Shown: positions 1-64,000 of the stretch, piece after piece
Layout: the number at the start of each line of letters is the position of its first letter
Numbering within the stretch: position 1 is the stretch's first letter
Source: Balneola sp.
Lineage (GTDB): Bacteria > Bacteroidota > Rhodothermia > Balneolales > Balneolaceae
Length of the DNA stretch: 64,000 nt
Direction of reading: 5' to 3'
Assembly (NCBI GenBank): GCA_017640785.1
Contig: JAEPPZ010000007.1
Location: 124,001-188,000 of the forward strand
The notes under the pieces: generated by a model
Told to the model about the DNA's origin: nothing
Database searches by the model: none
What the model saw: only the letters and a program-made list of their open reading frames with translations
Made by a program: the position numbers and the translations under genes

Positions 1-1628
1 TCGAAATAAAATCAACTGTTCAAGATGCTCCATTATTAAAAGCCGATCCCTATGCTTTTAAAGCTGAATTGAGGCCCAAAACTTCTTCTATTGTTTCTGA
101 ATTAGAAGGTTTTAAATGGACTGATTCAAAGTGGATGAGCAACAGGCAGAAGAAGCAGGCTCAGGATCAACCGATCTCTATTTACGAGCTTCATGTAGGT
201 TCATGGAAGAGGAAAATTGATAATGGAGAAGAGTTTTTAAGTTATAGGGATTTAGCAGAAGAGCTGGTACCATATATAAAAGAAATGGGTTTTACTCATA
301 TTGAACTGTTGCCTATCGCTGAACACCCTTATGATCCTTCCTGGGGATATCAAATTACGGGCTATTATGCTCCAACAAGTCGTTTTGGAGAGCCTGAAGA
401 CTTTATGTTTTTTGTTAATGAATGCCACAAAGCAGGTATCGGTGTGTTGCTGGATTGGGTTCCTGCTCACTTTGCAAAAGATGACCACGGTTTAAGAAGG
501 TTTGACGGAACGGGTTTATACGAGCATGAAGATCCACGACAGGGTGAGCACTTAGATTGGGGAACATGCATTTTTAATTACGGAAGAACAGAGACAATTA
601 ATTTTTTAGTCTCTAATGCCGTTTATTGGTGCGAAAAATTTCATATTGATGGGTTGCGAGTGGACGCAGTGGCGTCAATGTTATACCTAGATTATTCACG
701 AAAAGAAGGAGAGTGGATTCCTAATAAATATGGTGGCAGAGAGAATATCGAAGCTATAAACTTCCTTAGAAAAGTAAACGATGTTCTTCATACTCTGTAT
801 CCGGGTGTAATTACATTCGCAGAAGAATCTACTTCATGGGGCGGAGTGTCTCGCCCAACAGCAACGGGTGGCTTAGGATTTGATTATAAGTGGAATATGG
901 GTTGGATGAACGACACATTATCTTACATCGAAAAGAACCCAATACACCGAAAGTATCATCAAGACCAGCTTACTTTTTCGTTGATTTATGCGTTTTCTGA
1001 GCATTTTGCATTGCCTTTTTCACATGATGAAGTAGTGCATATGAAGAAATCAATGCTTTCAAAAATGCCTGGTGATGATTGGCAAAAATTTGCTAACCTT
1101 CGTCTTCTCTATGCCTATATGTACACACATCCCGGTAAGAACTTACTGTTTATGGGAGGGGAGTTTGGGCAGTGGTCAGAGTGGAGCCATGCCAACTCAT
1201 TGGATTGGCATTTATTAGAATGGGGAAAGCATCAAGGTCTCCAGCAATTAGTAAAAGATTTAAATAGGGTTTCGAAGGAAGAAAAAGCCTTACATGAAAT
1301 TGACGGTGACTGGAGAGGTTTTGAATGGATTGATGTGAGTGATGCTGATAACAGCCTTATTTCATATATAAGAAGGGGTAAAAATGCCGATGATTTTGTT
1401 GTAGTAATTTTGAACTTTACTCCTACAGTTCATTATGGTTATCAAATTGGAGTTCCGAAAGATGGTGAATTTCAAGTAGTAATGAATACCGATTCAGAAT
1501 ATTATGGAGGAAGTAATGCCGGAGATTCGGCGATCAAAGCGAAATGGGGAGAGTGGCATAATCAGCCGGCCTATATAAATGTTACCATTCCTCCACTAGC
1601 AGCACTAATTTTAAAACCAAAAGGATAA
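1..1628 (+). CDS. glgB: 1,4-alpha-glucan branching enzyme (5' partial)
   Basis: This enzyme forms the alpha-1,6 branches of glycogen in the cytoplasm. The reading frame is open to the left edge (in-frame from base 3), so the true start and probably the N-terminal carbohydrate-binding module lie outside the window. The GH13 motifs are intact: DWVPAHF (region I), [10 protein letters not shown] with the nucleophile Asp codon at 663, FAEEST with the acid/base Glu codon at 822, and FSHDEVVH with the transition-state Asp codon at 1026. The C-terminal all-beta domain ends in a PPLAALIL motif typical of the family. malQ starts 2 nt after its stop, so the two are probably co-transcribed for glycogen and maltodextrin turnover. 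Confidence 0.96.
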
Positions 1629-1630
1629 TA

Positions 1631-3121
1631 ATGAGATTTCCTCGTTCAAGTGGGACTTTAGTACACCCTACATCTTTTCCCGGAAAATACGGGATTGGAG
1701 ATTTTGGTTCAGAAGCCAGAGCATTCATTGATTTTTTAGAAGCTACAAAACAAACAATTTGGCAGATTCTTCCACTAACCCCAACGGGGTATGGAAACTC
1801 TCCGTATGCAAGTTATTCTGCATTTGCGGGTAATACGTATTTAATAGCTCCTGATATACTGGTAGAAAAGAACTTGCTAACCAAGAAAGAAGTATCTGAG
1901 ACAGAATTACCTTCAAAAGTGGAAGTTGAGTATGAAAAAGCATTCCAGAACAAAGACCAACTTTTTAAATTAGCTTCAGAAAGATTTTATTCTAATCTCA
2001 GTACTGAAGATGAAAAAGAATTCAAGCTTTTTAAAAAACAGAATAAGTTTTGGTTAGATGACTACGCCTTGTTTATGGCGTGCGGCCTAGACAAAGGAAT
2101 GCAGCCTTGGAATACATGGGAAAAGTCTCTTGCCCAGAGAGAGCCGGGGGCTTTGCGAAATGCAAAGAAAAAATACAAAAAAGAGATCGCTCATCAATAT
2201 TGGCTACAGTTTGAGTTTTCAAATCAGTGGATAGCGCTAAAAAAGTATGCAAATGAAAAAGGCATAAGAGTGATAGGAGATATTCCCATTTTTGTAGACC
2301 ACAATAGCGCTGATGTATGGGCTAACCCACAATACTTTGAGGTAGATAAGAAAGGAAACCGAAAGCTTGTTGCAGGTGTTCCACCCGATTATTTCAGTAA
2401 AACGGGACAGCTCTGGGGAAATCCACTATATAAATGGAAGGTTTTGGAGGATGATGGGTTCTCATGGTGGGTAGAAAGGTTTAAACACATGTTCTCAATT
2501 TGTGATGCTATTCGTGTTGATCATTTTAGAGGTTTTGACGCTTATTGGGAGATTAAGGCTTCTGAGAAAACAGCCGAGAACGGACGTTGGGTGAAAGGTC
2601 CGGGCGAAAAACTTTTTGATACCATTCTGGAAAAATGTGGAGAACTCCCGATTTTGGCAGAAGACCTTGGCTTTGTGACTGAAGGTGTAGAAAAACTCAG
2701 GGATAAATATAATTTTCCCGGAATGAAGATTATTCAGTTCGCTTTCGATTCAGATTCTACAAACAGCTTTCTGCCGCATAATTATCCGCAAAATTGTGTT
2801 GTATACTCGGGTACTCATGATAATGATACAAGTATTGGGTGGTATAATTCCGCGCCTGAAGCTGAAAAACACAGAGTAAGAGTATATACCAGATCTAATG
2901 GAAGCGAGCCGAATTGGGAGTTTATCAGGCTTGGCATGTATTCTGTTGCAGATCAGGCAATTTTTCCACTTCAGGACTATATGGGACTTAACGAATCTCA
3001 CCGATCCAATATACCGGGAACTTCAGACGGAAACTGGACATGGAGATACACTAAGGAGATGTTGCTTGAGGTGGATAATGATAGGATTCTGGATTTAGTG
3101 ATTAACACAAACCGAAAATAG
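1631..3121 (+). CDS. malQ: 4-alpha-glucanotransferase (amylomaltase, GH77)
   Basis: This cytoplasmic disproportionating enzyme transfers glucan segments between maltodextrins. The 496-residue length fits the compact bacterial GH77 form. Visible motifs are LPLTPTGYGNSPYAS near the N terminus, GDIPIFVDHNSADVWANP, AIRVDHFRGF with nucleophile Asp297, LAEDLGFVT with acid/base Glu344 and SGTHDND with Asp397. The ATG lies 2 nt after the glgB stop, and an AAGG just inside the end of glgB can serve as ribosome binding site. Its position after glgB points to a glycogen-metabolism operon that begins upstream of the window. Confidence 0.96.
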   Translation: MRFPRSSGTLVHPTSFPGKYGIGDFGSEARAFIDFLEATKQTIWQILPLTPTGYGNSPYASYSAFAGNTYLIAPDILVEKNLLTKKEVSETELPSKVEVEYEKAFQNKDQLFKLASERFYSNLSTEDEKEFKLFKKQNKFWLDDYALFMACGLDKGMQPWNTWEKSLAQREPGALRNAKKKYKKEIAHQYWLQFEFSNQWIALKKYANEKGIRVIGDIPIFVDHNSADVWANPQYFEVDKKGNRKLVAGVPPDYFSKTGQLWGNPLYKWKVLEDDGFSWWVERFKHMFSICDAIRVDHFRGFDAYWEIKASEKTAENGRWVKGPGEKLFDTILEKCGELPILAEDLGFVTEGVEKLRDKYNFPGMKIIQFAFDSDSTNSFLPHNYPQNCVVYSGTHDNDTSIGWYNSAPEAEKHRVRVYTRSNGSEPNWEFIRLGMYSVADQAIFPLQDYMGLNESHRSNIPGTSDGNWTWRYTKEMLLEVDNDRILDLVINTNRK

Positions 3122-3190
3122 CACCTAAAAGCAGTTCTTTAATACTAATGTTAGAATGAGTATATTTAGGGCTTTGAATTTTAAGACAAT

Positions 3191-4009
3191 ATGCCGTTTA
3201 AGTTAAAAAATTTACCATATAGGACTTCGAAACCTCGAACAAATGGAATGACATTTGCCCTGGACAAGGGATTCAGTATAAGAGAATGCGAAGATTTTTG
3301 CCAAGTTGCATCTGAATTAGTAGATGTTGTAAAGTTGGGTTGGGGTACTTCTGTAGTTACTCAGAATCTTGAGGAAAAAATTGAAGTATATGCCAACGCC
3401 GGTATTTCTGTCTATTTTGGAGGTACGTTATTTGAAGCCTATTTGTTAAGAGGGCAGTTGGATGATTATGTTAAGCTATTGAATAAGCATAACATTGACA
3501 CACTGGAAGTGTCAAATGGTACGATTTGGCTTTCGGATGATAAGAAACAAAAAATAATCAGGGATTTAAGTAAAGATTTCAAGGTTTACTCTGAGGTTGG
3601 TAGCAAAAACCCTAACGAGATAGTTCCTCCCTACAAGTGGGTTAAAGTGATTCGGGAAGAATTAGAAGCGGGAGCAGAAAAAGTAATTTGTGAAGCTAGA
3701 GAAAGTGGAACGGTAGGTGTGTTCAGACCAAACGGGGAAATAAGGTCGGGATTAATTGAAGAGATAACAGATCAAATTCCTGTAGAAAAGCTTATATTTG
3801 AAGCTCCCAAAAAAGAACAACAGGTTTGGTTTATTAAAAAATATGGGAGCAACGTTAACCTTGGAAATATTCCTCCTAGAGAGGTGATTGCCTTGGAAAC
3901 CATACGACAGGGACTAAGAAGTGATACATTGATGGATTTTATATCAATAGATGACCCCGCTTTTCAAGAGATGATGAAGAATAATTCAATTTCAAACGAC
4001 GAGAAATAA
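3191..4009 (+). CDS. ComA-family phosphosulfolactate synthase-like protein
   Basis: The 272-residue protein matches the ComA family (PF02679), TIM barrels that add sulfite to phosphoenolpyruvate to make (2R)-phospho-3-sulfolactate. The family signature is visible as VVKLGWGTSVV near residue 47, YFGGTLFEAYL near 76, a VSNGTIWL strand, KVYSEVGSK, and a C-terminal EAPKKEQQVWFIKKYG plus NLGNIPP. In archaea the product feeds coenzyme M synthesis; here no coenzyme M or sulfolactate genes are nearby, so the role is open. Sulfolactate or sulfonolipid metabolism is one possibility. It sits 9 nt before the GlgA-like gene. Family assignment is confident, physiological role is not. Confidence 0.85.
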   Translation: MPFKLKNLPYRTSKPRTNGMTFALDKGFSIRECEDFCQVASELVDVVKLGWGTSVVTQNLEEKIEVYANAGISVYFGGTLFEAYLLRGQLDDYVKLLNKHNIDTLEVSNGTIWLSDDKKQKIIRDLSKDFKVYSEVGSKNPNEIVPPYKWVKVIREELEAGAEKVICEARESGTVGVFRPNGEIRSGLIEEITDQIPVEKLIFEAPKKEQQVWFIKKYGSNVNLGNIPPREVIALETIRQGLRSDTLMDFISIDDPAFQEMMKNNSISNDEK

Positions 4010-4018
4010 AGACTATTT

Positions 4019-4816
4019 ATGAAAATTTTATACGCAGCAGCAGAAATATCTCCATTTGCAAGAATGACCTACACGGCAGACTTGCTAAGGTTTTTGCCCG
4101 CTTCCTTACAAGACAAAGGGTTTGAGATTAGAATTCTTCTTCCAAAATATGGCTCTATCAACGATAGAAGAAACAGGCTTCATGAAGTGATAAGGCTTTC
4201 AGGAATAGAAGTTGAGGTAGGAGATAATGTTGAGAGCATGAAAATTAAAGTAGCCAGCATTCCAAATGCAAAGCTGCAGGTTTATTTTTTAGATAATGAT
4301 ACTTATTTCAAGAGAAAAGGACTCTTCAAGAAGCCTAATACGGAAGAATTCTATGAAGATAACGCAGAACGTTTAGCCTTCTACAATAAAGGTGTTCTGG
4401 AAACAGTTATGAAGCTTGGTTGGGAACCTGATATAATTCATTGCCATGATTGGCCTGCAGGTTTGATTCCTTTACTGGTGAAGACGAAATATAAAGACGA
4501 AGCAATTTTCAAAAATACGCAGGTTATTTATAATCTTCATCACCCGGAAAACGAAGGTCAAGCTGATACTGCTAAAATCCTTGAATTATTAGGGCTTCCT
4601 GAAGATATAGACATAAATAAACTTACAGATAATGGTAAGGTAGACTTGTTGAGATTAGGGCTTCAGTTTAGCGATCACGTTGTTACAGGGAATTACCTTA
4701 AGGACGAGTTCGATGAAAGCTTTAAAGAATTAGGTATAAAACCCCATCAAATTCAAGGATCGCCTGAAGACGTTTCTGAAAAGTTTGCAGAGTACTATAA
4801 TAAGATAGCTAAGTAA
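4019..4816 (+). CDS. short GlgA-like protein (GT5 N-terminal domain only)
   Basis: The 265 residues correspond to the N-terminal Rossmann domain of glycogen/starch synthase (PF08323): KILYAAAEISPFA at the start, FEIRILLPKYGSI, LAFYNKGVLE, and the DIIHCHDWPAGLIPLLVK segment. Two parts needed for catalysis are missing. The glycine-rich ADP-glucose loop (normally KxGGL) reads RMTYTAD at residues 15-21, and the whole C-terminal nucleotide-binding half is absent, with a genuine stop and no remnant downstream. It is therefore unlikely to be an active glycogen synthase. From memory, similar 260-280 residue proteins occur in Bacteroidota next to DUF4270 lipoproteins, as here, so this is probably a conserved orthologue rather than a broken gene. 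Confidence 0.85.
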   Translation: MKILYAAAEISPFARMTYTADLLRFLPASLQDKGFEIRILLPKYGSINDRRNRLHEVIRLSGIEVEVGDNVESMKIKVASIPNAKLQVYFLDNDTYFKRKGLFKKPNTEEFYEDNAERLAFYNKGVLETVMKLGWEPDIIHCHDWPAGLIPLLVKTKYKDEAIFKNTQVIYNLHHPENEGQADTAKILELLGLPEDIDINKLTDNGKVDLLRLGLQFSDHVVTGNYLKDEFDESFKELGIKPHQIQGSPEDVSEKFAEYYNKIAK

Positions 4817-4838
4817 CTTTAAAATTTATAAAGAGTTG

Positions 4839-6029
4839 ATGCAAAAAAGCATTTCTAAAGTCGCCAGTGGATGGCGACTTATTTTGTCGGTATTAATAGT
4901 GGGAAGTTTTATTTCTTGTGAAGACAGTAATACTGTAGGGGGTGGAGTTATTGAGCCTGCTGAAATTGTAGTTGATACATTATTGCTGGAAGACTATCAA
5001 CAAGATGAGCTTGATATTTACTCAGGTGATCTTTCGAATATGCCTTTGGGAAAATATAATGATCCTTTGTTTGGAGGATTCGAATTCACAGGGCTTATGA
5101 AGCCAATTTTATTAGGCGTTCCTGATGATTCACTGAATGACTCAACGAGCTTTAAGTTATTATTAAAATTTAATGACCGAGACTCTTACGGGGATACAAC
5201 TCAGTCAATCAATTTCAATATTTATAAAGTAACTGAACGGTGGAGAAGCTCAACAGTTTTGTCTTCTGATGATGTTATGTTCGATGAAAGTACTTCTATA
5301 GGATCGTTTAGCTATACTGATGAAGATACCGTTATAGTAGACCTGGCAGAGTCTTACTTTTTAGAGTATGCCGATTATGTTAATAATGAAGACACCAATC
5401 GTGATTCTCTGTATAATTTCGAATTCTTTGGTTTAGCGATTGTACCGGAAGATGTATCGTCAAAAATTGTTTTCCCAAACATGAATGAAAGCAATTTCCT
5501 TACCATCAAAGGGGAAGATAGTGTCTCAGTAGGGGTTTTTGGACATGGTTTTAACTTAGAAAGAGAAAATAAACCAACATTTGCAGATCGTATCTATTTG
5601 AATAATTACCTAGAAAGTTTTTATTCATTGTCATTCGAAGATTTAGCAGAGACTATTGACAATAGAAATATTCTGAAGGCGGAGTTCTATTTATATGAAG
5701 ACTCTATACAAACTAAAAACTCTCTTCCAACAGATCACATAAGGCCCGATATAAACTTTCTGTACTTAAGGTTTCAGGATACACAACAGTTGAGATATAG
5801 CCTTCAGTTTACCTCTCCAAGGTTTACTTCAATAAAAGACAATAAAGATAAATCGTATAAATTTGATATAACAGATCATATCAATGAATTTGTGTTCAGC
5901 GATCCGGGTCAGAGAGAATTTTTTCTGAATCTGAGTATTGATGGAGGAGCATTGAATTCCACGATCTTTTTTGATACAACAGCAAATGTAAGTTTGAGAC
6001 CCAAAATTATTTTAACAACAGGAAATTAA
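4839..6029 (+). CDS. DUF4270-like lipoprotein
   Basis: This is a predicted secreted lipoprotein of about 396 residues. A basic N terminus and hydrophobic stretch end in a lipobox, FISC, with the acylated Cys near residue 27. The mature part is rich in Asp, Ser and beta-strand patterns and resembles DUF4270 proteins of Bacteroidota (opening VxGGGVIEP, then GKYNDPLFGG). I chose the ATG at 4839 rather than the TTG one codon earlier. Its stop overlaps the ATG of the next gene by one base (TAATG), so translation is coupled to the outer-membrane barrel downstream, suggesting a shared cell-surface job. The molecular function is unknown. Confidence 0.8.
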   Translation: MQKSISKVASGWRLILSVLIVGSFISCEDSNTVGGGVIEPAEIVVDTLLLEDYQQDELDIYSGDLSNMPLGKYNDPLFGGFEFTGLMKPILLGVPDDSLNDSTSFKLLLKFNDRDSYGDTTQSINFNIYKVTERWRSSTVLSSDDVMFDESTSIGSFSYTDEDTVIVDLAESYFLEYADYVNNEDTNRDSLYNFEFFGLAIVPEDVSSKIVFPNMNESNFLTIKGEDSVSVGVFGHGFNLERENKPTFADRIYLNNYLESFYSLSFEDLAETIDNRNILKAEFYLYEDSIQTKNSLPTDHIRPDINFLYLRFQDTQQLRYSLQFTSPRFTSIKDNKDKSYKFDITDHINEFVFSDPGQREFFLNLSIDGGALNSTIFFDTTANVSLRPKIILTTGN

Positions 6030-7318
6030 TGCGAAAAGTAGCTCTATTTATTTCTTTGTCACTTATAGTCTTTTCTAATAGTGGATTCGCCCAAAATGAT
6101 GAGGGTAAATCAGGTACTGTATATTCAAGTTACGGGACAGGGTTTCCGATAATGAACAACTCTGTACAAGAGAAGGGTTTGGGAACACTTGGTCTGTCTA
6201 TAAATGATCCTGCATCTCCAAGCTTAGCTAACCCGGCTTTTTGGGGTACAAATACATTTTCAAATGCATCAGTTGCTTTTGATATCACTAACTACTCTGT
6301 TAAAGACGCTTTTAATGAAGGAGATAATTCGTTATTTAAATTAGGGAGCATACAACTTGTTTTTCCTATCCAGAAAAATAAATTAGGGCTTTCTGTGTCT
6401 CTGCATCCTGAGACAATTACAAGCTATGATGTAAGTTCAAATCAGGAGTACGATTTAGGAGATAATACAAACGAATATTTTAGTAACCGAGCAGGAACCG
6501 GAGGGATAACTAAATTCGAAATTGGATTAGGGTATCAGATCAATGAGAATATATTAGTAGGCTATGCTCCATCTTATTCATTTCTTACAGAACTAGAAAA
6601 ACGAACCTTAGTTTTTCTGGATGGAATTGCAAGATTAAATACCGTTGATACTAAGACCAATGGTGCAGGATTCTCAAACAGGTTTGGGATAGCTCTGAAT
6701 AAAAAACGGATCTTTTCAAACAGAGATATGCTACAATTTGGAGGTACAGTTTCATTGCCTATAGAATTTAATGCGAAAAGAGAAGTAGTGTCTACGAAGA
6801 TCATAGGAAGTGAAGAGGTAGAAGTACAGATAGAAGATGTTGAACGAGCTGATGTTAGTATTCCATTAAAGGTTGGTGCAGGACTTACTTATTCATTTAA
6901 TGGCTCTACTAGTATTTCTGCGGAAGCACAATTCGAAGAGTGGGATAATGCAGAATATGGGTTTAGCGGTGAGGAAGAAAATGTTTTTAAGAACAGGCAA
7001 GTTTACGGTTTTGGAGTACAAGTGAATCCAACAAGACGAAGTACGGGTAGGTTTTTGTCAAATATTAAGTACAACGCAGGTATTTCTTATGATTCGGGTC
7101 ATTTGGAACTCAGAAATAATGAAATAAATACGCTTTGGTTTTCATTTGGAGTTGGATTATTATCACCAAATCTCAGGACAAATTCCTCTCTAGACCTTAG
7201 TTTTCAGTATGGTAAGAGGGGTACTACCTCAAACAGTTTAGTAAAAGAAGATATTTTTTCAGTTAATCTTTCTGTGAATTTGACTGAATTAATGTTTTTG
7301 AAAAGAAAGCTTAATTAA
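6029..7318 (+). CDS. predicted outer-membrane beta-barrel protein
   Basis: The 429-residue product starts with a clear signal peptide (KVALFISLSLIVFSNSGFAQ). Alternating hydrophobic/polar strands continue to the C terminus, which ends in FSVNLSVNLTELMFLKRKLN. An N-terminal stretch, LGTLGLSINDPASPSLANPA, resembles Bacteroidota barrel proteins whose N terminus reads as a variant of GGTGxxxxDPxxxNxxNPA, a group related to FadL/PorV-like barrels. The start codon overlaps the stop of the DUF4270 lipoprotein, so the two are made together and may form a surface complex. No enzymatic motif was found. Substrate and exact family are uncertain. Confidence 0.75.
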   Translation: MRKVALFISLSLIVFSNSGFAQNDEGKSGTVYSSYGTGFPIMNNSVQEKGLGTLGLSINDPASPSLANPAFWGTNTFSNASVAFDITNYSVKDAFNEGDNSLFKLGSIQLVFPIQKNKLGLSVSLHPETITSYDVSSNQEYDLGDNTNEYFSNRAGTGGITKFEIGLGYQINENILVGYAPSYSFLTELEKRTLVFLDGIARLNTVDTKTNGAGFSNRFGIALNKKRIFSNRDMLQFGGTVSLPIEFNAKREVVSTKIIGSEEVEVQIEDVERADVSIPLKVGAGLTYSFNGSTSISAEAQFEEWDNAEYGFSGEEENVFKNRQVYGFGVQVNPTRRSTGRFLSNIKYNAGISYDSGHLELRNNEINTLWFSFGVGLLSPNLRTNSSLDLSFQYGKRGTTSNSLVKEDIFSVNLSVNLTELMFLKRKLN

Positions 7319-7384
7319 TTTTAAAGTAATATTCTTATACTCAAGGTAGTTCTAATACGACAGTAGATAACAACACATTTTGAT

Positions 7385-8725
7385 ATGATTAAAAGTATAA
7401 CACTCATTACAGCATTTTTATTAGCTAGCTCAGCAATAGTAACGGCTCAGGCTGAATGTACAGCTACAGAGCCACCAGATGGGTTAAAGCCTATTGCCGC
7501 TTTTTCAATATTTCAATCTAATTTTAAAAACGAGGATTATCCTTTTGCCCTTAAATATGGTCGCTGGATTCTTTGTTCTACACCAACTACGATTGAAGGT
7601 TATCCAGGCTTCGAATTATCAAGACAACTAGATAGATTTACAACGATCTATCAGGAGATAGCGAAAAGCCAAACAGATCCATCTTTAAAAGCAACCTATC
7701 TTGATTCAGCTTTAATGGTATTTGATATTAAGTTAGAGCTTTACAAAGATGATAAGGAGCAGGTATATAAAACTCATCAGCAGATGGGTAGATACTATCT
7801 GGAGAATAACTCTATAATTACTGACGCTGTTTCAAAAGCTTATGAGCAGTTCCAGATCATGTTTGATCTTGATCCGGAAAAGACAACTACTACAGCCAGA
7901 GGTTACTACGTTGACAATTTACTACGTAACTATGTTAACAAAGGAGAAACTGAAAAAGCCCAGAAAGTTATTAATGAAGCATCTAAGTATGCTACCGGAG
8001 CTTTGGTAGAAAAGTTGAATAATTACCAAAAAGATCTCTTTGAGTCGCCGGAAGATATAATTGCATATTATATACCGATCCTTGAAGAGTCTCCTAATAA
8101 TGTTGAAGCTTTGAAGGCTCTTGAAGGAGCTTATGAAGACAAGGACAATCAGGCTGAATTAACTAAGGTTCGCCGAAAGCTTCATGAAATTGAGCCAACC
8201 TTCGAAAGTGCTAAAGCCTTGGCTGAAACCGAAAGAAGTAACGCTCGTTATGGGGAAGCTATTAAGCTTTACAAAGAAGCTCTGAAGATGGCCAAAACCA
8301 AAGCAGAAAAAAAGCAAACGAATCTTAATATCGCTAATGCCTATATCAATCAGGGAGATATTAAAACGGCAGATACTTTTGCAGATGCTGCTATTAAAAT
8401 CGACCCTAACTTTGGCCTGGCTTATATAACAAAAGCAACAATCTACAACGCAGCAGTAACTAATTGTGTCGCTGACAGAAAACTGGAAGCAAAAGACAGA
8501 ATGGTTTACTGGTTGATTATTGATTATTTGAACATGGCTAAAGCTAAAGACCCTTCGGTAGCAAATACTGTAAATTCTCAGTTAGGAAACTATCGACCAG
8601 TTACTCCAACCGGAGAAGATAAATTCTTACGATTAGATAACCTTAAAGACGGACAAAAAGTTAAGATCGACGGTTCTGTTGCACCTTGCTATGCTTGGAT
8701 CAACAAAACTACAACAGTTCGTTAA
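7385..8725 (+). CDS. secreted tetratricopeptide-repeat protein
   Basis: The 446-residue protein has an N-terminal signal peptide (SITLITAFLLASSAIVTAQA) and helical TPR-like repeats, clearest between residues 285 and 350 (ARYGEAIKLYKEALKMA, then NIANAYINQGDIKTADTFAD). Four Cys flank the repeat region. It ends in CYAWINKTTTVR, an ending I recall from related Bacteroidota TPR proteins. It probably scaffolds proteins in the periplasm or at the cell surface. It is 66 nt from the preceding barrel gene and is followed by a strong intrinsic terminator, so it closes this transcription unit. The specific function is unknown. Confidence 0.8.
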   Translation: MIKSITLITAFLLASSAIVTAQAECTATEPPDGLKPIAAFSIFQSNFKNEDYPFALKYGRWILCSTPTTIEGYPGFELSRQLDRFTTIYQEIAKSQTDPSLKATYLDSALMVFDIKLELYKDDKEQVYKTHQQMGRYYLENNSIITDAVSKAYEQFQIMFDLDPEKTTTTARGYYVDNLLRNYVNKGETEKAQKVINEASKYATGALVEKLNNYQKDLFESPEDIIAYYIPILEESPNNVEALKALEGAYEDKDNQAELTKVRRKLHEIEPTFESAKALAETERSNARYGEAIKLYKEALKMAKTKAEKKQTNLNIANAYINQGDIKTADTFADAAIKIDPNFGLAYITKATIYNAAVTNCVADRKLEAKDRMVYWLIIDYLNMAKAKDPSVANTVNSQLGNYRPVTPTGEDKFLRLDNLKDGQKVKIDGSVAPCYAWINKTTTVR

Positions 8726-8726
8726 T

Positions 8727-8756
8727 TTGCTATCAGCAAAAACATTTGTATCTTTT
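8727..8756 (+). promoter_or_regulatory. candidate Bacteroidota-type promoter upstream of rho
   Basis: TTG at 8727-8729 is followed after 19 nt by TATCTTTT at 8749-8756, a near match to the Bacteroidota pattern TTG-N19-TAnnTTTG (last base differs). Transcription would start about 8762, a few bases before a strong hairpin/T-tract. If used, it would make a rho leader carrying an early terminator. It may be a chance match, since it lies directly after the stop of the TPR gene. Confidence 0.3.
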
Positions 8757-8772
8757 CATACCTAATTAATTC

Positions 8773-8805
8773 AACGGTGCTCTTATCTGGGCACCGTTCT
8801 TTTTT
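8773..8805 (+). terminator. intrinsic terminator before rho
   Basis: An 8-bp perfect stem (AACGGTGC at 8773-8780 with GCACCGTT at 8791-8798) closes a 10-nt loop and is followed by CTTTTTT. This is a canonical rho-independent terminator. It probably ends the TPR-gene transcript. It could also act as an attenuator in a rho leader if the candidate promoter at 8727 is real. Confidence 0.85.
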
Positions 8806-8881
8806 ACTTCGCTCTCCTTAGTATTTCCAACATTTACTGAAATAACGCTTCTTACTGAAGAGGAGACCAACAAATATTTAT

Positions 8882-10105
8882 ATGGCACGGAACAAGAAAA
8901 ATTACAAAAACCGTAATAACAAGAACAGAAATAATAAGAACAGAAGTAAAGGCGGGAATGTCTTTATTCCTAAATTCTATTGGAAGGAAAATCAAGGAGT
9001 TTCGGGACGTTACGCCGGTGTTTTGGAAATTAATGAGAAAGGCTGGGGATTAATCAGAAAACTGGATTATGAATTCAGTTACAGTCCTCAAGATCCGTTT
9101 CTAAAGCCGGAAGAGGTGAAGTCTTTAGATCTTCGCCCGGGCCTTATTCTAGAAGGTGAATACGAAGAGGATAAAAGAGGAAATAAACATGTTTATTCTG
9201 TAGACCGTATCAACAGAAAAGAGAAGGAAGCCTGGACTAAATCAAGCAGATTTGAGCGACAAACTCCAATTATGCCCGTTGATTGGATCAAGTTGGGTGA
9301 GCCATCAGACAATATCGAAATGAGAGTTATTGACCTTGTGGCCCCAATTGGAAAAGGTCAAAGAGCATTAATAGTTGCTCCTCCAAGAACCGGTAAAACA
9401 GTAATGCTAAAGCAAATTGCGAAAAGTATTACCGAAAATCATCCTGATATTCCATTGAGTGTTTTGTTGGTTGATGAGCGACCGGAAGAAGTAACCGATT
9501 TTATTCGTTCTACAGACGCAGAAGTATTTGCGTCGTCTAACGATAACAAGACCCAAAGCCACATTCGAATTACAGAAATGGCCTTAGGATATGCTAAAAG
9601 AAAAGCAGAGATGGGAGAAGACTCTGTATTACTTATAGACTCTCTTACTCGTCTTGGAAGAGCTTACAATGCTATACAGACAAATAGTGGAAGAACACTA
9701 TCCGGTGGTTTAGATATCAGAGCGTTGGAAATTCCTAAAAAGATATTTGGTTCAGCGAGAAAGATCGAAGGCGGCGGTTCTTTGACTATCATAGCCACTT
9801 GCTTGATTGAGACTAATTCCAGAATGGATGACCTTATCTTTGAAGAGTTCAAAGGAACCGGAAACATGGAACTTGTTCTGGACAGAGAACTGGCAAACGA
9901 CCGTATTTATCCTTCTATAAATATCACTGCTTCAGGTACCAGAAATGAAGAAAAGTTCATTACGGATTCACTGGAAGAACGAAATATGGTCAGAAGATAT
10001 CTTCTGAAGAAATCACCAAAAGAATCAATGCTTGGTTTACTTAAAGTGCTTAATAACACAGAAAGCAATCAGGAGTTATTGAATCAGATCGCTGCAACCA
10101 GTTAA
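8882..10105 (+). CDS. rho: transcription termination factor Rho
   Basis: This hexameric RNA-dependent ATPase ends transcription at Rho-dependent sites. The product has 407 residues. Residues 1-25 form a Lys/Asn/Arg-rich tail (repeats of RNNKN) in place of the usual N-terminal SAP-like domain. The cold-shock-type RNA-binding domain follows at about 45-115. The ATPase core has Walker A PPRTGKTVML, Walker B SVLLIDSLTRLGRAYN, and the Q/R-loop region with KIEGGGSLTIIATCLIETNSRMDD split over it, ending with DRELANDRIYPSI. The ATG is about 20 nt downstream of an AGGAGA. It has its own transcription unit behind a terminator. Confidence 0.97.
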   Translation: MARNKKNYKNRNNKNRNNKNRSKGGNVFIPKFYWKENQGVSGRYAGVLEINEKGWGLIRKLDYEFSYSPQDPFLKPEEVKSLDLRPGLILEGEYEEDKRGNKHVYSVDRINRKEKEAWTKSSRFERQTPIMPVDWIKLGEPSDNIEMRVIDLVAPIGKGQRALIVAPPRTGKTVMLKQIAKSITENHPDIPLSVLLVDERPEEVTDFIRSTDAEVFASSNDNKTQSHIRITEMALGYAKRKAEMGEDSVLLIDSLTRLGRAYNAIQTNSGRTLSGGLDIRALEIPKKIFGSARKIEGGGSLTIIATCLIETNSRMDDLIFEEFKGTGNMELVLDRELANDRIYPSINITASGTRNEEKFITDSLEERNMVRRYLLKKSPKESMLGLLKVLNNTESNQELLNQIAATS

Positions 10106-10132
10106 TCTGATGTAAGTTTCAAGCCTGAGTTA

Positions 10133-10453
10133 TTAAGCTACAGGCATTGAAGTGTCAATTTCCTTTGACCAAGCTGTAATACCGCCTTTTAGGTTATGAA
10201 CGTTAGAAAAACCTTCTTTCTCAAGGAATTCGAGGGCTTTTCCGCTTCGTCCACCTGAACGGCACATTACGACTACTTCAGAATCTTTGTGGTTCTTGAT
10301 CTCATCTACTCTTGATGGAAGATCTCCTAATGGAATATTTTCTCCGTCTAAGTTGGATACCATATATTCGAAGCCTTCTCTTACATCAAGAAGAAAAAAG
10401 TCATCCCCTGATTCTTTCTTTTCCTTTAATTCTTGTACTGTTATTTCCTTCAT
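10133..10453 (-). CDS. rhodanese-domain sulfurtransferase
   Basis: This is a 106-residue single-domain rhodanese. The LLDVREGFEY motif lies at about residues 21-30, and the active-site loop MCRSGGRSG supplies the persulfide-carrying Cys64. Loop length (CRSGGR) suits sulfur substrates rather than phosphatase-type Cdc25 chemistry. There is no signal peptide, so it is cytoplasmic. It is the last gene of the minus-strand miaA-purS-clpS-purQ-lptB run, starting 12 nt after lptB. The physiological sulfur acceptor cannot be told from the sequence. Its 3' end converges on rho with a 27-nt gap. Confidence 0.9.
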   Translation of the reverse strand: MKEITVQELKEKKESGDDFFLLDVREGFEYMVSNLDGENIPLGDLPSRVDEIKNHKDSEVVVMCRSGGRSGKALEFLEKEGFSNVHNLKGGITAWSKEIDTSMPVA

Positions 10454-10465
10454 GGTAACTTTTTG

Positions 10466-11227
10466 TTAATCGTTTTTATATCTGTCTAATTTAAATTGCT
10501 CCCCTAAATATAACTTTTTAGCGTCCTCATTTTCAGCCAAAATATCAGCGGTGCCTTCCATTAAAATATTACCCTCAAACATCAAATAAGCTCGGTCGGT
10601 AATGGCTAGAGTTTCATGAACGTTATGATCGGTAATAAGAATTCCAATATTCTGTTTAGTGAGTTGAGCTACTATTTCCTGAATATCCTCAACTGCGATT
10701 GGGTCTACTCCTGCAAAAGGTTCATCCAGCAATATAAATTTAGGTTCCGTCACTAAAGCTCGGGCAATTTCTGTTCTTCTGCGCTCACCACCGGATAAGG
10801 AATAGCCTTTGTTATTTACTACTTTATGCAACCCAAATTCTTCAATAAGCTTATCGACACGTTGTTTGATCTCTTTTGAAGGAACAGAAAAAAACTGAAG
10901 TATGGACTCAAGGTTTTCACGAACCGTCAGATTTCTGAATACGCTGGCTTCCTGAGCTAAATATCCAACTCCCATTCGGGCCCTTTTGTACATGGGCTTT
11001 TTAGTGATATTGGTATCGTTAAGAAATATCTTACCTGAATTTGGAGTCACCAAGCCCACCATCATGTAAAACGTAGTAGTTTTTCCTGCTCCATTTGGGC
11101 CCAGCAATCCTACGATCTCACCTTGTTTCACATTAATGGAAACTTCGTTAACAACGGTTCTTTTTCTATACCGCTTAACAAGTTTCTCGCTATGTAATGT
11201 CAGGTCTGTTTGTGTGTGATCGCTCAT
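10466..11227 (-). CDS. lptB: LPS export ABC transporter ATPase LptB
   Basis: LptB powers extraction of lipopolysaccharide from the inner membrane through the LptFGC bridge. The 253-residue ATPase has Walker [10 protein letters not shown] (residues 43-51), the Q-loop region [17 protein letters not shown] typical of LptB, signature LSGGE (144-148), Walker [13 protein letters not shown] (from 165) and H-loop His201. LptB normally pairs with lptA/lptC genes; here it instead follows purQ with a 22-nt gap and precedes the rhodanese gene. The match to LptB rather than to branched amino-acid ABC ATPases rests on SVFRNLTV and [13 protein letters not shown]. Confidence 0.94.
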
Positions 11228-11249
11228 GATTCAGTTAATGTACTAAATC

Positions 11250-11948
11250 TTAAGCAACTGACAAGGAGTTGAGAATAGAATCAAATATGATCTTACCATC
11301 ATCGGAACCGAGTAGTTTTTCCATTGCGCGCTCAGGATGTGGCATCATGCCTAAAACATTTCTGCCATCATTAGTAATTCCGGCAATATGATCGATAGAA
11401 CCGTTAAAATTAGATTCCTCAGTCAGATTTCCGTCAGCATCAGAATACCTGAATAAAATCTGGTCCTGGTCCTGAAGAGATTTTAGTCCGGATTCATTGA
11501 TGTGGTAATTTCCTTCACCATGAGAAACAGGAATATCAAAAACCTGTCCTTTGGTTAACGTGTTAGTAAAAAGAGAATCAGTAGTCTCGCAACGGATAAA
11601 AACATTCTTGCACACAAATCGAAGATCTTGATTGTGCATCATAGCTCCCGGAATCAAGCCTGCTTCTAACAAGATCTGAAAACCATTGCAAATCCCGAGA
11701 ACAGGGCCGCCTTTTTCTGCAAACTTTACTACTTCCTGCATAATAGGAGAGAAACGTGCGATAGCCCCCGAGCGAAGATAATCGCCATAAGAAAATCCAC
11801 CCGGAACGATCAGAAAATCAATGCCTGAAAGATCGGTGTCTTTATGCCAGAGAAATTTAACTTTACTATTCATGATGTGCTTCATTGCATGATATGCATC
11901 ATGATCACAATTTGATCCGGGAAAAACTATTACTCCAAATGTTGCCAC
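11250..11948 (-). CDS. purQ: phosphoribosylformylglycinamidine synthase subunit PurQ
   Basis: PurQ is the glutaminase subunit of FGAM synthase in purine biosynthesis; it passes ammonia to PurL. The 232-residue class I amidotransferase shows FPGSNCDHDA near the N terminus, nucleophile Cys87 in LGICNGFQIL, and the His204/Glu206 pair in MPHPERAMEKLLG. The start is a GTG located one base after the clpS stop, so it is translated with that gene. PurS lies two genes upstream, consistent with the three-part PurS/PurQ/small-PurL enzyme. purL is not in the window. Confidence 0.96.
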   Translation of the reverse strand: MATFGVIVFPGSNCDHDAYHAMKHIMNSKVKFLWHKDTDLSGIDFLIVPGGFSYGDYLRSGAIARFSPIMQEVVKFAEKGGPVLGICNGFQILLEAGLIPGAMMHNQDLRFVCKNVFIRCETTDSLFTNTLTKGQVFDIPVSHGEGNYHINESGLKSLQDQDQILFRYSDADGNLTEESNFNGSIDHIAGITNDGRNVLGMMPHPERAMEKLLGSDDGKIIFDSILNSLSVA

Positions 11949-11949
11949 G

Positions 11950-12270
11950 TTAACCTCTTATTTCGGTTACAAGTTGAATTTCTTTTAAAACACCTTCCAT
12001 TTTCAGGCACTCTATAAACTCGCCTTCATGTATCAAGGCTTTGCCGTTGTTATGAACCTGAAAGGTTAAGTCCTGAGCTACAGAATAACTACAGCCCTTT
12101 GCTTTCACGATTTGTTCAATTACTTCATCGAACGTATGTATATCATCATCAAACAAGAACAATCGCCAGGGAGTATCGATACTCTCTTCAACTTGTTCTT
12201 CGGTTTTTGTCAGCTCATCAGTATCAGCAAGCAGAATATCTGAGTCTGTAAATTGAGCCAAAGGTTTCAT
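11950..12270 (-). CDS. clpS: ClpS-family adaptor protein
   Basis: ClpS adaptors deliver N-degron substrates to the ClpAP/ClpCP protease. After a 40-residue acidic N-terminal extension the core reads WRLFLFDDDIHTFDEVIEQI, then DLTFQVHNNGKALIHEGEF, matching PF02617. The usual NDD substrate-contact motif is DDD here, so the Asn that contacts the alpha-amino group is Asp, whereas the pocket His (QVHNNG) is kept. The ATG at 12270 overlaps the purS TGA by one base; an in-frame TTG one codon earlier is also possible. Its location between purS and purQ is unusual for clpS, and clpA/clpC are not nearby. Confidence 0.85.
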   Translation of the reverse strand: MKPLAQFTDSDILLADTDELTKTEEQVEESIDTPWRLFLFDDDIHTFDEVIEQIVKAKGCSYSVAQDLTFQVHNNGKALIHEGEFIECLKMEGVLKEIQLVTEIRG

Positions 12271-12515
12271 CAATCTTCGAATGAAATCTCGTAGTCTTCC
12301 ATTACTTCATTAGCTAACAACTGTGCACATGCGGATTCCACAACTTTAGTTGCAGCTTCTTTGCTGTCAGCGTTTACATCCAGTTCAATAAATTTACCGA
12401 TTCGTACTTGTTGAACATCATTTAACCCAAGATTCTGAAGAGCATGATGAGCCGCTTTTCCTTTTGGATCAAGAATGGAGGGACGTAGTGTTACGTTTAC
12501 TTTTGCTTTGTACAT
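12270..12515 (-). CDS. purS: phosphoribosylformylglycinamidine synthase subunit PurS
   Basis: PurS is the small subunit that bridges PurQ and PurL in the three-part FGAM synthase. The 81-residue sequence has the standard pattern: an opening strand KAKVNVTLRPSILDPKGKAA, then LGLNDVQQVRIGKFIELDV, and a closing helix/strand with CAQLLANEVMEDYEISF. Length matches the family. It lies 40 nt downstream of miaA, and its stop overlaps the clpS start by one base. purQ follows clpS. Confidence 0.95.
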   Translation of the reverse strand: MYKAKVNVTLRPSILDPKGKAAHHALQNLGLNDVQQVRIGKFIELDVNADSKEAATKVVESACAQLLANEVMEDYEISFED

Positions 12516-12555
12516 GAATGAACGAGTTTTAAAAGTGAGCCCAAATTTACGGCTT

Positions 12556-13473
12556 CTATTGCTTAGCTGCTAAACGAGATAGCAGGATTTCTTTAAGTTC
12601 TTCAGGTTTTTTTTCATCAGCCGGTAACCATTCGATAAAATCCCAGCGCCTGAACCAGGTAAGTTGTCGTTTTGCGTACCGTCTGGTTTGGGTTTTGATC
12701 TTTTCGATGGCTTTATCAAGTTCCATTTTGCCTTCCAGAACGGCGATGATCTCCCGATAACCAACTGCATTTAGTGGTTGAAGATCTTTTGAATAACCCA
12801 TTTCCAGAATTTTTTGGGTTTCATCAGCCAAACCTTCATCAATCATATTGTCGACTCTTTGGTTAATTCGATCATAGAGACTTTGCCTGTCTCTCTGAAG
12901 TCCGAAGACCAGTGTATCATCAGGTAGTTCAAATTCTTCGTTTGAGTGAAAAGAGCTGAACGGTTTGTCTGTTTGCATCCACACATCCAAAGCGCGGATT
13001 ATCCGTTGACGGTTCATGCCGTCCATTGTTTTTACATACTCAGGATCAACAGAGTTTAGTTTATTGTAGACAGGTTCAATTCCTTCTTTGTCGATCTGAG
13101 ATTCTATTTCTGCAATATTCTCTTCGTTTGCGGATGGTATATCTTCAATTGGGCGAATCAAACTTTGGAGATGTAATGTACTTCCTCCAACAAAAAAAGA
13201 ATGGTCTGAAGATTTTAGAATTTCTTTTTCCCAAACTTCTGCGCGCTCTGAAAATGCTTGGACCGAATCGGGTTCATCCAATTCAAGGTTGGAAATGTTG
13301 TAATGTTCTACTCTTTGTAATTCTTTCTCAGAAGGTTTTGCTGTTCCAATATCTAAATGTTTGTAGCACTGACGAGAATCAACCGAAATGATAGGAATTC
13401 CAAGCTCTTCAGCAACCTGAAGAGAGAGTTCCGTTTTACCGGAAGCAGTAGGACCGAGTAGAATTATTCGCAA
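12556..13473 (-). CDS. miaA: tRNA dimethylallyltransferase MiaA
   Basis: MiaA adds a dimethylallyl group to A37 of tRNAs that read codons beginning with U. The 305-residue protein has the P-loop LGPTASGKTEL at the N terminus, ISVDSRQCYKHLDIGTAKPS, GGSTLHLQSLI, the RQRIIRALDVW motif and the C-terminal TRRYAKRQLTWFRR motif that grips tRNA. No ATG is available: the frame is closed by a TAA two codons upstream, so a TTG starts it. It heads the minus-strand run into purS, clpS, purQ, lptB and a rhodanese gene. Confidence 0.95.
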   Translation of the reverse strand: MRIILLGPTASGKTELSLQVAEELGIPIISVDSRQCYKHLDIGTAKPSEKELQRVEHYNISNLELDEPDSVQAFSERAEVWEKEILKSSDHSFFVGGSTLHLQSLIRPIEDIPSANEENIAEIESQIDKEGIEPVYNKLNSVDPEYVKTMDGMNRQRIIRALDVWMQTDKPFSSFHSNEEFELPDDTLVFGLQRDRQSLYDRINQRVDNMIDEGLADETQKILEMGYSKDLQPLNAVGYREIIAVLEGKMELDKAIEKIKTQTRRYAKRQLTWFRRWDFIEWLPADEKKPEELKEILLSRLAAKQ

Positions 13474-13544
13474 AAGTTAGTTTTTAGAATAAGTTAATGA
13501 ATTCTTCGAGAGGTATCATATTCTAAACTGCGTACTTTAAACTT

Positions 13545-13828
13545 ACGAGTCATCGCCACGCGTAGGCAGGCGATCTAATTTTTTATAAAAGGCTACTCCC
13601 GATGGATCTGCACAACTGAATTTATAGCTATTTCTTAGTTTGTGCAGACTCTTCGCTCCGCTCTGAGTGACTGAATTCCTAAACAAAGCACTTATCACAA
13701 AACAACGAGTCATTCAGAGGGTGCTCCCGATGAATCTACACATCGTGATTTTGGCTTACTTCTTGGATGTGTAGACTCTTCACTACGCCCACCTACGCTA
13801 TGCTGCGTTGGACTTGTTCTGAGTGACT
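13545..13828. repeat. two tandem REP-like imperfect palindromes
   Basis: Two related units fill most of the 364-nt gap between miaA and the PorV-like gene. Copy 1 is 13545-13672 and copy 2 is 13705-13828; both begin ACGAGTCAT and end CTGAGTGACT. Both carry CTCCCGATG(A/G)ATCT, a CACA/TGTG stem and AGACTCTTC. Each folds on itself: in copy 2 GTCATTCAGA pairs with TCTGAGTGAC (one G-T) and GAATCTACACATC pairs with GATGTGTAGACTC. The loops differ in sequence, while the stems are conserved, as expected of REP/BIME-like or MITE-like intergenic repeats. No coding potential is seen, and no transposase is nearby. Confidence 0.75.
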
Positions 13829-13837
13829 TTATTATTA

Positions 13838-14908
13838 TTAATTTCTGAGGAATCTATACTGCAAAGAAATCCGATGAGTATATCCTAAGTTACTGGAAGT
13901 TCCCGCAAAGCTGGCAAAGCCGTAATCCAGATTGAATTTCAGGAGTTGCACACCTAATCCAAGTGTTGGAGAAACTGAAAAACCGCCTTCCGGATCGGTT
14001 ATAAAATCAGTAATACCTGTTCTGAAACTGATCACATCTTTGTAAGTAAGTTCTGCTCCCACATGAGGTTCAATACTCATCTTGCCTGAGTTTATGTAAT
14101 AAGCTTGTCGGTTTTCAAAAAGCAGATCGGAATCGATGGCAGTAATAAGGTCAAAATCATTAAACGTAAAGTTCTTAGAAACTCCCAATTTTATGGAAGG
14201 AAGTACATATTCATTTTGTCCGCTTGGAATGGAATCATCAAACACTTCTTGAAATCCCGCGAATTCATCTTCATCCACAGTCCACATTTTTTGCATGGTG
14301 GTCGCATCGCGAATAGCGAACCCGAGGTCAACGATTTCAGTTTTCAATTGTGCACCAACATCCAGGCTATAACCCCACGCTTGTGCAAACGGTCCTAACC
14401 GTTGATTGATGATCTTCGCTGTAATTCCATAAGAAAACCGTTCGTCGCTTTGTTTTGCGAAAGAGAAAAACAGCGCAAGATCGGCGGCGCTGAAACGTGT
14501 TATATAATCTTCAGGATTTTCCCGAGGCTGGTTGCGGTCAGCATCCCAGGCGTTTAAAGTATTTGCAATGTTATCTACGCCCTGACGAAAGAAGCTTACT
14601 GAAAACACAGCATTTCTGGATTGAAGAGGGATTGCAAATGCTCCATAATCGTATCCCACAATGCCATCAAAACGCTCTGAATGCATGTAAATAGCTTGTG
14701 GTTCGGTTACCATGGATAGCCCCGCTACATTCCAGTATCCTGCGGTTACATCACTTGTAAGCGAAGAATGAGCAGAACCCATTCCTAAAGCGCGAGCACC
14801 TGCACCGGTACTTAAAAAATCATTTCCATACTTTGCCAATGACGACTGTGCGGAAGTTTGAAAAGATAAAACTAATAAAAAGATAAGCGCTGAGAGAAGG
14901 CTTTTCAT
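13838..14908 (-). CDS. PorV/PorQ-family outer-membrane beta-barrel protein
   Basis: The 356-residue product has a signal peptide ending in QTSAQ and the family opening GAGARALGMGSAHSSLTSDV followed by TAGYWNVAGL, the hallmark of PorV/PorQ-like barrels of the FadL superfamily. It ends in HRISLQYRFLRN, a closing beta strand with a terminal aromatic residue. In T9SS organisms PorV shuttles secreted cargo at the cell surface; this may be PorV/PorQ or a paralogue, which sequence alone does not settle. The subtilase with a T9SS-type tail 3 kb away is a plausible client. It is divergent from dnaN. Confidence 0.8.
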   Translation of the reverse strand: MKSLLSALIFLLVLSFQTSAQSSLAKYGNDFLSTGAGARALGMGSAHSSLTSDVTAGYWNVAGLSMVTEPQAIYMHSERFDGIVGYDYGAFAIPLQSRNAVFSVSFFRQGVDNIANTLNAWDADRNQPRENPEDYITRFSAADLALFFSFAKQSDERFSYGITAKIINQRLGPFAQAWGYSLDVGAQLKTEIVDLGFAIRDATTMQKMWTVDEDEFAGFQEVFDDSIPSGQNEYVLPSIKLGVSKNFTFNDFDLITAIDSDLLFENRQAYYINSGKMSIEPHVGAELTYKDVISFRTGITDFITDPEGGFSVSPTLGLGVQLLKFNLDYGFASFAGTSSNLGYTHRISLQYRFLRN

Positions 14909-15096
14909 CTAATGCTGCAATAAAATACTTAAAGGTTTACAGTAGCGCTTTAACGATATATTGGTATACTTATTTGGTGATTTTTTACCGGTTCCAAATG
15001 TTGCGGAGAGAGCCAGTATTTCTTAGTATAAGCACACGTTCTCGAAAGGGCAAGATTGGATAAAAAATTGTCCTAAATAACTCTAATTACGTATTC

Positions 15097-16212
15097 ATGA
15101 AATTTTCTGTATCAAGTAACGAACTCAACAAAGGGCTGTCAGCTGTAATTGGCGCTGTGCCTTCAAAAGCTACACTACCGATTTTAGAAACCATTCTTTT
15201 TGAATTTGAAGATGGGAAACTGAAATTATCAGCAACGGATCTTGAAATTGCAATCGTAGAATATATTGATGCGGACATTGAAGAGGAAGGATCTGTAGCT
15301 ATTCCAGCACGTCGCTTATTGGAAACATTAAGACAACTTCCCAATATCACGGTTTTCTTTACAGTTGATGAGCGAAAGAATATCAATTTCAGAACGGATA
15401 AAGGAAATTACAAGCTCGTCGGTGATGATGCGGATGAATTTCCTGAGATACCGACTTTAGAAGGTGGCGTTGAGATCAGTGCTTCTACCGATAATATTAA
15501 TAATGCAATTGATAAGACATTGTTTGCGGTTTCAAGTGACGACCTTCGCCCGGCCATGATGGGTGTGTATTTTAAGATCGGAACAGAAGAGAGTAAGTTT
15601 GTTGCTACTGATGGATACCGTTTGGTTGAGTATGTAAATAAAGAGATCAAAGGAAGTGCAGAAACAGAGTTTATCGTACCTGATAAAGCACTAGGTTTGG
15701 TTCAGAAAACAACGAGCGGTGAAGAGTGTGATATAACGGTTACAACTGATCATGCAAGATTTAAGAGTGAAAATACAATCGTGATCACAAGACTGATCAA
15801 CGAACAGTATCCGAATTATGATTCTGTGATTCCGCGAGACAACAACAAATTCCTGACTATCTCCAAAGAGCAAATGCTTTCGACGGTTCGGCGTGTTGCT
15901 ATTTTCTCGAGTTCAACAACAAGACAAATTCGTCTTGAACTGGCTACTGATAAACTTACGATCAGAGCAGAAGATTTGGATATGAGCAGTGAAGCGAAAG
16001 AAACGATTGCTTGTGAATACTCAAACGATGAGTTGGAAATTGGCTTTAATGCAAAGTATTTAGGTGATGTTCTCAGTAACATTGATGACGATGAAGTGAG
16101 TTTTGAATTTTCATCCCCTAATCGTGCAGGTATCGTTCGACCATCAGAAAAAAGCGATCACGAAGAAATTCTTATGGTAGTTATGCCTGTTATGTTGAAT
16201 AACTATTCTTAA
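15097..16212 (+). CDS. dnaN: DNA polymerase III beta subunit (sliding clamp)
   Basis: DnaN forms the dimeric ring that tethers DNA polymerase III and repair factors to DNA. The 371-residue product has the three clamp-fold domains: MKFSVSSNELNKGLSAVIGAVPSKATLPIL opening the first (written here across two strands of the fold), the DDLRPAMMGVYF region of domain 2, and the C-terminal MPVML peptide-binding edge in VMPVMLNNYS. It is not next to dnaA or recF in this window. Its stop overlaps the next gene's ATG by one base (TAATG). The 188-nt divergent spacer before it carries the promoter; no clear consensus box was identified. Confidence 0.97.
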   Translation: MKFSVSSNELNKGLSAVIGAVPSKATLPILETILFEFEDGKLKLSATDLEIAIVEYIDADIEEEGSVAIPARRLLETLRQLPNITVFFTVDERKNINFRTDKGNYKLVGDDADEFPEIPTLEGGVEISASTDNINNAIDKTLFAVSSDDLRPAMMGVYFKIGTEESKFVATDGYRLVEYVNKEIKGSAETEFIVPDKALGLVQKTTSGEECDITVTTDHARFKSENTIVITRLINEQYPNYDSVIPRDNNKFLTISKEQMLSTVRRVAIFSSSTTRQIRLELATDKLTIRAEDLDMSSEAKETIACEYSNDELEIGFNAKYLGDVLSNIDDDEVSFEFSSPNRAGIVRPSEKSDHEEILMVVMPVMLNNYS

Positions 16213-17000
16213 TGAGCCAAATAATTACGCTTACTACCGATTTTGGTCTTCAGGATCAATATGTAAGTTCGATGAAGGCGATAATTCTGGGTTTAGCTCC
16301 TGATGTTCGCCTCATTGATATTTCACATGATATTCCTGCACAGGATATTATGGCGGGAGCATGGGTAATTCGTAATTCAGCTTTTCTTTTTCCAAAGAAC
16401 ACCGTGCATCTGGTAGTTGTAGATCCGGGTGTTGGCACAGAGCGTCACCCGATCGTTCTAAAAGTTAACGATCAATATTTTGTGGGTCCTGATAACGGAA
16501 TCTTTTCGCTTTTCTATAGTGAGTTCGAGTACGAAGCTATAAAGCTGAATAAACAAAAGTATTGGAGAAAAGAACGATCCAGAACTTTTCATGGCAGAGA
16601 TATTTTCGCTCCGGTAGCAGCTCATCTTATCAATGGAGTTTCTCTTAAAGAACTTGGCGATCCGATTAAAGATCTGGTCACTTATCATTGGGCGGTTCCG
16701 ATCGGCGATAAAGACGGTCTTCAAGGTTGGGTGGTTCATATTGATCGTTTTGGAAATCTGATCACAAATATTTCTGAAGACCTTATTGAAGATATGATCG
16801 GGAGGAGAAAAGTCCGGATCTATGTCGGTAATACTATGATCGATCATTTGGTGAATACCTTCGGGGATGTTGAGGAAGGCGATCCGGCCGCATTTATAGG
16901 AAGTTCTGGAATGTTGGAAATAGGTATAAATAAAGGAAATGCCGCAAAGCTTTTAAGTGTTGATAAAGGCGCACAGGTGTCGTTAGTGCTTCAAAAATGA
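16212..17000 (+). CDS. SAM hydroxide adenosyltransferase (DUF62/PF01887 family)
   Basis: This family hydrolyses S-adenosylmethionine to adenosine and methionine (or, in relatives, halogenates it). The 262-residue protein shows the family motifs LTTDFGLQDQYV at the N terminus, VVDPGVGTERHP near residue 75, FVGPDNGIFS, RTFHGRDIFAPVAAHL and DRFGNLITN in the C-terminal domain. The catalytic Asp-Arg-His set characteristic of hydrolases appears present (DPGVGTERHP). It is translationally coupled to dnaN, and a SAM-dependent methyltransferase follows 60 nt later, so a role in trimming the SAM pool is possible but not proven. Confidence 0.9.
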   Translation: MSQIITLTTDFGLQDQYVSSMKAIILGLAPDVRLIDISHDIPAQDIMAGAWVIRNSAFLFPKNTVHLVVVDPGVGTERHPIVLKVNDQYFVGPDNGIFSLFYSEFEYEAIKLNKQKYWRKERSRTFHGRDIFAPVAAHLINGVSLKELGDPIKDLVTYHWAVPIGDKDGLQGWVVHIDRFGNLITNISEDLIEDMIGRRKVRIYVGNTMIDHLVNTFGDVEEGDPAAFIGSSGMLEIGINKGNAAKLLSVDKGAQVSLVLQK

Positions 17001-17060
17001 GTGCGTAACACCAAAGCAGTAATCACGTACTGTTTCCCCGAATAAAAGACGGAAAGGACT

Positions 17061-17867
17061 ATGAGCTTTGAATTAAAATCTCCGGAAAACGAAAGAGCAG
17101 CTATTCAGGTGCCGAAAGAAATTTCGAATCTGACCAAACCCTTTAGCGGAACTTTGTGCTCTCAGGATGGTGATGAATACGATGTAAAAAATAACATCAT
17201 CGATATTTTAGGTGGTCAGCCTGATTTCTCCAGTTTAGCTTCTTATACCAATCATTGGAAACTGACTGCTACTATTTATGAAGAGATTTGGAGAAAGCGC
17301 TCTCTTTCTTTGTTAACAGGAGAAGACTTTCCGATCGAAAAAGAACATGAATTGCTTATCGAATGGACGGAGCCCAAAGAAAACGGTCTATATCTTGATT
17401 TAGGTTGTTCAACCGCACTTTACGGCAGAGCACTAAAAGCTGCGCAATCCAAAGCAGATATTGTAGGTTTAGACTTTTCTATGCAGATGCTTGAAGAAGC
17501 CCGATTAAAAGCAGAAGCTGATGAAACCAATCTTTTCTTTGTTAGAGCTGATGGTAAAGAAATGCCGTTCTTCAGTAAAACCTTTGACGGAATAGTGATG
17601 GGTGGAACTCTAAATGAACTCACAGAAGAGTTAAAAGTTCTGTACGAAGCTCGCAGAGTTTTGAAAGAGGATGGAGTTCTATTTATGATGCATCTAATAA
17701 AAGCCGATGCTTGGTACGGGAGATTACTTCAGGAGTCGATGGGAATCGGAGGGATCAAGTTCTGGACTAAAGATGAAAGCAACAAACTCTTCAAACAAGC
17801 AGGCTTCAAAGTAGAAGAACAGATTACAAGAGGAATTGTCTGTTTTACAAGGTTAAGAGCAAGTTAA
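17061..17867 (+). CDS. class I SAM-dependent methyltransferase
   Basis: The 268-residue protein has a Rossmann methyltransferase core: motif I LYLDLGCSTALYGRAL near residue 113, acidic loop VGLDFSMQMLEEAR, motif with FVRADGKEMPFF, and GVLFMMHLI after the post-motif helix. This places it with type 11 methyltransferases. The N-terminal 100 residues include a Trm112-like stretch (LCSQDGDEYDVKNNIIDIL), suggesting a small-molecule or lipid/quinone-type substrate, but the substrate is not identifiable. A good GGAAAGGA precedes the ATG. It is 60 nt after the SAM hydroxide adenosyltransferase gene. Confidence 0.88.
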   Translation: MSFELKSPENERAAIQVPKEISNLTKPFSGTLCSQDGDEYDVKNNIIDILGGQPDFSSLASYTNHWKLTATIYEEIWRKRSLSLLTGEDFPIEKEHELLIEWTEPKENGLYLDLGCSTALYGRALKAAQSKADIVGLDFSMQMLEEARLKAEADETNLFFVRADGKEMPFFSKTFDGIVMGGTLNELTEELKVLYEARRVLKEDGVLFMMHLIKADAWYGRLLQESMGIGGIKFWTKDESNKLFKQAGFKVEEQITRGIVCFTRLRAS

Positions 17868-17891
17868 AAGTGCTATTTAATGTAGTATAGT

Positions 17892-17899
17892 TATATTTG
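17892..17899 (+). promoter_or_regulatory. TAnnTTTG-type -7 element before the subtilase
   Basis: TATATTTG exactly matches the Bacteroidota -7 consensus TAnnTTTG and lies 18 nt before the ATG at 17918. No good TTG -33 box is seen at the usual distance. The box argues against the in-frame TTG at 17897, which would lie inside it, as the translation start. Confidence 0.4.
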
Positions 17900-17917
17900 T
17901 GGCGATTTAGGATTATT

Positions 17918-20900
17918 ATGTGTCAACCTAACTATACATATCATCTCAAGATTGCGGCAGTACTGATTTTTATGATACAGTACTCTTCTTTATCGAACGC
18001 TCAGGATTTTAAACCGCAAGAACTTCTTGAATTTGCAGGCTCTAAAAAGGAAGAATTTTCTAAGCAAAAGAAGATAAAAAGCCTCCCATTTTTTCAATTC
18101 TACAGCTTTAAAGATGGAAAGCTTCCCGTCATATATCAAAGTTCAAATCTGGAAATGGCGAGAGCTCTCAAAAATGATTTTCTTTGGAGCGGCGGAGTTT
18201 CGGGAGTATCACTTTCAGGAAACGGCCAGATCATAGGCTACTGGGATGAAGACCAACCCAGACTTACCCACCAGGAATACTTTGGAAGAGTTAGTTTTCT
18301 AGATTCTGAAAGTGGCACAAATGATGATCACGCTACACAAATGGTTGGAACCATGATCGCGACGGGTGTAGATGCTGATGCCCGTGGAATGGCGAATGCT
18401 GCGGAAGTGGAGGCTTATAACTGGAACAATGACATTGGCGAAATGGCACAGGCCGCAGCAGATAGTTTAACGGGTTCGGCTCATCCTTATGCAGAGATCG
18501 CAGGGTGGACAACTTCATCAACAGTTTGCGGAAGTGGATATACATGGTACTCTCTGGAATCAGAGAATCCCTCAAAGCCGTATCAATTCGGCTATTATAA
18601 TTCTCAGGCTCAGGATTGGGATAGCGTGGCTTACTTAGCTCCCAATTATTTGATAGTAAAAGCGGCGGGAAATATAAGAGGTATTGGTCCGGAATCTCAG
18701 CCAGTAAAACACTGGAAGATCGATTCAAATCTGAACTGTTTTGAAGATTCAACAAGTGTTCGTCAGATAAATGGAGGAGAAGGTGGGTTTGAATCTATAT
18801 CCGGATCTTCAGTTTCAAAAAATGTATTGGTTGTTGGCGCAGTTCAAAGTTCCGTTAATGATTTTTCAGTTCTCAGTTCAATTATACCGACCGATGGTTC
18901 GGGGTTTGGTCCCACTGATGACGGAAGAATAAAACCTGACATAGTTGTTCCTTCCGGTGCTTATACTTCTTCGGCATCTTCTAATAGTGGTTATTCAAAT
19001 TCCTCCGGAACTTCTTCATCAACCGCAGCGGTGGCAGGCTCTGTGGCTTTAATTCGTGAACATTATCAAAATCTGAATGCAGATACTCTTTCTTCAGCTT
19101 CAATAAGAGCGTTGCTTGCACATTCAGCAGATGATGTGGGTGTGGGAGGTCCCGATTATAAAATGGGCTGGGGATTGATGAATACCGAAAGAGCGGTGAG
19201 ATTTCTGTCTGCGAATAAAGCTGATAATGATCGCGCAGTTTTGAAAGACACGGTTCTTAACTCATCGAATACGATTCAGATAAACTACGAGCATACATCC
19301 ACAAAGCCATTGATAGTTACTATCGCGTGGACAGACCCGAAAGGAAGTGTGTCGGTTTCCGGGGATGATCCCGAAGATATTATTTTGGTGAATGATCTGG
19401 ATATGCAGGTCAGTGATCCTAATTCAACAGTGTTCTCGCCTTGGGTAATGGATAAGAATAATCCGGGAAATGCAGCTACAACGGGAGACAATGACGTAGA
19501 TAATATTGAGCAAATCTATATTTCAGAGCCTGTTACGGGAGAATATACTATAACAATTTCTCATGAAGGAGCTTTGCAATCAGGAAGCCAAAAGGTTTCA
19601 GTTCTGATCAGCGAGGCAGAACCCCGAGTTTTGTTTTCCACGATTTCAGATGGGAATTGGTCAGATTCCGGAACATGGGTAAACGGAAATATTCCATCTT
19701 CAATAACCGATGAAGCGGCAATAAAGCACAGTGTAGCTTTAACGGGAGATATTACAATAGGGAGTATTTCATTCGAAGGAATAAATTCAGAGCTCAAATT
19801 AAACGGGCGTGCTTTAAGTATTTATGGGTCTCATCTAAAGAGTTCGGGAAAAGGATTCTCAGGCGACAGTTTATCTAAAATTACAGTAAACGGGTGGGAA
19901 GGAGGCTCTGATCCTATTGAATTCAATTCCGGAAATGGAAAATTATCTGAATTGAAAGTTGATGTCTCTGCAGATACTGTTGAGATCGGATCAAGCTTGA
20001 ATATTTATCAAAAACTAAACCTTGAAGCCGGATCACTAAAACAGACAGCCGGAGAATTAACTCTAATTTCTGATGAAAACAATACTGCGCAATTGATCAA
20101 GAATGGAGGAAAATTAATATCAGATTTTGTGTATTCCAGAGCATATACGGAGGAAGCATCCGGTTGGAGAATGATCTCTTCACCTTTCAATGATGCGAAT
20201 TTCAGCTCACTAAATGAATCTTTTTTTACTCAGGGAGGTAGTTGGGCATCAAATATGGCATCAGCTCCGAACTCAAGTTTATGGTTGTTTGATTCCGGTA
20301 ATCAGAATTTCAATGGATATTATGGAGCTGATTCAACCTTCACTTCCGGCAAAGGATACTTGTTTTATATGTTCAACACGGATCCAAACGGACAACAAAT
20401 ATTGCCTGCTAATCTGGAAATGAAAGGCAAGGAGCCGGATTCTTTAACTTTAGCTCTTTACAGAGGTTCGCATGATTCACTGAGTTACAATCTGGTCGGC
20501 AATCCGTTTGCAGGAACTTTGGATTGGCATGAGATCGTGAATGATGGAACAGATTTAGCTACTAGTTATGCAATTTGGGATCCTGCGGTTTCTTCAGGTG
20601 GTGGAAGTTCGGGTTTTAAATATTACAACATGTCAGGAGAGATTGGATCTGCCGGAAGGTATATAGCACCGATGCAGGGATTTTTTGTTCAAGCTATTAA
20701 CGAAAATTCAGAACTAAGGTTTAATCAGTCTCAGAAAACGGAAAGCAGTCCTGATAAGTTTGGTAAAAAAAGACCTGCACAAACAGTAGCGCATATTAAT
20801 TTAAAACTGTTTGCAGAATCAGGAACTCTCTTAGATGATCAGGCACATATTGTGTTTAGCGACAGAGGAAGTTTAGGCAGAGACGTGTTTGATGTGGATA

Positions 20901-21514
20901 GAATACGGTCACTAAATCAGAATAAGAGTAGCATATCTTTTTTATCAGAAAAGAAAGATCTAAGAGTGTTTGAAGGAAGACCTGTTGATATCGAAAATGA
21001 TAAGATCGATCTGAGAGTAGAATTGAACAGAACGGGTTTTTATAGCATCAGCATAGGGAAAATGGAAAATATTCCGGAAGATTGGGCGATTAAATTGACA
21101 GACAAGAAGGTCAAAAAGTCGATAAACCTCAGAGAAAGAGATGAATACGAATTTTATTTTGATGGAGATGATGAGGGCGTTTCAGAAAGATTTTATATAG
21201 AAGTAAGTCGAAGTATCAGCTCATCAAACGATGAAAAAGAAAATATCCCAACCTCATTTCGACTAAAGCAAAATTATCCTAACCCCTTTAATCCGGTAAC
21301 GGTTATAGAATATGAACTTCCAATACAGTCGGATATAAAAATTGAAGTTTTTGATATTCTGGGAAGATTGGCGACGACACTGGTTGATGGAAGAAAGTCA
21401 GCCGGATTCCATTCGGTTCAATTTGATGCCCGTAATTTTTCAAGTGGAGCATACTTTTACAGAATTAAAGCCGGAGATTTTGTGCAGATAAAATCAATGA
21501 TGGTTATCAAATAA
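17918..21514 (+). CDS. secreted S8 subtilisin-like protease with T9SS C-terminal tail
   Basis: A large exported serine protease of about 1198 residues. A signal peptide (AAVLIFMIQYSSLSNAQ) is followed by a subtilase domain with Asp110 (IGYWDED), His138 (DDHATQMVGT) and Ser366 (SGTSSSTAAVAG). A jelly-roll domain with LVNDLDMQVSDPN comes next, then a beta-rich region (DGNWSDSGTWVNGNIP) and a C-terminal FlgD/Por-type sorting domain starting LKQNYPNPFNPVTVIEY and ending SSGAYFYRIKAGD then a short basic tail. That tail directs export through the type IX system. The catalytic Asp motif is unusual (YWDED in place of DTG). Start: ATG at 17918, supported by a -7 box 18 nt upstream. Its end converges on argS with 11 nt between them. 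Confidence 0.93.
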   Translation: MCQPNYTYHLKIAAVLIFMIQYSSLSNAQDFKPQELLEFAGSKKEEFSKQKKIKSLPFFQFYSFKDGKLPVIYQSSNLEMARALKNDFLWSGGVSGVSLSGNGQIIGYWDEDQPRLTHQEYFGRVSFLDSESGTNDDHATQMVGTMIATGVDADARGMANAAEVEAYNWNNDIGEMAQAAADSLTGSAHPYAEIAGWTTSSTVCGSGYTWYSLESENPSKPYQFGYYNSQAQDWDSVAYLAPNYLIVKAAGNIRGIGPESQPVKHWKIDSNLNCFEDSTSVRQINGGEGGFESISGSSVSKNVLVVGAVQSSVNDFSVLSSIIPTDGSGFGPTDDGRIKPDIVVPSGAYTSSASSNSGYSNSSGTSSSTAAVAGSVALIREHYQNLNADTLSSASIRALLAHSADDVGVGGPDYKMGWGLMNTERAVRFLSANKADNDRAVLKDTVLNSSNTIQINYEHTSTKPLIVTIAWTDPKGSVSVSGDDPEDIILVNDLDMQVSDPNSTVFSPWVMDKNNPGNAATTGDNDVDNIEQIYISEPVTGEYTITISHEGALQSGSQKVSVLISEAEPRVLFSTISDGNWSDSGTWVNGNIPSSITDEAAIKHSVALTGDITIGSISFEGINSELKLNGRALSIYGSHLKSSGKGFSGDSLSKITVNGWEGGSDPIEFNSGNGKLSELKVDVSADTVEIGSSLNIYQKLNLEAGSLKQTAGELTLISDENNTAQLIKNGGKLISDFVYSRAYTEEASGWRMISSPFNDANFSSLNESFFTQGGSWASNMASAPNSSLWLFDSGNQNFNGYYGADSTFTSGKGYLFYMFNTDPNGQQILPANLEMKGKEPDSLTLALYRGSHDSLSYNLVGNPFAGTLDWHEIVNDGTDLATSYAIWDPAVSSGGGSSGFKYYNMSGEIGSAGRYIAPMQGFFVQAINENSELRFNQSQKTESSPDKFGKKRPAQTVAHINLKLFAESGTLLDDQAHIVFSDRGSLGRDVFDVDRIRSLNQNKSSISFLSEKKDLRVFEGRPVDIENDKIDLRVELNRTGFYSISIGKMENIPEDWAIKLTDKKVKKSINLRERDEYEFYFDGDDEGVSERFYIEVSRSISSSNDEKENIPTSFRLKQNYPNPFNPVTVIEYELPIQSDIKIEVFDILGRLATTLVDGRKSAGFHSVQFDARNFSSGAYFYRIKAGDFVQIKSMMVIK

Positions 21515-21525
21515 CCGAGTCACAA

Positions 21526-23154
21526 TCACATATTTTCCGGCGCAGAAATTCCAAGGATAGTCAATCCATTTCTCAGAACCTGAGCCGTTGCTTTGGCTAG
21601 TTCAATTCGTGCCTGAGCCAGGTCTTCATCCACACCAATAATTCTGCAATCGTGATAGAAACCGGTAAACGCTGAAGCAACATCATTCAGAAAGTTGATC
21701 AAACGATGTGGTTCACGAGCATTGGCAGCACCGGCAATCATTTCAGGAAAACGAAGGATAGTTTTGATCAAACCTTCTTCGGATTTATGTTTCAATAAAG
21801 AGAGATCTGCTTCTTTGGAAAATGAGTATTCTTCCTCAGCTTTACGCAGAATACTGGCAATGCGAGCATGAGCATATTGAAGGTAGAATACCGGATTTTT
21901 ATCTCCGGCTTCTTTGGCTTGAGCGATATCAAATTCCAGATGTGTATTTGGAGATCTCATCAAAAAGAAAAACCGTGTTACATCTGACCCCACTTCATCC
22001 ATAAGCTCATCAAGAGTTACGAAGTTCGCTTTTCGGGTACTCATCTTAAAAGGTTGGCCGTCTTTGACGATCGTTACAAACTGATAGATCACAACGTCTA
22101 CTTTATCTTTATCGTAACCCAAAGCAGAAATTCCTGAAAGCACATCAGGATAAGTGGCGATGTGATCGGCGCCGAATACATCCAGACAAAGATCATAACC
22201 ACGATCCAGCTTGTTCATATGGTAAGCAATGTCGGGAAGCCTGTAAGTCGGTTCTCCCGTGCTTTTGATCAAAACGGTGTCTTGTTCTTTACCGAATTCG
22301 GTTGTTTTAAACCAAACGGCTCCGTCTTTATCATAGGCTAATTCTTTTTCACGGAGTTTTTCAACGGTGGAATCTATAGATCCGTCCGCATACAAACTAT
22401 GCTCGTTGAAGAAGGAATCCATATTGATGTTCATTCGCTGGAGTGTATTACTGATATCCGAAAAAATGGCTTCTTCTGCTTTTTCTTTGAAGGGTTTCCA
22501 GTCTTCAGGATTTTCAGAAAGATCTTTGTTTTCAGAAGCTAGTTCATTTGCAATTTCTTTAATGTACTCTCCTTCATATCCGCCTTCGGGGAATTCAGAT
22601 GCTTTGCCTAATTTTTCTAAATATCTGGCTTGTACACTTTGTCCCAGAACACGCATTTGTCGACCAGCGTCATTGAAGTAATATTCTCTGTCAACCTCGG
22701 CTCCTGTCCATTCCAATAATCTTGCAACGGTGTCTCCGAGAACTGCATTTCTTCCGTGCCCGACAGTCAGCGGTCCCGTTGGGTTTGCACTTACAAACTC
22801 TACCAATACTTTTTTACCGGAGTGCTCATCTGTTCTTCCAAAGCCGGATCCAGCATCCAGAATACTCTGCAATTCATCATACAAATAATCGTCAGCAAAG
22901 CGAAAGTTTATAAATCCGGGGCCTGCAATTTCTACAGAGGAAATTTTCTTTTCATCGTACTTCAATCCATCAATGATCTGTTGTGCAATAGCTCGTGGAT
23001 TATTACGAAGTGGTTTTGCCAGCATCATAGCCACATTGGTGGACGCATCGCCGTGGCTGGAGTCTTTTGGAGCTTCCGTCTGGATTTCAGGCAGTTCTTC
23101 TAGATCAAATTGTTGTAAAGAGTCAGCGATTATTTGCTGGAGGTAGTCGTTCAT
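21526..23154 (-). CDS. argS: arginyl-tRNA synthetase
   Basis: ArgRS charges tRNA-Arg. The product is a class I synthetase of about 542 residues with the N-terminal tRNA-binding domain, the HIGH-type motif as ANPTGPLTVGHGRNAVLGDT, the KMSKS-type loop as FKMSTRKANFVTLDEL, and an anticodon-binding helix bundle ending in NGLTILGISAPENM, typical of ArgRS. Three in-frame ATGs lie within 30 nt (23181, 23166, 23154); I prefer the last, which gives MNDYLQQIIADSL as in homologues. The gene lies downstream of the S23-like gene, separated by a repeat-bearing spacer. Confidence 0.95.
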   Translation of the reverse strand: MNDYLQQIIADSLQQFDLEELPEIQTEAPKDSSHGDASTNVAMMLAKPLRNNPRAIAQQIIDGLKYDEKKISSVEIAGPGFINFRFADDYLYDELQSILDAGSGFGRTDEHSGKKVLVEFVSANPTGPLTVGHGRNAVLGDTVARLLEWTGAEVDREYYFNDAGRQMRVLGQSVQARYLEKLGKASEFPEGGYEGEYIKEIANELASENKDLSENPEDWKPFKEKAEEAIFSDISNTLQRMNINMDSFFNEHSLYADGSIDSTVEKLREKELAYDKDGAVWFKTTEFGKEQDTVLIKSTGEPTYRLPDIAYHMNKLDRGYDLCLDVFGADHIATYPDVLSGISALGYDKDKVDVVIYQFVTIVKDGQPFKMSTRKANFVTLDELMDEVGSDVTRFFFLMRSPNTHLEFDIAQAKEAGDKNPVFYLQYAHARIASILRKAEEEYSFSKEADLSLLKHKSEEGLIKTILRFPEMIAGAANAREPHRLINFLNDVASAFTGFYHDCRIIGVDEDLAQARIELAKATAQVLRNGLTILGISAPENM

Positions 23155-23220
23155 TCTAAGATTCATTTCTGGATTCAGCATTAAGATAAGGCTGATTCAA
23201 TTAAGAATTAAGAATTATTC

Positions 23221-23262
23221 AATGATCTATTCAATATCCAATAATGAACAAGGAATAATCAA
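23221..23262. repeat. inverted-repeat end downstream of the S23/IVP gene
   Basis: The + strand reads TCAATATCCAATAATG then GAACAAGGAATAA (23246-23258). It is an inverted copy of the repeat just upstream of the S23-like gene (23637-23672), matching at about 23 of 28 positions. The stop codon of that gene lies inside it. A third copy of GAACAAGGAATAA occurs at 24451-24463. Confidence 0.65.
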
Positions 23263-23636
23263 TATCCATTTTTATCCAGATTCTTTTTTGCAGTTCCGAT
23301 ACTCTTATGAAAGATTGCAATCAATTCATCACATTCTGTTAGAGCAATTTCTAGTAACTCAGAACTTGAAAGAGGATGCTTTTTGATAATTGTTAAGCAA
23401 ACAAAAGTTTCTCGCAATTCCTTTTGTCCAATCTTAAGTTTATGAATAAAATCTTTGCGAGATTCTGCAGCTTGAGCTTCTCCATATTGAAATGCCGGTG
23501 AAGTCCCAGATCTTACCAACTGTTTAGCAAAATGCTGACCTGTATAAGATTTAGGAAGTTCTTCTACTATTTTCATAATCAGCAGAGAGAAGTTAATTAT
23601 CCTGTTTTGTAAATTAAATGAGTGTTTATTCTTCAT
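23259..23636 (-). CDS. four-helix bundle protein (S23 / 23S rRNA IVP family)
   Basis: The 125-residue protein is a helical bundle of the S23 family (TIGR02436): RIINFSLLIMKIVEELPKSY, then FAKQLVRSGTSPAFQYGEAQ and SRKDFIHKLKIGQKELRET, closing with LSSSELLEIALTECDELIAIFHKSIGTAKKN. Relatives include proteins encoded in intervening sequences of 23S rRNA genes and the Avd accessory protein of diversity-generating retroelements; no reverse transcriptase is in this window. AAGGAA six bases before the ATG is a good ribosome binding site, and it is itself part of the flanking repeat. The gene is enclosed by inverted repeats, which suggests a mobile cassette. Its function is unknown. Confidence 0.85.
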   Translation of the reverse strand: MKNKHSFNLQNRIINFSLLIMKIVEELPKSYTGQHFAKQLVRSGTSPAFQYGEAQAAESRKDFIHKLKIGQKELRETFVCLTIIKKHPLSSSELLEIALTECDELIAIFHKSIGTAKKNLDKNGY

Positions 23637-23672
23637 TGGAGATTCCTTGTTGAATATTGGTTATTGAAAATG
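23637..23672. repeat. inverted-repeat end upstream of the S23/IVP gene
   Basis: On the minus strand this reads TCAATAACCAATATTC then AACAAGGAATCTCC, directly before the ATG of the S23-like gene. It is the inverted partner of 23221-23262. The core ATTCCTTGTTGAAT (+ strand) is at 23642-23655. It lies between the radC stop and the S23 start, and supplies the S23 ribosome binding site. Confidence 0.65.
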
Positions 23673-24377
23673 GCCTTCGCTGCGCAAACTCACAAAGTCA
23701 TATCCTGCAATAATAATATGATCATCTACCGGGATGCCGAGTAGTTTTCCGGATTCGGAGATTCGTTTGGTTAGTTGAATATCTGCAGTTGAAGCTTTTG
23801 CATTTCCTGATGGGTGATTGTGGAATAAAAGAATGGAATTGGCTTGATGAACAACCGCTTGGCGCATTACCTCTGCGGGCTCAACGATGGTGGCATTACT
23901 TCCGCCCGAACTGATCTGTTGAAATCCGGTGAGCACTTTTTTGTGATTCAGAAAAGCAACAATGAAGACTTCTTTCGTCAAATGACGGAGTTTAGGACCA
24001 AAAAAGGCGACAGCATCTTCCGGTGAAGTTACTTGGACCTCTTCACCTAAACCGGCTACCTGAATTCTGCGAGCAAGTTCAAAAGCTGCCTCCAAAGTAA
24101 TAGCCTTTACTTTCGCGATGCCGGGAATTACCCGAAGTTCGCTCCACTGTTTTTTGATGAGTGAATGGAGTCCGTTGAAATGATCAAGCAGAGCCCTTGA
24201 AGTTTCGATCACATTCATTTTTTTGGTTCCCGTTCGCAGAAGAATGGCAAGGAGTTCGGCATCAGAAAGAGAGCCGGCTCCATATTTTATAAGCTTTTCC
24301 CGGGGTTGTTCATCGGGACGCATTTCTTTAACGGTTCTGTTCAGGAAGTCTTCGGAAGAAAATGATTCTGTATTCAT
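23661..24377 (-). CDS. radC: RadC-family JAB-domain protein
   Basis: The 238-residue protein has the UPF0758 layout: an N-terminal helix-hairpin-helix-like part (SLSDAELLAILLRTGT, then LRVIPGIAKVKAITL) and a C-terminal JAB/MPN metal-binding domain with HNHPSGNAKASTAD, giving ligands His186, His188 and Asp199. The family was once linked to recombination repair; its true activity is unsettled, and such genes often travel with mobile elements. Here it sits between two stretches of the same AT-rich repeat that encloses the neighbouring S23-like gene. Confidence 0.93.
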   Translation of the reverse strand: MNTESFSSEDFLNRTVKEMRPDEQPREKLIKYGAGSLSDAELLAILLRTGTKKMNVIETSRALLDHFNGLHSLIKKQWSELRVIPGIAKVKAITLEAAFELARRIQVAGLGEEVQVTSPEDAVAFFGPKLRHLTKEVFIVAFLNHKKVLTGFQQISSGGSNATIVEPAEVMRQAVVHQANSILLFHNHPSGNAKASTADIQLTKRISESGKLLGIPVDDHIIIAGYDFVSLRSEGHFQ

Positions 24378-24429
24378 GGCGTATAGTTTTTGCCAAGTAA
24401 GACAGGTTGAGAGGCGATTCCTTACAAAA

Positions 24430-24503
24430 ATATTATGAATACTGAATATTGAACAAGGAATAACGAATGATGAAGTATTGGTTATTGGTTATTCAATATT
24501 CCG
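24430..24503. repeat. third copy of the GAACAAGGAAT repeat, between amn and radC
   Basis: GAACAAGGAATAA at 24451-24463 matches 23246-23258 in the same orientation. It is followed by ATTGGTTATTGGTTATTC (from 24478), which resembles the other arm seen at 23655-23665 and at 29960-29975. It sits just after the amn stop and about 55 nt before the radC start, so the radC-S23 pair is bracketed by repeat copies. Confidence 0.55.
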
Positions 24504-24504
24504 A

Positions 24505-25686
24505 TTAATCTCCGCTTCCCATCAACGGTTCGTTGAAGGCCCGAATACTTGAGTTTGGAAGTCCGTCGGGGTGAGTTTGTTTTACCATGTCGATGGTTTC
24601 AATAACGATTTCCAAATGTTTTTCCTTAGAGTTTTGGTAGAACGCTTGTGCTGCTCCCGAAAGTTTTGGTTTTCCGTGAAGAGGCTTATCACTTACACAA
24701 AGTAAAGTAGCATGAGGAACTCGATATCGGAATCCATTGGTAGCAACCGTTGCGGATTCCATATCCACAGCTAAACTTCTGCTTTGATGGATCTTTTCAA
24801 CAGTATCTTTTTTAGAGAACTCCCAGTTTCTGTTGGCAGTAGTAAATACGGTTCCGATGCGATGATTCAATCCGTGATTATCCAGAACTTGCTTGAGATA
24901 TAAATTAAGGATGTAGTTTGGAATTACAGGTATTCCGATCGGAAAAAGATCATCCAATAAACGATCGTCTCTCATATAACCGTTTGCGAGTACAAAGTCT
25001 CCTATCTCTTGGTGATTTCGAAGTCCACCACAATGGCCAACCATGATCATGGCATCAGGACGAAGTACCGAAACATGATCTGTAATCGTTTTCGCGTTTG
25101 ACGGTCCAACTCCGATATTGATTAACGTAATACCTTTGTTGTCATCTAACTTGTGATGGAAGGCAGGCATTTGAACACCTTCTCTTACAGGTTTTACGCA
25201 ATCAGGAAATTTTTCAAGAAAAACCTCAACATGCATATCGTAATTGGTGAACAAAATATATCGCTGAAAATCATGAGCGCTGGTTCCTGTGTAATGCTGA
25301 AGTCTGTCTAATGAAATATCAGTTCGTTCAGGACTAAATAGAAAAAGCTTTTTCTTGGTGATGTCCCAGTTACTTTCATCGGTATGATCCAATAAAAGAG
25401 GATCATTCAGTTCTATAACATCCCGTGATGGTTCAATTTTGATATCCGCATCTTTTTCCAGAAGACGAAGGATCTCTCGCTCTAAATAGGATCTTAGTGC
25501 TTTAGGTTGAGCAAGTTCTCCTTTTATGATCGGATTATGTTCTGACCAGGCTCGTTCCACTAACATTTTGGGATATTTACCGGAGTCGTAAATTTTCTCC
25601 ATCAGATCGCAGGCTTTTTCCGTAGCTTTCATACGTTCTTCGAGAGTGGAAAAATCAGAATGTGATAATAGAAGTGAATCGGGCAT
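24505..25686 (-). CDS. amn: AMP nucleosidase
   Basis: AMP nucleosidase splits AMP into adenine and ribose 5-phosphate, balancing the adenylate pool. The ~393-residue product has an N-terminal Amn-specific domain (LVERAWSEHNPIIKGEL, LRSYLEREI) and a phosphorylase-type catalytic domain with INIGVGPSNAKTITDH, MIMVGHCGGLR, LAVDMESATVA and LLCVSDKPLHG. The start is uncertain: ATG at 25686 shares the palindrome CATG with the ATG of the divergent Nudix gene, while a later ATG at 25632 would leave 52 nt between them. The mature catalytic part is unaffected. Confidence 0.93.
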   Translation of the reverse strand: MPDSLLLSHSDFSTLEERMKATEKACDLMEKIYDSGKYPKMLVERAWSEHNPIIKGELAQPKALRSYLEREILRLLEKDADIKIEPSRDVIELNDPLLLDHTDESNWDITKKKLFLFSPERTDISLDRLQHYTGTSAHDFQRYILFTNYDMHVEVFLEKFPDCVKPVREGVQMPAFHHKLDDNKGITLINIGVGPSNAKTITDHVSVLRPDAMIMVGHCGGLRNHQEIGDFVLANGYMRDDRLLDDLFPIGIPVIPNYILNLYLKQVLDNHGLNHRIGTVFTTANRNWEFSKKDTVEKIHQSRSLAVDMESATVATNGFRYRVPHATLLCVSDKPLHGKPKLSGAAQAFYQNSKEKHLEIVIETIDMVKQTHPDGLPNSSIRAFNEPLMGSGD

Positions 25687-26254
25687 GAGCAAAAAACTAT
25701 TTAATTATACAATTGAGCCTTGGGTTACTACCAAAGAGCAGGTTGAATATACGACTAATATCTTCAAGGTTTTAAGTAGAGATATGAAGATCGAGTCAGA
25801 AGATCATAAAGCTACATTTTCAATTATTGAAGCACCTGACTGGATCAATGTGATTGCACTTACTGAAGAAGATGAGATCGTGTTGGTAGAACAATATCGA
25901 TACGGAATTGAGGAGCCAACATTGGAGTTACCGGGAGGAATGGTGGATTCAGGCGAACATCCCAAAGAAACATCCATTAGAGAACTTAAAGAAGAGACGG
26001 GTTTTGCAGGAACAGAAGTAATCAATTTGGGTAAGGTGAGTTCAAATCCGGCAATATTCACTAACTATACGCATACTTATCTGATAAAAAACTGCAAAAG
26101 AGTGTCGGAACAAAATCTGGATGGAAATGAAAGAATTAATGTGCACGTAATTCCACTCGAAGAATTTCTAGATTTGATTGCTAACGGGGAAGTGCATCAC
26201 TCCTTAGTAGTGGCTGCGGTGGCGAAATATCTTCTTTGGAAAAGTGAAAAGTGA
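25685..26254 (+). CDS. Nudix hydrolase (ADP-ribose pyrophosphatase-like)
   Basis: The 189-residue enzyme has a perfect Nudix box GX5EX7REUXEEXGU at residues 85-107, GMVDSGEHPKETSIRELKEE then TGF. LVEQYRYGIEEPTLELPGG just before it is typical of ADP-ribose/nucleoside-diphosphate-sugar hydrolases. An ATG at 25685 gives MSKKLFNYTIEPW; an ATG 39 nt upstream exists but lies inside amn. It starts divergently from amn, an AMP-consuming enzyme, so both may act on adenine nucleotides. Its TGA overlaps the GTG of the OsmC gene (GTGA), so the two are co-translated. Confidence 0.93.
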   Translation: MSKKLFNYTIEPWVTTKEQVEYTTNIFKVLSRDMKIESEDHKATFSIIEAPDWINVIALTEEDEIVLVEQYRYGIEEPTLELPGGMVDSGEHPKETSIRELKEETGFAGTEVINLGKVSSNPAIFTNYTHTYLIKNCKRVSEQNLDGNERINVHVIPLEEFLDLIANGEVHHSLVVAAVAKYLLWKSEK

Positions 26255-26733
26255 AATCAGTGAAAAAGCACTACTATAAATCAAATCTAAAATGGACCGG
26301 TAATTCCGGTTCGGGAACGTTGGATTACAAATCCTATGAAAGAAGCTATGTAGTTAATATTGACGGAAAGCCGATTCTGGAAGGTTCATCAGATCCTGCT
26401 TTTCGGGGAGATAAATCAAAGCATAATCCGGAAGAACTATTTTTAGCTTCAATTTCATCCTGTCATATGCTGTGGTTTTTACATTTGTGTTCGGCCAATA
26501 AAATTGTTGTTCTGGAATATGAAGATGCTGCGGAAGGAATCATGAGCGAACATAAAGATGGAAGTGGGAAGTTTGAAAGTGTAACACTTCATCCAAAAGT
26601 AGTAGTTGAAAAAGAATCCATGCTGGAACTAGCAAGGTCACTTCATAAGCAAGCTAATGAGATGTGTTATATTGCAAATTCCTGTAATTTTGAGATCGGG
26701 CATGAGGTGGAGGTTAGGGCTTTAAGAAAATGA
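26251..26733 (+). CDS. OsmC/Ohr-family peroxide-handling protein
   Basis: OsmC/Ohr proteins reduce organic hydroperoxides with a reactive Cys pair. The 160-residue sequence has the family pattern: NPEELFLASISSCHMLWFL with the first Cys at 71, LHPKVVVE, and the helix ANEMCYIANSCN with the second Cys at 139. The start is GTG within the Nudix stop (GTGA overlap); another GTG nine nucleotides later is possible. A thiol peroxidase gene follows at 26905, suggesting a small oxidative-stress group, although the gap of 171 nt includes a hairpin. Confidence 0.9.
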   Translation: MKSVKKHYYKSNLKWTGNSGSGTLDYKSYERSYVVNIDGKPILEGSSDPAFRGDKSKHNPEELFLASISSCHMLWFLHLCSANKIVVLEYEDAAEGIMSEHKDGSGKFESVTLHPKVVVEKESMLELARSLHKQANEMCYIANSCNFEIGHEVEVRALRK

Positions 26734-26754
26734 TCATAAAACCCACCCCTCAAT

Positions 26755-26771
26755 CCCCTCCACCGGAGGGG
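26755..26771. repeat. GC-rich palindrome CCCCTCC-ACC-GGAGGGG
   Basis: A perfect 7-bp stem with a 3-nt loop lies 21 nt after the OsmC stop. It resembles the CTCCCC/GGGGAG palindrome at about 52348-52363 and is probably a dispersed intergenic repeat. There is no T-tract directly after it, so a terminator role is uncertain. Confidence 0.5.
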
Positions 26772-26904
26772 AAGCTCTTTGTTCGAGTATGCAACTGACT
26801 CGAAAGTTCAGAGAAAACTTTAAAACGATAAAATCAGTGATCCCGAACGATTGCACAATGAAAACTCGTTATTCATGCTCAACTGAACACCATAGAAGAC
26901 AATA

Positions 26905-27378
26905 ATGATAGAAACCGGTAAAAAGATAGACACTAATTTTAAACTGAAAGTTGTACAGGACGGAGAGGAGAAGGAAGTTTCTTTCTCGGAACTTTTAGAT
27001 CGCAAGACTATAGTATCAGTATATATGAAGAACAATACGTCGAGCTGTGACAGACAAACTCTGAGTCTCGCTGAAAATGCAGATTGGTTTGATAAAAAAG
27101 GATTTAATGTGATCGCTATGAGTAAAGACGGTTGTCGATCGCATAAGAATTATGCAAAGAAACAGGGAATCAATTATACGCTTGCTTCAGATCCGGATTA
27201 TCTATTTGCTGAAGCCACAGATTCAATAGTCGATAAGCAGATGTTCGGAAAAAGTTTTACAGCTCCCTCCCGATCGGCTTTTGTTATTGATTCGGATGGT
27301 ACTATCTTGGCATCCGTTGAAAAAGTTGATACCAAAGCACACGCAGAAGAGTTGAAAGCTCTGATTGAAAGTTTATAA
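26905..27378 (+). CDS. peroxiredoxin (BCP/PrxQ-like)
   Basis: This thiol peroxidase has 157 residues with a thioredoxin fold. The peroxidatic Cys48 sits in YMKNNTSSCDRQT, aligning with the BCP motif YPKDxTPGCTxE but lacking the usual Pro and Glu. Thr45 is kept three residues before it. A second Cys77 in MSKDGCRSHKNYA can act as resolving Cys. LASDPDYLFAEA and RSAFVIDSDGTI are typical of the family. The atypical active site makes exact subfamily assignment uncertain. It lies 13 nt before topA, so both may be transcribed together. Confidence 0.85.
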   Translation: MIETGKKIDTNFKLKVVQDGEEKEVSFSELLDRKTIVSVYMKNNTSSCDRQTLSLAENADWFDKKGFNVIAMSKDGCRSHKNYAKKQGINYTLASDPDYLFAEATDSIVDKQMFGKSFTAPSRSAFVIDSDGTILASVEKVDTKAHAEELKALIESL

Positions 27379-27391
27379 TTAAAGAAAGAGT

Positions 27392-29932
27392 ATGAAAAGT
27401 CTCGTAATAGTAGAGTCTCCAACAAAGACGAAAACGATCAGTAAATATCTTCCTAAAGGATACGATGTGGATTCCTCTATGGGTCACATTCGCGATCTGC
27501 CATCATCAGCAAAATTGATTCCTGCTAAATATAAAAAGGAAAGCTGGGCAACTTTAGGCATCAATCCGGATGACAGATATTTTGCAATTTACGTAACCCC
27601 GCCGGATAAGAAGAAGATCGTAAAGAGACTAAAGGACAAATTGAAAGATGTTGATGAATTGATCCTTGCTACGGATGAAGACCGTGAGGGAGAAGCAATT
27701 TCATGGCACTTGTTGGAAGTGCTGAAGCCAAAAGTTCCTGTTAAGAGGATGGCATTCCGCGAGATCACCAAAGAAGCAGTATTGAATGCGCTGGAGAACA
27801 CGCGTGATATTGATATGAAATTGGTACATGCACAGGAAACCAGAAGAATTCTGGACAGATTAGCGGGATATACCGTTTCTCCATTGCTATGGAAGAAGAT
27901 CTCACCGGGTTTATCGGCAGGACGTGTACAGTCAGTTGCTGTAAAAATGTTGGTAGAGCGCGAGCGCGAGCGCATGAAATTCAGAAGTGGTACGTATTAC
28001 GATCTTTCAGCTGTACTGCAAAAAAGTGGAGAGAACGATGAGTTTAATGCAGACCTGACTCACTTAAATGAGAAGAGATTAGCAAGCGGTAAAGATTTTG
28101 ATGAGAATACCGGAAAGCTCAAAAAGCCGGATTCTGTGGTATTACTTGATGAAGCCAAATCCAAAGATCTTGTTGAACAATTAAAGGATGCAGACTGGTC
28201 AGTTACCAATGTTGATGTAAAGACTCAGAAAAGAAATCCGGCGCCTCCATTTATTACTTCAACGCTACAGCAGGAAGCGAACAGAAAGTTCAACTTCTCG
28301 GCGCGTGATACCATGAGCGTTGCTCAGAAATTATACGAAAAAGGTTTTATTACTTATATGAGAACAGATTCTACAAATCTGTCTTCGCAGGCAGTTACAG
28401 CTGCACGTGATGGAATTGTAGACCAATATGGTGAAGATTATTTGTTTGATCGTGTTCGAACTTACACCAAGAAAGGTAAGTCTGCACAGGAAGCGCATGA
28501 GGCTATTCGTCCATCAGGTTCAAAATTCATTCTTCCTGAAAAGTCAGGATTAAAAGACAGAGAGCTAAAACTATATGATCTGATCTGGAAGAGAACCATT
28601 GCAACTCAAATGGCAGAAGCCGAATTGGAATTTACCAATGTAACGATCACGGCCAAGAACAACGGAACTGCTGCCGATTTCAGAGCGGGTGGTAAGAAGA
28701 TCTTATTTCCGGGATTCTTCCGAGCTTATGTTGAAGGAAGTGATGATCCGGAAGCAGCATTGGATTCTCAGGAAAAGTTCTTACCTGCAATGAAAGTTGG
28801 TGATGGTACAGATCTTCAGGATCTTGAATTTAATTCTCATGAAACTAAGCCTCCGGCCAGATATACAGAAGCTACTTTGGTGAAAGAGCTGGAGAAAAGA
28901 GGAATTGGTAGACCGAGTACTTATGCAACGGTTATAAGTACCATTCAGGATCGCGGATACGCTAAGAACGAAAGTAAGATGTTAATTCCTTCGTTTACTG
29001 CTTTTGCGGTTACTTCTCTGTTAGAACAAAATTTCCCTGATCTGGTGGATAGTGATTTTACTTCAAACCTGGAAGACAAACTGGATGAAGTTGCAAACGG
29101 AACTCAAGATCCGGTTGAATATCTGGACGATTACTACAAAGGAGAAAATGGACTTCGCGCTCAAGTTGATAAGCAAGAAGACAAGATCGATGCTCAGAAA
29201 GCTAAATTATTGGATCTTCCACTTGAAGGACTAGAAGGTATTCAGGTTGCGGTAGGTAGATACGGACCTTATGCTAAAATGGAAAAGGATGGGGAGGAAG
29301 TTTCAACATCTTTACCACAGGATCTAAATCCAAGTGATGTTACAGCAGAGAAACTGGAGCAGTTGATCAAGCTTTCTGAAGAAGAAGACAAGCCGATTGG
29401 CATCCATCCCGAAGAAGGACTTCCTGTATTTTTACTTTCAGGAAGATTCGGACCGTATGTTCAGCTAGGAGAAGCAACTGAGGAAAATAAAAAGCCTAAA
29501 AGAGTTTCGCTTCTAAAGGGAATGACTCCTGAAGATGTGGATTTGGATATGGCTCTAAAGCTTTTGACCCTTCCCAGAAATCTTGGAGATCATCCGGAAG
29601 ACGGTAAAGTTGTGAAAGCCGGTGTTGGTCGGTACGGTCCGTATGTAGTTCATGATGGGAAATTCAAATCACTACCAAAAGACGATAGTGTTCTTGAAGT
29701 TGAACTTGACAGAGCGGTTGAGTTATTAAAACAGAAAGGAGCTCCAAGAAAAAGTTCTGAATTGAATGATCTTGGCGAACATCCGGAGACAAAAAAGCCG
29801 ATCAAGGTAATGAACGGACGGTATGGACCTTACATTAAGCACGGTAAAAAGAATATCGGATTACCGAAAGGTACAGAGCCGGAGAAGTTTACGTTGGATG
29901 AAGCAGTAGCTTTGATTGCGGAAAAAGGCTGA
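27392..29932 (+). CDS. topA: DNA topoisomerase I
   Basis: TopA relaxes negative supercoils with a 5'-phosphotyrosine intermediate. The 846-residue protein has the TOPRIM domain (SLVIVESPTKTKTISKYL, then LATDEDREGEAISWHL), catalytic Tyr322 in FITYMRTDSTN and ERKRIGRPSTY-like text as EKRGIGRPSTYATVIS. The C-terminal region holds four repeats with GR(Y/F)GPY in place of zinc ribbons; the whole protein has no Cys, so the zinc-binding tail of the E. coli type is absent. The ATG follows AAAGAG. It lies directly after the peroxiredoxin gene. Confidence 0.97.
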   Translation: MKSLVIVESPTKTKTISKYLPKGYDVDSSMGHIRDLPSSAKLIPAKYKKESWATLGINPDDRYFAIYVTPPDKKKIVKRLKDKLKDVDELILATDEDREGEAISWHLLEVLKPKVPVKRMAFREITKEAVLNALENTRDIDMKLVHAQETRRILDRLAGYTVSPLLWKKISPGLSAGRVQSVAVKMLVERERERMKFRSGTYYDLSAVLQKSGENDEFNADLTHLNEKRLASGKDFDENTGKLKKPDSVVLLDEAKSKDLVEQLKDADWSVTNVDVKTQKRNPAPPFITSTLQQEANRKFNFSARDTMSVAQKLYEKGFITYMRTDSTNLSSQAVTAARDGIVDQYGEDYLFDRVRTYTKKGKSAQEAHEAIRPSGSKFILPEKSGLKDRELKLYDLIWKRTIATQMAEAELEFTNVTITAKNNGTAADFRAGGKKILFPGFFRAYVEGSDDPEAALDSQEKFLPAMKVGDGTDLQDLEFNSHETKPPARYTEATLVKELEKRGIGRPSTYATVISTIQDRGYAKNESKMLIPSFTAFAVTSLLEQNFPDLVDSDFTSNLEDKLDEVANGTQDPVEYLDDYYKGENGLRAQVDKQEDKIDAQKAKLLDLPLEGLEGIQVAVGRYGPYAKMEKDGEEVSTSLPQDLNPSDVTAEKLEQLIKLSEEEDKPIGIHPEEGLPVFLLSGRFGPYVQLGEATEENKKPKRVSLLKGMTPEDVDLDMALKLLTLPRNLGDHPEDGKVVKAGVGRYGPYVVHDGKFKSLPKDDSVLEVELDRAVELLKQKGAPRKSSELNDLGEHPETKKPIKVMNGRYGPYIKHGKKNIGLPKGTEPEKFTLDEAVALIAEKG

Positions 29933-29933
29933 G

Positions 29934-29989
29934 GTTGAATAGCCAATATTGAATATCCAATAACCAATATCGATTGAGGGATATTCAAC
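29934..29989. repeat. AT-rich inverted repeat after topA
   Basis: GTTGAATA at 29934-29941 pairs with TATTCAAC at 29982-29989. The internal part, AATATTGAATATCCAATAAC then CAATATC, shares its words with the repeats around the S23-like and radC genes. It may be a dispersed copy of that element or a hairpin protecting the topA 3' end. Confidence 0.5.
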
Positions 29990-30120
29990 GTACTAGGGAA
30001 TAAGTAAGCATGGACTTTACCGATTTGTAAAATGTGTTAGTGTTTTTGTGGTTTAGTGGCAAACATCTAAAATTTTATTGGTCTAGCTGATTTAATTTCA
30101 GCATATTCTGTTGGTACTAA

Positions 30121-30711
30121 ATGGTAACGGGTTATAACCAGATCATGCAGAAGAGAAGTAATTTCTATTTTAAATATCCGCCCAACATACAGGAGTTGGA
30201 TCTGGCTTCAATGGTGAATCTTTTTCGAACCAGAGGTGAGCCCAAAAAAGCTGATCCTGGCAAGCATTTTGCTTGTGCAGTAACTCATCATTTACTTCGC
30301 GAAGGAAAACACTGGTTTGGACTTCATTACTCGCAAAAAACCTGGGATAATTTACTAACTAAAGGTAGCGAAGGTTTTCCAATGACGGAAGCTGAGCTGA
30401 ACGTGTTAGGGAAATTATATATGGCTCAGGATGAAGCTCCTCATCGGGAGATCATTGAAAAAAGTTCAGGAGTTACTGAAAAACTTGCGTACCTGATCGT
30501 GAATGACCTTCGGTCGTTTGGATTTATTCTGGAAGATGAAGGTGGTTTTTTAACTATTACACCTCGTGGAGAGAAAGCTCTTCATGGAATAGCTCGCCGT
30601 ATTTACGAAAAACGATTTATGCCTGAAATGCTCAATAATTTCGAACTTCGTGAAGATCCAACCATCGAGCGTGCACAAAAATCAGATCAGGAACAGCGGA
30701 GTTTGTTTTAA
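30121..30711 (+). CDS. hypothetical protein with winged-helix-like C-terminal part
   Basis: I do not recognise this 196-residue protein. It has no signal peptide or membrane segment. Residues 95-165 look like a winged-helix domain: TEAELNVLGKLYMAQDEAPH, then HREIIEKSSGVTEKLAYLIV (recognition-helix-like) and FGFILEDEGGFLTITPRGE as a beta wing. The N-terminal half is basic, with an HHLLREGKHWFGLHY motif. A DNA-binding or regulatory role is an inference. An internal ATG at 30145 is an alternative start. The neighbouring genes, topA and malic enzyme, give no functional clue. Confidence 0.65.
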   Translation: MVTGYNQIMQKRSNFYFKYPPNIQELDLASMVNLFRTRGEPKKADPGKHFACAVTHHLLREGKHWFGLHYSQKTWDNLLTKGSEGFPMTEAELNVLGKLYMAQDEAPHREIIEKSSGVTEKLAYLIVNDLRSFGFILEDEGGFLTITPRGEKALHGIARRIYEKRFMPEMLNNFELREDPTIERAQKSDQEQRSLF

Positions 30712-31177
30712 TTAAGGGTCATCTCTGTAGATGTTAGGTAATTTGTCGACGGTTTAGTAATGATGATCTAGAAAAACTCACCCAAAGTATTTAAGACGGA
30801 GAAGTAAGCCCAATTCCTTTGCCTGTTGCAAGACTACTCGCAGGACTAAAGTCCTTGCTTGTTTATGTACGAGTTTAAGACAAGAACATAAGCTAGAAGG
30901 GGATTTATCCCCGGGTTTCTAATAACCATCTAGTAATTTATACATGTTCATGTATTTTTGTACCAACCAAAATTCGTCAGCCGAGCAAAGCCCGACAGAC
31001 GGAGAAGTAGCTATCCATCATTTCGCTGCAAACGGGGTAATGGAGCTAGTGGAACTAATCAAAAGGTCGGTGTAGTTGGAAGCTTTTTCTGAAATCGTCA
31101 TGATTATAAACAGGACAATTTTTGTAGGCGAATTCCATAGCATCTAAAGGAATGAGCTAAGCCAAGGAACTAAACTA
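30712..31177. other. 466-nt gene-free region with small hairpins and a direct repeat
   Basis: No credible reading frame was found. There are two small hairpins: AGGACTAAAGTCCT at 30842-30855 and GGGGATTTATCCCC at 30899-30912. The 13-mer AGACGGAGAAGTA occurs twice (30794-30806 and 30997-31009), and the segment near 30978 reads GTCAGCCGAGCAAAGCCCGA. The hairpin pair resembles REP units of the kind linked to Y1 (RAYT) transposases, but no transposase is present. It may be a decayed repeat element. Confidence 0.45.
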
Positions 31178-32332
31178 CTAACTCTTAAAATTCCTCACTG
31201 CTTCAGCAACTCTTCCCGGAACGCGATCATCAAAAGGGCTTGGGATGATCATTTCTTCACTTAAGTCTTCCACACTATCTGCAATTGCTTTAGCAACTTC
31301 TATAAACATAGCGGACGTTAAGTTGTTTGTTCGGACGTCCAATGCTCCTCTGAATAGGCCCGGAAATGCCAACACATTGTTGATCTGATTAGCAAAATCA
31401 GAACGGCCTGTGGCAATTATTCGAGCTCCGGCTTCTCGAGCTTCATCCGGCATTATTTCAGGTGTAGGATTAGCCATTGCAAAAATGATAGGATCTTTGG
31501 TCATGGTTTTAACCATTTCCTGAGTCAAAACTCCGGGAGCGGAAACTCCTATAAATACATCCGAATTTTTAATCGCGTCTTCAAGATCACCGGTAACGTT
31601 GGACTTATTGGTGAGCTCAGACATTTTCTTTTTGGTGTCATTCAGATCAGTTCTGCCTTTGTGTATAATGCCACGGCTGTCACACATAATCACTTCCTTG
31701 ACACCTGCTTCGAACAATAGTTTTACAATGGCAACTCCGGCAGCTCCGGCGCCATTTATAACTACTTTAAGATCTTTGAGTTTTCTTCCTGTCAGTTTGC
31801 AGGCGTTAAACATTCCTGCCAAAGTAACTATTGCAGTTCCATGCTGGTCATCATGAAAAACCGGAATAGAAAGTTCTTTTTTTAGTCGTTCTTCAATTTC
31901 AAAACAACGGGGAGCAGAAATGTCTTCGAGATTTATTCCTCCAAAAGTTGGTGCAATTGCTTTTACAGCAGTGATGATCTCTTCAGTATTTTGAGTGCTT
32001 AATACTATAGGAACCGCATCAACATTTGCGAATTTCTTAAATAGAACAGCTTTTCCTTCCATTACCGGAAGTGCTGCTTCAGGACCGATATTTCCCAGAC
32101 CCAGTACCGCTGAACCATCACTGACAACAGCAACCAAATTTCCTTTTGCTGTATAATCGTAAGCTTTTTCTACATCTTTACTTATTTCCCGACAAGGTTC
32201 TGCAACTCCAGGAGTATAAGCAATACTTAGATCATCCTTTGTGTCTAATGGCATTTTAGGCTCTATTGAGATTTTTCCCCGAGCTTTTTTGTGTGCTTCT
32301 ATTGAAAGTGCCGCGTAGTCTTTTGTTGACAT
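31178..32332 (-). CDS. malic enzyme, short form (NAD(P)-dependent)
   Basis: Malic enzyme converts malate to pyruvate and CO2. The 384-residue product lacks the phosphotransacetylase-like extension of MaeB. Visible motifs are [16 protein letters not shown], the Tyr/Lys catalytic region, [15 protein letters not shown], the metal-site stretch [28 protein letters not shown], and a Rossmann fold [16 protein letters not shown]. The acidic residue that follows the second strand (IMCDSRGI) is compatible with NAD. It is downstream of an M1 peptidase gene but separated from it by a terminator, so it likely has its own promoter. Confidence 0.93.
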
Positions 32333-32353
32333 AATTTTTTAGAGCTTTTATAA

Positions 32354-32387
32354 ATAAAAAAGGCATCAAACAATCTGCTTGATGCCT
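32354..32387 (-). terminator. intrinsic terminator downstream of the M1 peptidase gene
   Basis: On the minus strand AGGCATCAA (32387-32379) and TTGATGCCT (32369-32361) form a perfect 9-bp stem with a 9-nt loop, followed by a T-rich tract (TTTTTATTTA). It lies 18 nt past the stop of the M1 peptidase gene. It isolates that gene from malic enzyme. Confidence 0.85.
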
Positions 32388-32404
32388 ATACCATAAAATA
32401 CGGT

Positions 32405-34279
32405 TTATTTCTTAATCATTCCCTCAACATCGAAAGAATTATTGGATTTCTCTATATCAGCTAAACGCTGAGATGGATCAATTGAAACACGTTTTACTGA
32501 AGTGCCTGCTACCGGGATATCAAAAGTGTAGGTTGGGTTAGTCCATGGCCAGTCTTCCAGTACGGTTCTTTTCAGGTCATTTTCGGCAGGCTTTTCACCA
32601 CGCATAATTCTGAGTGGGATATAGAACATTTCAGAACTACCATCAGTGTATTCAACCAAAATATCTATAGGCATTGGCATTAAACCAATTCTTTCCAGTT
32701 CGATCACGGTTTTGTTTTCATCACCAATAAGAGCGCGGACTCCGTAATCAACGGTCTTTGTAGTGTTTACGAAATACTCGTTATACCAGTCCAGAACCAT
32801 GCCGGATTCTTTTTCCATAACTCTTAGGAAATCAGCAGCAGTTGGGTGCTTCATTTTCCAGGTATCAAAATAACTCAGCATTCCTTTTCTGAATGTTTCA
32901 TTACCGATTATATAACTCATCTGTCCTAAGTAAACAGCTCCTTTTGAATATGCTGCTGCACCGTAAGCTCTGTTTGTATTAAAGTGGTCTGCATGAGTCG
33001 TTAGTGGTTCTTCTAAACCCGATTCAACGATACCATAGTATCCACGATAAGAACCGGCGTATGGAAAATCTGATTCCCTGTCAAAAATATGCAACATTGT
33101 TTCTGCTGAAGCATAACTTGTGAATCCTTCATCCATCCATGCAAAAAGAGCTTCGTTTGTAGCTAAAACTCCCTGGAACCAACTGTGATAAAATTCATGA
33201 ACAGTTACACCAATTAAACTACCCAGAGACCTTCCGCCGGTAATAAGTGTACCCATTGGATATTCCATTCCACCATCTCCCCCTTGAACTGTAGAAAATT
33301 GCGGATATGGATATTTTCCGAAATGCTTACTTGCATACTCAAATCCCTTCACTGTTAATTCAGGAAGTTGTTCCCAGTACTTTTTATAGGCTGCATTTTC
33401 TTCAGGACTAGCTTCTTTGTCTACAGTTTCCTGATAAAAGAAATGAAGTTTCGGTCCGTTTGGTACCTGAGCGGTGGTATGAATAAAATCCGGATCAGCG
33501 CCCCAGAAGAAATCGATTACATTTTCAGCAACAAAATGATAGGTGATAGGGCCGGGCTTTTTTCGATTAATCTTAGTTCCCGGTTTTTCATAACCATGAC
33601 CAATTTCGTTTGGGTTTTGTAAAACACCGGTTCCACCAACTACATAGTCCTGATCGATGGTGATCTTCACATCAAAGTCACCCCAAACTCCATGAAATTC
33701 TCTTCCGATATATGGATTCGGGTTCCATCCGGTGTAATCATATTCAACCATTTTTGGATACCACTGGCTCATTGAAAACTCAACGCCTTCTGAATTACTC
33801 CATCCGGAACGACGGATCTGGAGAGGAACCTGAGCGTCCCACTTCATATCGAAAGTAGTTTTAGCTCCCGATTTAATAGGCTTGTTCAATTCAACAACTA
33901 AAATGGTGCCATCATGAGTAAATTTAACATCCTTACCATCTTGCTTTAAGGAATTAATTTTTTGATATCCGATCTCATCATCTGAAAGCTTAGAAATTCT
34001 GTCTCTTACTCTTCCGTCCGGGTCTGCAATAGTTCGGGAACGAACATCCATCATACTTCCGGGCTGAAAAGCGTTAAAATAGAGGTGAAAATAAACTCTG
34101 GTTAGTTCGTCAGGTGAGTTGTTTGTATAGACGATCTTTTGAGTTCCTTTGTATTGATGTTTGTCTACATCAACGTCAATATTCATTTTGTAGTCGATCT
34201 CCTGCTGCCAATAAGTGCGTTGAGCAGAGATATTCAGGGAAACGAATCCCAGTAAAAGCAAAGTGATTAATTTCTTCAT
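32405..34279 (-). CDS. secreted M1-family metallopeptidase
   Basis: This zinc aminopeptidase-like enzyme has 624 residues and a signal peptide (LITLLLLGFVSLNISAQ). The M1 motifs are GMEYPMG (the GxMEN-type substrate motif) and HEFYHSW with His361, Glu362 and His365, plus the third ligand Glu384 in MDEGFTSYASAE. The N-terminal part is the beta-sandwich typical of the family. It is probably periplasmic or surface-associated and degrades peptides for uptake. A strong terminator follows it. Confidence 0.93.
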   Translation of the reverse strand: MKKLITLLLLGFVSLNISAQRTYWQQEIDYKMNIDVDVDKHQYKGTQKIVYTNNSPDELTRVYFHLYFNAFQPGSMMDVRSRTIADPDGRVRDRISKLSDDEIGYQKINSLKQDGKDVKFTHDGTILVVELNKPIKSGAKTTFDMKWDAQVPLQIRRSGWSNSEGVEFSMSQWYPKMVEYDYTGWNPNPYIGREFHGVWGDFDVKITIDQDYVVGGTGVLQNPNEIGHGYEKPGTKINRKKPGPITYHFVAENVIDFFWGADPDFIHTTAQVPNGPKLHFFYQETVDKEASPEENAAYKKYWEQLPELTVKGFEYASKHFGKYPYPQFSTVQGGDGGMEYPMGTLITGGRSLGSLIGVTVHEFYHSWFQGVLATNEALFAWMDEGFTSYASAETMLHIFDRESDFPYAGSYRGYYGIVESGLEEPLTTHADHFNTNRAYGAAAYSKGAVYLGQMSYIIGNETFRKGMLSYFDTWKMKHPTAADFLRVMEKESGMVLDWYNEYFVNTTKTVDYGVRALIGDENKTVIELERIGLMPMPIDILVEYTDGSSEMFYIPLRIMRGEKPAENDLKRTVLEDWPWTNPTYTFDIPVAGTSVKRVSIDPSQRLADIEKSNNSFDVEGMIKK

Positions 34280-34459
34280 TCTTGAAATTATTTAGGTTAT
34301 CAGATGGATTAAATTTTTATGCAATATTAAAGGAACCCACAAAAATGCAAAAACTCCACTGTATTTACATTTTTTGTTTAATAAAGTACAAAGGAACACA
34401 AAGAAAGCTGAAAGTTGAGAAATATAACATAGAAACTCTGTGCGCTCTGTGGTTGTAAA

Positions 34460-35062
34460 TCAAAAGCTGTTTCTGCTGGCAAAGGCGCGACTGAGGGTTG
34501 CTTCATCAATAAATTCCAGCTCTGTTCCCATAGGGATACCATAAGCAATTCGAGTTACTTTAACTTCATAAGGCAACAATAACTTGTTGATGTAGTACGA
34601 AGTAGCCTCGCCTTCAGCATCAGGGTTGAGCGCCAGGATTACTTCTGTAATTTCTTCGCCGCCGCCAACACGTTTTAGTAGTTCCTGAATTCGAATGTTG
34701 TCAGGGCCCACGTTATCCATTGGTGAAATTACTCCACCTAAAACATGATACCGCCCACGAAATTCGTTTGTTTTTTCAATGATATAGACGTCATTGAATT
34801 CTTCAACAACACAGATGCTACCATTTTGTCTTTTTGCGTTTTCGCAAATATTGCATGGATCGTTATCGCTTACATTTCCACAAATTTCACAGCGAGTCAC
34901 TTTATTTTTCAGGTCGATGATCGCGTTTGCAAGCCTAAGGGCATACTCATCATTCTGTTTTAATAAATGGATGGCAATTCTTTGAGCCGATTTCCTGCCC
35001 GTACCCGGGAGTTTTGCAAGCTGTTCAATAGCTCGTTCTAAATATTCTGAGGTTATCTGCAA
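34460..35062 (-). CDS. recR: recombination mediator RecR
   Basis: RecR works with RecF/RecO to load RecA onto gapped DNA. The 200-residue protein has an N-terminal helix-hairpin-helix (LAKLPGTGRKSAQRIAIHLL), a zinc finger with Cys58, Cys61, Cys70 and Cys73 (CEIC...CNIC), a TOPRIM domain (SICVVEEFNDVYIIE, LALNPDAEGEATSYY) and a Walker-like C-terminal YGIPMGTELEFID. The start appears to be TTG; no ATG is near. It follows ybaB and dnaX, a conserved recombination/replication cluster. Confidence 0.96.
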   Translation of the reverse strand: MQITSEYLERAIEQLAKLPGTGRKSAQRIAIHLLKQNDEYALRLANAIIDLKNKVTRCEICGNVSDNDPCNICENAKRQNGSICVVEEFNDVYIIEKTNEFRGRYHVLGGVISPMDNVGPDNIRIQELLKRVGGGEEITEVILALNPDAEGEATSYYINKLLLPYEVKVTRIAYGIPMGTELEFIDEATLSRAFASRNSF

Positions 35063-35079
35063 TTTAATTTTGAATTATA

Positions 35080-35121
35080 AATTATGAATGTTGAATTTTC
35101 TCTAATTCAACATTCATAATT
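35080..35121. repeat. 18-bp perfect inverted repeat between ybaB and recR
   Basis: AATTATGAATGTTGAATT (35080-35097) and AATTCAACATTCATAATT (35104-35121) pair perfectly across a 6-nt loop (TTCTCT). It fills most of the 74-nt spacer. An additional direct copy (ATTCAACATTTATAATT) follows. Such a hairpin may block, or merely mark, the ybaB/recR junction. Similar AT-rich sequence occurs near radC and after topA. Confidence 0.7.
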
Positions 35122-35136
35122 CAACATTTATAATTT

Positions 35137-35484
35137 TTATAGTCCAAACTTAGAAAGGTCCATTCCGGGAATTCCACCGCCGGGAATCATTCCTTTATAA
35201 GCTTCCTGCATTTGAGATTTTGCAGCTTCATCCGCTTGTTCAAGAGCTTTGTTAACACCGGCTACAACCAGATCTTCCAGCATTTCTTTGTCACTGGGAT
35301 CAATAACATCCTCATCAAATTTGATGGAAAGAATTTGACGAAGCCCGTTAGCTTTTACTTTTACCATTCCGCCGCCTGCTTCAGCTTCTACGATCACTTC
35401 AGCTAACTTAGCCTGACTTTCCTGCATTTTTGCTTGCATTTCCTGAACTTTGCCGAACATATCGGCCATGTTAAAATCACTCAT
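35137..35484 (-). CDS. ybaB: YbaB/EbfC nucleoid-associated protein
   Basis: This small DNA-binding protein (115 residues) has the family core MADMFGKVQEMQAKMQESQA, then GGGMVKVKANGLRQILSIKF and VDPSDKEMLEDLVVAGVNKA-like text (IDPSDKEMLEDLVVAGVNKA). It is followed by a Gly/Met-rich tail. YbaB binds DNA as a tweezer-like dimer. It sits between dnaX and recR, as in many bacteria. It is separated from recR by the 18-bp inverted repeat, and from dnaX by about 134 nt. Confidence 0.94.
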   Translation of the reverse strand: MSDFNMADMFGKVQEMQAKMQESQAKLAEVIVEAEAGGGMVKVKANGLRQILSIKFDEDVIDPSDKEMLEDLVVAGVNKALEQADEAAKSQMQEAYKGMIPGGGIPGMDLSKFGL

Positions 35485-35618
35485 AACTAAAAATTTTGGT
35501 TGAATTTTTTGATTACTTATTTAAGCCGCAAAAGCACGAAGACACGGAAAACTAGTATTCTTAATCTAAAGATGTCGTGTCTTAAATCTTGCGTCTTTTA
35601 TCTTAAATCTTATTTAAA

Positions 35619-37406
35619 CTAATATTCTAACTCTGCTCCAAACCGTTCTACCAAACTACGTATCATCGGATCTTTTTGCTGAATCTCCTTAAATCGTTCG
35701 TAAGGATTTCGAGCCTTTGTTTGTTTAATTTTCTGTGACACTTCTACGTTAAAACGAAGCGCCACTCCAATACATTCCTGCAATTTTCCTGCCAATTCCT
35801 TGGCTTGTTCGTCCAACATGGTCTTTGCTAACTGATTGTCACATTCTAATGACAATTCAGTCCCTTTCAGTTTTACAGGAAGAGCACGTTCGGTTTGCAT
35901 CTTTAAAATTGAAGACACAGATCCATTCAAAGAATCAATAAACTCCGGCCATGCACTTTTGATGTCTTCGATCTGTAAATTCTTAGCTTCTTGAGAGTGC
36001 TGAGTTGTAGCTTCAACTTTAATTTCGGTTTTTACTTCTTCTTTGCTCGCTTCATTTACTTGTGAAAACCTGGTTTGCAAAGCGGGTGTTCCGATATCAA
36101 ATTCGTCATCAATTACTTTTGTCGCTTCCTGTTCTTGTTCAGAAGATGGAAGTTCTTCTTCAACTACTGATGAAGACTCTTCAGCAGATGCGGTCACATT
36201 TTCTTTTGCCGGTTCAGTAGCAGGGTCTTCATTCTTTTTCTCCTGAACAGCAGGTTTCGATTCCGGAGAAGAAAGGGAGGCTAAGTTCTTAGAGTTTTTT
36301 TTTACTTCCTCAAGATCGGACAATAGTTTAGCAAGACTCTCGGAACGCTCCATATGAATGAGCTTAAGGAGAGTGATCTCAAATTGGATTCGAGGTTGGT
36401 TAGCATCTTTGATCTTTATCTGCGCTTCAGAAACTAAATGTAACATGCGCATCAGATCATCTCTGGAAAAATCAGAAGCAAACTGCTTGTATTTTGATTT
36501 TGTTTCTTCTGAAGCCTCAACCATGTAAAGTTGTTTACTGTGATGGGCGATGTATAAGTTTCTCAGATGTTCGGTAAGTCCGATCAAAAATTCCTGTATA
36601 TCATAACCTTCCTGAAGCAACGTATTGATCAACTCCAGACCTTGATCGGCATCATGTTCCTTTACACAGTTCATAAACTGAAACAGTCGATCGGTGCCAA
36701 CTACATTTAAGGCCTGAACTAACTCATTGTGTGTAATGGTGTCTCCACAAAAAGCAATGGCCTGATCCATCAAACCTAACGCATCTCTCAGCGCTCCATC
36801 AGCTTTTTTTGCTATCACATGAAGAGACTCGTCATCAATAGAAATGTTTTCATCTACTGAAATTTTTCGGAGTCGTCTTACGATCTCATCTACAGCTATG
36901 CGTTTAAAATCGAAGCGCTGAACGCGTGAGAGAATAGTCGGAAGAACTTTGTGGGGCTCGGTGGTCGCAAAAATAAATATAGCATGCTCAGGAGGTTCTT
37001 CCAGAGTCTTTAGTAAAGCATTGAACGCAGCTTTAGAAAGCATGTGAACCTCATCAACAATAAAAACCTTGTAGCGCCCATTTTGAGGAGGAATCCGAAC
37101 AGTTTCTCTCAAATGATGAACATCGTCCACTTTGTTGTTTGATGCGGCATCCATCTCAACCACATTCAGTGTTTGGTTGAGCGATTCACCATCCACGCTG
37201 TTATCAATTTCATTGATGGTTCTGGCAAGAACACGTGCCATAGTTGTTTTTCCAACTCCACGCGGTCCACAGAACATATAAGCATGTGATAAACGATTTT
37301 GTTTGATGGCGTTCATCAACGTAGAGCTTACGTGATCCTGAGAAACAATATCCTCAAAATTTTGCGGGCGATATTTTCTGGTAAGTGCGCGGTAGTTTTC
37401 TGACAT
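35619..37406 (-). CDS. dnaX: DNA polymerase III subunits tau/gamma (DnaX), with candidate slippage site
   Basis: DnaX is the clamp-loader ATPase. The ATG at 37406 gives MSENYRALTRKYRPQNFED; the longer frame from 37442 is unlikely. The ATPase has Walker A GPRGVGKT (47-54), DEVH at 118 and sensor SRVQRF near 160. Residues 64-83 replace the usual Cys4 zinc module with a Cys-free loop. Domain III ends near residue 365. A run of nine A follows (codons 368-371, VKKN), and both frameshifts end at once: one deletion gives TLRT then stop, one insertion gives K-L then stop. The downstream acidic linker and C-terminal tau domain (about 470-595) are otherwise intact. ybaB and recR follow. Confidence 0.94.
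   Translation of the reverse strand: MSENYRALTRKYRPQNFEDIVSQDHVSSTLMNAIKQNRLSHAYMFCGPRGVGKTTMARVLARTINEIDNSVDGESLNQTLNVVEMDAASNNKVDDVHHLRETVRIPPQNGRYKVFIVDEVHMLSKAAFNALLKTLEEPPEHAIFIFATTEPHKVLPTILSRVQRFDFKRIAVDEIVRRLRKISVDENISIDDESLHVIAKKADGALRDALGLMDQAIAFCGDTITHNELVQALNVVGTDRLFQFMNCVKEHDADQGLELINTLLQEGYDIQEFLIGLTEHLRNLYIAHHSKQLYMVEASEETKSKYKQFASDFSRDDLMRMLHLVSEAQIKIKDANQPRIQFEITLLKLIHMERSESLAKLLSDLEEVKKNSKNLASLSSPESKPAVQEKKNEDPATEPAKENVTASAEESSSVVEEELPSSEQEQEATKVIDDEFDIGTPALQTRFSQVNEASKEEVKTEIKVEATTQHSQEAKNLQIEDIKSAWPEFIDSLNGSVSSILKMQTERALPVKLKGTELSLECDNQLAKTMLDEQAKELAGKLQECIGVALRFNVEVSQKIKQTKARNPYERFKEIQQKDPMIRSLVERFGAELEY
36295..36303 (-). promoter_or_regulatory. A9 slippage run inside dnaX (candidate gamma-forming site)
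   Basis: On the coding strand GT-A9-CTC encodes V-K-K-N at residues 368-371. Losing one A reads K-K-T-L-R-T then TAG; gaining one reads K-K-K-L then TAA. Thermus thermophilus dnaX makes its short gamma form by slippage at a nine-A run, so the same mechanism is plausible here. No Shine-Dalgarno-like element was checked beyond the run itself. Confidence 0.6.
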
Positions 37407-37610
37407 TCTTAAGCTGATTTTGCAAACAAAAGGAATGTACAAAAAGAAGAGAAGAATTGGAGAGCAGATGTGGGATTAAAAAGGAGAATATTTTGACGGG
37501 AGTTATTTGTAATACATCTGTTGATGTCTTTGGGAAACGTGTATTTTAAATTCTGTAATCAATTCAGCATAAATCGCACTTTCCCGTTATACTCCACGTT
37601 GATATAATCG

Positions 37611-39302
37611 ATGAAAAAGATCTTCCACATATTACTTTTATGCAGTTTTGGGATTGCGGTTAATTCTAAAGCTCAGGTTCAACCAAAATCTAAGATTTCG
37701 GGTACACAGGCGTATGTTCAGGGGCTGGATGCATTTGAAAATCAGGACTATGAAAGATCTTTGGAACTTCTGATCGAGGCTGAAAAACAACTCGGATCTT
37801 CAGCGGGGATCAATTACGCTATTGCAGATACTTATTTTGCAATGGAAGACCTTCCCAATGCGGCGCTTTATGGAAAAGAAGCAGTAGAGAAATCACCCGA
37901 GAATAAATGGTACAGGTTTAAATTAGCACAGATATACAGAAGAGCCGGAGAAAATACTGCAACTTTGGAAGAGTTAAATACACTGCTTGAATACTATCCG
38001 GGCGACTTTAACGCGCTGTTTATGCTGGCGGATACCTATCAGGATTACGGAGAATATATAAAGAGTAATCAAGTTTTAGGTCGTGCTTTAAAGTTAACAG
38101 GTCCACAAAGCTCCGTTTATTTAATGAAATTCAGAAATTTTGAAGCGATGGGTGTAAGGGATTCTGCAATTACACAACTTGAGTCGTTGAGGGAGATCGA
38201 TCCTGATAATCTGAATACGCTTAATTTACTGAGCGAATACTATTCAAGAACAGGAAAAGATGACAACGCAAAAAAGGTTCTCAACGAAGCATTGACTCGT
38301 AATGCAAGAGACCCTCAATCTTTAATGAATCTGGCAAGGATTTTTATTGAAGATCAAAAGTGGGATAGTGCCGGAACATTGATAAGAACTTTTCTAAGTG
38401 ACAAGGTTATACAGCCTGATGAGAAAATCGGAGTGGCTCAATTCTTATACACTAAGCAACAAGAAAGCCCTTTAAATGAACAGTTAAAAAGAGAAACAGG
38501 TTGGGCGCTGGATGCTTTTACAGAATCCTCACCTGAATATGGTCCGGCTTTTACACTTTCAGGGCAATACTACTCTCAAATTGGAGAAACAGAAAAAGCA
38601 TTAGAAAAATTAGAAAAAGGGAATGAATTACTTCCACAGGATGACATAGCGTGGAGGCTAAGGCTTCAATTATTACTTAGTGAAGACAAGTTGGAAGAAG
38701 CAAAAAGAGTTGGACTAAAAGCAGATAGCAATGTACCTGAAGATTCTTTTATTCAATTCTTTTTAGGAACTGCGTATTTGTTGAGTGATGAAAACGAAGA
38801 AGCTGTAAAGTGGTTGGAAAGAGCATCAAGAGCTCCTGCAAGAAAACCATTTAAGTCTGTAGTGTATTCTACATTAGGTGATGCACAGAGTAATCTTGAA
38901 AACAGCGAAGAAGCCGACCGGGTATATGAATTAGCGTTGCGTTATGATCCTCAAAATCACAATGCAATGAATAACTATGCATACAATTTGTCTGTTCGTG
39001 GAGAAAAACTGGAAAGAGCCGCTGAACTTGCAGTAAAAGCAATGGAGCTTGACCCAGATAACGCGGCATATTTAGATACTATGGGTTGGATATTTTATAA
39101 AACAGGAGAATTTGAAAAAGCCCGAAGATTTATAAAAGCTTCTATCGATCTGGACGATGAGGCGGCAAGTGCAGAAGTTTTGGAACATTTAGGAGATGTG
39201 TATGATAAACTGAACAAGCCTGATGAAGCAAAAAAATGGTGGAGAAAAGCTTTGGAAAAGGATCCATCCCTGACTTATTTAAAAGAAAGAACTCAAGAGT
39301 GA
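37611..39302 (+). CDS. secreted TPR-repeat protein
   Basis: The 563-residue protein starts with a signal peptide (IFHILLLCSFGIAVNSKAQ) and then consists of tetratricopeptide repeats almost throughout, for example YPGDFNALFMLADTYQDYGE, DPDNLNTLNLLSEYYSRTGK, and DPDNAAYLDTMGWIFYKTGE. It lacks any enzyme motif and probably acts as a periplasmic or outer-membrane assembly platform. Its TGA overlaps the GTG of the DUF4292 lipoprotein gene (GTGA), so they are co-translated. The order TPR, DUF4292, M23/EnvC is one I associate with Bacteroidota. Confidence 0.88.
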   Translation: MKKIFHILLLCSFGIAVNSKAQVQPKSKISGTQAYVQGLDAFENQDYERSLELLIEAEKQLGSSAGINYAIADTYFAMEDLPNAALYGKEAVEKSPENKWYRFKLAQIYRRAGENTATLEELNTLLEYYPGDFNALFMLADTYQDYGEYIKSNQVLGRALKLTGPQSSVYLMKFRNFEAMGVRDSAITQLESLREIDPDNLNTLNLLSEYYSRTGKDDNAKKVLNEALTRNARDPQSLMNLARIFIEDQKWDSAGTLIRTFLSDKVIQPDEKIGVAQFLYTKQQESPLNEQLKRETGWALDAFTESSPEYGPAFTLSGQYYSQIGETEKALEKLEKGNELLPQDDIAWRLRLQLLLSEDKLEEAKRVGLKADSNVPEDSFIQFFLGTAYLLSDENEEAVKWLERASRAPARKPFKSVVYSTLGDAQSNLENSEEADRVYELALRYDPQNHNAMNNYAYNLSVRGEKLERAAELAVKAMELDPDNAAYLDTMGWIFYKTGEFEKARRFIKASIDLDDEAASAEVLEHLGDVYDKLNKPDEAKKWWRKALEKDPSLTYLKERTQE

Positions 39303-40057
39303 AATTACTATCTCATAAATACTTATTGGCAGCTATTGTGCTGCTTTTTATTTCGTGTACTTCTTCTAAGAATCTTACAAATGATGAAGAATTATATCCT
39401 GTTTCTATTCCATTGAATGAGATCATTAACAGAATACCTAACTATTCAGGAGATCTTGCGTCGGCAAAAGGAAAAGGAAGAGCTCTTGTGAGTGAGCCGG
39501 GAAACAGCGACAGAATAACTATTGATTTCGAGACAGATACCGTTCTGAGTTTGCTGACTTTTAAAAACCGGATCGGAATTACTGGGGGGAGTATGTTGGT
39601 GGATGCTGATTCCATTCTCATTTATAATAAGATTGATAAATATGCCCAAAAGGTATCGGTGCAAGATGGGCGAATGACCAACCTGAATGAATTGGCTTCA
39701 GTAAATTTGTTAGATCTGATGAATTTTAAAATAAAGATCGAAGATGTAGAAAAAATCCTTCAATCCGATAATGAATATATACTGGGGTTTTATAACAAAG
39801 GCATTGCGCGAATTAATAAGAAAACCGGCACGGTTAGTTATGTAGAACAAGCCAGGTCTTCAGGATTACCATATTCTTCATTAACCTATGAAAGCTATGG
39901 AGAGATTAAAGGCTACATTTTGCCCAGAAAAATCACCATATTAAGTGCAGACAGGAATTCACAAGTGGTTTTTCAGGTAAGATCGCTTGAAGTGAATCCG
40001 GACGAACTAAATCTTATTATTGATATTCCTGATGATATAAAAGTTGAACGATTATGA
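39299..40057 (+). CDS. DUF4292 lipoprotein
   Basis: This is a 252-residue predicted lipoprotein with a lipobox LLFISC, acylated Cys at residue 20. The mature part is beta-rich with an alternating pattern like LolB/LolA-type lipid binders, matching DUF4292: LNEIINRIPNYSGDLASAKG and YSSLTYESYGEIKGYILPRKI are recognisable. I use the GTG at 39299 (GTGA overlap with the TPR stop), because the upstream ATG at 39236 would start inside the previous gene. Its stop overlaps the EnvC-like ATG (ATGA). A role in outer-membrane lipid or lipoprotein transport is an inference. Confidence 0.85.
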   Translation: MKLLSHKYLLAAIVLLFISCTSSKNLTNDEELYPVSIPLNEIINRIPNYSGDLASAKGKGRALVSEPGNSDRITIDFETDTVLSLLTFKNRIGITGGSMLVDADSILIYNKIDKYAQKVSVQDGRMTNLNELASVNLLDLMNFKIKIEDVEKILQSDNEYILGFYNKGIARINKKTGTVSYVEQARSSGLPYSSLTYESYGEIKGYILPRKITILSADRNSQVVFQVRSLEVNPDELNLIIDIPDDIKVERL

Positions 40058-41361
40058 AGTCAAGAATTTTAATACTACTTACATTTCTGATCGGCTGCAC
40101 TGCGACTCTTTCAGCGCAAACGTATGATGAAAAGAGAAAAGAAATTCTGAGTAAACAGAATAACACCAGAGCAGAGATCAATGTGCTGGATGCCCGTATT
40201 AAATCTTATCAAAAAAGAGTAGCTGAAGCCGAAGCAAAGTTCAATCAATCTTATAAACAATACGAGAGTTTAAATGGATTGATTGCATTACAGGACGACA
40301 AAATCGAAAGCCTGACCAAAGAACAGCAGCAAATTCAGGAAGAAATAAATTTAACCGAGCAGGAAATTGGAATTCGTCAGGAAGAACTAAAAGTACTTAT
40401 TGAGAATTATAAAAAGATATTGTTGTTCGCTTATAAAAACAGCAGATCTTCTAATTTAGAGTTATTACTTACTTCCGGATCTTTTAATCAAATGTTGATC
40501 AGGGCGCAGTATCTGAAGAAATTTGAAGAGCAAAAAGCAAAACAAGCTGAACAAATAAGAAGAAGGCGAAACGAGCTTGATGAGATACAGATTGACCTGC
40601 GCCAGAGTTTGAATCGGAATCAAGTGGTACTTCAGGAGATACAAAGCGAAAAAGAAATTCTTAATGGGCAAAGATCTCAACAGAAGCAGACCGTTGAGAC
40701 TATTCGTAGTCAGCGTTCAGATCTGGTTGCGGAACTTACCAAAAGCAGGCAGCAGAAAGAAGCTCTTCAAAATGCATTTACAGATCTGATTGCAGAAGCT
40801 GAAAGAATTCAGGAATTGGAAAATGAGCGTTTAATAAAATTAGCCCGAGCAAGAGAAATTGCCGACGAAAATATCAGAAACAGAGAAGTGGCTAAATACT
40901 CAAAGTCTTTAGTTCGGGATGCTGCCGTAAGCAATGAAATGTTGCTGGATAATGAACGCATGTTTGCTGCTGCTAAAGGGACTTTACCCTGGCCGGTGAA
41001 TAGTAAAACTGTTTCAAAAAACTTTGGGAGAACCAGAAACCCGGTTTACGGAACAGTGACTGAATATCTGGGAATCAATATTGTTACAGATCCAGCAGCT
41101 TCAGTAAAAGTTGTTTCAGATGGGTATGTCTCTCAAATATCACCTATAAGTGGTTTTGGAGATGTAGTATTTGTCAAGCACGGATCGTACTATACAGCAT
41201 ATGGGAACCTCAGCAGGATTGATGTACAAAAGAATCAGGTATTAAATGCTGGGGATAGAATCGGACTTTCAGGAGTTGCTCAATCACCACTGGGAGAGAA
41301 CCTATTGTTTGTGGTTCGTCATAAAGATTATCAAAATCCGTTAAACTGGCTTCAAAAATAG
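40054..41361 (+). CDS. EnvC-like murein hydrolase activator (degenerate M23)
   Basis: The 435-residue protein has a signal peptide (ILLTFLIGCTATLSAQ), a long coiled coil (about residues 25-285, many E/Q/K heptads) and a C-terminal LytM/M23 fold (about 310-435). The zinc ligands are missing: the HxxxD site reads GINIVTDPA, the last HxH reads LLFVVRH. This matches EnvC, which activates amidases rather than cutting peptidoglycan itself. It probably aids septal cell-wall splitting. Translation is coupled to the DUF4292 gene by a 4-nt overlap. Confidence 0.88.
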   Translation: MKSRILILLTFLIGCTATLSAQTYDEKRKEILSKQNNTRAEINVLDARIKSYQKRVAEAEAKFNQSYKQYESLNGLIALQDDKIESLTKEQQQIQEEINLTEQEIGIRQEELKVLIENYKKILLFAYKNSRSSNLELLLTSGSFNQMLIRAQYLKKFEEQKAKQAEQIRRRRNELDEIQIDLRQSLNRNQVVLQEIQSEKEILNGQRSQQKQTVETIRSQRSDLVAELTKSRQQKEALQNAFTDLIAEAERIQELENERLIKLARAREIADENIRNREVAKYSKSLVRDAAVSNEMLLDNERMFAAAKGTLPWPVNSKTVSKNFGRTRNPVYGTVTEYLGINIVTDPAASVKVVSDGYVSQISPISGFGDVVFVKHGSYYTAYGNLSRIDVQKNQVLNAGDRIGLSGVAQSPLGENLLFVVRHKDYQNPLNWLQK

Positions 41362-41421
41362 ATTTTTCGCACAATATTCTGTACTCTCTTTTTTTAAGAA
41401 CAGCAAAACTAACAACAGGCC

Positions 41422-41892
41422 TTGAACAACCTCCCCCGATTTATTTTTTACTTAACCGGAATACTTATTATTTCCGGAGCTTTTACGCTGATAACCTCCG
41501 ATCTGCTAACAAAAGTGAACGATGGAACCACTTTAGGAACCATTCTATTTTTCTTTTTCGGATTGATTTACATGAATATGGTGACCATCACCAGCAGAAG
41601 ATTTATGAGGCGCTTAGAAGGTCCTACAGTGGCACCATATGTGTTTGCGATCTTTACTTTAATTCCACCTGCTGTTTGGGTAAATATTTATCAGGATGGG
41701 ACTGCAACTTCGCCCGCAATTTATGTGCCTATGCTTTTAGTGGCAGTTGGTACAGGTGCATTTTTTGGCCATCGCATGGGACTAAAAGCACAAATCAAAT
41801 TTCAGGAAAATCTAAAAGCCTACTTTGAGCAAGACAAACGCTTGCACAGCGATCCTCCTCAAGACGAGGACGAAAATTCAACTAAAAACTAA
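41422..41892 (+). CDS. hypothetical membrane protein
   Basis: The 156-residue product has about four membrane segments (FIFYLTGILIISGAFTLIT, TILFFFFGLIYMNMVTI, VFAIFTLIPPAVWVNIY, YVPMLLVAVGTGAFFG) and a charged cytoplasmic tail ending DPPQDEDENSTKN. No family was recognised. The start appears to be TTG after AACAGGCC; no ATG fits before the first helix. It lies 60 nt after the EnvC-like gene and 5 nt before the M28 peptidase gene, so it is probably in the same transcription unit. Confidence 0.65.
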   Translation: MNNLPRFIFYLTGILIISGAFTLITSDLLTKVNDGTTLGTILFFFFGLIYMNMVTITSRRFMRRLEGPTVAPYVFAIFTLIPPAVWVNIYQDGTATSPAIYVPMLLVAVGTGAFFGHRMGLKAQIKFQENLKAYFEQDKRLHSDPPQDEDENSTKN

Positions 41893-41897
41893 CTCTT

Positions 41898-43271
41898 ATG
41901 AAATCAATTAAATCTCTGATCATATTTTGCATAGTATTCTTTTTCTCTGCGGATATTGCAATTTCTCAGTCTGTAACACCTGAAGAGCTTCATAAGATTG
42001 GTGCGGCTCCATCAGCAGAACGTATTGAAAGAGATATTCAAACATTGGTAGATTTTGGAACCAGACATACACTTTCTGATACCGTTTCAAGCAAAAGAGG
42101 AATTGGTGCAGCCCGAAGATGGATCAAAGCAGAGTTTGAACGAATTTCAGCAGACTGTGGAGGTTGTCTGGAAGTTTTTTATGTGAGTGACGTGATTTCC
42201 GGCCAAAGAAGAATTCCTGATCCTGTTAATATTGTAAACGTTGTTGCGATACAGAGAGGAACCGCAGATCCGAATCGATTTGTAATGATGAGTGGCGATA
42301 TTGACTCCAGAGTTTCAGATCCATTAGATGGTGTTTCAGACTCACCGGGTGCTAATGATAACGCATCAGGAATGGCTGGAGTAATTGAATCTGCTCGAGT
42401 ACTAACCAAATACGAGTTTCCGGGATCTATAATGTATGTTGGTTTGTCAGGAGAGGAGCAAGGGCTTTTCGGAGGGCAGATTTTAGCAGATTATGCACTC
42501 GAAAAAGGCTGGAGAATTAAAGCCGTTCTCAACAATGATATGATCGGAAACATCAAAGGAATTAACGGAGTGATCAATAATACCACAGCTCGTGTATTTT
42601 CGGAAGGAACAAGAGCAGTTGAAACAGAACAAGAGGCCAGAATTCGCAGATTTACCGGTGGTGAAGTAGATTCCCCTTCAAGAAATGTTGCACGATACGT
42701 AGATAAAATGGCAGATTTATATATCACTAATTTAGATGTAATGATGATCTATCGTTTAGATCGTTTTGGAAGAGGTGGGCATCATCGTCCGTTTAACGAT
42801 GTTGGATTTCCGGGTGTTAGAATCATGGAAACCAATGAAAATTATGTGATGCAACATCAGGACATAAGAACTGAGGATGGAATTAAGTACGGAGATACCA
42901 TTGACGGTGTGGATTTTGATTACGCAGCTAAGTTAACCGGTTTAAATGCTGTGACTATGGCAAGTATGGCATGGGCACCAAATCCTCCGGTTAATGTTCA
43001 GATTCAGGGGGCGGTGCGACCAAGTACAACATTAAAATGGGATGCTCTCAATGATGAGCAAAATCCACAATTAGCAGGATATAAGATCTATTGGAGATTA
43101 ACGGACTCCAATCAATGGGAAAAAAGTGTATTCGTTCCTGTAGGCAGTACATCGCATACGCTGGAAAATGTAGTTATCGATAATTATTTATTCGGAGTGG
43201 CTTCAGTTTCCAAAGAAGGGTTTGAAAGTCCTGTAGTTTTTCCCGGTGCTGCGGGTTCTTTTGGGGAATAA
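41898..43271 (+). CDS. secreted M28-family peptidase with fibronectin-like domain
   Basis: This 457-residue protein has a signal peptide (LIIFCIVFFFSADIAISQ), an M28 zinc-exopeptidase domain and a C-terminal fibronectin-III-like domain (about 360-455, PSTTLKWDALNDEQNPQLAG, GYKIYWRLTDSNQWEKS). Visible catalytic parts are ANDNASG (Asp154), GLSGEEQG (Glu186, Glu187) and NNDMIG (Asp214). At the first metal-ligand position, where His is usual, the sequence reads SGDIDSR (Asp134), a variant seen by memory in a subset of M28 enzymes. It probably digests peptides outside the cytoplasm. A 14-bp inverted repeat follows it. Confidence 0.88.
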   Translation: MKSIKSLIIFCIVFFFSADIAISQSVTPEELHKIGAAPSAERIERDIQTLVDFGTRHTLSDTVSSKRGIGAARRWIKAEFERISADCGGCLEVFYVSDVISGQRRIPDPVNIVNVVAIQRGTADPNRFVMMSGDIDSRVSDPLDGVSDSPGANDNASGMAGVIESARVLTKYEFPGSIMYVGLSGEEQGLFGGQILADYALEKGWRIKAVLNNDMIGNIKGINGVINNTTARVFSEGTRAVETEQEARIRRFTGGEVDSPSRNVARYVDKMADLYITNLDVMMIYRLDRFGRGGHHRPFNDVGFPGVRIMETNENYVMQHQDIRTEDGIKYGDTIDGVDFDYAAKLTGLNAVTMASMAWAPNPPVNVQIQGAVRPSTTLKWDALNDEQNPQLAGYKIYWRLTDSNQWEKSVFVPVGSTSHTLENVVIDNYLFGVASVSKEGFESPVVFPGAAGSFGE

Positions 43272-43289
43272 TTTAAATTAAGAATACGG

Positions 43290-43327
43290 GAATTAGGAAT
43301 ATGTTTAACAAACCATATTCCTAATTC
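43290..43327. terminator. 14-bp inverted repeat between convergent M28 and ppx genes
   Basis: GAATTAGGAATATG (43290-43303) pairs perfectly with CATATTCCTAATTC (43314-43327) around a 10-nt loop. A further partial copy (ATTCACCTATTCCTAATT) follows. It lies in the 71-nt gap between two converging genes and could end transcription from both sides, though T-tracts are weak. It belongs to the same word family as the other AT-rich intergenic palindromes. Confidence 0.5.
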
Positions 43328-43342
43328 TCTATTCACCTATTC

Positions 43343-44917
43343 CTAATTAACAACTTCAATTACAATCTTCTTCCCGGTTACTTCTCTGAGTAGATGCGCC
43401 TTTCTTTGTGCTCCCCAAATTTCCAGTTGAGGGTCTGCCTGTACTTTTATTTTGAAAGTGATCTCTTTGTCAGTAGAGTCGATGTCTAATTCCTGAACAT
43501 TCTGATAGTGGCTCCGGTCGAGGCCGTCAGCAACTCTTAAAATACCCGAAAGCTTTTTAATCCTTTTACGGACAGCCGGCGCCAGTTTCCAGTATTCTCC
43601 ATGTCGCTTTTTAGGAGTAGACCGACGATGATACCTTGCTACATTTGCAATAACTTCAATTTCTTCTTCACGAAAGCCCTTGAGTGTTGAGTTTCTGATA
43701 ATATAAAGCGCGTGCTTATGGTGCTTTGAATGCGAAATATAGTATCCGATATCATGGAGATAGCTCGCGTATTCAAGCAATTCTTTATCCGGTGTTTCCA
43801 GTTTTAGTTCATCTTTTAACACATCAAATATTTTCAAAGCCATATTGGCGACGTGAGTTGAATGAGCTTCATGCCAGTCACATTTTCTCAGCAGTTCAAA
43901 CACACTTCTACGTCTTGGATCAGACATGGACCCCGACCAGGGCAATCCGATCATATCTTTTTTCAGGTGTCGAATGATAATGCCTTCTCTTAAAGCCTGA
44001 GTAGAAATTTTAACTTTCTTGATGCCGTATTCGCGAAGTAGATAGTTAACCAGAACCACTCCGGTGTTAATGAAATCTATACGCTTGGCATCCAATCCCT
44101 TTATTTTTTTCCGTTCGGTTCGGTTCAGTTTGATGAAATCCTTATAAAAAGAGAAAAAATCTTTGGCAGTATATTCCATTTCATTGAGGGTAACATCTAC
44201 CGGAAGCCCTTTTCGGGCGGCGATCATTGCGGCAATATTTTGCATCGTTCCGGATGAACCAATGATCATATTAGTTCTGTTTATTCGAAGAGCCTCGGCA
44301 AGTTGTGAAGTCTGTTCCTTATAATGAGCCTCCAGTTTCTCAATCTCTGCTGCTGTGATTGGATCGGATGGTTTAAAAATATCGGTCATTCTGGAAACCC
44401 CGATCTTTTTACTGGTCAGAAAATGGAATTCTTTAGCATTTCCCAGAATAAACTCAACGCTTCCGCCGCCGATATCAACCATTAAAACAGGGTTGTTACT
44501 CAATCGAACTCCATGCTGAACCGCATAACCAATCAATTCAGCTTCAACGGATCCCGGAATAGCATTTATCTTTATGTCATAACGGTCTATGCTGTCCTGA
44601 ATAAATTCCCCACCATTTTCAGATTCCCGTATAGCACTGGTAGCATACGCCAGAATCTGTTCTACGTTATGGCTGTCACAAAGAACTTTGATGTTTTTGA
44701 GCGCTTTCATGCCTCGAGAATAAGCTCCTTCAGCTAAGCGTGTACCCAATCCGCCTTTTGCAAGCTGCACCATTTCTTTAAAATCTTCGATCTTTCTGAA
44801 GCTACCGTCAGAATACAAATCTACGATAACGGCATGGAATGAGTTTGTTCCCAGATCAATTGCAGCTAATCGCTTAATAGGAACGGTGGTGTTGTTATTC
44901 TGTCCGCTTATAATCAA
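43343..44917 (-). CDS. Ppx/GppA phosphatase with HD domain
   Basis: The enzyme hydrolyses polyphosphate or pppGpp. The 524-residue protein has the actin-like ATPase fold: LAAIDLGTNSFHAVIV (phosphate 1), YATSAIRESENG, VDIGGGSVEF (phosphate 2), MIIGSSGTMQN, then an HD-type domain with HSTHVANMAL and YLHDIGYYISHSKHHKH. The extra HD domain suits Ppx of the long type. The start is TTG; a TAA closes the frame just upstream. It is followed by the divergent spacer to the TetR gene. Confidence 0.93.
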   Translation of the reverse strand: MIISGQNNNTTVPIKRLAAIDLGTNSFHAVIVDLYSDGSFRKIEDFKEMVQLAKGGLGTRLAEGAYSRGMKALKNIKVLCDSHNVEQILAYATSAIRESENGGEFIQDSIDRYDIKINAIPGSVEAELIGYAVQHGVRLSNNPVLMVDIGGGSVEFILGNAKEFHFLTSKKIGVSRMTDIFKPSDPITAAEIEKLEAHYKEQTSQLAEALRINRTNMIIGSSGTMQNIAAMIAARKGLPVDVTLNEMEYTAKDFFSFYKDFIKLNRTERKKIKGLDAKRIDFINTGVVLVNYLLREYGIKKVKISTQALREGIIIRHLKKDMIGLPWSGSMSDPRRRSVFELLRKCDWHEAHSTHVANMALKIFDVLKDELKLETPDKELLEYASYLHDIGYYISHSKHHKHALYIIRNSTLKGFREEEIEVIANVARYHRRSTPKKRHGEYWKLAPAVRKRIKKLSGILRVADGLDRSHYQNVQELDIDSTDKEITFKIKVQADPQLEIWGAQRKAHLLREVTGKKIVIEVVN

Positions 44918-45048
44918 AAATGTACCTGTGTTTTAAGTGTGCTGAATCATAACCAAAAGATGGAAGACTTGGAAGAGGAGAGTTTTTGTTTTATTGGTAA
45001 TTAAAATGGAGGTCAATGTTATGATCATTATTTCTTAACAAAACATAG

Positions 45049-45081
45049 TTGGAATTAGTTATATGTACCCGTACCTTTTTG
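45049..45081 (+). promoter_or_regulatory. candidate promoter before the TetR gene
   Basis: TTG at 45049-45051 and TACCTTTT at 45072-45079 are spaced 20 nt apart, near the Bacteroidota TTG-N19-TAnnTTTG pattern. The ATG at 45097 lies 15-20 nt further on. It overlaps GTACCCGTAC (45065-45074), a short near-palindrome that could be an operator. This is a weak assignment. Confidence 0.3.
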
Positions 45082-45096
45082 ACCTTTATTCAAAAA

Positions 45097-45822
45097 ATGA
45101 CCGATAGTCACAAAATGGGAATTTCAGAACGTAAAGAACGAGAAAAGGAGCAGAAGAGATCTCTGATGTTAGAGGCTGCTGAAGCTTTGATTCTGGAAAA
45201 GGGTTTAGACAACCTTAATATGACGGAGGTAGCTGACCGTGCAGAAGTAAGTAAAGGTTCGCTTTATCAGTATTTCGAAAGTAAAACAGATCTTGTTTTA
45301 GGTATTTGCAACAAGGCAACGGGTTTACTGACAAAAGAAATTCAGAAGGTGCTCACTCAGGACAAACCCGGAATAGAGTTGGTTCATATGATAGGGTCAA
45401 CATTTATGAGTTTTGTGACGCAGCATCCGGAGTATTTCAGGGCAATGAAATTTCATGATAACCTGAAGGAGACAAGTGACTTAGAAGACAGTACATTTCT
45501 TGATTCCTGTTCCACAAATATGCAAAGTTCTTTTACCTGTATGGTGCGCGCAATTCAGATTGGAATGCAGGATGGAAGTATAAATTCGAGCTATGACCCA
45601 AAAGAATTGGCTTTGATACTATGGGCTACTTCTCACGGAATGGTAAGTATGGCATATCAGCATCAAAATACACAACATTTCAACCTGTTAAATGAGCTTG
45701 GTATAAATCTGAAATCTCTGTTTGAGAACTTCATGAAAATGATTGGTTGTGGGATTGCCACTGAAGCTCAGAAAGGAAACTATGACTCACAGTCATTTTT
45801 TGAAACTAATGGAACAAATTAA
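45097..45822 (+). CDS. TetR-family transcriptional regulator
   Basis: A repressor-type protein of about 241 residues. The DNA-binding domain is clear: MLEAAEALILEKGLDNLNMTEV, then ADRAEVSKGSLYQYFESK and LVLGICNKATGLL; the rest is a ligand-binding helical domain. The ATG at 45097 (MTDSHKMGISERKEREK) is preferred over a TTG/ATG 48 nt upstream (45049 gives a poor N terminus). The gene precedes a TolC, adaptor and RND permease trio, so it probably represses that pump until an effector binds. The trio starts 23 nt after its stop. Confidence 0.9.
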   Translation: MTDSHKMGISERKEREKEQKRSLMLEAAEALILEKGLDNLNMTEVADRAEVSKGSLYQYFESKTDLVLGICNKATGLLTKEIQKVLTQDKPGIELVHMIGSTFMSFVTQHPEYFRAMKFHDNLKETSDLEDSTFLDSCSTNMQSSFTCMVRAIQIGMQDGSINSSYDPKELALILWATSHGMVSMAYQHQNTQHFNLLNELGINLKSLFENFMKMIGCGIATEAQKGNYDSQSFFETNGTN

Positions 45823-45845
45823 CGTAATCGGCAACTGAATTTTTA

Positions 45846-47297
45846 ATGATACTAACTAACGTAAATAGAATGGGTAACAGATTAGGGCTTCTGCTTATTT
45901 CACTAACCTTGCTTACATCAACTTTAAAAGCACAACCGGGGGATTTAAACAGGGAAATAACTTTGGAGCAAGCCATTGAAATGGCTTTGGCTAATAATCC
46001 ACAGATCAACAGAGCAATTCTTGCTATAGACGATGCCGACGAACTCTTAAATCTGGCAAGAGCTGAAGTGTATCCTGATATCACATCTTCAATAAATTAT
46101 ACCAGAAATATTGAAATACCTGTTCAGTTTCTTCCTGCTGAAATTTTTGGCGGACCAGCAGGCACATTAACACCTGTACAGTTCGGTACAGATAATAATT
46201 GGCAAGGTGGGTTTTCAGTAGCTCAAAATTTGTTCAAAGGCGAAGCAATAGTTGCATTAAAAAGTTCGGCAGTATTTAAAAAAGTCCAGGAAGAGAATTA
46301 TAGGTCAGCCAGTCAGCAAATAATTACGCAAGCAAGAATTGCTTACTATGCTGTACTTGCTGCTCAGGAACAGCTTAGACTAGCCAGCGCACAAATTGAA
46401 AGACTGGAAACAAACCTGAAAGAAAACGAAGCCAGAGCAAAAGCAGGAATTGTAGATGATTATGCAGTGCTTCAACTTAAAGTACAATTGAGTAATCAAA
46501 AACCTCAACAAATCGAAGCGAAATACGCTGTTGATGAAGCATACAGAAACTTGAACATTGTTATGGGGCTTCCGGTAAAATTTTCTTACAAGGTTAAAGG
46601 CAGCCTTAACGAATTTGATATTTTATCAGAAACGGCTTCTCAACCAGAGAATACTCACCTGAAGAATATTGACAGAATGAATCCCTACAGCTTCTCTTCA
46701 ACTACTATCGATTCAGCTTTACTAACAGAGAACAGAGGTGATATCAGAGTAGCTGAAGCAAACTTAAGATTACAAGACAAACAAATAAGAGCTGAGAAGA
46801 GCAGGTTTCTTCCAACGCTAACCGCATCTTACAATTTGCAATGGAGTGCAGCCGAGGCTGGAAGCCCTGACTTTTTTCAGGATGCTAAACGATTCCAGAC
46901 TTTAGGTGTAAATTTAAGCCTACCTCTATTCCAGGGATTTTCAAGAATGGCCAATTTGGAGAGAGCCCAAATCCAATACAAAGACATCGAAGAGCAAAAG
47001 CGAATGGCGATCCTGATGGCTCAAAATGAAGTGGCGAGTGCGAGCGAAGAATTAGATAAGATTTTTGAAACAGCATCAGCCAGAAAACAAGCACTGGAAC
47101 AAGCAAGTATCGGTTATGACAGGGCTAAGAAAAGACTTGAAAACGGATTGGGATCTCAGCTTGAACTAACAGAAGCAGAAATTCAGGTTAGGGAAGCCGA
47201 AGTAAACTATGCGATCATGGTATTTAATTATCTAACAGCAAAAGCAAATTATGACCTGGCAACCGGAATGGTGCCATTTGTAGACACAACTAACTAA
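45846..47297 (+). CDS. TolC-family outer-membrane efflux protein
   Basis: This is the outer-membrane channel of the RND system. The 483-residue protein has a signal peptide (LGLLLISLTLLTSTLKAQ) and the repeated TolC helices (EQAIEMALANNPQINRAILA, then ITQARIAYYAVLAAQEQLRL, and KRLENGLGSQLELTEAEIQ). The first half and second half mirror each other, as in TolC. ATG at 45846 is used; an ATG at 45870 gives a better signal peptide start and is possible. It is followed by the adaptor gene with 30 nt between them. Confidence 0.92.
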   Translation: MILTNVNRMGNRLGLLLISLTLLTSTLKAQPGDLNREITLEQAIEMALANNPQINRAILAIDDADELLNLARAEVYPDITSSINYTRNIEIPVQFLPAEIFGGPAGTLTPVQFGTDNNWQGGFSVAQNLFKGEAIVALKSSAVFKKVQEENYRSASQQIITQARIAYYAVLAAQEQLRLASAQIERLETNLKENEARAKAGIVDDYAVLQLKVQLSNQKPQQIEAKYAVDEAYRNLNIVMGLPVKFSYKVKGSLNEFDILSETASQPENTHLKNIDRMNPYSFSSTTIDSALLTENRGDIRVAEANLRLQDKQIRAEKSRFLPTLTASYNLQWSAAEAGSPDFFQDAKRFQTLGVNLSLPLFQGFSRMANLERAQIQYKDIEEQKRMAILMAQNEVASASEELDKIFETASARKQALEQASIGYDRAKKRLENGLGSQLELTEAEIQVREAEVNYAIMVFNYLTAKANYDLATGMVPFVDTTN

Positions 47298-47327
47298 CGA
47301 AATTATTCAACTATATAAATTTAAGAA

Positions 47328-48401
47328 ATGAAAGTTCAAAACTATTTAATCATACTAATAACGGGTACGGTACTTCTGGCTTGTGGTGGAGAATCTCAAG
47401 AGTCGGAAACTCAGGAAGAGCTCGTAAAAACAGTAAATATTACTACTAAAACCGTAGCTCCAAGTACCTTTGCAAGTTATGTGAGAGTGGTAGGAAATGT
47501 GGAAACTTCAAATGATATCATGATCTCTGCAGAAGTTAACGGAAGAGTAATTGACTACAAAGTAGTAGAAGGCGCTCAGGTTAAAAAAGGGCAGACCATC
47601 GTAAAAATTGATGATTCAAAACTAAAGCAGGAAAAAGCACGGTTAGAAGCAATGACTTCCCAAACCAAAGAGCAATACGAGCGTCTCAAAAAAGTGTATG
47701 AAGAAGATGGAATCGGATCTGAATTAGATTACCTGAATGCGAAATATGCTTATGAGCAAAGTAACTCGGCATTGGAATCAATTAAAATCGATCTTGAAAA
47801 TACAAGTATCAAAGCGCCATTCAACGGAGAAGTTGAAGCAATTATGGTGGAAGAAGGTGAAATGGTTAGCCCGGGAATGCAGGTTGTTCGTTTGATCGGT
47901 TCTGATGCTTATAAAATAGTAGCCGGCGTTCCTGCACGGTATTCAGATGCAGTTCAGATCGGTGATAAGGTAGATGTTTGGTTTGATACTCAGGTAAAGG
48001 ATACGCTTAACTCCGCTATCAATTATGTTGGAGGCAGTATCAATCCCCAAAACAGAACATTCAGGATTGAGACCAGACTTCCAAAGAACAAAACATATAA
48101 AGTAGACATGATTGCTAACATGAGATTAAAAACAGTTGAGCAAAGTAATGTTTTAGTGATCAGTGAAGAGTTTGTGTATTCAAAAGACAACCGCTATGTG
48201 GTGTATGTACTTTCTGAAAATGAAGAAGGAAAGGCTGTGGCAAATGAAAGAGAAGTGAAGTTGGGCCTGTCATACCAAACAAATGTGATCATAGAAGAAG
48301 GACTTGCTGAAGGTGATAAACTGATCACATTAGGTTCTGCTTTTCTTGATGATGGCATGCGTGTGACAGTGAAAGACGATAAAAAATTAGCAGCTAATTA
48401 A
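47328..48401 (+). CDS. RND efflux periplasmic adaptor lipoprotein
   Basis: The membrane fusion protein joins the TolC channel to the RND permease. The 357-residue protein has a lipobox LLACGG (Cys19), a lipoyl/hairpin region with MISAEVNGRVIDYKVVEGAQ and NTSIKAPFNGEVEAIMVEEG, an alpha-hairpin (about 90-140) and a beta-barrel/MP domain with FVYSKDNRYVVYVLSE. This is HlyD/AcrA-like. It lies 19 nt before the permease gene and 30 nt after the TolC-like gene. Confidence 0.93.
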   Translation: MKVQNYLIILITGTVLLACGGESQESETQEELVKTVNITTKTVAPSTFASYVRVVGNVETSNDIMISAEVNGRVIDYKVVEGAQVKKGQTIVKIDDSKLKQEKARLEAMTSQTKEQYERLKKVYEEDGIGSELDYLNAKYAYEQSNSALESIKIDLENTSIKAPFNGEVEAIMVEEGEMVSPGMQVVRLIGSDAYKIVAGVPARYSDAVQIGDKVDVWFDTQVKDTLNSAINYVGGSINPQNRTFRIETRLPKNKTYKVDMIANMRLKTVEQSNVLVISEEFVYSKDNRYVVYVLSENEEGKAVANEREVKLGLSYQTNVIIEEGLAEGDKLITLGSAFLDDGMRVTVKDDKKLAAN

Positions 48402-48419
48402 TTTAACTCGGAAACTATT

Positions 48420-51400
48420 ATGAGTACCGAACAAAATAACAACGGGGCATCAACTAACGGGGCTTCTTTGCCTGAAGAAGGAAAGCGTAAAGAATTTGGG
48501 CTGTCGACGTTCTCGATAAACAACAGAATTAGCGTGCTGGTATTGTTGGTCCTGATTGCCATCATGGGGATTGTGTCATATCTGACCATTCCTAAAGAAA
48601 GCTTCCCAAGTATAAACATCCCGAATATATTTGTGGTTACAGTTTATCCAGGAGTTTCGCCAGAGGATATGGAGAGTCTGGTTACCAGAAAGCTTGAAGA
48701 TGAGCTGAGCAATATCTCTGATATTAAAAATATGACCTCATCATCTGCCGAGGGCTATTCGAATATCAATTTGGAATTTGAACCAAGTGTAGATATTGAA
48801 GATGCTCTCCAGAAAGTGCGGGAAAAAGTAGATCTGGCAAAGCCGGAGCTTCCCGAAGATGCGGAAGAGCCAACCGTTCAGGAAATCAACTTGTCAGAAT
48901 TTCCGATCATGAACGTGAATCTTTCCGGAGAATATGACGAAGTCATTCTTAAGGAAATAGCGGAAGATCTTCAGGATAAAATTGAAGCAATTCCTTCTGT
49001 TCTAGGTGTTGATCTGACCGGTGGAACAGAGCGCGAAGTTCAGGTGGACGTAGATCTTGCCAAAATGAAATACTACAATATTGCTTTTGGTGATATTATT
49101 CAGGCAATATCGAATGAAAACGTAACTATTCCTGGTGGAGATATATCAGTAGGTACCAAAAAGTTCTTACTTCGCATACCGGGACAATATGAAGACACTA
49201 AGCTACTCGAAGACATTGTAATTAAAGGCGAAAATCGTAGCCCGATATATGTTCGTGATGTTGCAAAAGTAACATTCGGTTTCAAAGAAAGAGCTACGTA
49301 TTCTGAACTGGATGATGCACCCGTAATTACGCTGGGTATCAAAAAACGTACCGGAGAAAACATCCTTGATACCGGTAATGAAGTAAAAGCGATCCTGGAC
49401 GAGGCAATTCCAACCCTTCCACCAACTACACGTTATGCGATCACAAACGATCAAAGTGTAGATGTAATTAATATGGTTACAAATCTGGAAAATAATATTA
49501 TATCCGGATTGATTCTGGTTGTTGGTGTATTATTGTTCTTCCTTGGAGTAAGAAACTCTTCATTTGTTGGGATTTCCATTCCAATGTCCATGTTTCTTTC
49601 TTTCATCATTTTATCTGCATTGGGAATAACTATGAACATGATCGTTCTGTTCTCCTTAATTCTATCTCTAGGAATGCTGGTGGATAATGCCATTGTAGTT
49701 GTAGAGAACATTTATCGATATCTGGAAGAAGGATATGAACGATTTGAAGCTGCCAAGAAAGGAACCGGTGAAGTTGCAGTTCCGATAATAGCGGGTACTT
49801 TTACAACGATTGCTGCTTTTGCTCCAATGATCTTCTGGCCGGGAATTGTAGGTCAGTTTATGAGTTATTTACCAAAGACTTTGATCATAACACTGGCAAG
49901 TTCACTCTTTGTTGGATTGGTGATCAATCCCGTTATCTGCGCATTATTTATGACAGTTGAAGGTCAGGAAGCAGAAGCTAAATTAACTCCGAAAGGTAAA
50001 AAGATCCTGTACGGAGTAATAGGATTTATCTTACTTCTTTTCTTGGCATCGAGTTTTATTACATGGACAATGCTGATTATTCTTGGTGTAATTTTCTGGG
50101 CTGTTAATAAGTATGCATTAGAACCGGTAGGAAGATGGTGGCAACGGGACGGGCTCAATAAAGTGATAGCTAAATATGAAAATACATTGGTCTGGTCGTT
50201 AAATCACCGACTAGCCGTTGTTGGAATTTCTGCAGTAGTTTTGGCTCTGAGCATTGTTGTATTACGAGCATTCAACCCTGGAACGGAATTTTTTCCGGAA
50301 GACATTCCCCCACGTGATGTGTATGTACAGGTAGAAACCCCGATCGGTTCTGATGTGGAATACACAAAAACTATTATTGAGGAAGTACAGGAGCGTGTGA
50401 AAAACCTTCCAAATCTGGTTGATGTAAACAGTGTCTTGGCTACATCAGGAGCAAGCATTACAGCAGACCCGGGTTCCGGTGGTGGAGGGAATACTCCAAA
50501 TAAAGGAACGGTTGCTCTGAACTTTGTAGATTTCCAGGAACGTGAAGGTGATGTATTTGAAGCGATGGAATTCTTGAGAAATCACATGAGCGATAATATT
50601 GTAGGAGCAAAAGTAACGGTAGAGCAACCGCCAAACGGACCTCCGACAGGAAAGCCGGTAAATCTTGAAATTTCCGGATCTGATATGGATCAGTTAAGCA
50701 TACTTTCAGGAGAAATTCTGTCTATTCTTGAAGAAGATTCTGTGTTCGCTAAAATGGATGGATTGGAATCAAATCTACCGGAAGCAAGACCGGAAATTAG
50801 AGTAGATGTGGATCGTGAAAAAGCGGCGCTTTATGAACTTTCAACCAACGTGATCGGGATGACCATTCGTCAGGCGATCAATGGTGTGGAAGCTTCCAAA
50901 TTCCGCGATGGAAAAGAAGAATACGATATCATTGTTCGGTTAAATGATGAGTATCGTGACGACTTGAGTACATTAGGTGATCTGACCATTCCGCATGAAG
51001 GAAACCAAATTCCATTGTCAGAAGTGGCTACCTGGGAAGTAAAAGACGGACTTGGTGGCATTAATCATAAAGACTCAGAACGAGTGATCACAATCAGTGC
51101 TGATGTTCGTTCCGGATATCAGGCAAATGCAGTGTTGGCTGAAGTTCAGGGAGTCCTTTCAAATTATCTGGACGACATGCCTTCCGGATATGATTACAGC
51201 TGGACAGGACAGCAACAAGAACAGGACGAATCGTTCGAGTTTTTGGGAATTGCATTCCTGATCGCAGTATTTCTGATCGCGTTTATTCTGGTTTCTCAGT
51301 TCAATTCGATAGCAAAGCCGATCATTATTTTAAGTTCAGTAGTAATGTCTATGGCAGGTGTATTCTACGGATTGGTAACTTTCCAGATGGCTTTCGGATT

Positions 51401-51911
51401 GATGGCTTTCTTAGGGATCATTTCACTGGCAGGTATTGTAGTAAACAACGCTATTGTATTGATCGATTACGTAGATATTCTCAGAAGTCGTGATGGATTG
51501 AGTTTACGAGATGCCTTGGTTCAAGGTGGAAAAGTGCGTTTTCGTCCGGTAATTCTTACTGCAATTACAACCACACTTGGTTTAGTACCATTAGCAATCG
51601 GATTCAATATTGATTTCATTGTTTTGGTAAATACTCCGATCGAGTTTTTTGGAAACTTAGGCTCATATGTTTACATGGGTGGTGAACAAGCAACTTGGTG
51701 GGGACCGATGGCAATAGCAGTAATTGTAGGTTTATTATTTGCTACGGCACTTACATTGATCCTGGTTCCTGTACTTTACAGCTTAATTGAAAGAAGTCGC
51801 CGAGGCTTAAACAAAGTTATGTTTGGAAAAGAAGAGCCGGGCATCATCAAAGACCAAAGCGACTTGAACGGAAACGGCACAAGCCAAAAACCAGAACCGG
51901 TCACTGCTTAG
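48420..51911 (+). CDS. RND-type multidrug/solute efflux permease
   Basis: This proton-driven inner-membrane pump has 1163 residues (longer than AcrB). It shows the two large periplasmic loops, the transmembrane motif LGMLVDNAIVVVENIYRY and a second-half match VVNNAIVLIDYVDILRSR. The proton-relay pair reads DN rather than DD. Between TM6 and TM7 there is an extra hydrophobic pair (ILYGVIGFILLLFLASSFI and WTMLIILGVIFWAVNKYAL), which gives it more helices than the standard 12. Substrate is unknown. A terminator follows at 51941. The upstream TetR gene is a likely regulator. Confidence 0.93.
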   Translation: MSTEQNNNGASTNGASLPEEGKRKEFGLSTFSINNRISVLVLLVLIAIMGIVSYLTIPKESFPSINIPNIFVVTVYPGVSPEDMESLVTRKLEDELSNISDIKNMTSSSAEGYSNINLEFEPSVDIEDALQKVREKVDLAKPELPEDAEEPTVQEINLSEFPIMNVNLSGEYDEVILKEIAEDLQDKIEAIPSVLGVDLTGGTEREVQVDVDLAKMKYYNIAFGDIIQAISNENVTIPGGDISVGTKKFLLRIPGQYEDTKLLEDIVIKGENRSPIYVRDVAKVTFGFKERATYSELDDAPVITLGIKKRTGENILDTGNEVKAILDEAIPTLPPTTRYAITNDQSVDVINMVTNLENNIISGLILVVGVLLFFLGVRNSSFVGISIPMSMFLSFIILSALGITMNMIVLFSLILSLGMLVDNAIVVVENIYRYLEEGYERFEAAKKGTGEVAVPIIAGTFTTIAAFAPMIFWPGIVGQFMSYLPKTLIITLASSLFVGLVINPVICALFMTVEGQEAEAKLTPKGKKILYGVIGFILLLFLASSFITWTMLIILGVIFWAVNKYALEPVGRWWQRDGLNKVIAKYENTLVWSLNHRLAVVGISAVVLALSIVVLRAFNPGTEFFPEDIPPRDVYVQVETPIGSDVEYTKTIIEEVQERVKNLPNLVDVNSVLATSGASITADPGSGGGGNTPNKGTVALNFVDFQEREGDVFEAMEFLRNHMSDNIVGAKVTVEQPPNGPPTGKPVNLEISGSDMDQLSILSGEILSILEEDSVFAKMDGLESNLPEARPEIRVDVDREKAALYELSTNVIGMTIRQAINGVEASKFRDGKEEYDIIVRLNDEYRDDLSTLGDLTIPHEGNQIPLSEVATWEVKDGLGGINHKDSERVITISADVRSGYQANAVLAEVQGVLSNYLDDMPSGYDYSWTGQQQEQDESFEFLGIAFLIAVFLIAFILVSQFNSIAKPIIILSSVVMSMAGVFYGLVTFQMAFGLMAFLGIISLAGIVVNNAIVLIDYVDILRSRDGLSLRDALVQGGKVRFRPVILTAITTTLGLVPLAIGFNIDFIVLVNTPIEFFGNLGSYVYMGGEQATWWGPMAIAVIVGLLFATALTLILVPVLYSLIERSRRGLNKVMFGKEEPGIIKDQSDLNGNGTSQKPEPVTA

Positions 51912-51940
51912 CTGAATAAAACACAGCATTAAAGATTTAA

Positions 51941-51976
51941 AAGCCCGATTCTGTTTTCCAGAGTTGGGCTTTTTTG
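51941..51976 (+). terminator. intrinsic terminator after the RND operon
   Basis: AAGCCCGA (51941-51948) pairs with TTGGGCTT (51964-51971) across a 15-nt loop, with one G-T pair, and ends in TTTTTTG. It ends the tetR/RND transcript. The ATG of the next small frame is only 2 nt past the T-tract, so that gene probably starts later or is leaderless. Confidence 0.75.
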
Positions 51977-52013
51977 TATGTTGCTGAAATCCAAAAAAGC
52001 TAACCACAACATT

Positions 52014-52367
52014 ATGTTTCTTCTCAAAAGAGATGGCTTTATATATCTTCTGAATGCAGCAGTATTCGTTTTTATTTTCAGATCAGATATTAAATTTTAT
52101 AATGGATGGTTAATAGCGATTACAATACTATTAATAATTTCGGCAGTACTATTCAAGCAGCGCTACTCAAATAGAAATACATTTACATTAGGATCCAGGC
52201 GGAATAACTCGTGGGGTATTATACTCTCATTTTTATTCCTATTTAATCTGGTTCTTTTGTGGGAGGAGTTTGTTTTAATGGAAATTGTATATGTGATCGT
52301 ATTTTCCTTAGTACAGATATTCGAAACTAGAATAAAAGAGGAAAATTCTCCCCTTGAGGGGAGATGA
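52014..52367 (+). CDS. small hypothetical membrane protein
   Basis: This is a short protein of about 117 residues with three probable membrane segments (FIYLLNAAVFVFIFRSDI, GWLIAITILLIISAVLF, WGIILSFLFLFNLVLLW) and a fourth near the C terminus (VYVIVFSLVQIFE). No family was recognised. An earlier in-frame ATG at 51978 directly abuts the terminator, so the ATG at 52014 is preferred. The last codons run into a GGGGAG repeat, so the end may have been altered by a repeat. Confidence that it is expressed is moderate. Confidence 0.45.
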   Translation: MFLLKRDGFIYLLNAAVFVFIFRSDIKFYNGWLIAITILLIISAVLFKQRYSNRNTFTLGSRRNNSWGIILSFLFLFNLVLLWEEFVLMEIVYVIVFSLVQIFETRIKEENSPLEGR

Positions 52368-52444
52368 TTATCCAAACAGTTACTTTGGATAATCCGAGGG
52401 GTGTAAGTGAAGTTTGGGAACGTGTAAACTTCACTAACACCCTC
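52346..52444. repeat. cluster of hairpins downstream of the small membrane protein
   Basis: Three palindromes lie end to end: CTCCCCTTGAGGGGAG near 52348-52363; GATTATCCAAA (52366-52376) with TTTGGATAATC (52384-52394), a perfect 11-bp stem; and AGTGAAGTTT (52406-52415) with AAACTTCACT (52426-52435), extended on the outside by GAGGGGTGT and ACACCCTC. The region separates two convergent gene ends and may end transcription from both sides or be a dispersed repeat. Confidence 0.65.
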
Positions 52445-52487
52445 CGCTTTTTCGGCAAGCTTAAGCAATAGAATTGAAACAAAATCC

Positions 52488-52601
52488 GTCATCCTGAACT
52501 CGTTTCAGGATCTTATGAATATGCTTTGCTCTTTATAGTAGGCTTAAACTGTATTAAGATTCATAATCTCCACAAAGATCCCGAAATAAATTCGGGATGA
52601 C
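52488..52601. repeat. compound palindrome of the TCATCCTGAA / TTCGGGATGAC type
   Basis: GTCATCCTGAA (52488-52498) pairs with TTCGGGATGAC (52591-52601), one G-T and otherwise complementary. Inside each arm is its own hairpin (CCTGAA-CTCG-TTTCAGG and CCCGAA-ATAAA-TTCGGG), and GATCTTATGAAT pairs with the later ATTCATAATC. This is a well-ordered REP/BIME-like unit. It sits between convergent genes and near the LytTR gene end. Confidence 0.75.
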
Positions 52602-52618
52602 CTAGCTTTATAAAACCA

Positions 52619-53341
52619 CTACAAAACCTCAGAATTACTATTCAACACTTTCAAAGCTTCGCGCTTGTACGTTCTGCCGATAGGGATCTGAATACTCGGT
52701 AGTTCAATTTCGTTATTAGACCAGCTTTCAATCATTTTGGTATTGATAATAAACGATCGATGTACTCTTAAAAAGGAAGGATTTGGTAATCGTTCTTCCA
52801 TATAGGTCAAGGTCTGATGAGTGACTACTTCTTTATTCAGCGTTTTAATGAGCACATAATCCCTTTTGCTTTCAATATAGATGATCTCATTCAGGCAGAT
52901 CTTGACATTTTTCTTATCCACAGGAACAAAAACAAAATGCTTGGAATTGTTTTCATCGGCAGTTTTTGTTGAGTGTTCTGTAACTGAATGAAGTTCAAAG
53001 ACTTTGTCTACAGCTTTTAAAAAGCGATCGAATGAAATTGGTTTCAGCAAGTAATCCACTACATCCAGCTCAAATCCTTCCAAAGCGTATTCACGATAAG
53101 CAGTGGTAAAGATCACTTTAGGAGGATTCTTCATCATTCTCAAGAACTCGATACCGGTAAGGCGTGGCATTTGAATATCCAGGAAAAGAATATCTACTTG
53201 GGATTCCCGGAGAGCCTGAAATGCTTTCACTGCATTTTGGAAAGTTGCTTTCACTTCCAGTCCATCAATTTTAGAAACATGAGATTCAATAACCTCAATG
53301 GCTAAGGGTTCATCATCTATTATGAAGCAGGAAAGATTCAA
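52619..53341 (-). CDS. LytTR-family response regulator
   Basis: The 240-residue regulator has a receiver domain (phosphoacceptor Asp55 in ILFLDIQMPRLTGIEFL) and a C-terminal LytTR DNA-binding domain (about 135-238) with YIESKRDYVLIKT and LRVHRSFIINTKMIESW. The start is TTG within the stop of the sensor gene (TTGA overlap), so the two are co-translated. Targets cannot be read from the sequence; the divergent CBM9/DUF5916 protein gene across the spacer is a candidate. Confidence 0.93.
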   Translation of the reverse strand: MNLSCFIIDDEPLAIEVIESHVSKIDGLEVKATFQNAVKAFQALRESQVDILFLDIQMPRLTGIEFLRMMKNPPKVIFTTAYREYALEGFELDVVDYLLKPISFDRFLKAVDKVFELHSVTEHSTKTADENNSKHFVFVPVDKKNVKICLNEIIYIESKRDYVLIKTLNKEVVTHQTLTYMEERLPNPSFLRVHRSFIINTKMIESWSNNEIELPSIQIPIGRTYKREALKVLNSNSEVL

Positions 53342-54420
53342 ACGCTGTTGTGATCTAGAAGTTCATCAAGTTTAATGGTTAACGAAACGGAATACTGATC
53401 TTCGGTATCATTTGTTTCAAGGGTATAATGATCCTCATATAAAAGCTCTAAACGTCGGTGCACATTTTTAAGCCCGATTCCTTTTTGATAATCGAACTCA
53501 TTCTTTTCAACCGTATCATAGCCATTGCTGTTTTTTACAGAAAGACTTAGTGACCTGCCTTCTACTTTTATGTGGATATCAACCCATACTTCATCAATTG
53601 AATCACTGGTTCCGTGTTTGAAAGCATTTTCCACAAAAGGAAGCAGCAGCATAGGTGGTATCTGGTTTTTGGAAACATCACCTTCCGTTTCATAGGTAAT
53701 GGTGAGTCGATCATCGTACCGTATTTTTTCTAAAGCGATGTAATTTTCTATCAGCTTTAGTTCTTTGCTTAAGGGAACTGTTCTGGAATTGCACTCATAC
53801 AGCATAAAGCTGAGGAGTTCAGATAACTTCAGAACAACTTCAGGGGAGTTTTCAGATTTTTTCAGCGTAAGCGCATATAAGTTATTCAGCGTATTGAACA
53901 AAAAATGAGGATGAATTTGTCCTTTCAGAAAATTGAGTTCAGCTTGTAGTTTCTCCTGACGTAGCTCTTTTGATTTACTCTCCTCACTATAAAAATGCTT
54001 GGTAATTTTGATGAAAGCACCAAGTGCTACCGCGGGATATATACTTAATACATTCTTTAAGCTTTTAGGAATATTAAAAGGACTACCTGCCATCCATTCA
54101 TGACCATAAATAGGAGAAAAAACATGATAGTCCAGAAAACGTTGTAAAAACCCGGCTAACAAAACAACTAGTACGGTTAGTACAGTTGCAGCAACATATT
54201 TTTTCTGAAGGAAATATCTGGGAATGATGAAATACATAGTAAAATAAGTAGCTACCATCTTAATGGGCAGATAAGCCATCGCCCAGAAGAATTCAGCTCC
54301 ATAGCTTTCTTCAAAATTCCCATATATGATGGTATACATGGCTATATAACACATCCAGAAGAGAATGTGCCAACCTATTCGGTTACCTGTAGACTGATAT
54401 TTGTGAACTATGTTTAACAT
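53338..54420 (-). CDS. LytS-type sensor histidine kinase
   Basis: The 360-residue kinase has four or so N-terminal membrane helices (about residues 17-140), the His_kinase (PF06580) segment QIHPHFLFNTLNNLY with phosphoacceptor His172, and a C-terminal ATPase domain with LLLPFVENAFKHG and KGIGLKNVHRRLELLY. No extracytoplasmic sensor domain is obvious, so it may sense membrane state or small ligands. Its last codons overlap the LytTR regulator start. It is divergent from the DUF5916 gene. Confidence 0.93.
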   Translation of the reverse strand: MLNIVHKYQSTGNRIGWHILFWMCYIAMYTIIYGNFEESYGAEFFWAMAYLPIKMVATYFTMYFIIPRYFLQKKYVAATVLTVLVVLLAGFLQRFLDYHVFSPIYGHEWMAGSPFNIPKSLKNVLSIYPAVALGAFIKITKHFYSEESKSKELRQEKLQAELNFLKGQIHPHFLFNTLNNLYALTLKKSENSPEVVLKLSELLSFMLYECNSRTVPLSKELKLIENYIALEKIRYDDRLTITYETEGDVSKNQIPPMLLLPFVENAFKHGTSDSIDEVWVDIHIKVEGRSLSLSVKNSNGYDTVEKNEFDYQKGIGLKNVHRRLELLYEDHYTLETNDTEDQYSVSLTIKLDELLDHNSV

Positions 54421-54642
54421 AACGAAGCATGAATGTACGCATTGAACCTAAAGAAATTGTATATGATTTTCTCATTTCTGCAAACAACGTCTATTTAGGG
54501 ATAAACAACACATTAGCTACTGCAAATGGCTAAAATCATTGAATAAACGTCTTCCGGCAATGATATCTCGTTACGTATCTAAGCTATAAATAAGAGTATT
54601 TTTTATCGCGTATATCTGTTCCAACAAAAATGGGACAGAACT
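54421..54642. other. 222-nt divergent spacer, sensor kinase / DUF5916 gene
   Basis: No reading frame or tRNA was seen. TATATCTG (near 54612) resembles a -7 box upstream of the DUF5916 gene. The spacer must carry promoters for both directions, and may include a site for the LytTR regulator. No clear direct-repeat pair typical of LytTR sites was identified by eye. Confidence 0.4.
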
Positions 54643-56853
54643 ATGAAATACTTTTTATTACTTGTATCGGCAATGCTATTTAATTCTAAACTTGTTGCGC
54701 AGGAGCAGTCTATTTACGAGAACTTTATACTCAGCGCCACAAAAATAAACACCAAAGTAATTATTGATGGGGAACTTGAAGAGTCCGAATGGGGTGAAGC
54801 ATCCATTACTTCGGACTTTTTAAACAAAGCTCCCAGAGATACCGGACTTGCAGTAAATCAAACAAAAGCCTGGATCATGTATGACGATGAATTTTTGTAC
54901 ATCGGTGCAATCAATTATCAAAAAAAGGAAGATCTGGTCATCAAAACATTAAAGAGAGATAATTCATCATATCACTGGGACAGCGATGGATTTAGTGTGG
55001 TTCTGGATCCGATGAACAAGCAAACCAACGGCTTTTTATTTGGAGTAAATGCCGCCGGAGCCCGGGTAGATGGAATGGTGAGTATCGAAAACTCCAGAAC
55101 CCGGCCCGATGTTAACTGGGATAATGTGTGGTACAGTTCTGTGAAAATACACGACGATTATTGGGTTGCAGAATTTGCCATTCCGTTTAAATCCATCAAT
55201 TACGATACCAATGTGGAAGAGTGGGGAATTAATTTTGTTCGAAATGATATGAAGCGAAACGAATATTCTACCTGGAGCCATGTTCCGTTGGGTTTTCCGG
55301 GAATTGATATAGGCCATTTAGGAACCATGGTGATCAAAGATATCCCGCCAAAGAGAAAGCAAGGAGCGATCATCCAGCCTTATGTACTGGGTTCATCAAA
55401 CAAAGATTTTTTGGCAGCAAATAATGGACTGGAAAATGATATTGAAATCGGTTTAGATGCCAAAATTCCTGTGGGACAAAACCTGAAACTAGACCTGACT
55501 GTAAATCCGGATTTCTCAACGGTTGATGTAGACCAGCAGGTAACAAATCTTTCGAGATTCAGCATTTTCTTTCCGGAAAAGCGAGCATTCTTTCTTGAAA
55601 ACAGTGATCTGTTCGGAAGTTTTGGAACATGGGGATTGAAGCCGTTTTTCTCAAGAAGAATTGGTTTAAATAATGGTGAAATAGTTCCAATTCTGTTTGG
55701 TGCAAGAGTGACAGGAAATCTAAGTGAAGATCTGAGAGTGGGTGTTTTGAATGCTCATACAAGATCGGTCAATGATCTTTCAGCCAATAATTATACCGTT
55801 GCATCAGTTCAGCAAAACCTTATAGGGCGCACTAATGTTAAAGCACTATTCACAAATCGGTCTTCTTTTGACGGAGCTTCACCAACGGGAGAGGATTACA
55901 ATCGAACCATAGGAGCTGAATTCAATTATACTTCTGAAAACGGATACTGGAATGGAAACGCGAGATATCATTGGTCGCAAACTGAAGATGAATTCGATGA
56001 CGCTTATTTTGCAGGAGCAACCTTGATGTATGGCGATGGAGACAAATTCTTTGGAATTACTGCAGACCGGGTTGAAGACAATTATATAAACGAGCTGGGT
56101 TTCTCAGATCGACTTTTTCAATATGATGCCGAAGCTGAGGAATTGAAGCGGGTAGGGTATAACTTTTTAAATCCATGGGCAGGATTTACCATTCGTCCTG
56201 ATGCTGAATGGATCAACAGTTATACATTTTCGGGCTGGATGGTTGGCTCCACAACAACAAACGGAGATTTTATCGACAGGATATTATCCGTTAATTTTGA
56301 AATGTACACAAAGGATTGGGGAGGGGTAAACCTGAGTGCAAGAAACAGTAAAATTGCTCTTTTGTTCCCAACAAACTTGATCAACGGAGAAGAATTACTT
56401 CCGGTTGATACATATAACTTCAACAGAATTGCATTCGATTATTATTCTGATACCAGAGGGATTATAAACGGAAGCTTGAATACTTCTTTCGGAGAATTCT
56501 ATAACGGAACCAGAACTCAGTTTGGAGGTTCTTTGAATATGAGAGTTCAACCTTGGGGAAATTTCGGAGTTCGTTATATAGGAAACAAAGTAACTCTTCC
56601 CGATAATTACGGAGAAGCAACACTGCACCTTATTGGTCCGCAGGCAGAAGTAAGTTTTTCAAATAATCTTAGTTGGACCAGCTTCTTGCAATACAACACC
56701 CAAGCAGAAAACTTTAATATAAACAGCAGATTACAGTGGAGGTTTGCTTCTATGTCGGATCTGTTTATTGTATATAACGACAATTATGCCACAGATAATT
56801 TTGCAGTTAAAAATCGCGGTGTGGTATTTAAAATGAATTATTGGTTTAATTGA
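54643..56853 (+). CDS. CBM9-like / DUF5916 outer-membrane protein
   Basis: The 736-residue product has a signal peptide (YFLLLVSAMLFNSKLVAQ). Residues 35-225 form a CBM9-like carbohydrate-binding module (VIIDGELEESEWGEAS, WIMYDDEFLYIGAINY, DSDGFSVVLDP), and the rest matches DUF5916 with FSRFSIFFPEKRAFFLENSD-like text and a beta-barrel-like C terminus ending in KMNYWFN. Such proteins are commonly outer-membrane in Bacteroidota; ligand and function are unknown. It is divergent from the LytS/LytTR genes, which could control it. Confidence 0.85.
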   Translation: MKYFLLLVSAMLFNSKLVAQEQSIYENFILSATKINTKVIIDGELEESEWGEASITSDFLNKAPRDTGLAVNQTKAWIMYDDEFLYIGAINYQKKEDLVIKTLKRDNSSYHWDSDGFSVVLDPMNKQTNGFLFGVNAAGARVDGMVSIENSRTRPDVNWDNVWYSSVKIHDDYWVAEFAIPFKSINYDTNVEEWGINFVRNDMKRNEYSTWSHVPLGFPGIDIGHLGTMVIKDIPPKRKQGAIIQPYVLGSSNKDFLAANNGLENDIEIGLDAKIPVGQNLKLDLTVNPDFSTVDVDQQVTNLSRFSIFFPEKRAFFLENSDLFGSFGTWGLKPFFSRRIGLNNGEIVPILFGARVTGNLSEDLRVGVLNAHTRSVNDLSANNYTVASVQQNLIGRTNVKALFTNRSSFDGASPTGEDYNRTIGAEFNYTSENGYWNGNARYHWSQTEDEFDDAYFAGATLMYGDGDKFFGITADRVEDNYINELGFSDRLFQYDAEAEELKRVGYNFLNPWAGFTIRPDAEWINSYTFSGWMVGSTTTNGDFIDRILSVNFEMYTKDWGGVNLSARNSKIALLFPTNLINGEELLPVDTYNFNRIAFDYYSDTRGIINGSLNTSFGEFYNGTRTQFGGSLNMRVQPWGNFGVRYIGNKVTLPDNYGEATLHLIGPQAEVSFSNNLSWTSFLQYNTQAENFNINSRLQWRFASMSDLFIVYNDNYATDNFAVKNRGVVFKMNYWFN

Positions 56854-56965
56854 TCTCGTTAACTTTTATCGTTCTTTCAGATCACTTTAGTTCAATCTTA
56901 TCTGTGAAAAAAAAGACGTTTGATTATATTGACTGGAAATCCAGAACAAACTCTATAATCATAAT

Positions 56966-57385
56966 ATGTCACTTAATTTCAATTTCGATTCACTAAAAAA
57001 ATACAAAGACGAAGGTTTACTGCTACTGAGAGTAGGAGTGGGCTTGAATTATCTGTTTTTTCATGGATGGGGAAAGCTCATGGGCGGTCACGAACGGTGG
57101 ATTTCACTCGGGCAGGTAATGCCTCATTTCGGAGTTGATGAAATTGCTATGGTCTGGGGATTTTTGGGAGCGCTTATTGAAACACTGGGAGCGCTACTCT
57201 TTGCAGTAGGGTATAAATTCAGATTTGTTGCGATGCTTTTAGGATCAATGATGCTGGTTGCAGTTTATGCACACATAAGCGACGGAGACAGTTGGCGACA
57301 GGCCTCGCATGCATTTAAGATGATGTTCGTATTTTTTGGAATGATGTTGATCGGATCTGGGAAATATGCAATTGAGAAATCCTGA
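56966..57385 (+). CDS. DoxX-family membrane protein
   Basis: The 139-residue protein has four membrane segments and the DoxX pattern: LLLRVGVGLNYLFFHGWGKL, then FLGALIETLGALLFAVGY, MLLGSMMLVAVYAHI and MMFVFFGMMLIGSGKYAI. DoxX proteins act as membrane redox or quinone-linked subunits, but this one has no diagnostic partner nearby. It is separated by 112 nt from the DUF5916 gene, and no RBS stands out. Confidence 0.88.
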   Translation: MSLNFNFDSLKKYKDEGLLLLRVGVGLNYLFFHGWGKLMGGHERWISLGQVMPHFGVDEIAMVWGFLGALIETLGALLFAVGYKFRFVAMLLGSMMLVAVYAHISDGDSWRQASHAFKMMFVFFGMMLIGSGKYAIEKS

Positions 57386-57471
57386 ATGATCTAAAAGAAG
57401 ACACAACCAAAGCTAAAGTCTAAATGGAGAAGACTTCTCGATTGAAGATCGAGCAACTAAAAAGTCAAAAT

Positions 57472-58191
57472 TCACTTATCTGTATTGTTAACCAATTCAA
57501 AACGAACAAAAATTTTGACTACGTATTCAAGTTTTTGAAAATTTAGATCTAATGTGTTACTAGCAAGAGAAACACCGGAAACACTACCGGAAAGAGCTCT
57601 TCTTACTACGGCGCTTGAATTACTGAAATAAGAGCTATTATGTAGAATATTTTGAAGATCTTCTGATAACAAATTAATATTACCAACTGTTTGTTTTGAA
57701 TCTTTAAGAAGACTTTCGGCTTTAAGTTTAGCGTTTGATAGAGCACTTTGCAGAAGCTGTAACTTTATTTCGTCTTCTCCAGAATAGTCAAGTTTAGAAA
57801 TTCTTGCGTTATAAATCTCCAAGTCTTCTAGAACTAGAAATAATTTACTTACTTCATCTTCATTTTTGAGTTCAATTTCATATTCCTTACGATTTATTTT
57901 TTTATCTCTTCTTAACCATCTTTCATATAGGTTTGAGGATTGATCCAGTACAAACAGATTGTTTTTTTTAAGTAAGTCGCTTTCTTTTAGATCTTCTAAA
58001 AGCAGTTTCTCAGTTAACTCAACACTATTTTTTAACTCTGAGTCATCCAATATTAACTTAATAAAGATTTGATCTGGTGATACTGATCGTTTTGCTTCCC
58101 CAATCACCTCTATGTATGCATTAGTATCCTGAGCATTAACGGATAATGCTGTACATGCTGCCAGAATTAAGAAAAGGATGGCTCGTTTCAT
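57472..58191 (-). CDS. SIMPL-domain (DUF541) periplasmic protein
   Basis: The 239-residue protein begins with a signal peptide (AILFLILAACTALSVNAQ) and then the SIMPL domain: YIEVIGEAKRSVSPDQIFIK at the start, EIELKNEDEVSKLFLVLEDL in the middle, and ALSNAKLKAESLLKDSKQTV, which is the conserved A-x-x-x-KA-x-x-LA-type helix. It is probably periplasmic. SIMPL proteins have been linked to stress tolerance in some bacteria. Its ATG overlaps the pepP stop (ATGA), so it is translated with pepP. Confidence 0.85.
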   Translation of the reverse strand: MKRAILFLILAACTALSVNAQDTNAYIEVIGEAKRSVSPDQIFIKLILDDSELKNSVELTEKLLLEDLKESDLLKKNNLFVLDQSSNLYERWLRRDKKINRKEYEIELKNEDEVSKLFLVLEDLEIYNARISKLDYSGEDEIKLQLLQSALSNAKLKAESLLKDSKQTVGNINLLSEDLQNILHNSSYFSNSSAVVRRALSGSVSGVSLASNTLDLNFQKLEYVVKIFVRFELVNNTDK

Positions 58192-59519
58192 TTCATCAAA
58201 TCCTCGATCTCAGTAACTTCTTTAGGAACGTTCGTCATATTCTCCATTCCATCTTCAGTGACAATGATATCATCTTCTATGCGTACACCTCCAAAACCGA
58301 GCAGAGATTCTACTTTTTCAGTATTCAGAAATTGGTTCTTTTCAGGATCAGCGATAGCAGGTTCCAGAACAGCAGGAACAAAATAAATTCCCGGCTCAAT
58401 GGTAACCACCATTCCGGGTAGCAACTCACGACGAGCTCTTAAAAATTTAATTCCCGGCCGTTCAATTCTGTCTACTCCTTTTGGATAGCCTCCAACATCA
58501 TGAGTATCTAATCCTAAAAAGTGACCCAAGCCGTGCGGGAAGAAAAGCGCAAAGATATTTTCTTCCATCATGTCATCAACATTGCCTTTAACAACACCCA
58601 TGTCTTTTAAGCCTTCCATCATAGTTCGGGCAGCAAGTAAATGCAGGTCTTCCATTTTAACTCCCGGTTTGATGGAATCAAGCACTTTATTCATCCCAGC
58701 TAAAACAGAGTTATAAATACCTTTTTGAATATCGGTATATTTACCATTTGCAGGAAAAGTTCTGGTGTAATCTGATGCGTAGCCGTTGCATTCAAATCCG
58801 GAATCCATCAAAAACAGATCGCCATCTTTGATCTTGCTGTTATTGACTACATAATGAAGAATAGATGCATTAACACCCGAGGCAAAAATTCCGTTGTAAG
58901 CATCCTGCATTAACCCATTTTCGATCTGAACTTTGTTAAAGATCGCCTTCATTTCATACTCGTACATCCCCGGTTTAATTGATCTCATTACTTCAAGATA
59001 AGCCAGATCGTTTACCCTACAGGCTTCGCGCAATTGATCCAGTTCCCAGTCGGTTTTCAGAACTCTGCAATAAGTGAGCGCATCAACTAACGCTTCTGTT
59101 TCTACATTAAAACCACGGTTCAGATCTTCTACAAACTCAGCCTGTTCATCATCAATGCAATAGACGGTTTCAGGTTTAAGTTCATTCAGAACTTTAAGGA
59201 TATCATTTCTGTAATGAAGATGGTCAGGTTGGTATTCTTCCTGATATTGCTCTTTTGTTTTCACATATCCATGCCACACAGCATATTGAGCATCCCGTTC
59301 AGGTACAAAAAGATGATATTCTTCTTTCTTCAGGTCTAATACGAGCGAACATTCAGCTTCATTTACTCCTGTTAAGTACCAGAAATTCGATTCCTGACGA
59401 AATGGAAATTCGTAATCAGTATCATAACGATACATAATTTCGGCTCCCTGAATAAATACAACTCCATTTTGGTTGTCATCAAATAATGAAAAAAGCTTTT
59501 CTCTGTGTTGATTATGCAT
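58188..59519 (-). CDS. pepP: Xaa-Pro aminopeptidase (M24B)
   Basis: This cytoplasmic enzyme removes N-terminal residues before Pro. The 443-residue protein has a creatinase-like N-terminal domain and the pita-bread catalytic domain with metal ligands Asp239 (LFLMDSG), Asp250 (YASDYTRTF), His333 (HGLGHFLG), Glu375 (VTIEPGIYF) and Glu415 (VRIEDD). The insertion LDTHDVGGYP is typical of PepP. It overlaps the downstream SIMPL gene by 4 nt. No signal peptide is present. Confidence 0.95.
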   Translation of the reverse strand: MHNQHREKLFSLFDDNQNGVVFIQGAEIMYRYDTDYEFPFRQESNFWYLTGVNEAECSLVLDLKKEEYHLFVPERDAQYAVWHGYVKTKEQYQEEYQPDHLHYRNDILKVLNELKPETVYCIDDEQAEFVEDLNRGFNVETEALVDALTYCRVLKTDWELDQLREACRVNDLAYLEVMRSIKPGMYEYEMKAIFNKVQIENGLMQDAYNGIFASGVNASILHYVVNNSKIKDGDLFLMDSGFECNGYASDYTRTFPANGKYTDIQKGIYNSVLAGMNKVLDSIKPGVKMEDLHLLAARTMMEGLKDMGVVKGNVDDMMEENIFALFFPHGLGHFLGLDTHDVGGYPKGVDRIERPGIKFLRARRELLPGMVVTIEPGIYFVPAVLEPAIADPEKNQFLNTEKVESLLGFGGVRIEDDIIVTEDGMENMTNVPKEVTEIEDLMK

Positions 59520-59605
59520 TTGTGTAGTGTATTAAATTTTATATCTGAGGATATGGATTTGAAGTATCAATTTCGAACAAACCTTAATAAAAGAACTGAA
59601 TTTAA

Positions 59606-59621
59606 AAATTGAATTCAATTT
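59606..59621. promoter_or_regulatory. 16-bp perfect palindrome AAATTGAATTCAATTT
   Basis: A perfect AT-rich palindrome lies 43-58 nt upstream of the sulfotransferase TTG start and in the divergent spacer to pepP. It has the size and symmetry of a repressor operator, but nothing identifies a binding protein. AT-rich DNA makes chance palindromes common. Confidence 0.3.
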
Positions 59622-59663
59622 CTTAGATTCAATAAAATTTAAAAGGGCTAATAAGGGCATATA

Positions 59664-60350
59664 TTGTTTTTTAACAGAAAGAAACTATCCGGATATATAT
59701 TTCAGATAGGATTTAATAGATGTGGAACAAGTTCCATTGCGTATTTTTTTGAGAAAAACGGGTATAGTGCAGCTCATTGGGAAAAAGGCACTATCGCTGT
59801 AGGGATGGAGCTCGCCAGAATAAAGAACAAACCATTACTCACTTATTGCAAGGAATACGATATATATACAGATCTGGAAAAAGTGAATATGTGGCGTTTA
59901 CCAAAGCTTAAATGGAAATACCCTATTTTCAGAAAGTTTTTAAAGGAAACAGAGGTAAATGTAGAAGAAGCACCACCGGTTTATGCATATAAACATTTTA
60001 AGCAGCTGGACAAACACTATCCTGAAAGCAAATTCATTTTTAATACAAGAGAAAAAGAAGATTGGCTCAAAAGCCGATTAAAACTAAATAAGGATAATAA
60101 CCTGATCACATACAGATCTTGCAGATGTGGTGATAACTATCACTCATCTGAACAGGAATTGATTCAGTGTTGGGGAAAAGAATGGGACGAGCATCACCAA
60201 AATGTATTGGATTACTTTGAGGACAAAGAAGACAAATTGCTTTATTTTGATATCCAGAAAGATGGCGTGGACAAGCTAATAAACTTCTTCTCGGATCTGG
60301 ACCTGGATACAAAGCACTGGAAAAAGAGAAATAAGTCGAAAACTAAATAA
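59664..60350 (+). CDS. sulfotransferase family protein
   Basis: The 228-residue protein has the PAPS-binding signature of sulfotransferases: FQIGFNRCGTSSIAYFFEKN, the 5'-phosphosulfate loop (normally KxGTTS-like), and FIFNTREKEDWLKSRLK, the 3'-phosphate motif. The acceptor is unknown; cell-surface glycans or lipids are candidates. The start must be TTG (59664), since the next ATG (59802) is past the PAPS loop. No signal peptide is seen, so it is cytoplasmic. Its end converges on the SirB1-like gene with 5 nt between. Confidence 0.8.
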   Translation: MFFNRKKLSGYIFQIGFNRCGTSSIAYFFEKNGYSAAHWEKGTIAVGMELARIKNKPLLTYCKEYDIYTDLEKVNMWRLPKLKWKYPIFRKFLKETEVNVEEAPPVYAYKHFKQLDKHYPESKFIFNTREKEDWLKSRLKLNKDNNLITYRSCRCGDNYHSSEQELIQCWGKEWDEHHQNVLDYFEDKEDKLLYFDIQKDGVDKLINFFSDLDLDTKHWKKRNKSKTK

Positions 60351-60355
60351 CGAAC

Positions 60356-61207
60356 TTACATATATAACTCAACGGTAGACAATAACTGTTTTAGATCTTC
60401 TACTTTCTCGAGTTGTTCTTTGCGTTCGTAGCTTTGAATAAGATTTCGAATGGTTCTGATGAGAATATCCATATCAGAAGCCATCTGGAAATATTCGGGT
60501 TTCGGCTCGATGTTATTCTTTTTCAAAAAGAAATAGCATTGATCGTAACTTACTACTGTGCCGTCATCATATGGGTCAACCAAAAACTCTTCTCTTTCCC
60601 CGATATAAGTAAGCATAAAATGAATAGGCATATTTACTCCAAAAACGGGTAGATCCAATCGTCGGGCAATGAACATAACTACCATGCTTAGAGTAATAGG
60701 TAATCCTTTTCGTCTATCAATTACAGTATCGAGAAAACAATTGGCAGGATTGTGATAATCTTTTTGATCTCCGTTAAAATTCAGATCTTCAAATACAAAT
60801 TTGAATAAGTGAGAAGCTTTTTTCTTCTCGTCCAGTTTATACCGAATACTTGGGGCAACCATTTCAGCGAAATGATCCAGTTTGTCTTTATAGTGTTTGG
60901 TATCAATAGTTGGATTCCCAAACCGTGAAAGCATGAATATGATAGACTCCAGATCTTTTCGGTTTTTAATACCGTTCTCCAATGCATCCACAAAATCAGT
61001 TTGTAAGCCTTCAAAAGTCAGGGTATGGATAAGCTCATTAACTCGTGTCTTTTCCTCTCCTTGTTTCAGGTCAACCTGATACTGATCAAGCATAGGAACG
61101 GCATTTTCACCAAGCTCCACAAATCGACGATTCACAGATTCCTGAACAAATGGATCCGGGTCATCCATAAGAGTTAGCAATGATTGTATTTCAGATTTTG
61201 AGATCAT
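60356..61207 (-). CDS. SirB1 / transglutaminase-like protein
   Basis: The protein of about 283 residues matches the SirB1 (transglut_core2) family: an N-terminal helical repeat region with LLTLMDDPDPFVQESVNRRF and a C-terminal domain with NCFLDTVIDRRKGLPITLSM, LPVFGVNMPIHFMLTYIG and FLVDPYDDGTVVS. The Cys of a true transglutaminase triad is not obvious. ATG at 61207 (MISKSEIQSLL) is preferred over an upstream start at 61240, since the latter adds an uncharacteristic leader. Function is poorly known. Confidence 0.82.
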   Translation of the reverse strand: MISKSEIQSLLTLMDDPDPFVQESVNRRFVELGENAVPMLDQYQVDLKQGEEKTRVNELIHTLTFEGLQTDFVDALENGIKNRKDLESIIFMLSRFGNPTIDTKHYKDKLDHFAEMVAPSIRYKLDEKKKASHLFKFVFEDLNFNGDQKDYHNPANCFLDTVIDRRKGLPITLSMVVMFIARRLDLPVFGVNMPIHFMLTYIGEREEFLVDPYDDGTVVSYDQCYFFLKKNNIEPKPEYFQMASDMDILIRTIRNLIQSYERKEQLEKVEDLKQLLSTVELYM

Positions 61208-61357
61208 AGAATCAAAGGTAAGGATTGAAAAATACAACAACCAAGAAAAGCTTCTAAGTCTCTGATTGAACTTAAATGCATAAAAAATTGCTGTTTATTG
61301 AAACTATTGATGTTTTTCGGGCTAACAATAAATTCAAAGATAAACCTACATGGATAT

Positions 61358-62671
61358 ATGAAACACTGGATGAACGTAATTTCAAAGTACTATCAAAGGA
61401 TCGTAAATAGCATTGCGTTCTATCCTACGATCATTGCTGTGGCATTCATGGTTTTTTCTATTTTTGTGATGAGGATCGAATTCAATGATCTTGTAATAGA
61501 GCTTAAAAGCAATATTGAGCGGGTTCTGGTCCATGATTCGAACAATGCCCGATTGATCTTAGGTACCATTGTAGGAAGTCTTATCTCTTTAATGGTATTC
61601 AGTTTTTCGATGGTGATGATCGTGCTTAACAGAGCTACTTCTACTTTATCACCAAGAGTTATACCCGGATTGATCTCAGACAAATTTCATCAAGTTGTTC
61701 TAGGTTTCTATTTGGGTAGTATCATTTATAGTTTGATCCTGATCGTAAATATCGATGCTCCCGGCGTTGATTTTTCGGTGCCATCCCTGGGCATCTTTGT
61801 AAGTATGATTCTGGCCATAGTTTGTATGGGTTTGTTCGTGTATTTCATTCATTCCATATCTCAAAAAATTCAGGTGGATTTCATTCTGAATGATATTTAC
61901 AAGCTTACCAAGAAAGAACTCGAAGGAGTGGATCATGACAATGCTAAAAAAGAATTGCCGGATACTTCTGATTGGATAACATGCCTTGCAAAAGATTCCG
62001 GTTATCTGAAGAAAATCGATGGACCGGGACTAACGGAGTTTTGTAAGAAGCATGACTTCAGACTTAATGTGAAAGTCTCCATCGGATCATTCGTAGTAAA
62101 AGAATATCCTTTTATTGAGATCAGTAAGGAATTGGATGAAGACGTAATCGATCAATTGAGTTCTTATTTTACACTTTATACAGAAGAGCGAGTTTCGGAT
62201 CATTATTTATTCGGCTTTAAACAGATCTCTGAAATTGCGGTAAAGGCACTCAGTCCGGGAATCAATGATCCTGGAACAGCTGTAAAAGCCATCGATCTGT
62301 TATCCGATCTGTTGACGAAATTGATGGAGGTTGATGAACAAAATTACATCCCGAATTCAGAAGACGAGCCGCTGGTATTTGTCCGACCGGTTCCTTTTAA
62401 GGATGTGATGTTTCAGATCATTGTGCCGATCAGAGAATATGGTAAGAAAGATGTTTCTGTATTAGTACGCTTGCTCGACTGCATCAAACATATGATCTAT
62501 TCTGATATACACCGCAAACGTTTTACTTCTCTATTGATATCATATGTAGACAACTTTCTTACTTGTTCAGAGGAATACATTGATAACAAATTGGATAAGG
62601 AAAGTATCAATGATCGCTTAAGAGAAATAAACGAATGTTTAGAAAAAGAACAGCAGTTTCAATTGCTGTAG
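61358..62671 (+). CDS. DUF2254 membrane protein
   Basis: The ~437-residue protein belongs to DUF2254: four membrane helices in the first 200 residues (IIAVAFMVFSIFVMRI, LGTIVGSLISLMVFSFSMVMI, VVLGFYLGSIIYSLILIV, GIFVSMILAIVCMGLFVYFI), the signature NRATSTLSPRVIPGLI, and a soluble C-terminal domain with KALSPGINDPGTAVKAIDLL, the strongest family motif. Function is unknown. ATG at 61358 (MKHWMNVISKYYQ) is preferred; upstream TTG/ATG at 61298 and 61310 are possible. It lies 67 nt before the arcA frame. Confidence 0.88.
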   Translation: MKHWMNVISKYYQRIVNSIAFYPTIIAVAFMVFSIFVMRIEFNDLVIELKSNIERVLVHDSNNARLILGTIVGSLISLMVFSFSMVMIVLNRATSTLSPRVIPGLISDKFHQVVLGFYLGSIIYSLILIVNIDAPGVDFSVPSLGIFVSMILAIVCMGLFVYFIHSISQKIQVDFILNDIYKLTKKELEGVDHDNAKKELPDTSDWITCLAKDSGYLKKIDGPGLTEFCKKHDFRLNVKVSIGSFVVKEYPFIEISKELDEDVIDQLSSYFTLYTEERVSDHYLFGFKQISEIAVKALSPGINDPGTAVKAIDLLSDLLTKLMEVDEQNYIPNSEDEPLVFVRPVPFKDVMFQIIVPIREYGKKDVSVLVRLLDCIKHMIYSDIHRKRFTSLLISYVDNFLTCSEEYIDNKLDKESINDRLREINECLEKEQQFQLL

Positions 62672-62747
62672 ATACAAGAAAGAAATGCTCTCCAATTTGA
62701 TGATTTTATCATTAGCTTTATCTGAATTATAAAACTCAGTGTATAAA

Positions 62748-63977
62748 ATGAAAATCAACGTTTCTTCCGAAATCGGACATCTTAACGGAGTTATCGTTCA
62801 CACTCCCGGTCATGAAGTATCATTGGTAAATCCCGAGCTTAAAGATGAGCTCCTTTTTGATGATATTATCTTTGAAGAAGACGCCAGAGAAGAGCATTTG
62901 GATATGCTTGATCTTTTTAAAGCCGCTATGCCCAAAGATGGACAGGTTATAGAGATCGTAGACCTTTTCAAGGATTCCATCCAAAACGAAGAGGCCAGAG
63001 CATTCTTTATTGAGCAGCTGATCAGAGAATTTCCGGAAGAGAATTTATCCGTGATCGAAAAGCAACTACATAAGTTGGACGCTCAACAATTACTGGAATT
63101 CAGCACACAGGGTGTTTTACCGGGTGGAAGCAAGTTTTCCCTTTTGCCTTCTCCGAATCTGCTATTTACGCGCGATCTTGCAGCAGTAGTTGATGACACT
63201 ATTTTGATTTCCAGAGCAGCGACTAAAACCCGTCTTCGGGAATCATTGATGATGGAGACGCTAGTGGAGTTCAATCCACTTTTTGATTCTGTACGAGACA
63301 GCGCTATTCGCATTTCCGGTAACCAGTCTATTGAAGGTGGAGATGTGTTGGTGGAATCAAAGGATCTGGTACTGATCGGAATGAGTGAGCGGACTTCATT
63401 CACAGGGTTGATGAAGGCGGCAGATGGATTGCTTAATCACGGAGTAAAAACAGTATTGGCAGTCGATATTCCAAAACAACGTTCTTCCATGCATTTGGAT
63501 ACTATTTTCACTTTTGCCAGCAATTCAGAATGTATAGCTTTTCCTCCGGCCATTATGGAGCAACAGGATAATGTAGTAGCACTACGGAAAGTTAACGGCG
63601 CAATTCAGGCAGAATCCAGATCGTCATTACAATCTGCGTTGAACGAATTTTCAGCCAATACATACGATTTTATAAAGTGCGGCGGAGAAGACAGAACCAA
63701 TCAATTCCGCGAACAATGGACAGATGGAGCGAATGTGTTTGCACTTGCCCCGGGAGTTATTGTTGGATATGAACGAAACACAAATACCTTCAATACACTT
63801 GTAGATCATGGCTATTCATACATGAATCAGTTTGAGTTTATCGAAGAGTTTGGAAAAAAAGGACTCGATCTGAATCAAGACAACAAAATTGCCGTAAGTT
63901 TTCAGGGACATGAATTATGTCGGGGTCGTGGTGGCGCCCGATGTATGACGATGCCTATTTCAAGAGAAGAAATTTAA
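62748..63977 (+). CDS. arcA: arginine deiminase
   Basis: ArcA hydrolyses arginine to citrulline and ammonia, the first step of the arginine deiminase pathway. The 409-residue protein has PNLLFTRDLAAVV, the IEGGDVLV strand, SSMHLDTIFTF and catalytic Cys399 in CRGRGGARCMTMPISREE. The ATG at 62748 (MKINVSSEIG) is preferred over the GTG nine bases upstream. No arcB/arcC/arcD is in the window; 23 nt remain after the stop, so partners could follow. The pathway gives ATP or acid tolerance, but this role is not shown here. Confidence 0.95.
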   Translation: MKINVSSEIGHLNGVIVHTPGHEVSLVNPELKDELLFDDIIFEEDAREEHLDMLDLFKAAMPKDGQVIEIVDLFKDSIQNEEARAFFIEQLIREFPEENLSVIEKQLHKLDAQQLLEFSTQGVLPGGSKFSLLPSPNLLFTRDLAAVVDDTILISRAATKTRLRESLMMETLVEFNPLFDSVRDSAIRISGNQSIEGGDVLVESKDLVLIGMSERTSFTGLMKAADGLLNHGVKTVLAVDIPKQRSSMHLDTIFTFASNSECIAFPPAIMEQQDNVVALRKVNGAIQAESRSSLQSALNEFSANTYDFIKCGGEDRTNQFREQWTDGANVFALAPGVIVGYERNTNTFNTLVDHGYSYMNQFEFIEEFGKKGLDLNQDNKIAVSFQGHELCRGRGGARCMTMPISREEI

Positions 63978-64000
63978 AGAGGAACTGATTGAGTAACGAC

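Follow-up and report, generated by a model that had tools for sequence, protein, structure and literature searches.

The dnaX gene of a Balneola sp. genome carries, directly behind the part that encodes the clamp-loader domains, a run of nine adenosines on its coding strand. Such a run raises the question of whether a single gene supplies two proteins, a full-length tau and a short gamma subunit, and, if so, whether RNA polymerase or the ribosome would slip on it. The gene lies in a stretch of 64,000 nucleotides, referred to here as the window, and was compared with the dnaX genes of the surrounding family, order, class and phylum. The comparison points to programmed transcriptional slippage on the run, as in Thermus thermophilus, as very probably the way in which both gamma and tau are made. 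In this mechanism, RNA polymerase would stutter on the nine As (A9) and release mRNAs with varying numbers of As. Transcripts with nine As, or with nine plus or minus three, would be translated in full to tau (595 aa); those with other numbers would run into a stop a few codons on and yield gamma of 372–375 aa, a clamp-loader ATPase that lacks the linker and the tau tail. Both products would then be present in the cell and available to the replisome, and natural selection would retain a run of at least nine As together with the stops just behind it.

The dnaX Locus and Its Poly-A Run

The dnaX frame opens with an ATG and comprises 595 codons, with the features listed in Table 1. Around the run, the coding strand reads GAG GAA GTA AAA AAA AAC TCT AAG AAC TTA GCC. 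Downstream of dnaX follow a YbaB/EbfC gene (35137–35484) and recR (34460–35062), all three on the minus strand (34460–37406), an order that is common in bacteria. An AT-rich inverted repeat (35066–35135; arms of 32 nt, 84% complementary, 6-nt loop) separates the YbaB/EbfC gene from recR, and the 18-base core of its arms is matched exactly at one other genomic site, on contig C17, the window itself lying on contig C16.

Table 1. Features of dnaX and its poly-A site, in positions of the window.
Feature	Position	Strand	Remarks
dnaX coding sequence, zero frame encoding tau, 595 aa	35619..37406	-	TIGR02397 dnaX_nterm, 399 bits (cut-off 250)
Clamp-loader part, domains I–III	36357..37394	-	Residues 5–350 by TIGR02397 (NCBIfam); domain III ends at residue 360 by Pfam
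Putative A9 slip site, GTA AAA AAA AAC, codons 368–371	36295..36303	-	Conserved in 80/88 family genes
TAA predicted to end a gamma of 372 aa made from an A10 mRNA (or by a ribosomal shift of -1)	36289..36291	-	
TAG predicted to end the product of an A8 or A11 mRNA, 374/375 aa	36281..36283	-	
Tau-only part, acidic linker and C-terminal region, missing from the predicted gamma	35619..36294	-	Homologous tail in a shifted frame of two g20 genomes

A first-pass annotation, made from the letters of the window, had placed a nine-A run in dnaX just past domain III and had stated that the gain or the loss of one base would lead to a near stop and a product of 372–375 residues. The run lies where it was described, and the predicted lengths agree as well, with 372 aa for an mRNA with ten As (A10), 374 aa for A8 and 375 aa for A11. 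When codon 368 is counted as the first, the stop is the sixth codon in the A10 frame and the eighth in the A8 frame. The computed mass of the A10 product is 42.6 kDa, where the annotation had given about 41 kDa, next to 67.5 kDa for tau.

Taken by itself, the run is not informative. The window contains a single A9 or T9 as opposed to a mean of 10.3 in dinucleotide shuffles, so that long runs are depleted here, and the rarity of the run was considered as an argument of its own. It was rejected on the basis of a genome-wide search, in which 68 overlapping A9/T9 hits correspond to 58 distinct runs and 17 of the 30 entries examined (16 of 28 distinct runs) lie inside open frames of at least 100 codons, some of which are possibly spurious. 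Since the genome tolerates A9 and T9 in other open frames, a lone A9 is unremarkable, and it is the conservation of the run in relatives that is remarkable.

Conservation of the Run in Balneolaceae

Among the 92 Balneolaceae genomes sampled, dnaX was obtained from 88. The run occupies one and the same column in 80 of these 88 genes, as A9 in 69 and as A10 in 11; it starts at the third codon position in 80/80 and at an identical offset in 79/80. Only two other runs of nine or more As occur in the dnaX genes of the family, in a total of 160,286 coding bases (with two genes of genus g20 left out). The first-pass annotation had named synonymous changes that break the run in close relatives as the observation that would speak against a slip site. 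Such breaks are not seen: the run has length 9 in all eight genomes of the window's own genus, and A9 or A10 prevails in the family at the count given above. The eight genes without the canonical run belong to genus g19 (seven) and genus g8 (one), and half of them (L068, L083, L085, L095) hold a displaced A9 or A10 further down the linker.

The conservation extends to the choice between synonymous codons, as revealed by a codon alignment of 75 of the 78 family genes with tau in frame (three were dropped due to a late match start), in which pairwise protein identity goes down to 0.65 among sampled pairs. Because the genes are related, the site is fairly judged only against other columns within these genes. 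At each of its two lysine positions the codon is AAA in 75/75 genes, as opposed to nine other conserved lysine columns where the share of AAA ranges from 38% (27 AAA to 44 AAG) to 88% (66 AAA to 9 AAG). In the codon preceding the run, which encodes Leu, Val or Ile, the third base is A in all 75 genes; across the 81 conserved columns of these three residues, the site included, the median share of A-ending codons is 13% and the next highest value 49%.

Furthermore, the stops behind the run are closer than codon usage would provide. In the -1 frame, which corresponds to an A10 transcript, a stop lies within three codons past the run in 66 of the 78 tau-in-frame family genes (29.8 expected from synonymous shuffling downstream), and in the +1 frame, corresponding to A8 and A11, 76 of 78 genes terminate within 12 codons (33.7 expected from synonymous shuffling). 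The -1-frame stop is the nearer one, at a median of two codons. Quick termination in both shifted frames thus seems to be under selection. A close stop in the +1 frame would be expected if mRNAs of mixed length are translated and is not needed for a -1 ribosomal shift, which counts in favor of transcriptional slippage.

These observations bear on the simplest alternative, namely that two conserved lysines and codon bias in an AT-rich gene produce the run and that no short product is made. The tolerance of A9 and T9 in other open frames is compatible with it, as is the chance of obtaining the run when the protein sequence is held fixed, which amounts to 0.17 as the median for the window's genus and to 0.07 per gene as the median of 78 family genes. 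However, multiplying the medians of 18 genera gives 1.4e-22, a value that is overstated since the genera are related but still far from chance. The codons of the site, which are exclusively AAA or A-ending where other columns vary, argue in the same direction, as do the near stops in the two shifted frames and the existence of relatives in which tau is encoded only in a shifted frame (see below). Codon bias is regarded as an extremely improbable explanation.

A different pattern was noted in the seven genomes of genus g19 (L038, L068, L077, L079, L080, L083, L085), where TTA AAA AAG or TTA AAA AAA occurs near codon 358, about ten codons upstream of the usual site. Four of the seven contain A_AAA_AAG, the heptamer of Escherichia coli dnaX, a -1-frame stop follows two codons on in six, and in three the sequence behind the motif may fold, with energies of roughly -12 to -17 kcal/mol. 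By codon usage, the motif has an estimated chance of about 0.25 per gene and is therefore not very improbable; three members of the genus also hold an A9 further down the linker. Perhaps g19 has changed to ribosomal frameshifting.

Distribution Across the Order, Class and Phylum

Outside the family, the run is patchily distributed. The other families of the order are mostly without it in this sample, the canonical form being found in 2 of 34 loci (33 genomes; L151 is cut off at the site). Two loci of family f3 in the same order (L156, L158) have A9 at the site with near stops in both frames, and five loci of other families of the order (L131, L142, L146, L152, L154) show an A9–A10 that sits deeper in the linker, some 12 to 40 codons from the usual place. 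Two of the latter, L142 and L154, share a Pro-Glu-Lys-Lys-Asn-Pro context, and in both the A11 frame ends at once. For the class beyond the order, 30 loci were hand-picked from 93 matching genomes; none of them has a run of at least eight As, and one (L343) is cut off before the site. A distant relative with 46% identity (L232) has A9 at the same place.

The wider phylum, which we take to be Bacteroidota in the GTDB sense, was sampled outside the class by 81 evenly drawn genomes, of which 79 gave a dnaX match and two (G241, G262) yielded none above the threshold. The longest A run within the first 80 codons after domain III measures 2–7 in 16 of the 79 genomes and 9–11 in 63; a length of exactly 8 was never observed. 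The lengths of linker runs in these genomes hence show a threshold. The 63 long runs start at codon position 1, 2 and 3 in 9, 35 and 19 genomes, respectively. The 16 genomes without a run include all sampled members of families f21 (4/4) and f32 (5/5), and the remainder consists of 63 run-bearing genomes, in which the genomic frame encodes tau (32) or gamma (31). Near stops accompany the 32 tau-in-frame genes, where the frame with one A more ends within 12 codons of the first codon of the run in 31 and the frame with one A fewer in 28.

It could be supposed that the run merely lowers tau output or makes the ribosome pause and that the short protein is a functionless by-product. E. coli is able to grow without gamma, which is compatible with this possibility. 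However, the stops are kept close to the run in both frames in the family, and the protein would be cut soon after domain III in the 63 run-bearing phylum genomes, both of which agree more with a defined product than with waste. In addition, a review describes gamma as essential to Caulobacter and as important to E. coli for resisting UV (PMC5009743). A role-less by-product is accordingly judged very unlikely.

Swaps Between Tau and Gamma in the Genomic Frame

The 31 phylum genomes with gamma in frame provide further comparative evidence. In these genes the zero frame stops within 12 codons of the first codon of the run, and the tau part is found in a shifted frame. It is reached by a shift of +1 nt, that is by one more A, in 30 genes and by -1 nt in one; the latter (L303 from genome G293, family f30) is the only one that needs one A fewer, or two more. 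All 31 shifted tails match the tail of one of the other 48 genes, with best phmmer E-values between 3.1e-122 and 1.1e-12, the tail of L293 being cut by the contig end. The same arrangement occurs within the window's own family, where both genes of genus g20 (L096 and L098 from G089 and G090) combine A10 and a zero-frame stop with a tau tail encoded only in the A11 frame (E-values of 7.8e-32 and 1.8e-34).

A maximum-likelihood tree, quickly built from 106 rows (79 from the phylum, 22 from the family and 5 from the class; SH-aLRT support only; three family rows with displaced runs scored as tau in frame), requires no fewer than 14 switches between the tau-in-frame and the gamma-in-frame form. 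Some close relatives in family f27 are one A apart and carry the opposite product in frame, as in the pairs L294 (A9) and L300 (A10) or L325 (A9) and L339 (A10). Homopolymer errors in assemblies could add a few false swaps; the gamma-in-frame form is common to whole groups, for example to all five sampled genomes of genus g95. It is thus likely that, in much of the phylum, selection keeps a slip-prone run of 9–11 As rather than a particular reading frame, that the genomic frame has swapped between tau and gamma repeatedly, and that both proteins would be made throughout by RNA polymerase slippage.

The close f27 pairs would also be expected if the run were a contingency locus, whose length is altered by replication slippage so that tau is toggled between cells by phase variation. 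The distribution of lengths points elsewhere, with nine As in each genome of the window's genus, nine or ten only in the family wherever the run is present, and gamma in frame shared by whole groups such as g95. An essential replication gene is also a poor subject for switching. Phase variation is therefore given little credit, and the reading as transcriptional slippage, with swaps between frames on an evolutionary scale, is retained.

Transcriptional Slippage or Ribosomal Frameshifting

The most serious alternative is that gamma arises as in E. coli, by programmed -1 ribosomal frameshifting on the A run (at A_AAA_AAA or A_AAA_AAC), and that slippage by the polymerase is minor. Several observations fit this proposal and count against transcriptional slippage. 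By their length, all the runs also contain an in-frame A_AAA_AAN heptamer. The -1-frame stop is the nearer of the two. In 30 of the 31 gamma-in-frame genes outside the class, and in the two genes of g20, tau is reached in a direction that fits a ribosomal shift of -1 equally. In the window gene, GAGGAAG stands directly upstream of the run. The genome apparently has a single tRNA-Lys (UUU), according to the 30 of 34 tRNA loci that could be typed; of the remaining four loci, one was seen as Tyr inside L354 and three, of 82–88 nt, were left without a type. As this is the situation of E. coli, the tRNA argument made for Thermus is not applicable here. The eight family genes without a canonical run, the scarcity of the run in the sampled order and class, and the tolerance of A9 and T9 in other open frames of the genome also count against the slippage reading.

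The elements that support frameshifting in E. coli were searched for in turn. No conserved downstream fold was detected, as the 60 nt behind the run gave a z of -0.23 across 80 genes against -0.19 in control windows, and -0.34 in the window gene. Four-mers resembling a Shine-Dalgarno (SD) sequence occur upstream in 31/80 genes, a fraction that stands against 18.7% at control positions before codon choice is controlled; with 25.0 genes expected from codon choice, there is no clear excess. The Rfam model of the E. coli element (RF00382) matched in none of 19 relatives including the window's genome, with at most 150 candidates scored per genome and a positive E. coli control, and gave no hit in 36000–36600 at E-values up to 10. 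The best Rfam hit in that region, FTX_2 (E 0.12), lies far under its cut-off and was taken as chance.

The runs themselves are also poorly explained by a ribosomal shift. A slippery heptamer needs only six or seven As, yet a longest run of 8 is found in 0/79 phylum linkers and the 63 runs of 9–11 As occur in every phase of the reading frame. A_AAA_AAG is absent at the run of the window, where A_AAA_AAA and A_AAA_AAC are present instead, and AAG at the second lysine of the site, which would create the E. coli heptamer, occurs in 0/75 aligned genes. Finally, the stop in the +1 frame is conserved along with that in the -1 frame. Ribosomal frameshifting as the main source of gamma is consequently considered unlikely. 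The comparative evidence favors transcriptional slippage, with the short product predicted from the same sequences.

Comparison With Known Systems

Transcriptional slippage at the Thermus A9 run, ribosomal frameshifting in E. coli and 17 dnaX genes split into two open reading frames are already in print. Among the titles and abstracts listed from an open-licence library, none dealt with Balneola dnaX or with the phylum-wide pattern, and one further source gives dnaX as present or absent (PMC3971599). The breadth of the run and the repeated swaps may be new to the specialist: what was one well-studied case in Thermus and 17 predicted genes would become the apparent common rule of a phylum. The natural variants, with A9, A10 or A11 and with tau or gamma in frame, could serve to separate transcriptional from translational recoding, and they bear on why bacteria need gamma at all. 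For annotation, dnaX frames of about 365–450 codons in such genomes should not be labeled as truncated or as gamma only.

A closely similar arrangement is found in T. thermophilus, where RNA polymerase slips on nine sense-strand As, an efficient length for slippage on As or Ts, and where tau lies in the genomic frame with near stops in both other frames (PMC1088944; PMC5009743). As in Thermus, the Balneola gene bears its A9 on the sense strand, past the clamp-loader domains; its unshifted frame gives tau, either shifted frame soon meets a stop, and the predicted short product lacks the tau region. Conservation of the run at the nucleotide level was considered here as an additional trait, one that published accounts do not use to define the Thermus type. 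The two differ in that Balneola belongs to another phylum, in that one tRNA-Lys was found as opposed to the two reported for Thermus (PMC5009743), and in that mixed numbers of As and a 1:1 ratio of the products are features described for Thermus, the mixed mRNAs and the short product of Balneola being putative. The E. coli RF00382 element is similar insofar as a close stop in the -1 frame ends gamma in the corresponding part of dnaX. In contrast to it, the Balneola site has nine As instead of A_AAA_AAG and shows no RF00382 match, no conserved stem-loop and no clear SD excess beyond codon choice. Poly-A frameshifts in the dnaX of Blochmannia endosymbionts, which slippage may correct, lie inside the tau-only region (PMC3017870) and were set aside as a different case.

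In the 17 two-ORF dnaX genes predicted with GeneTack in 12 genera, it is gamma that the genomic frame encodes (Antonov et al., 2013; PMC3711429). A run of 7–10 As lies between the gamma and tau parts in 12 of them, three of these 12 being from named Chlorobi relatives; nine genes are A10, and transcriptional realignment was proposed (PMC3711429). The Balneola gene resembles these genes in the poly-A between the two parts. Unlike them, it encodes the complete tau of 595 aa in its zero frame, and the gamma-in-frame form that they represent is found here in genus g20 of the same family and in 31 of the 79 genomes sampled across the phylum.
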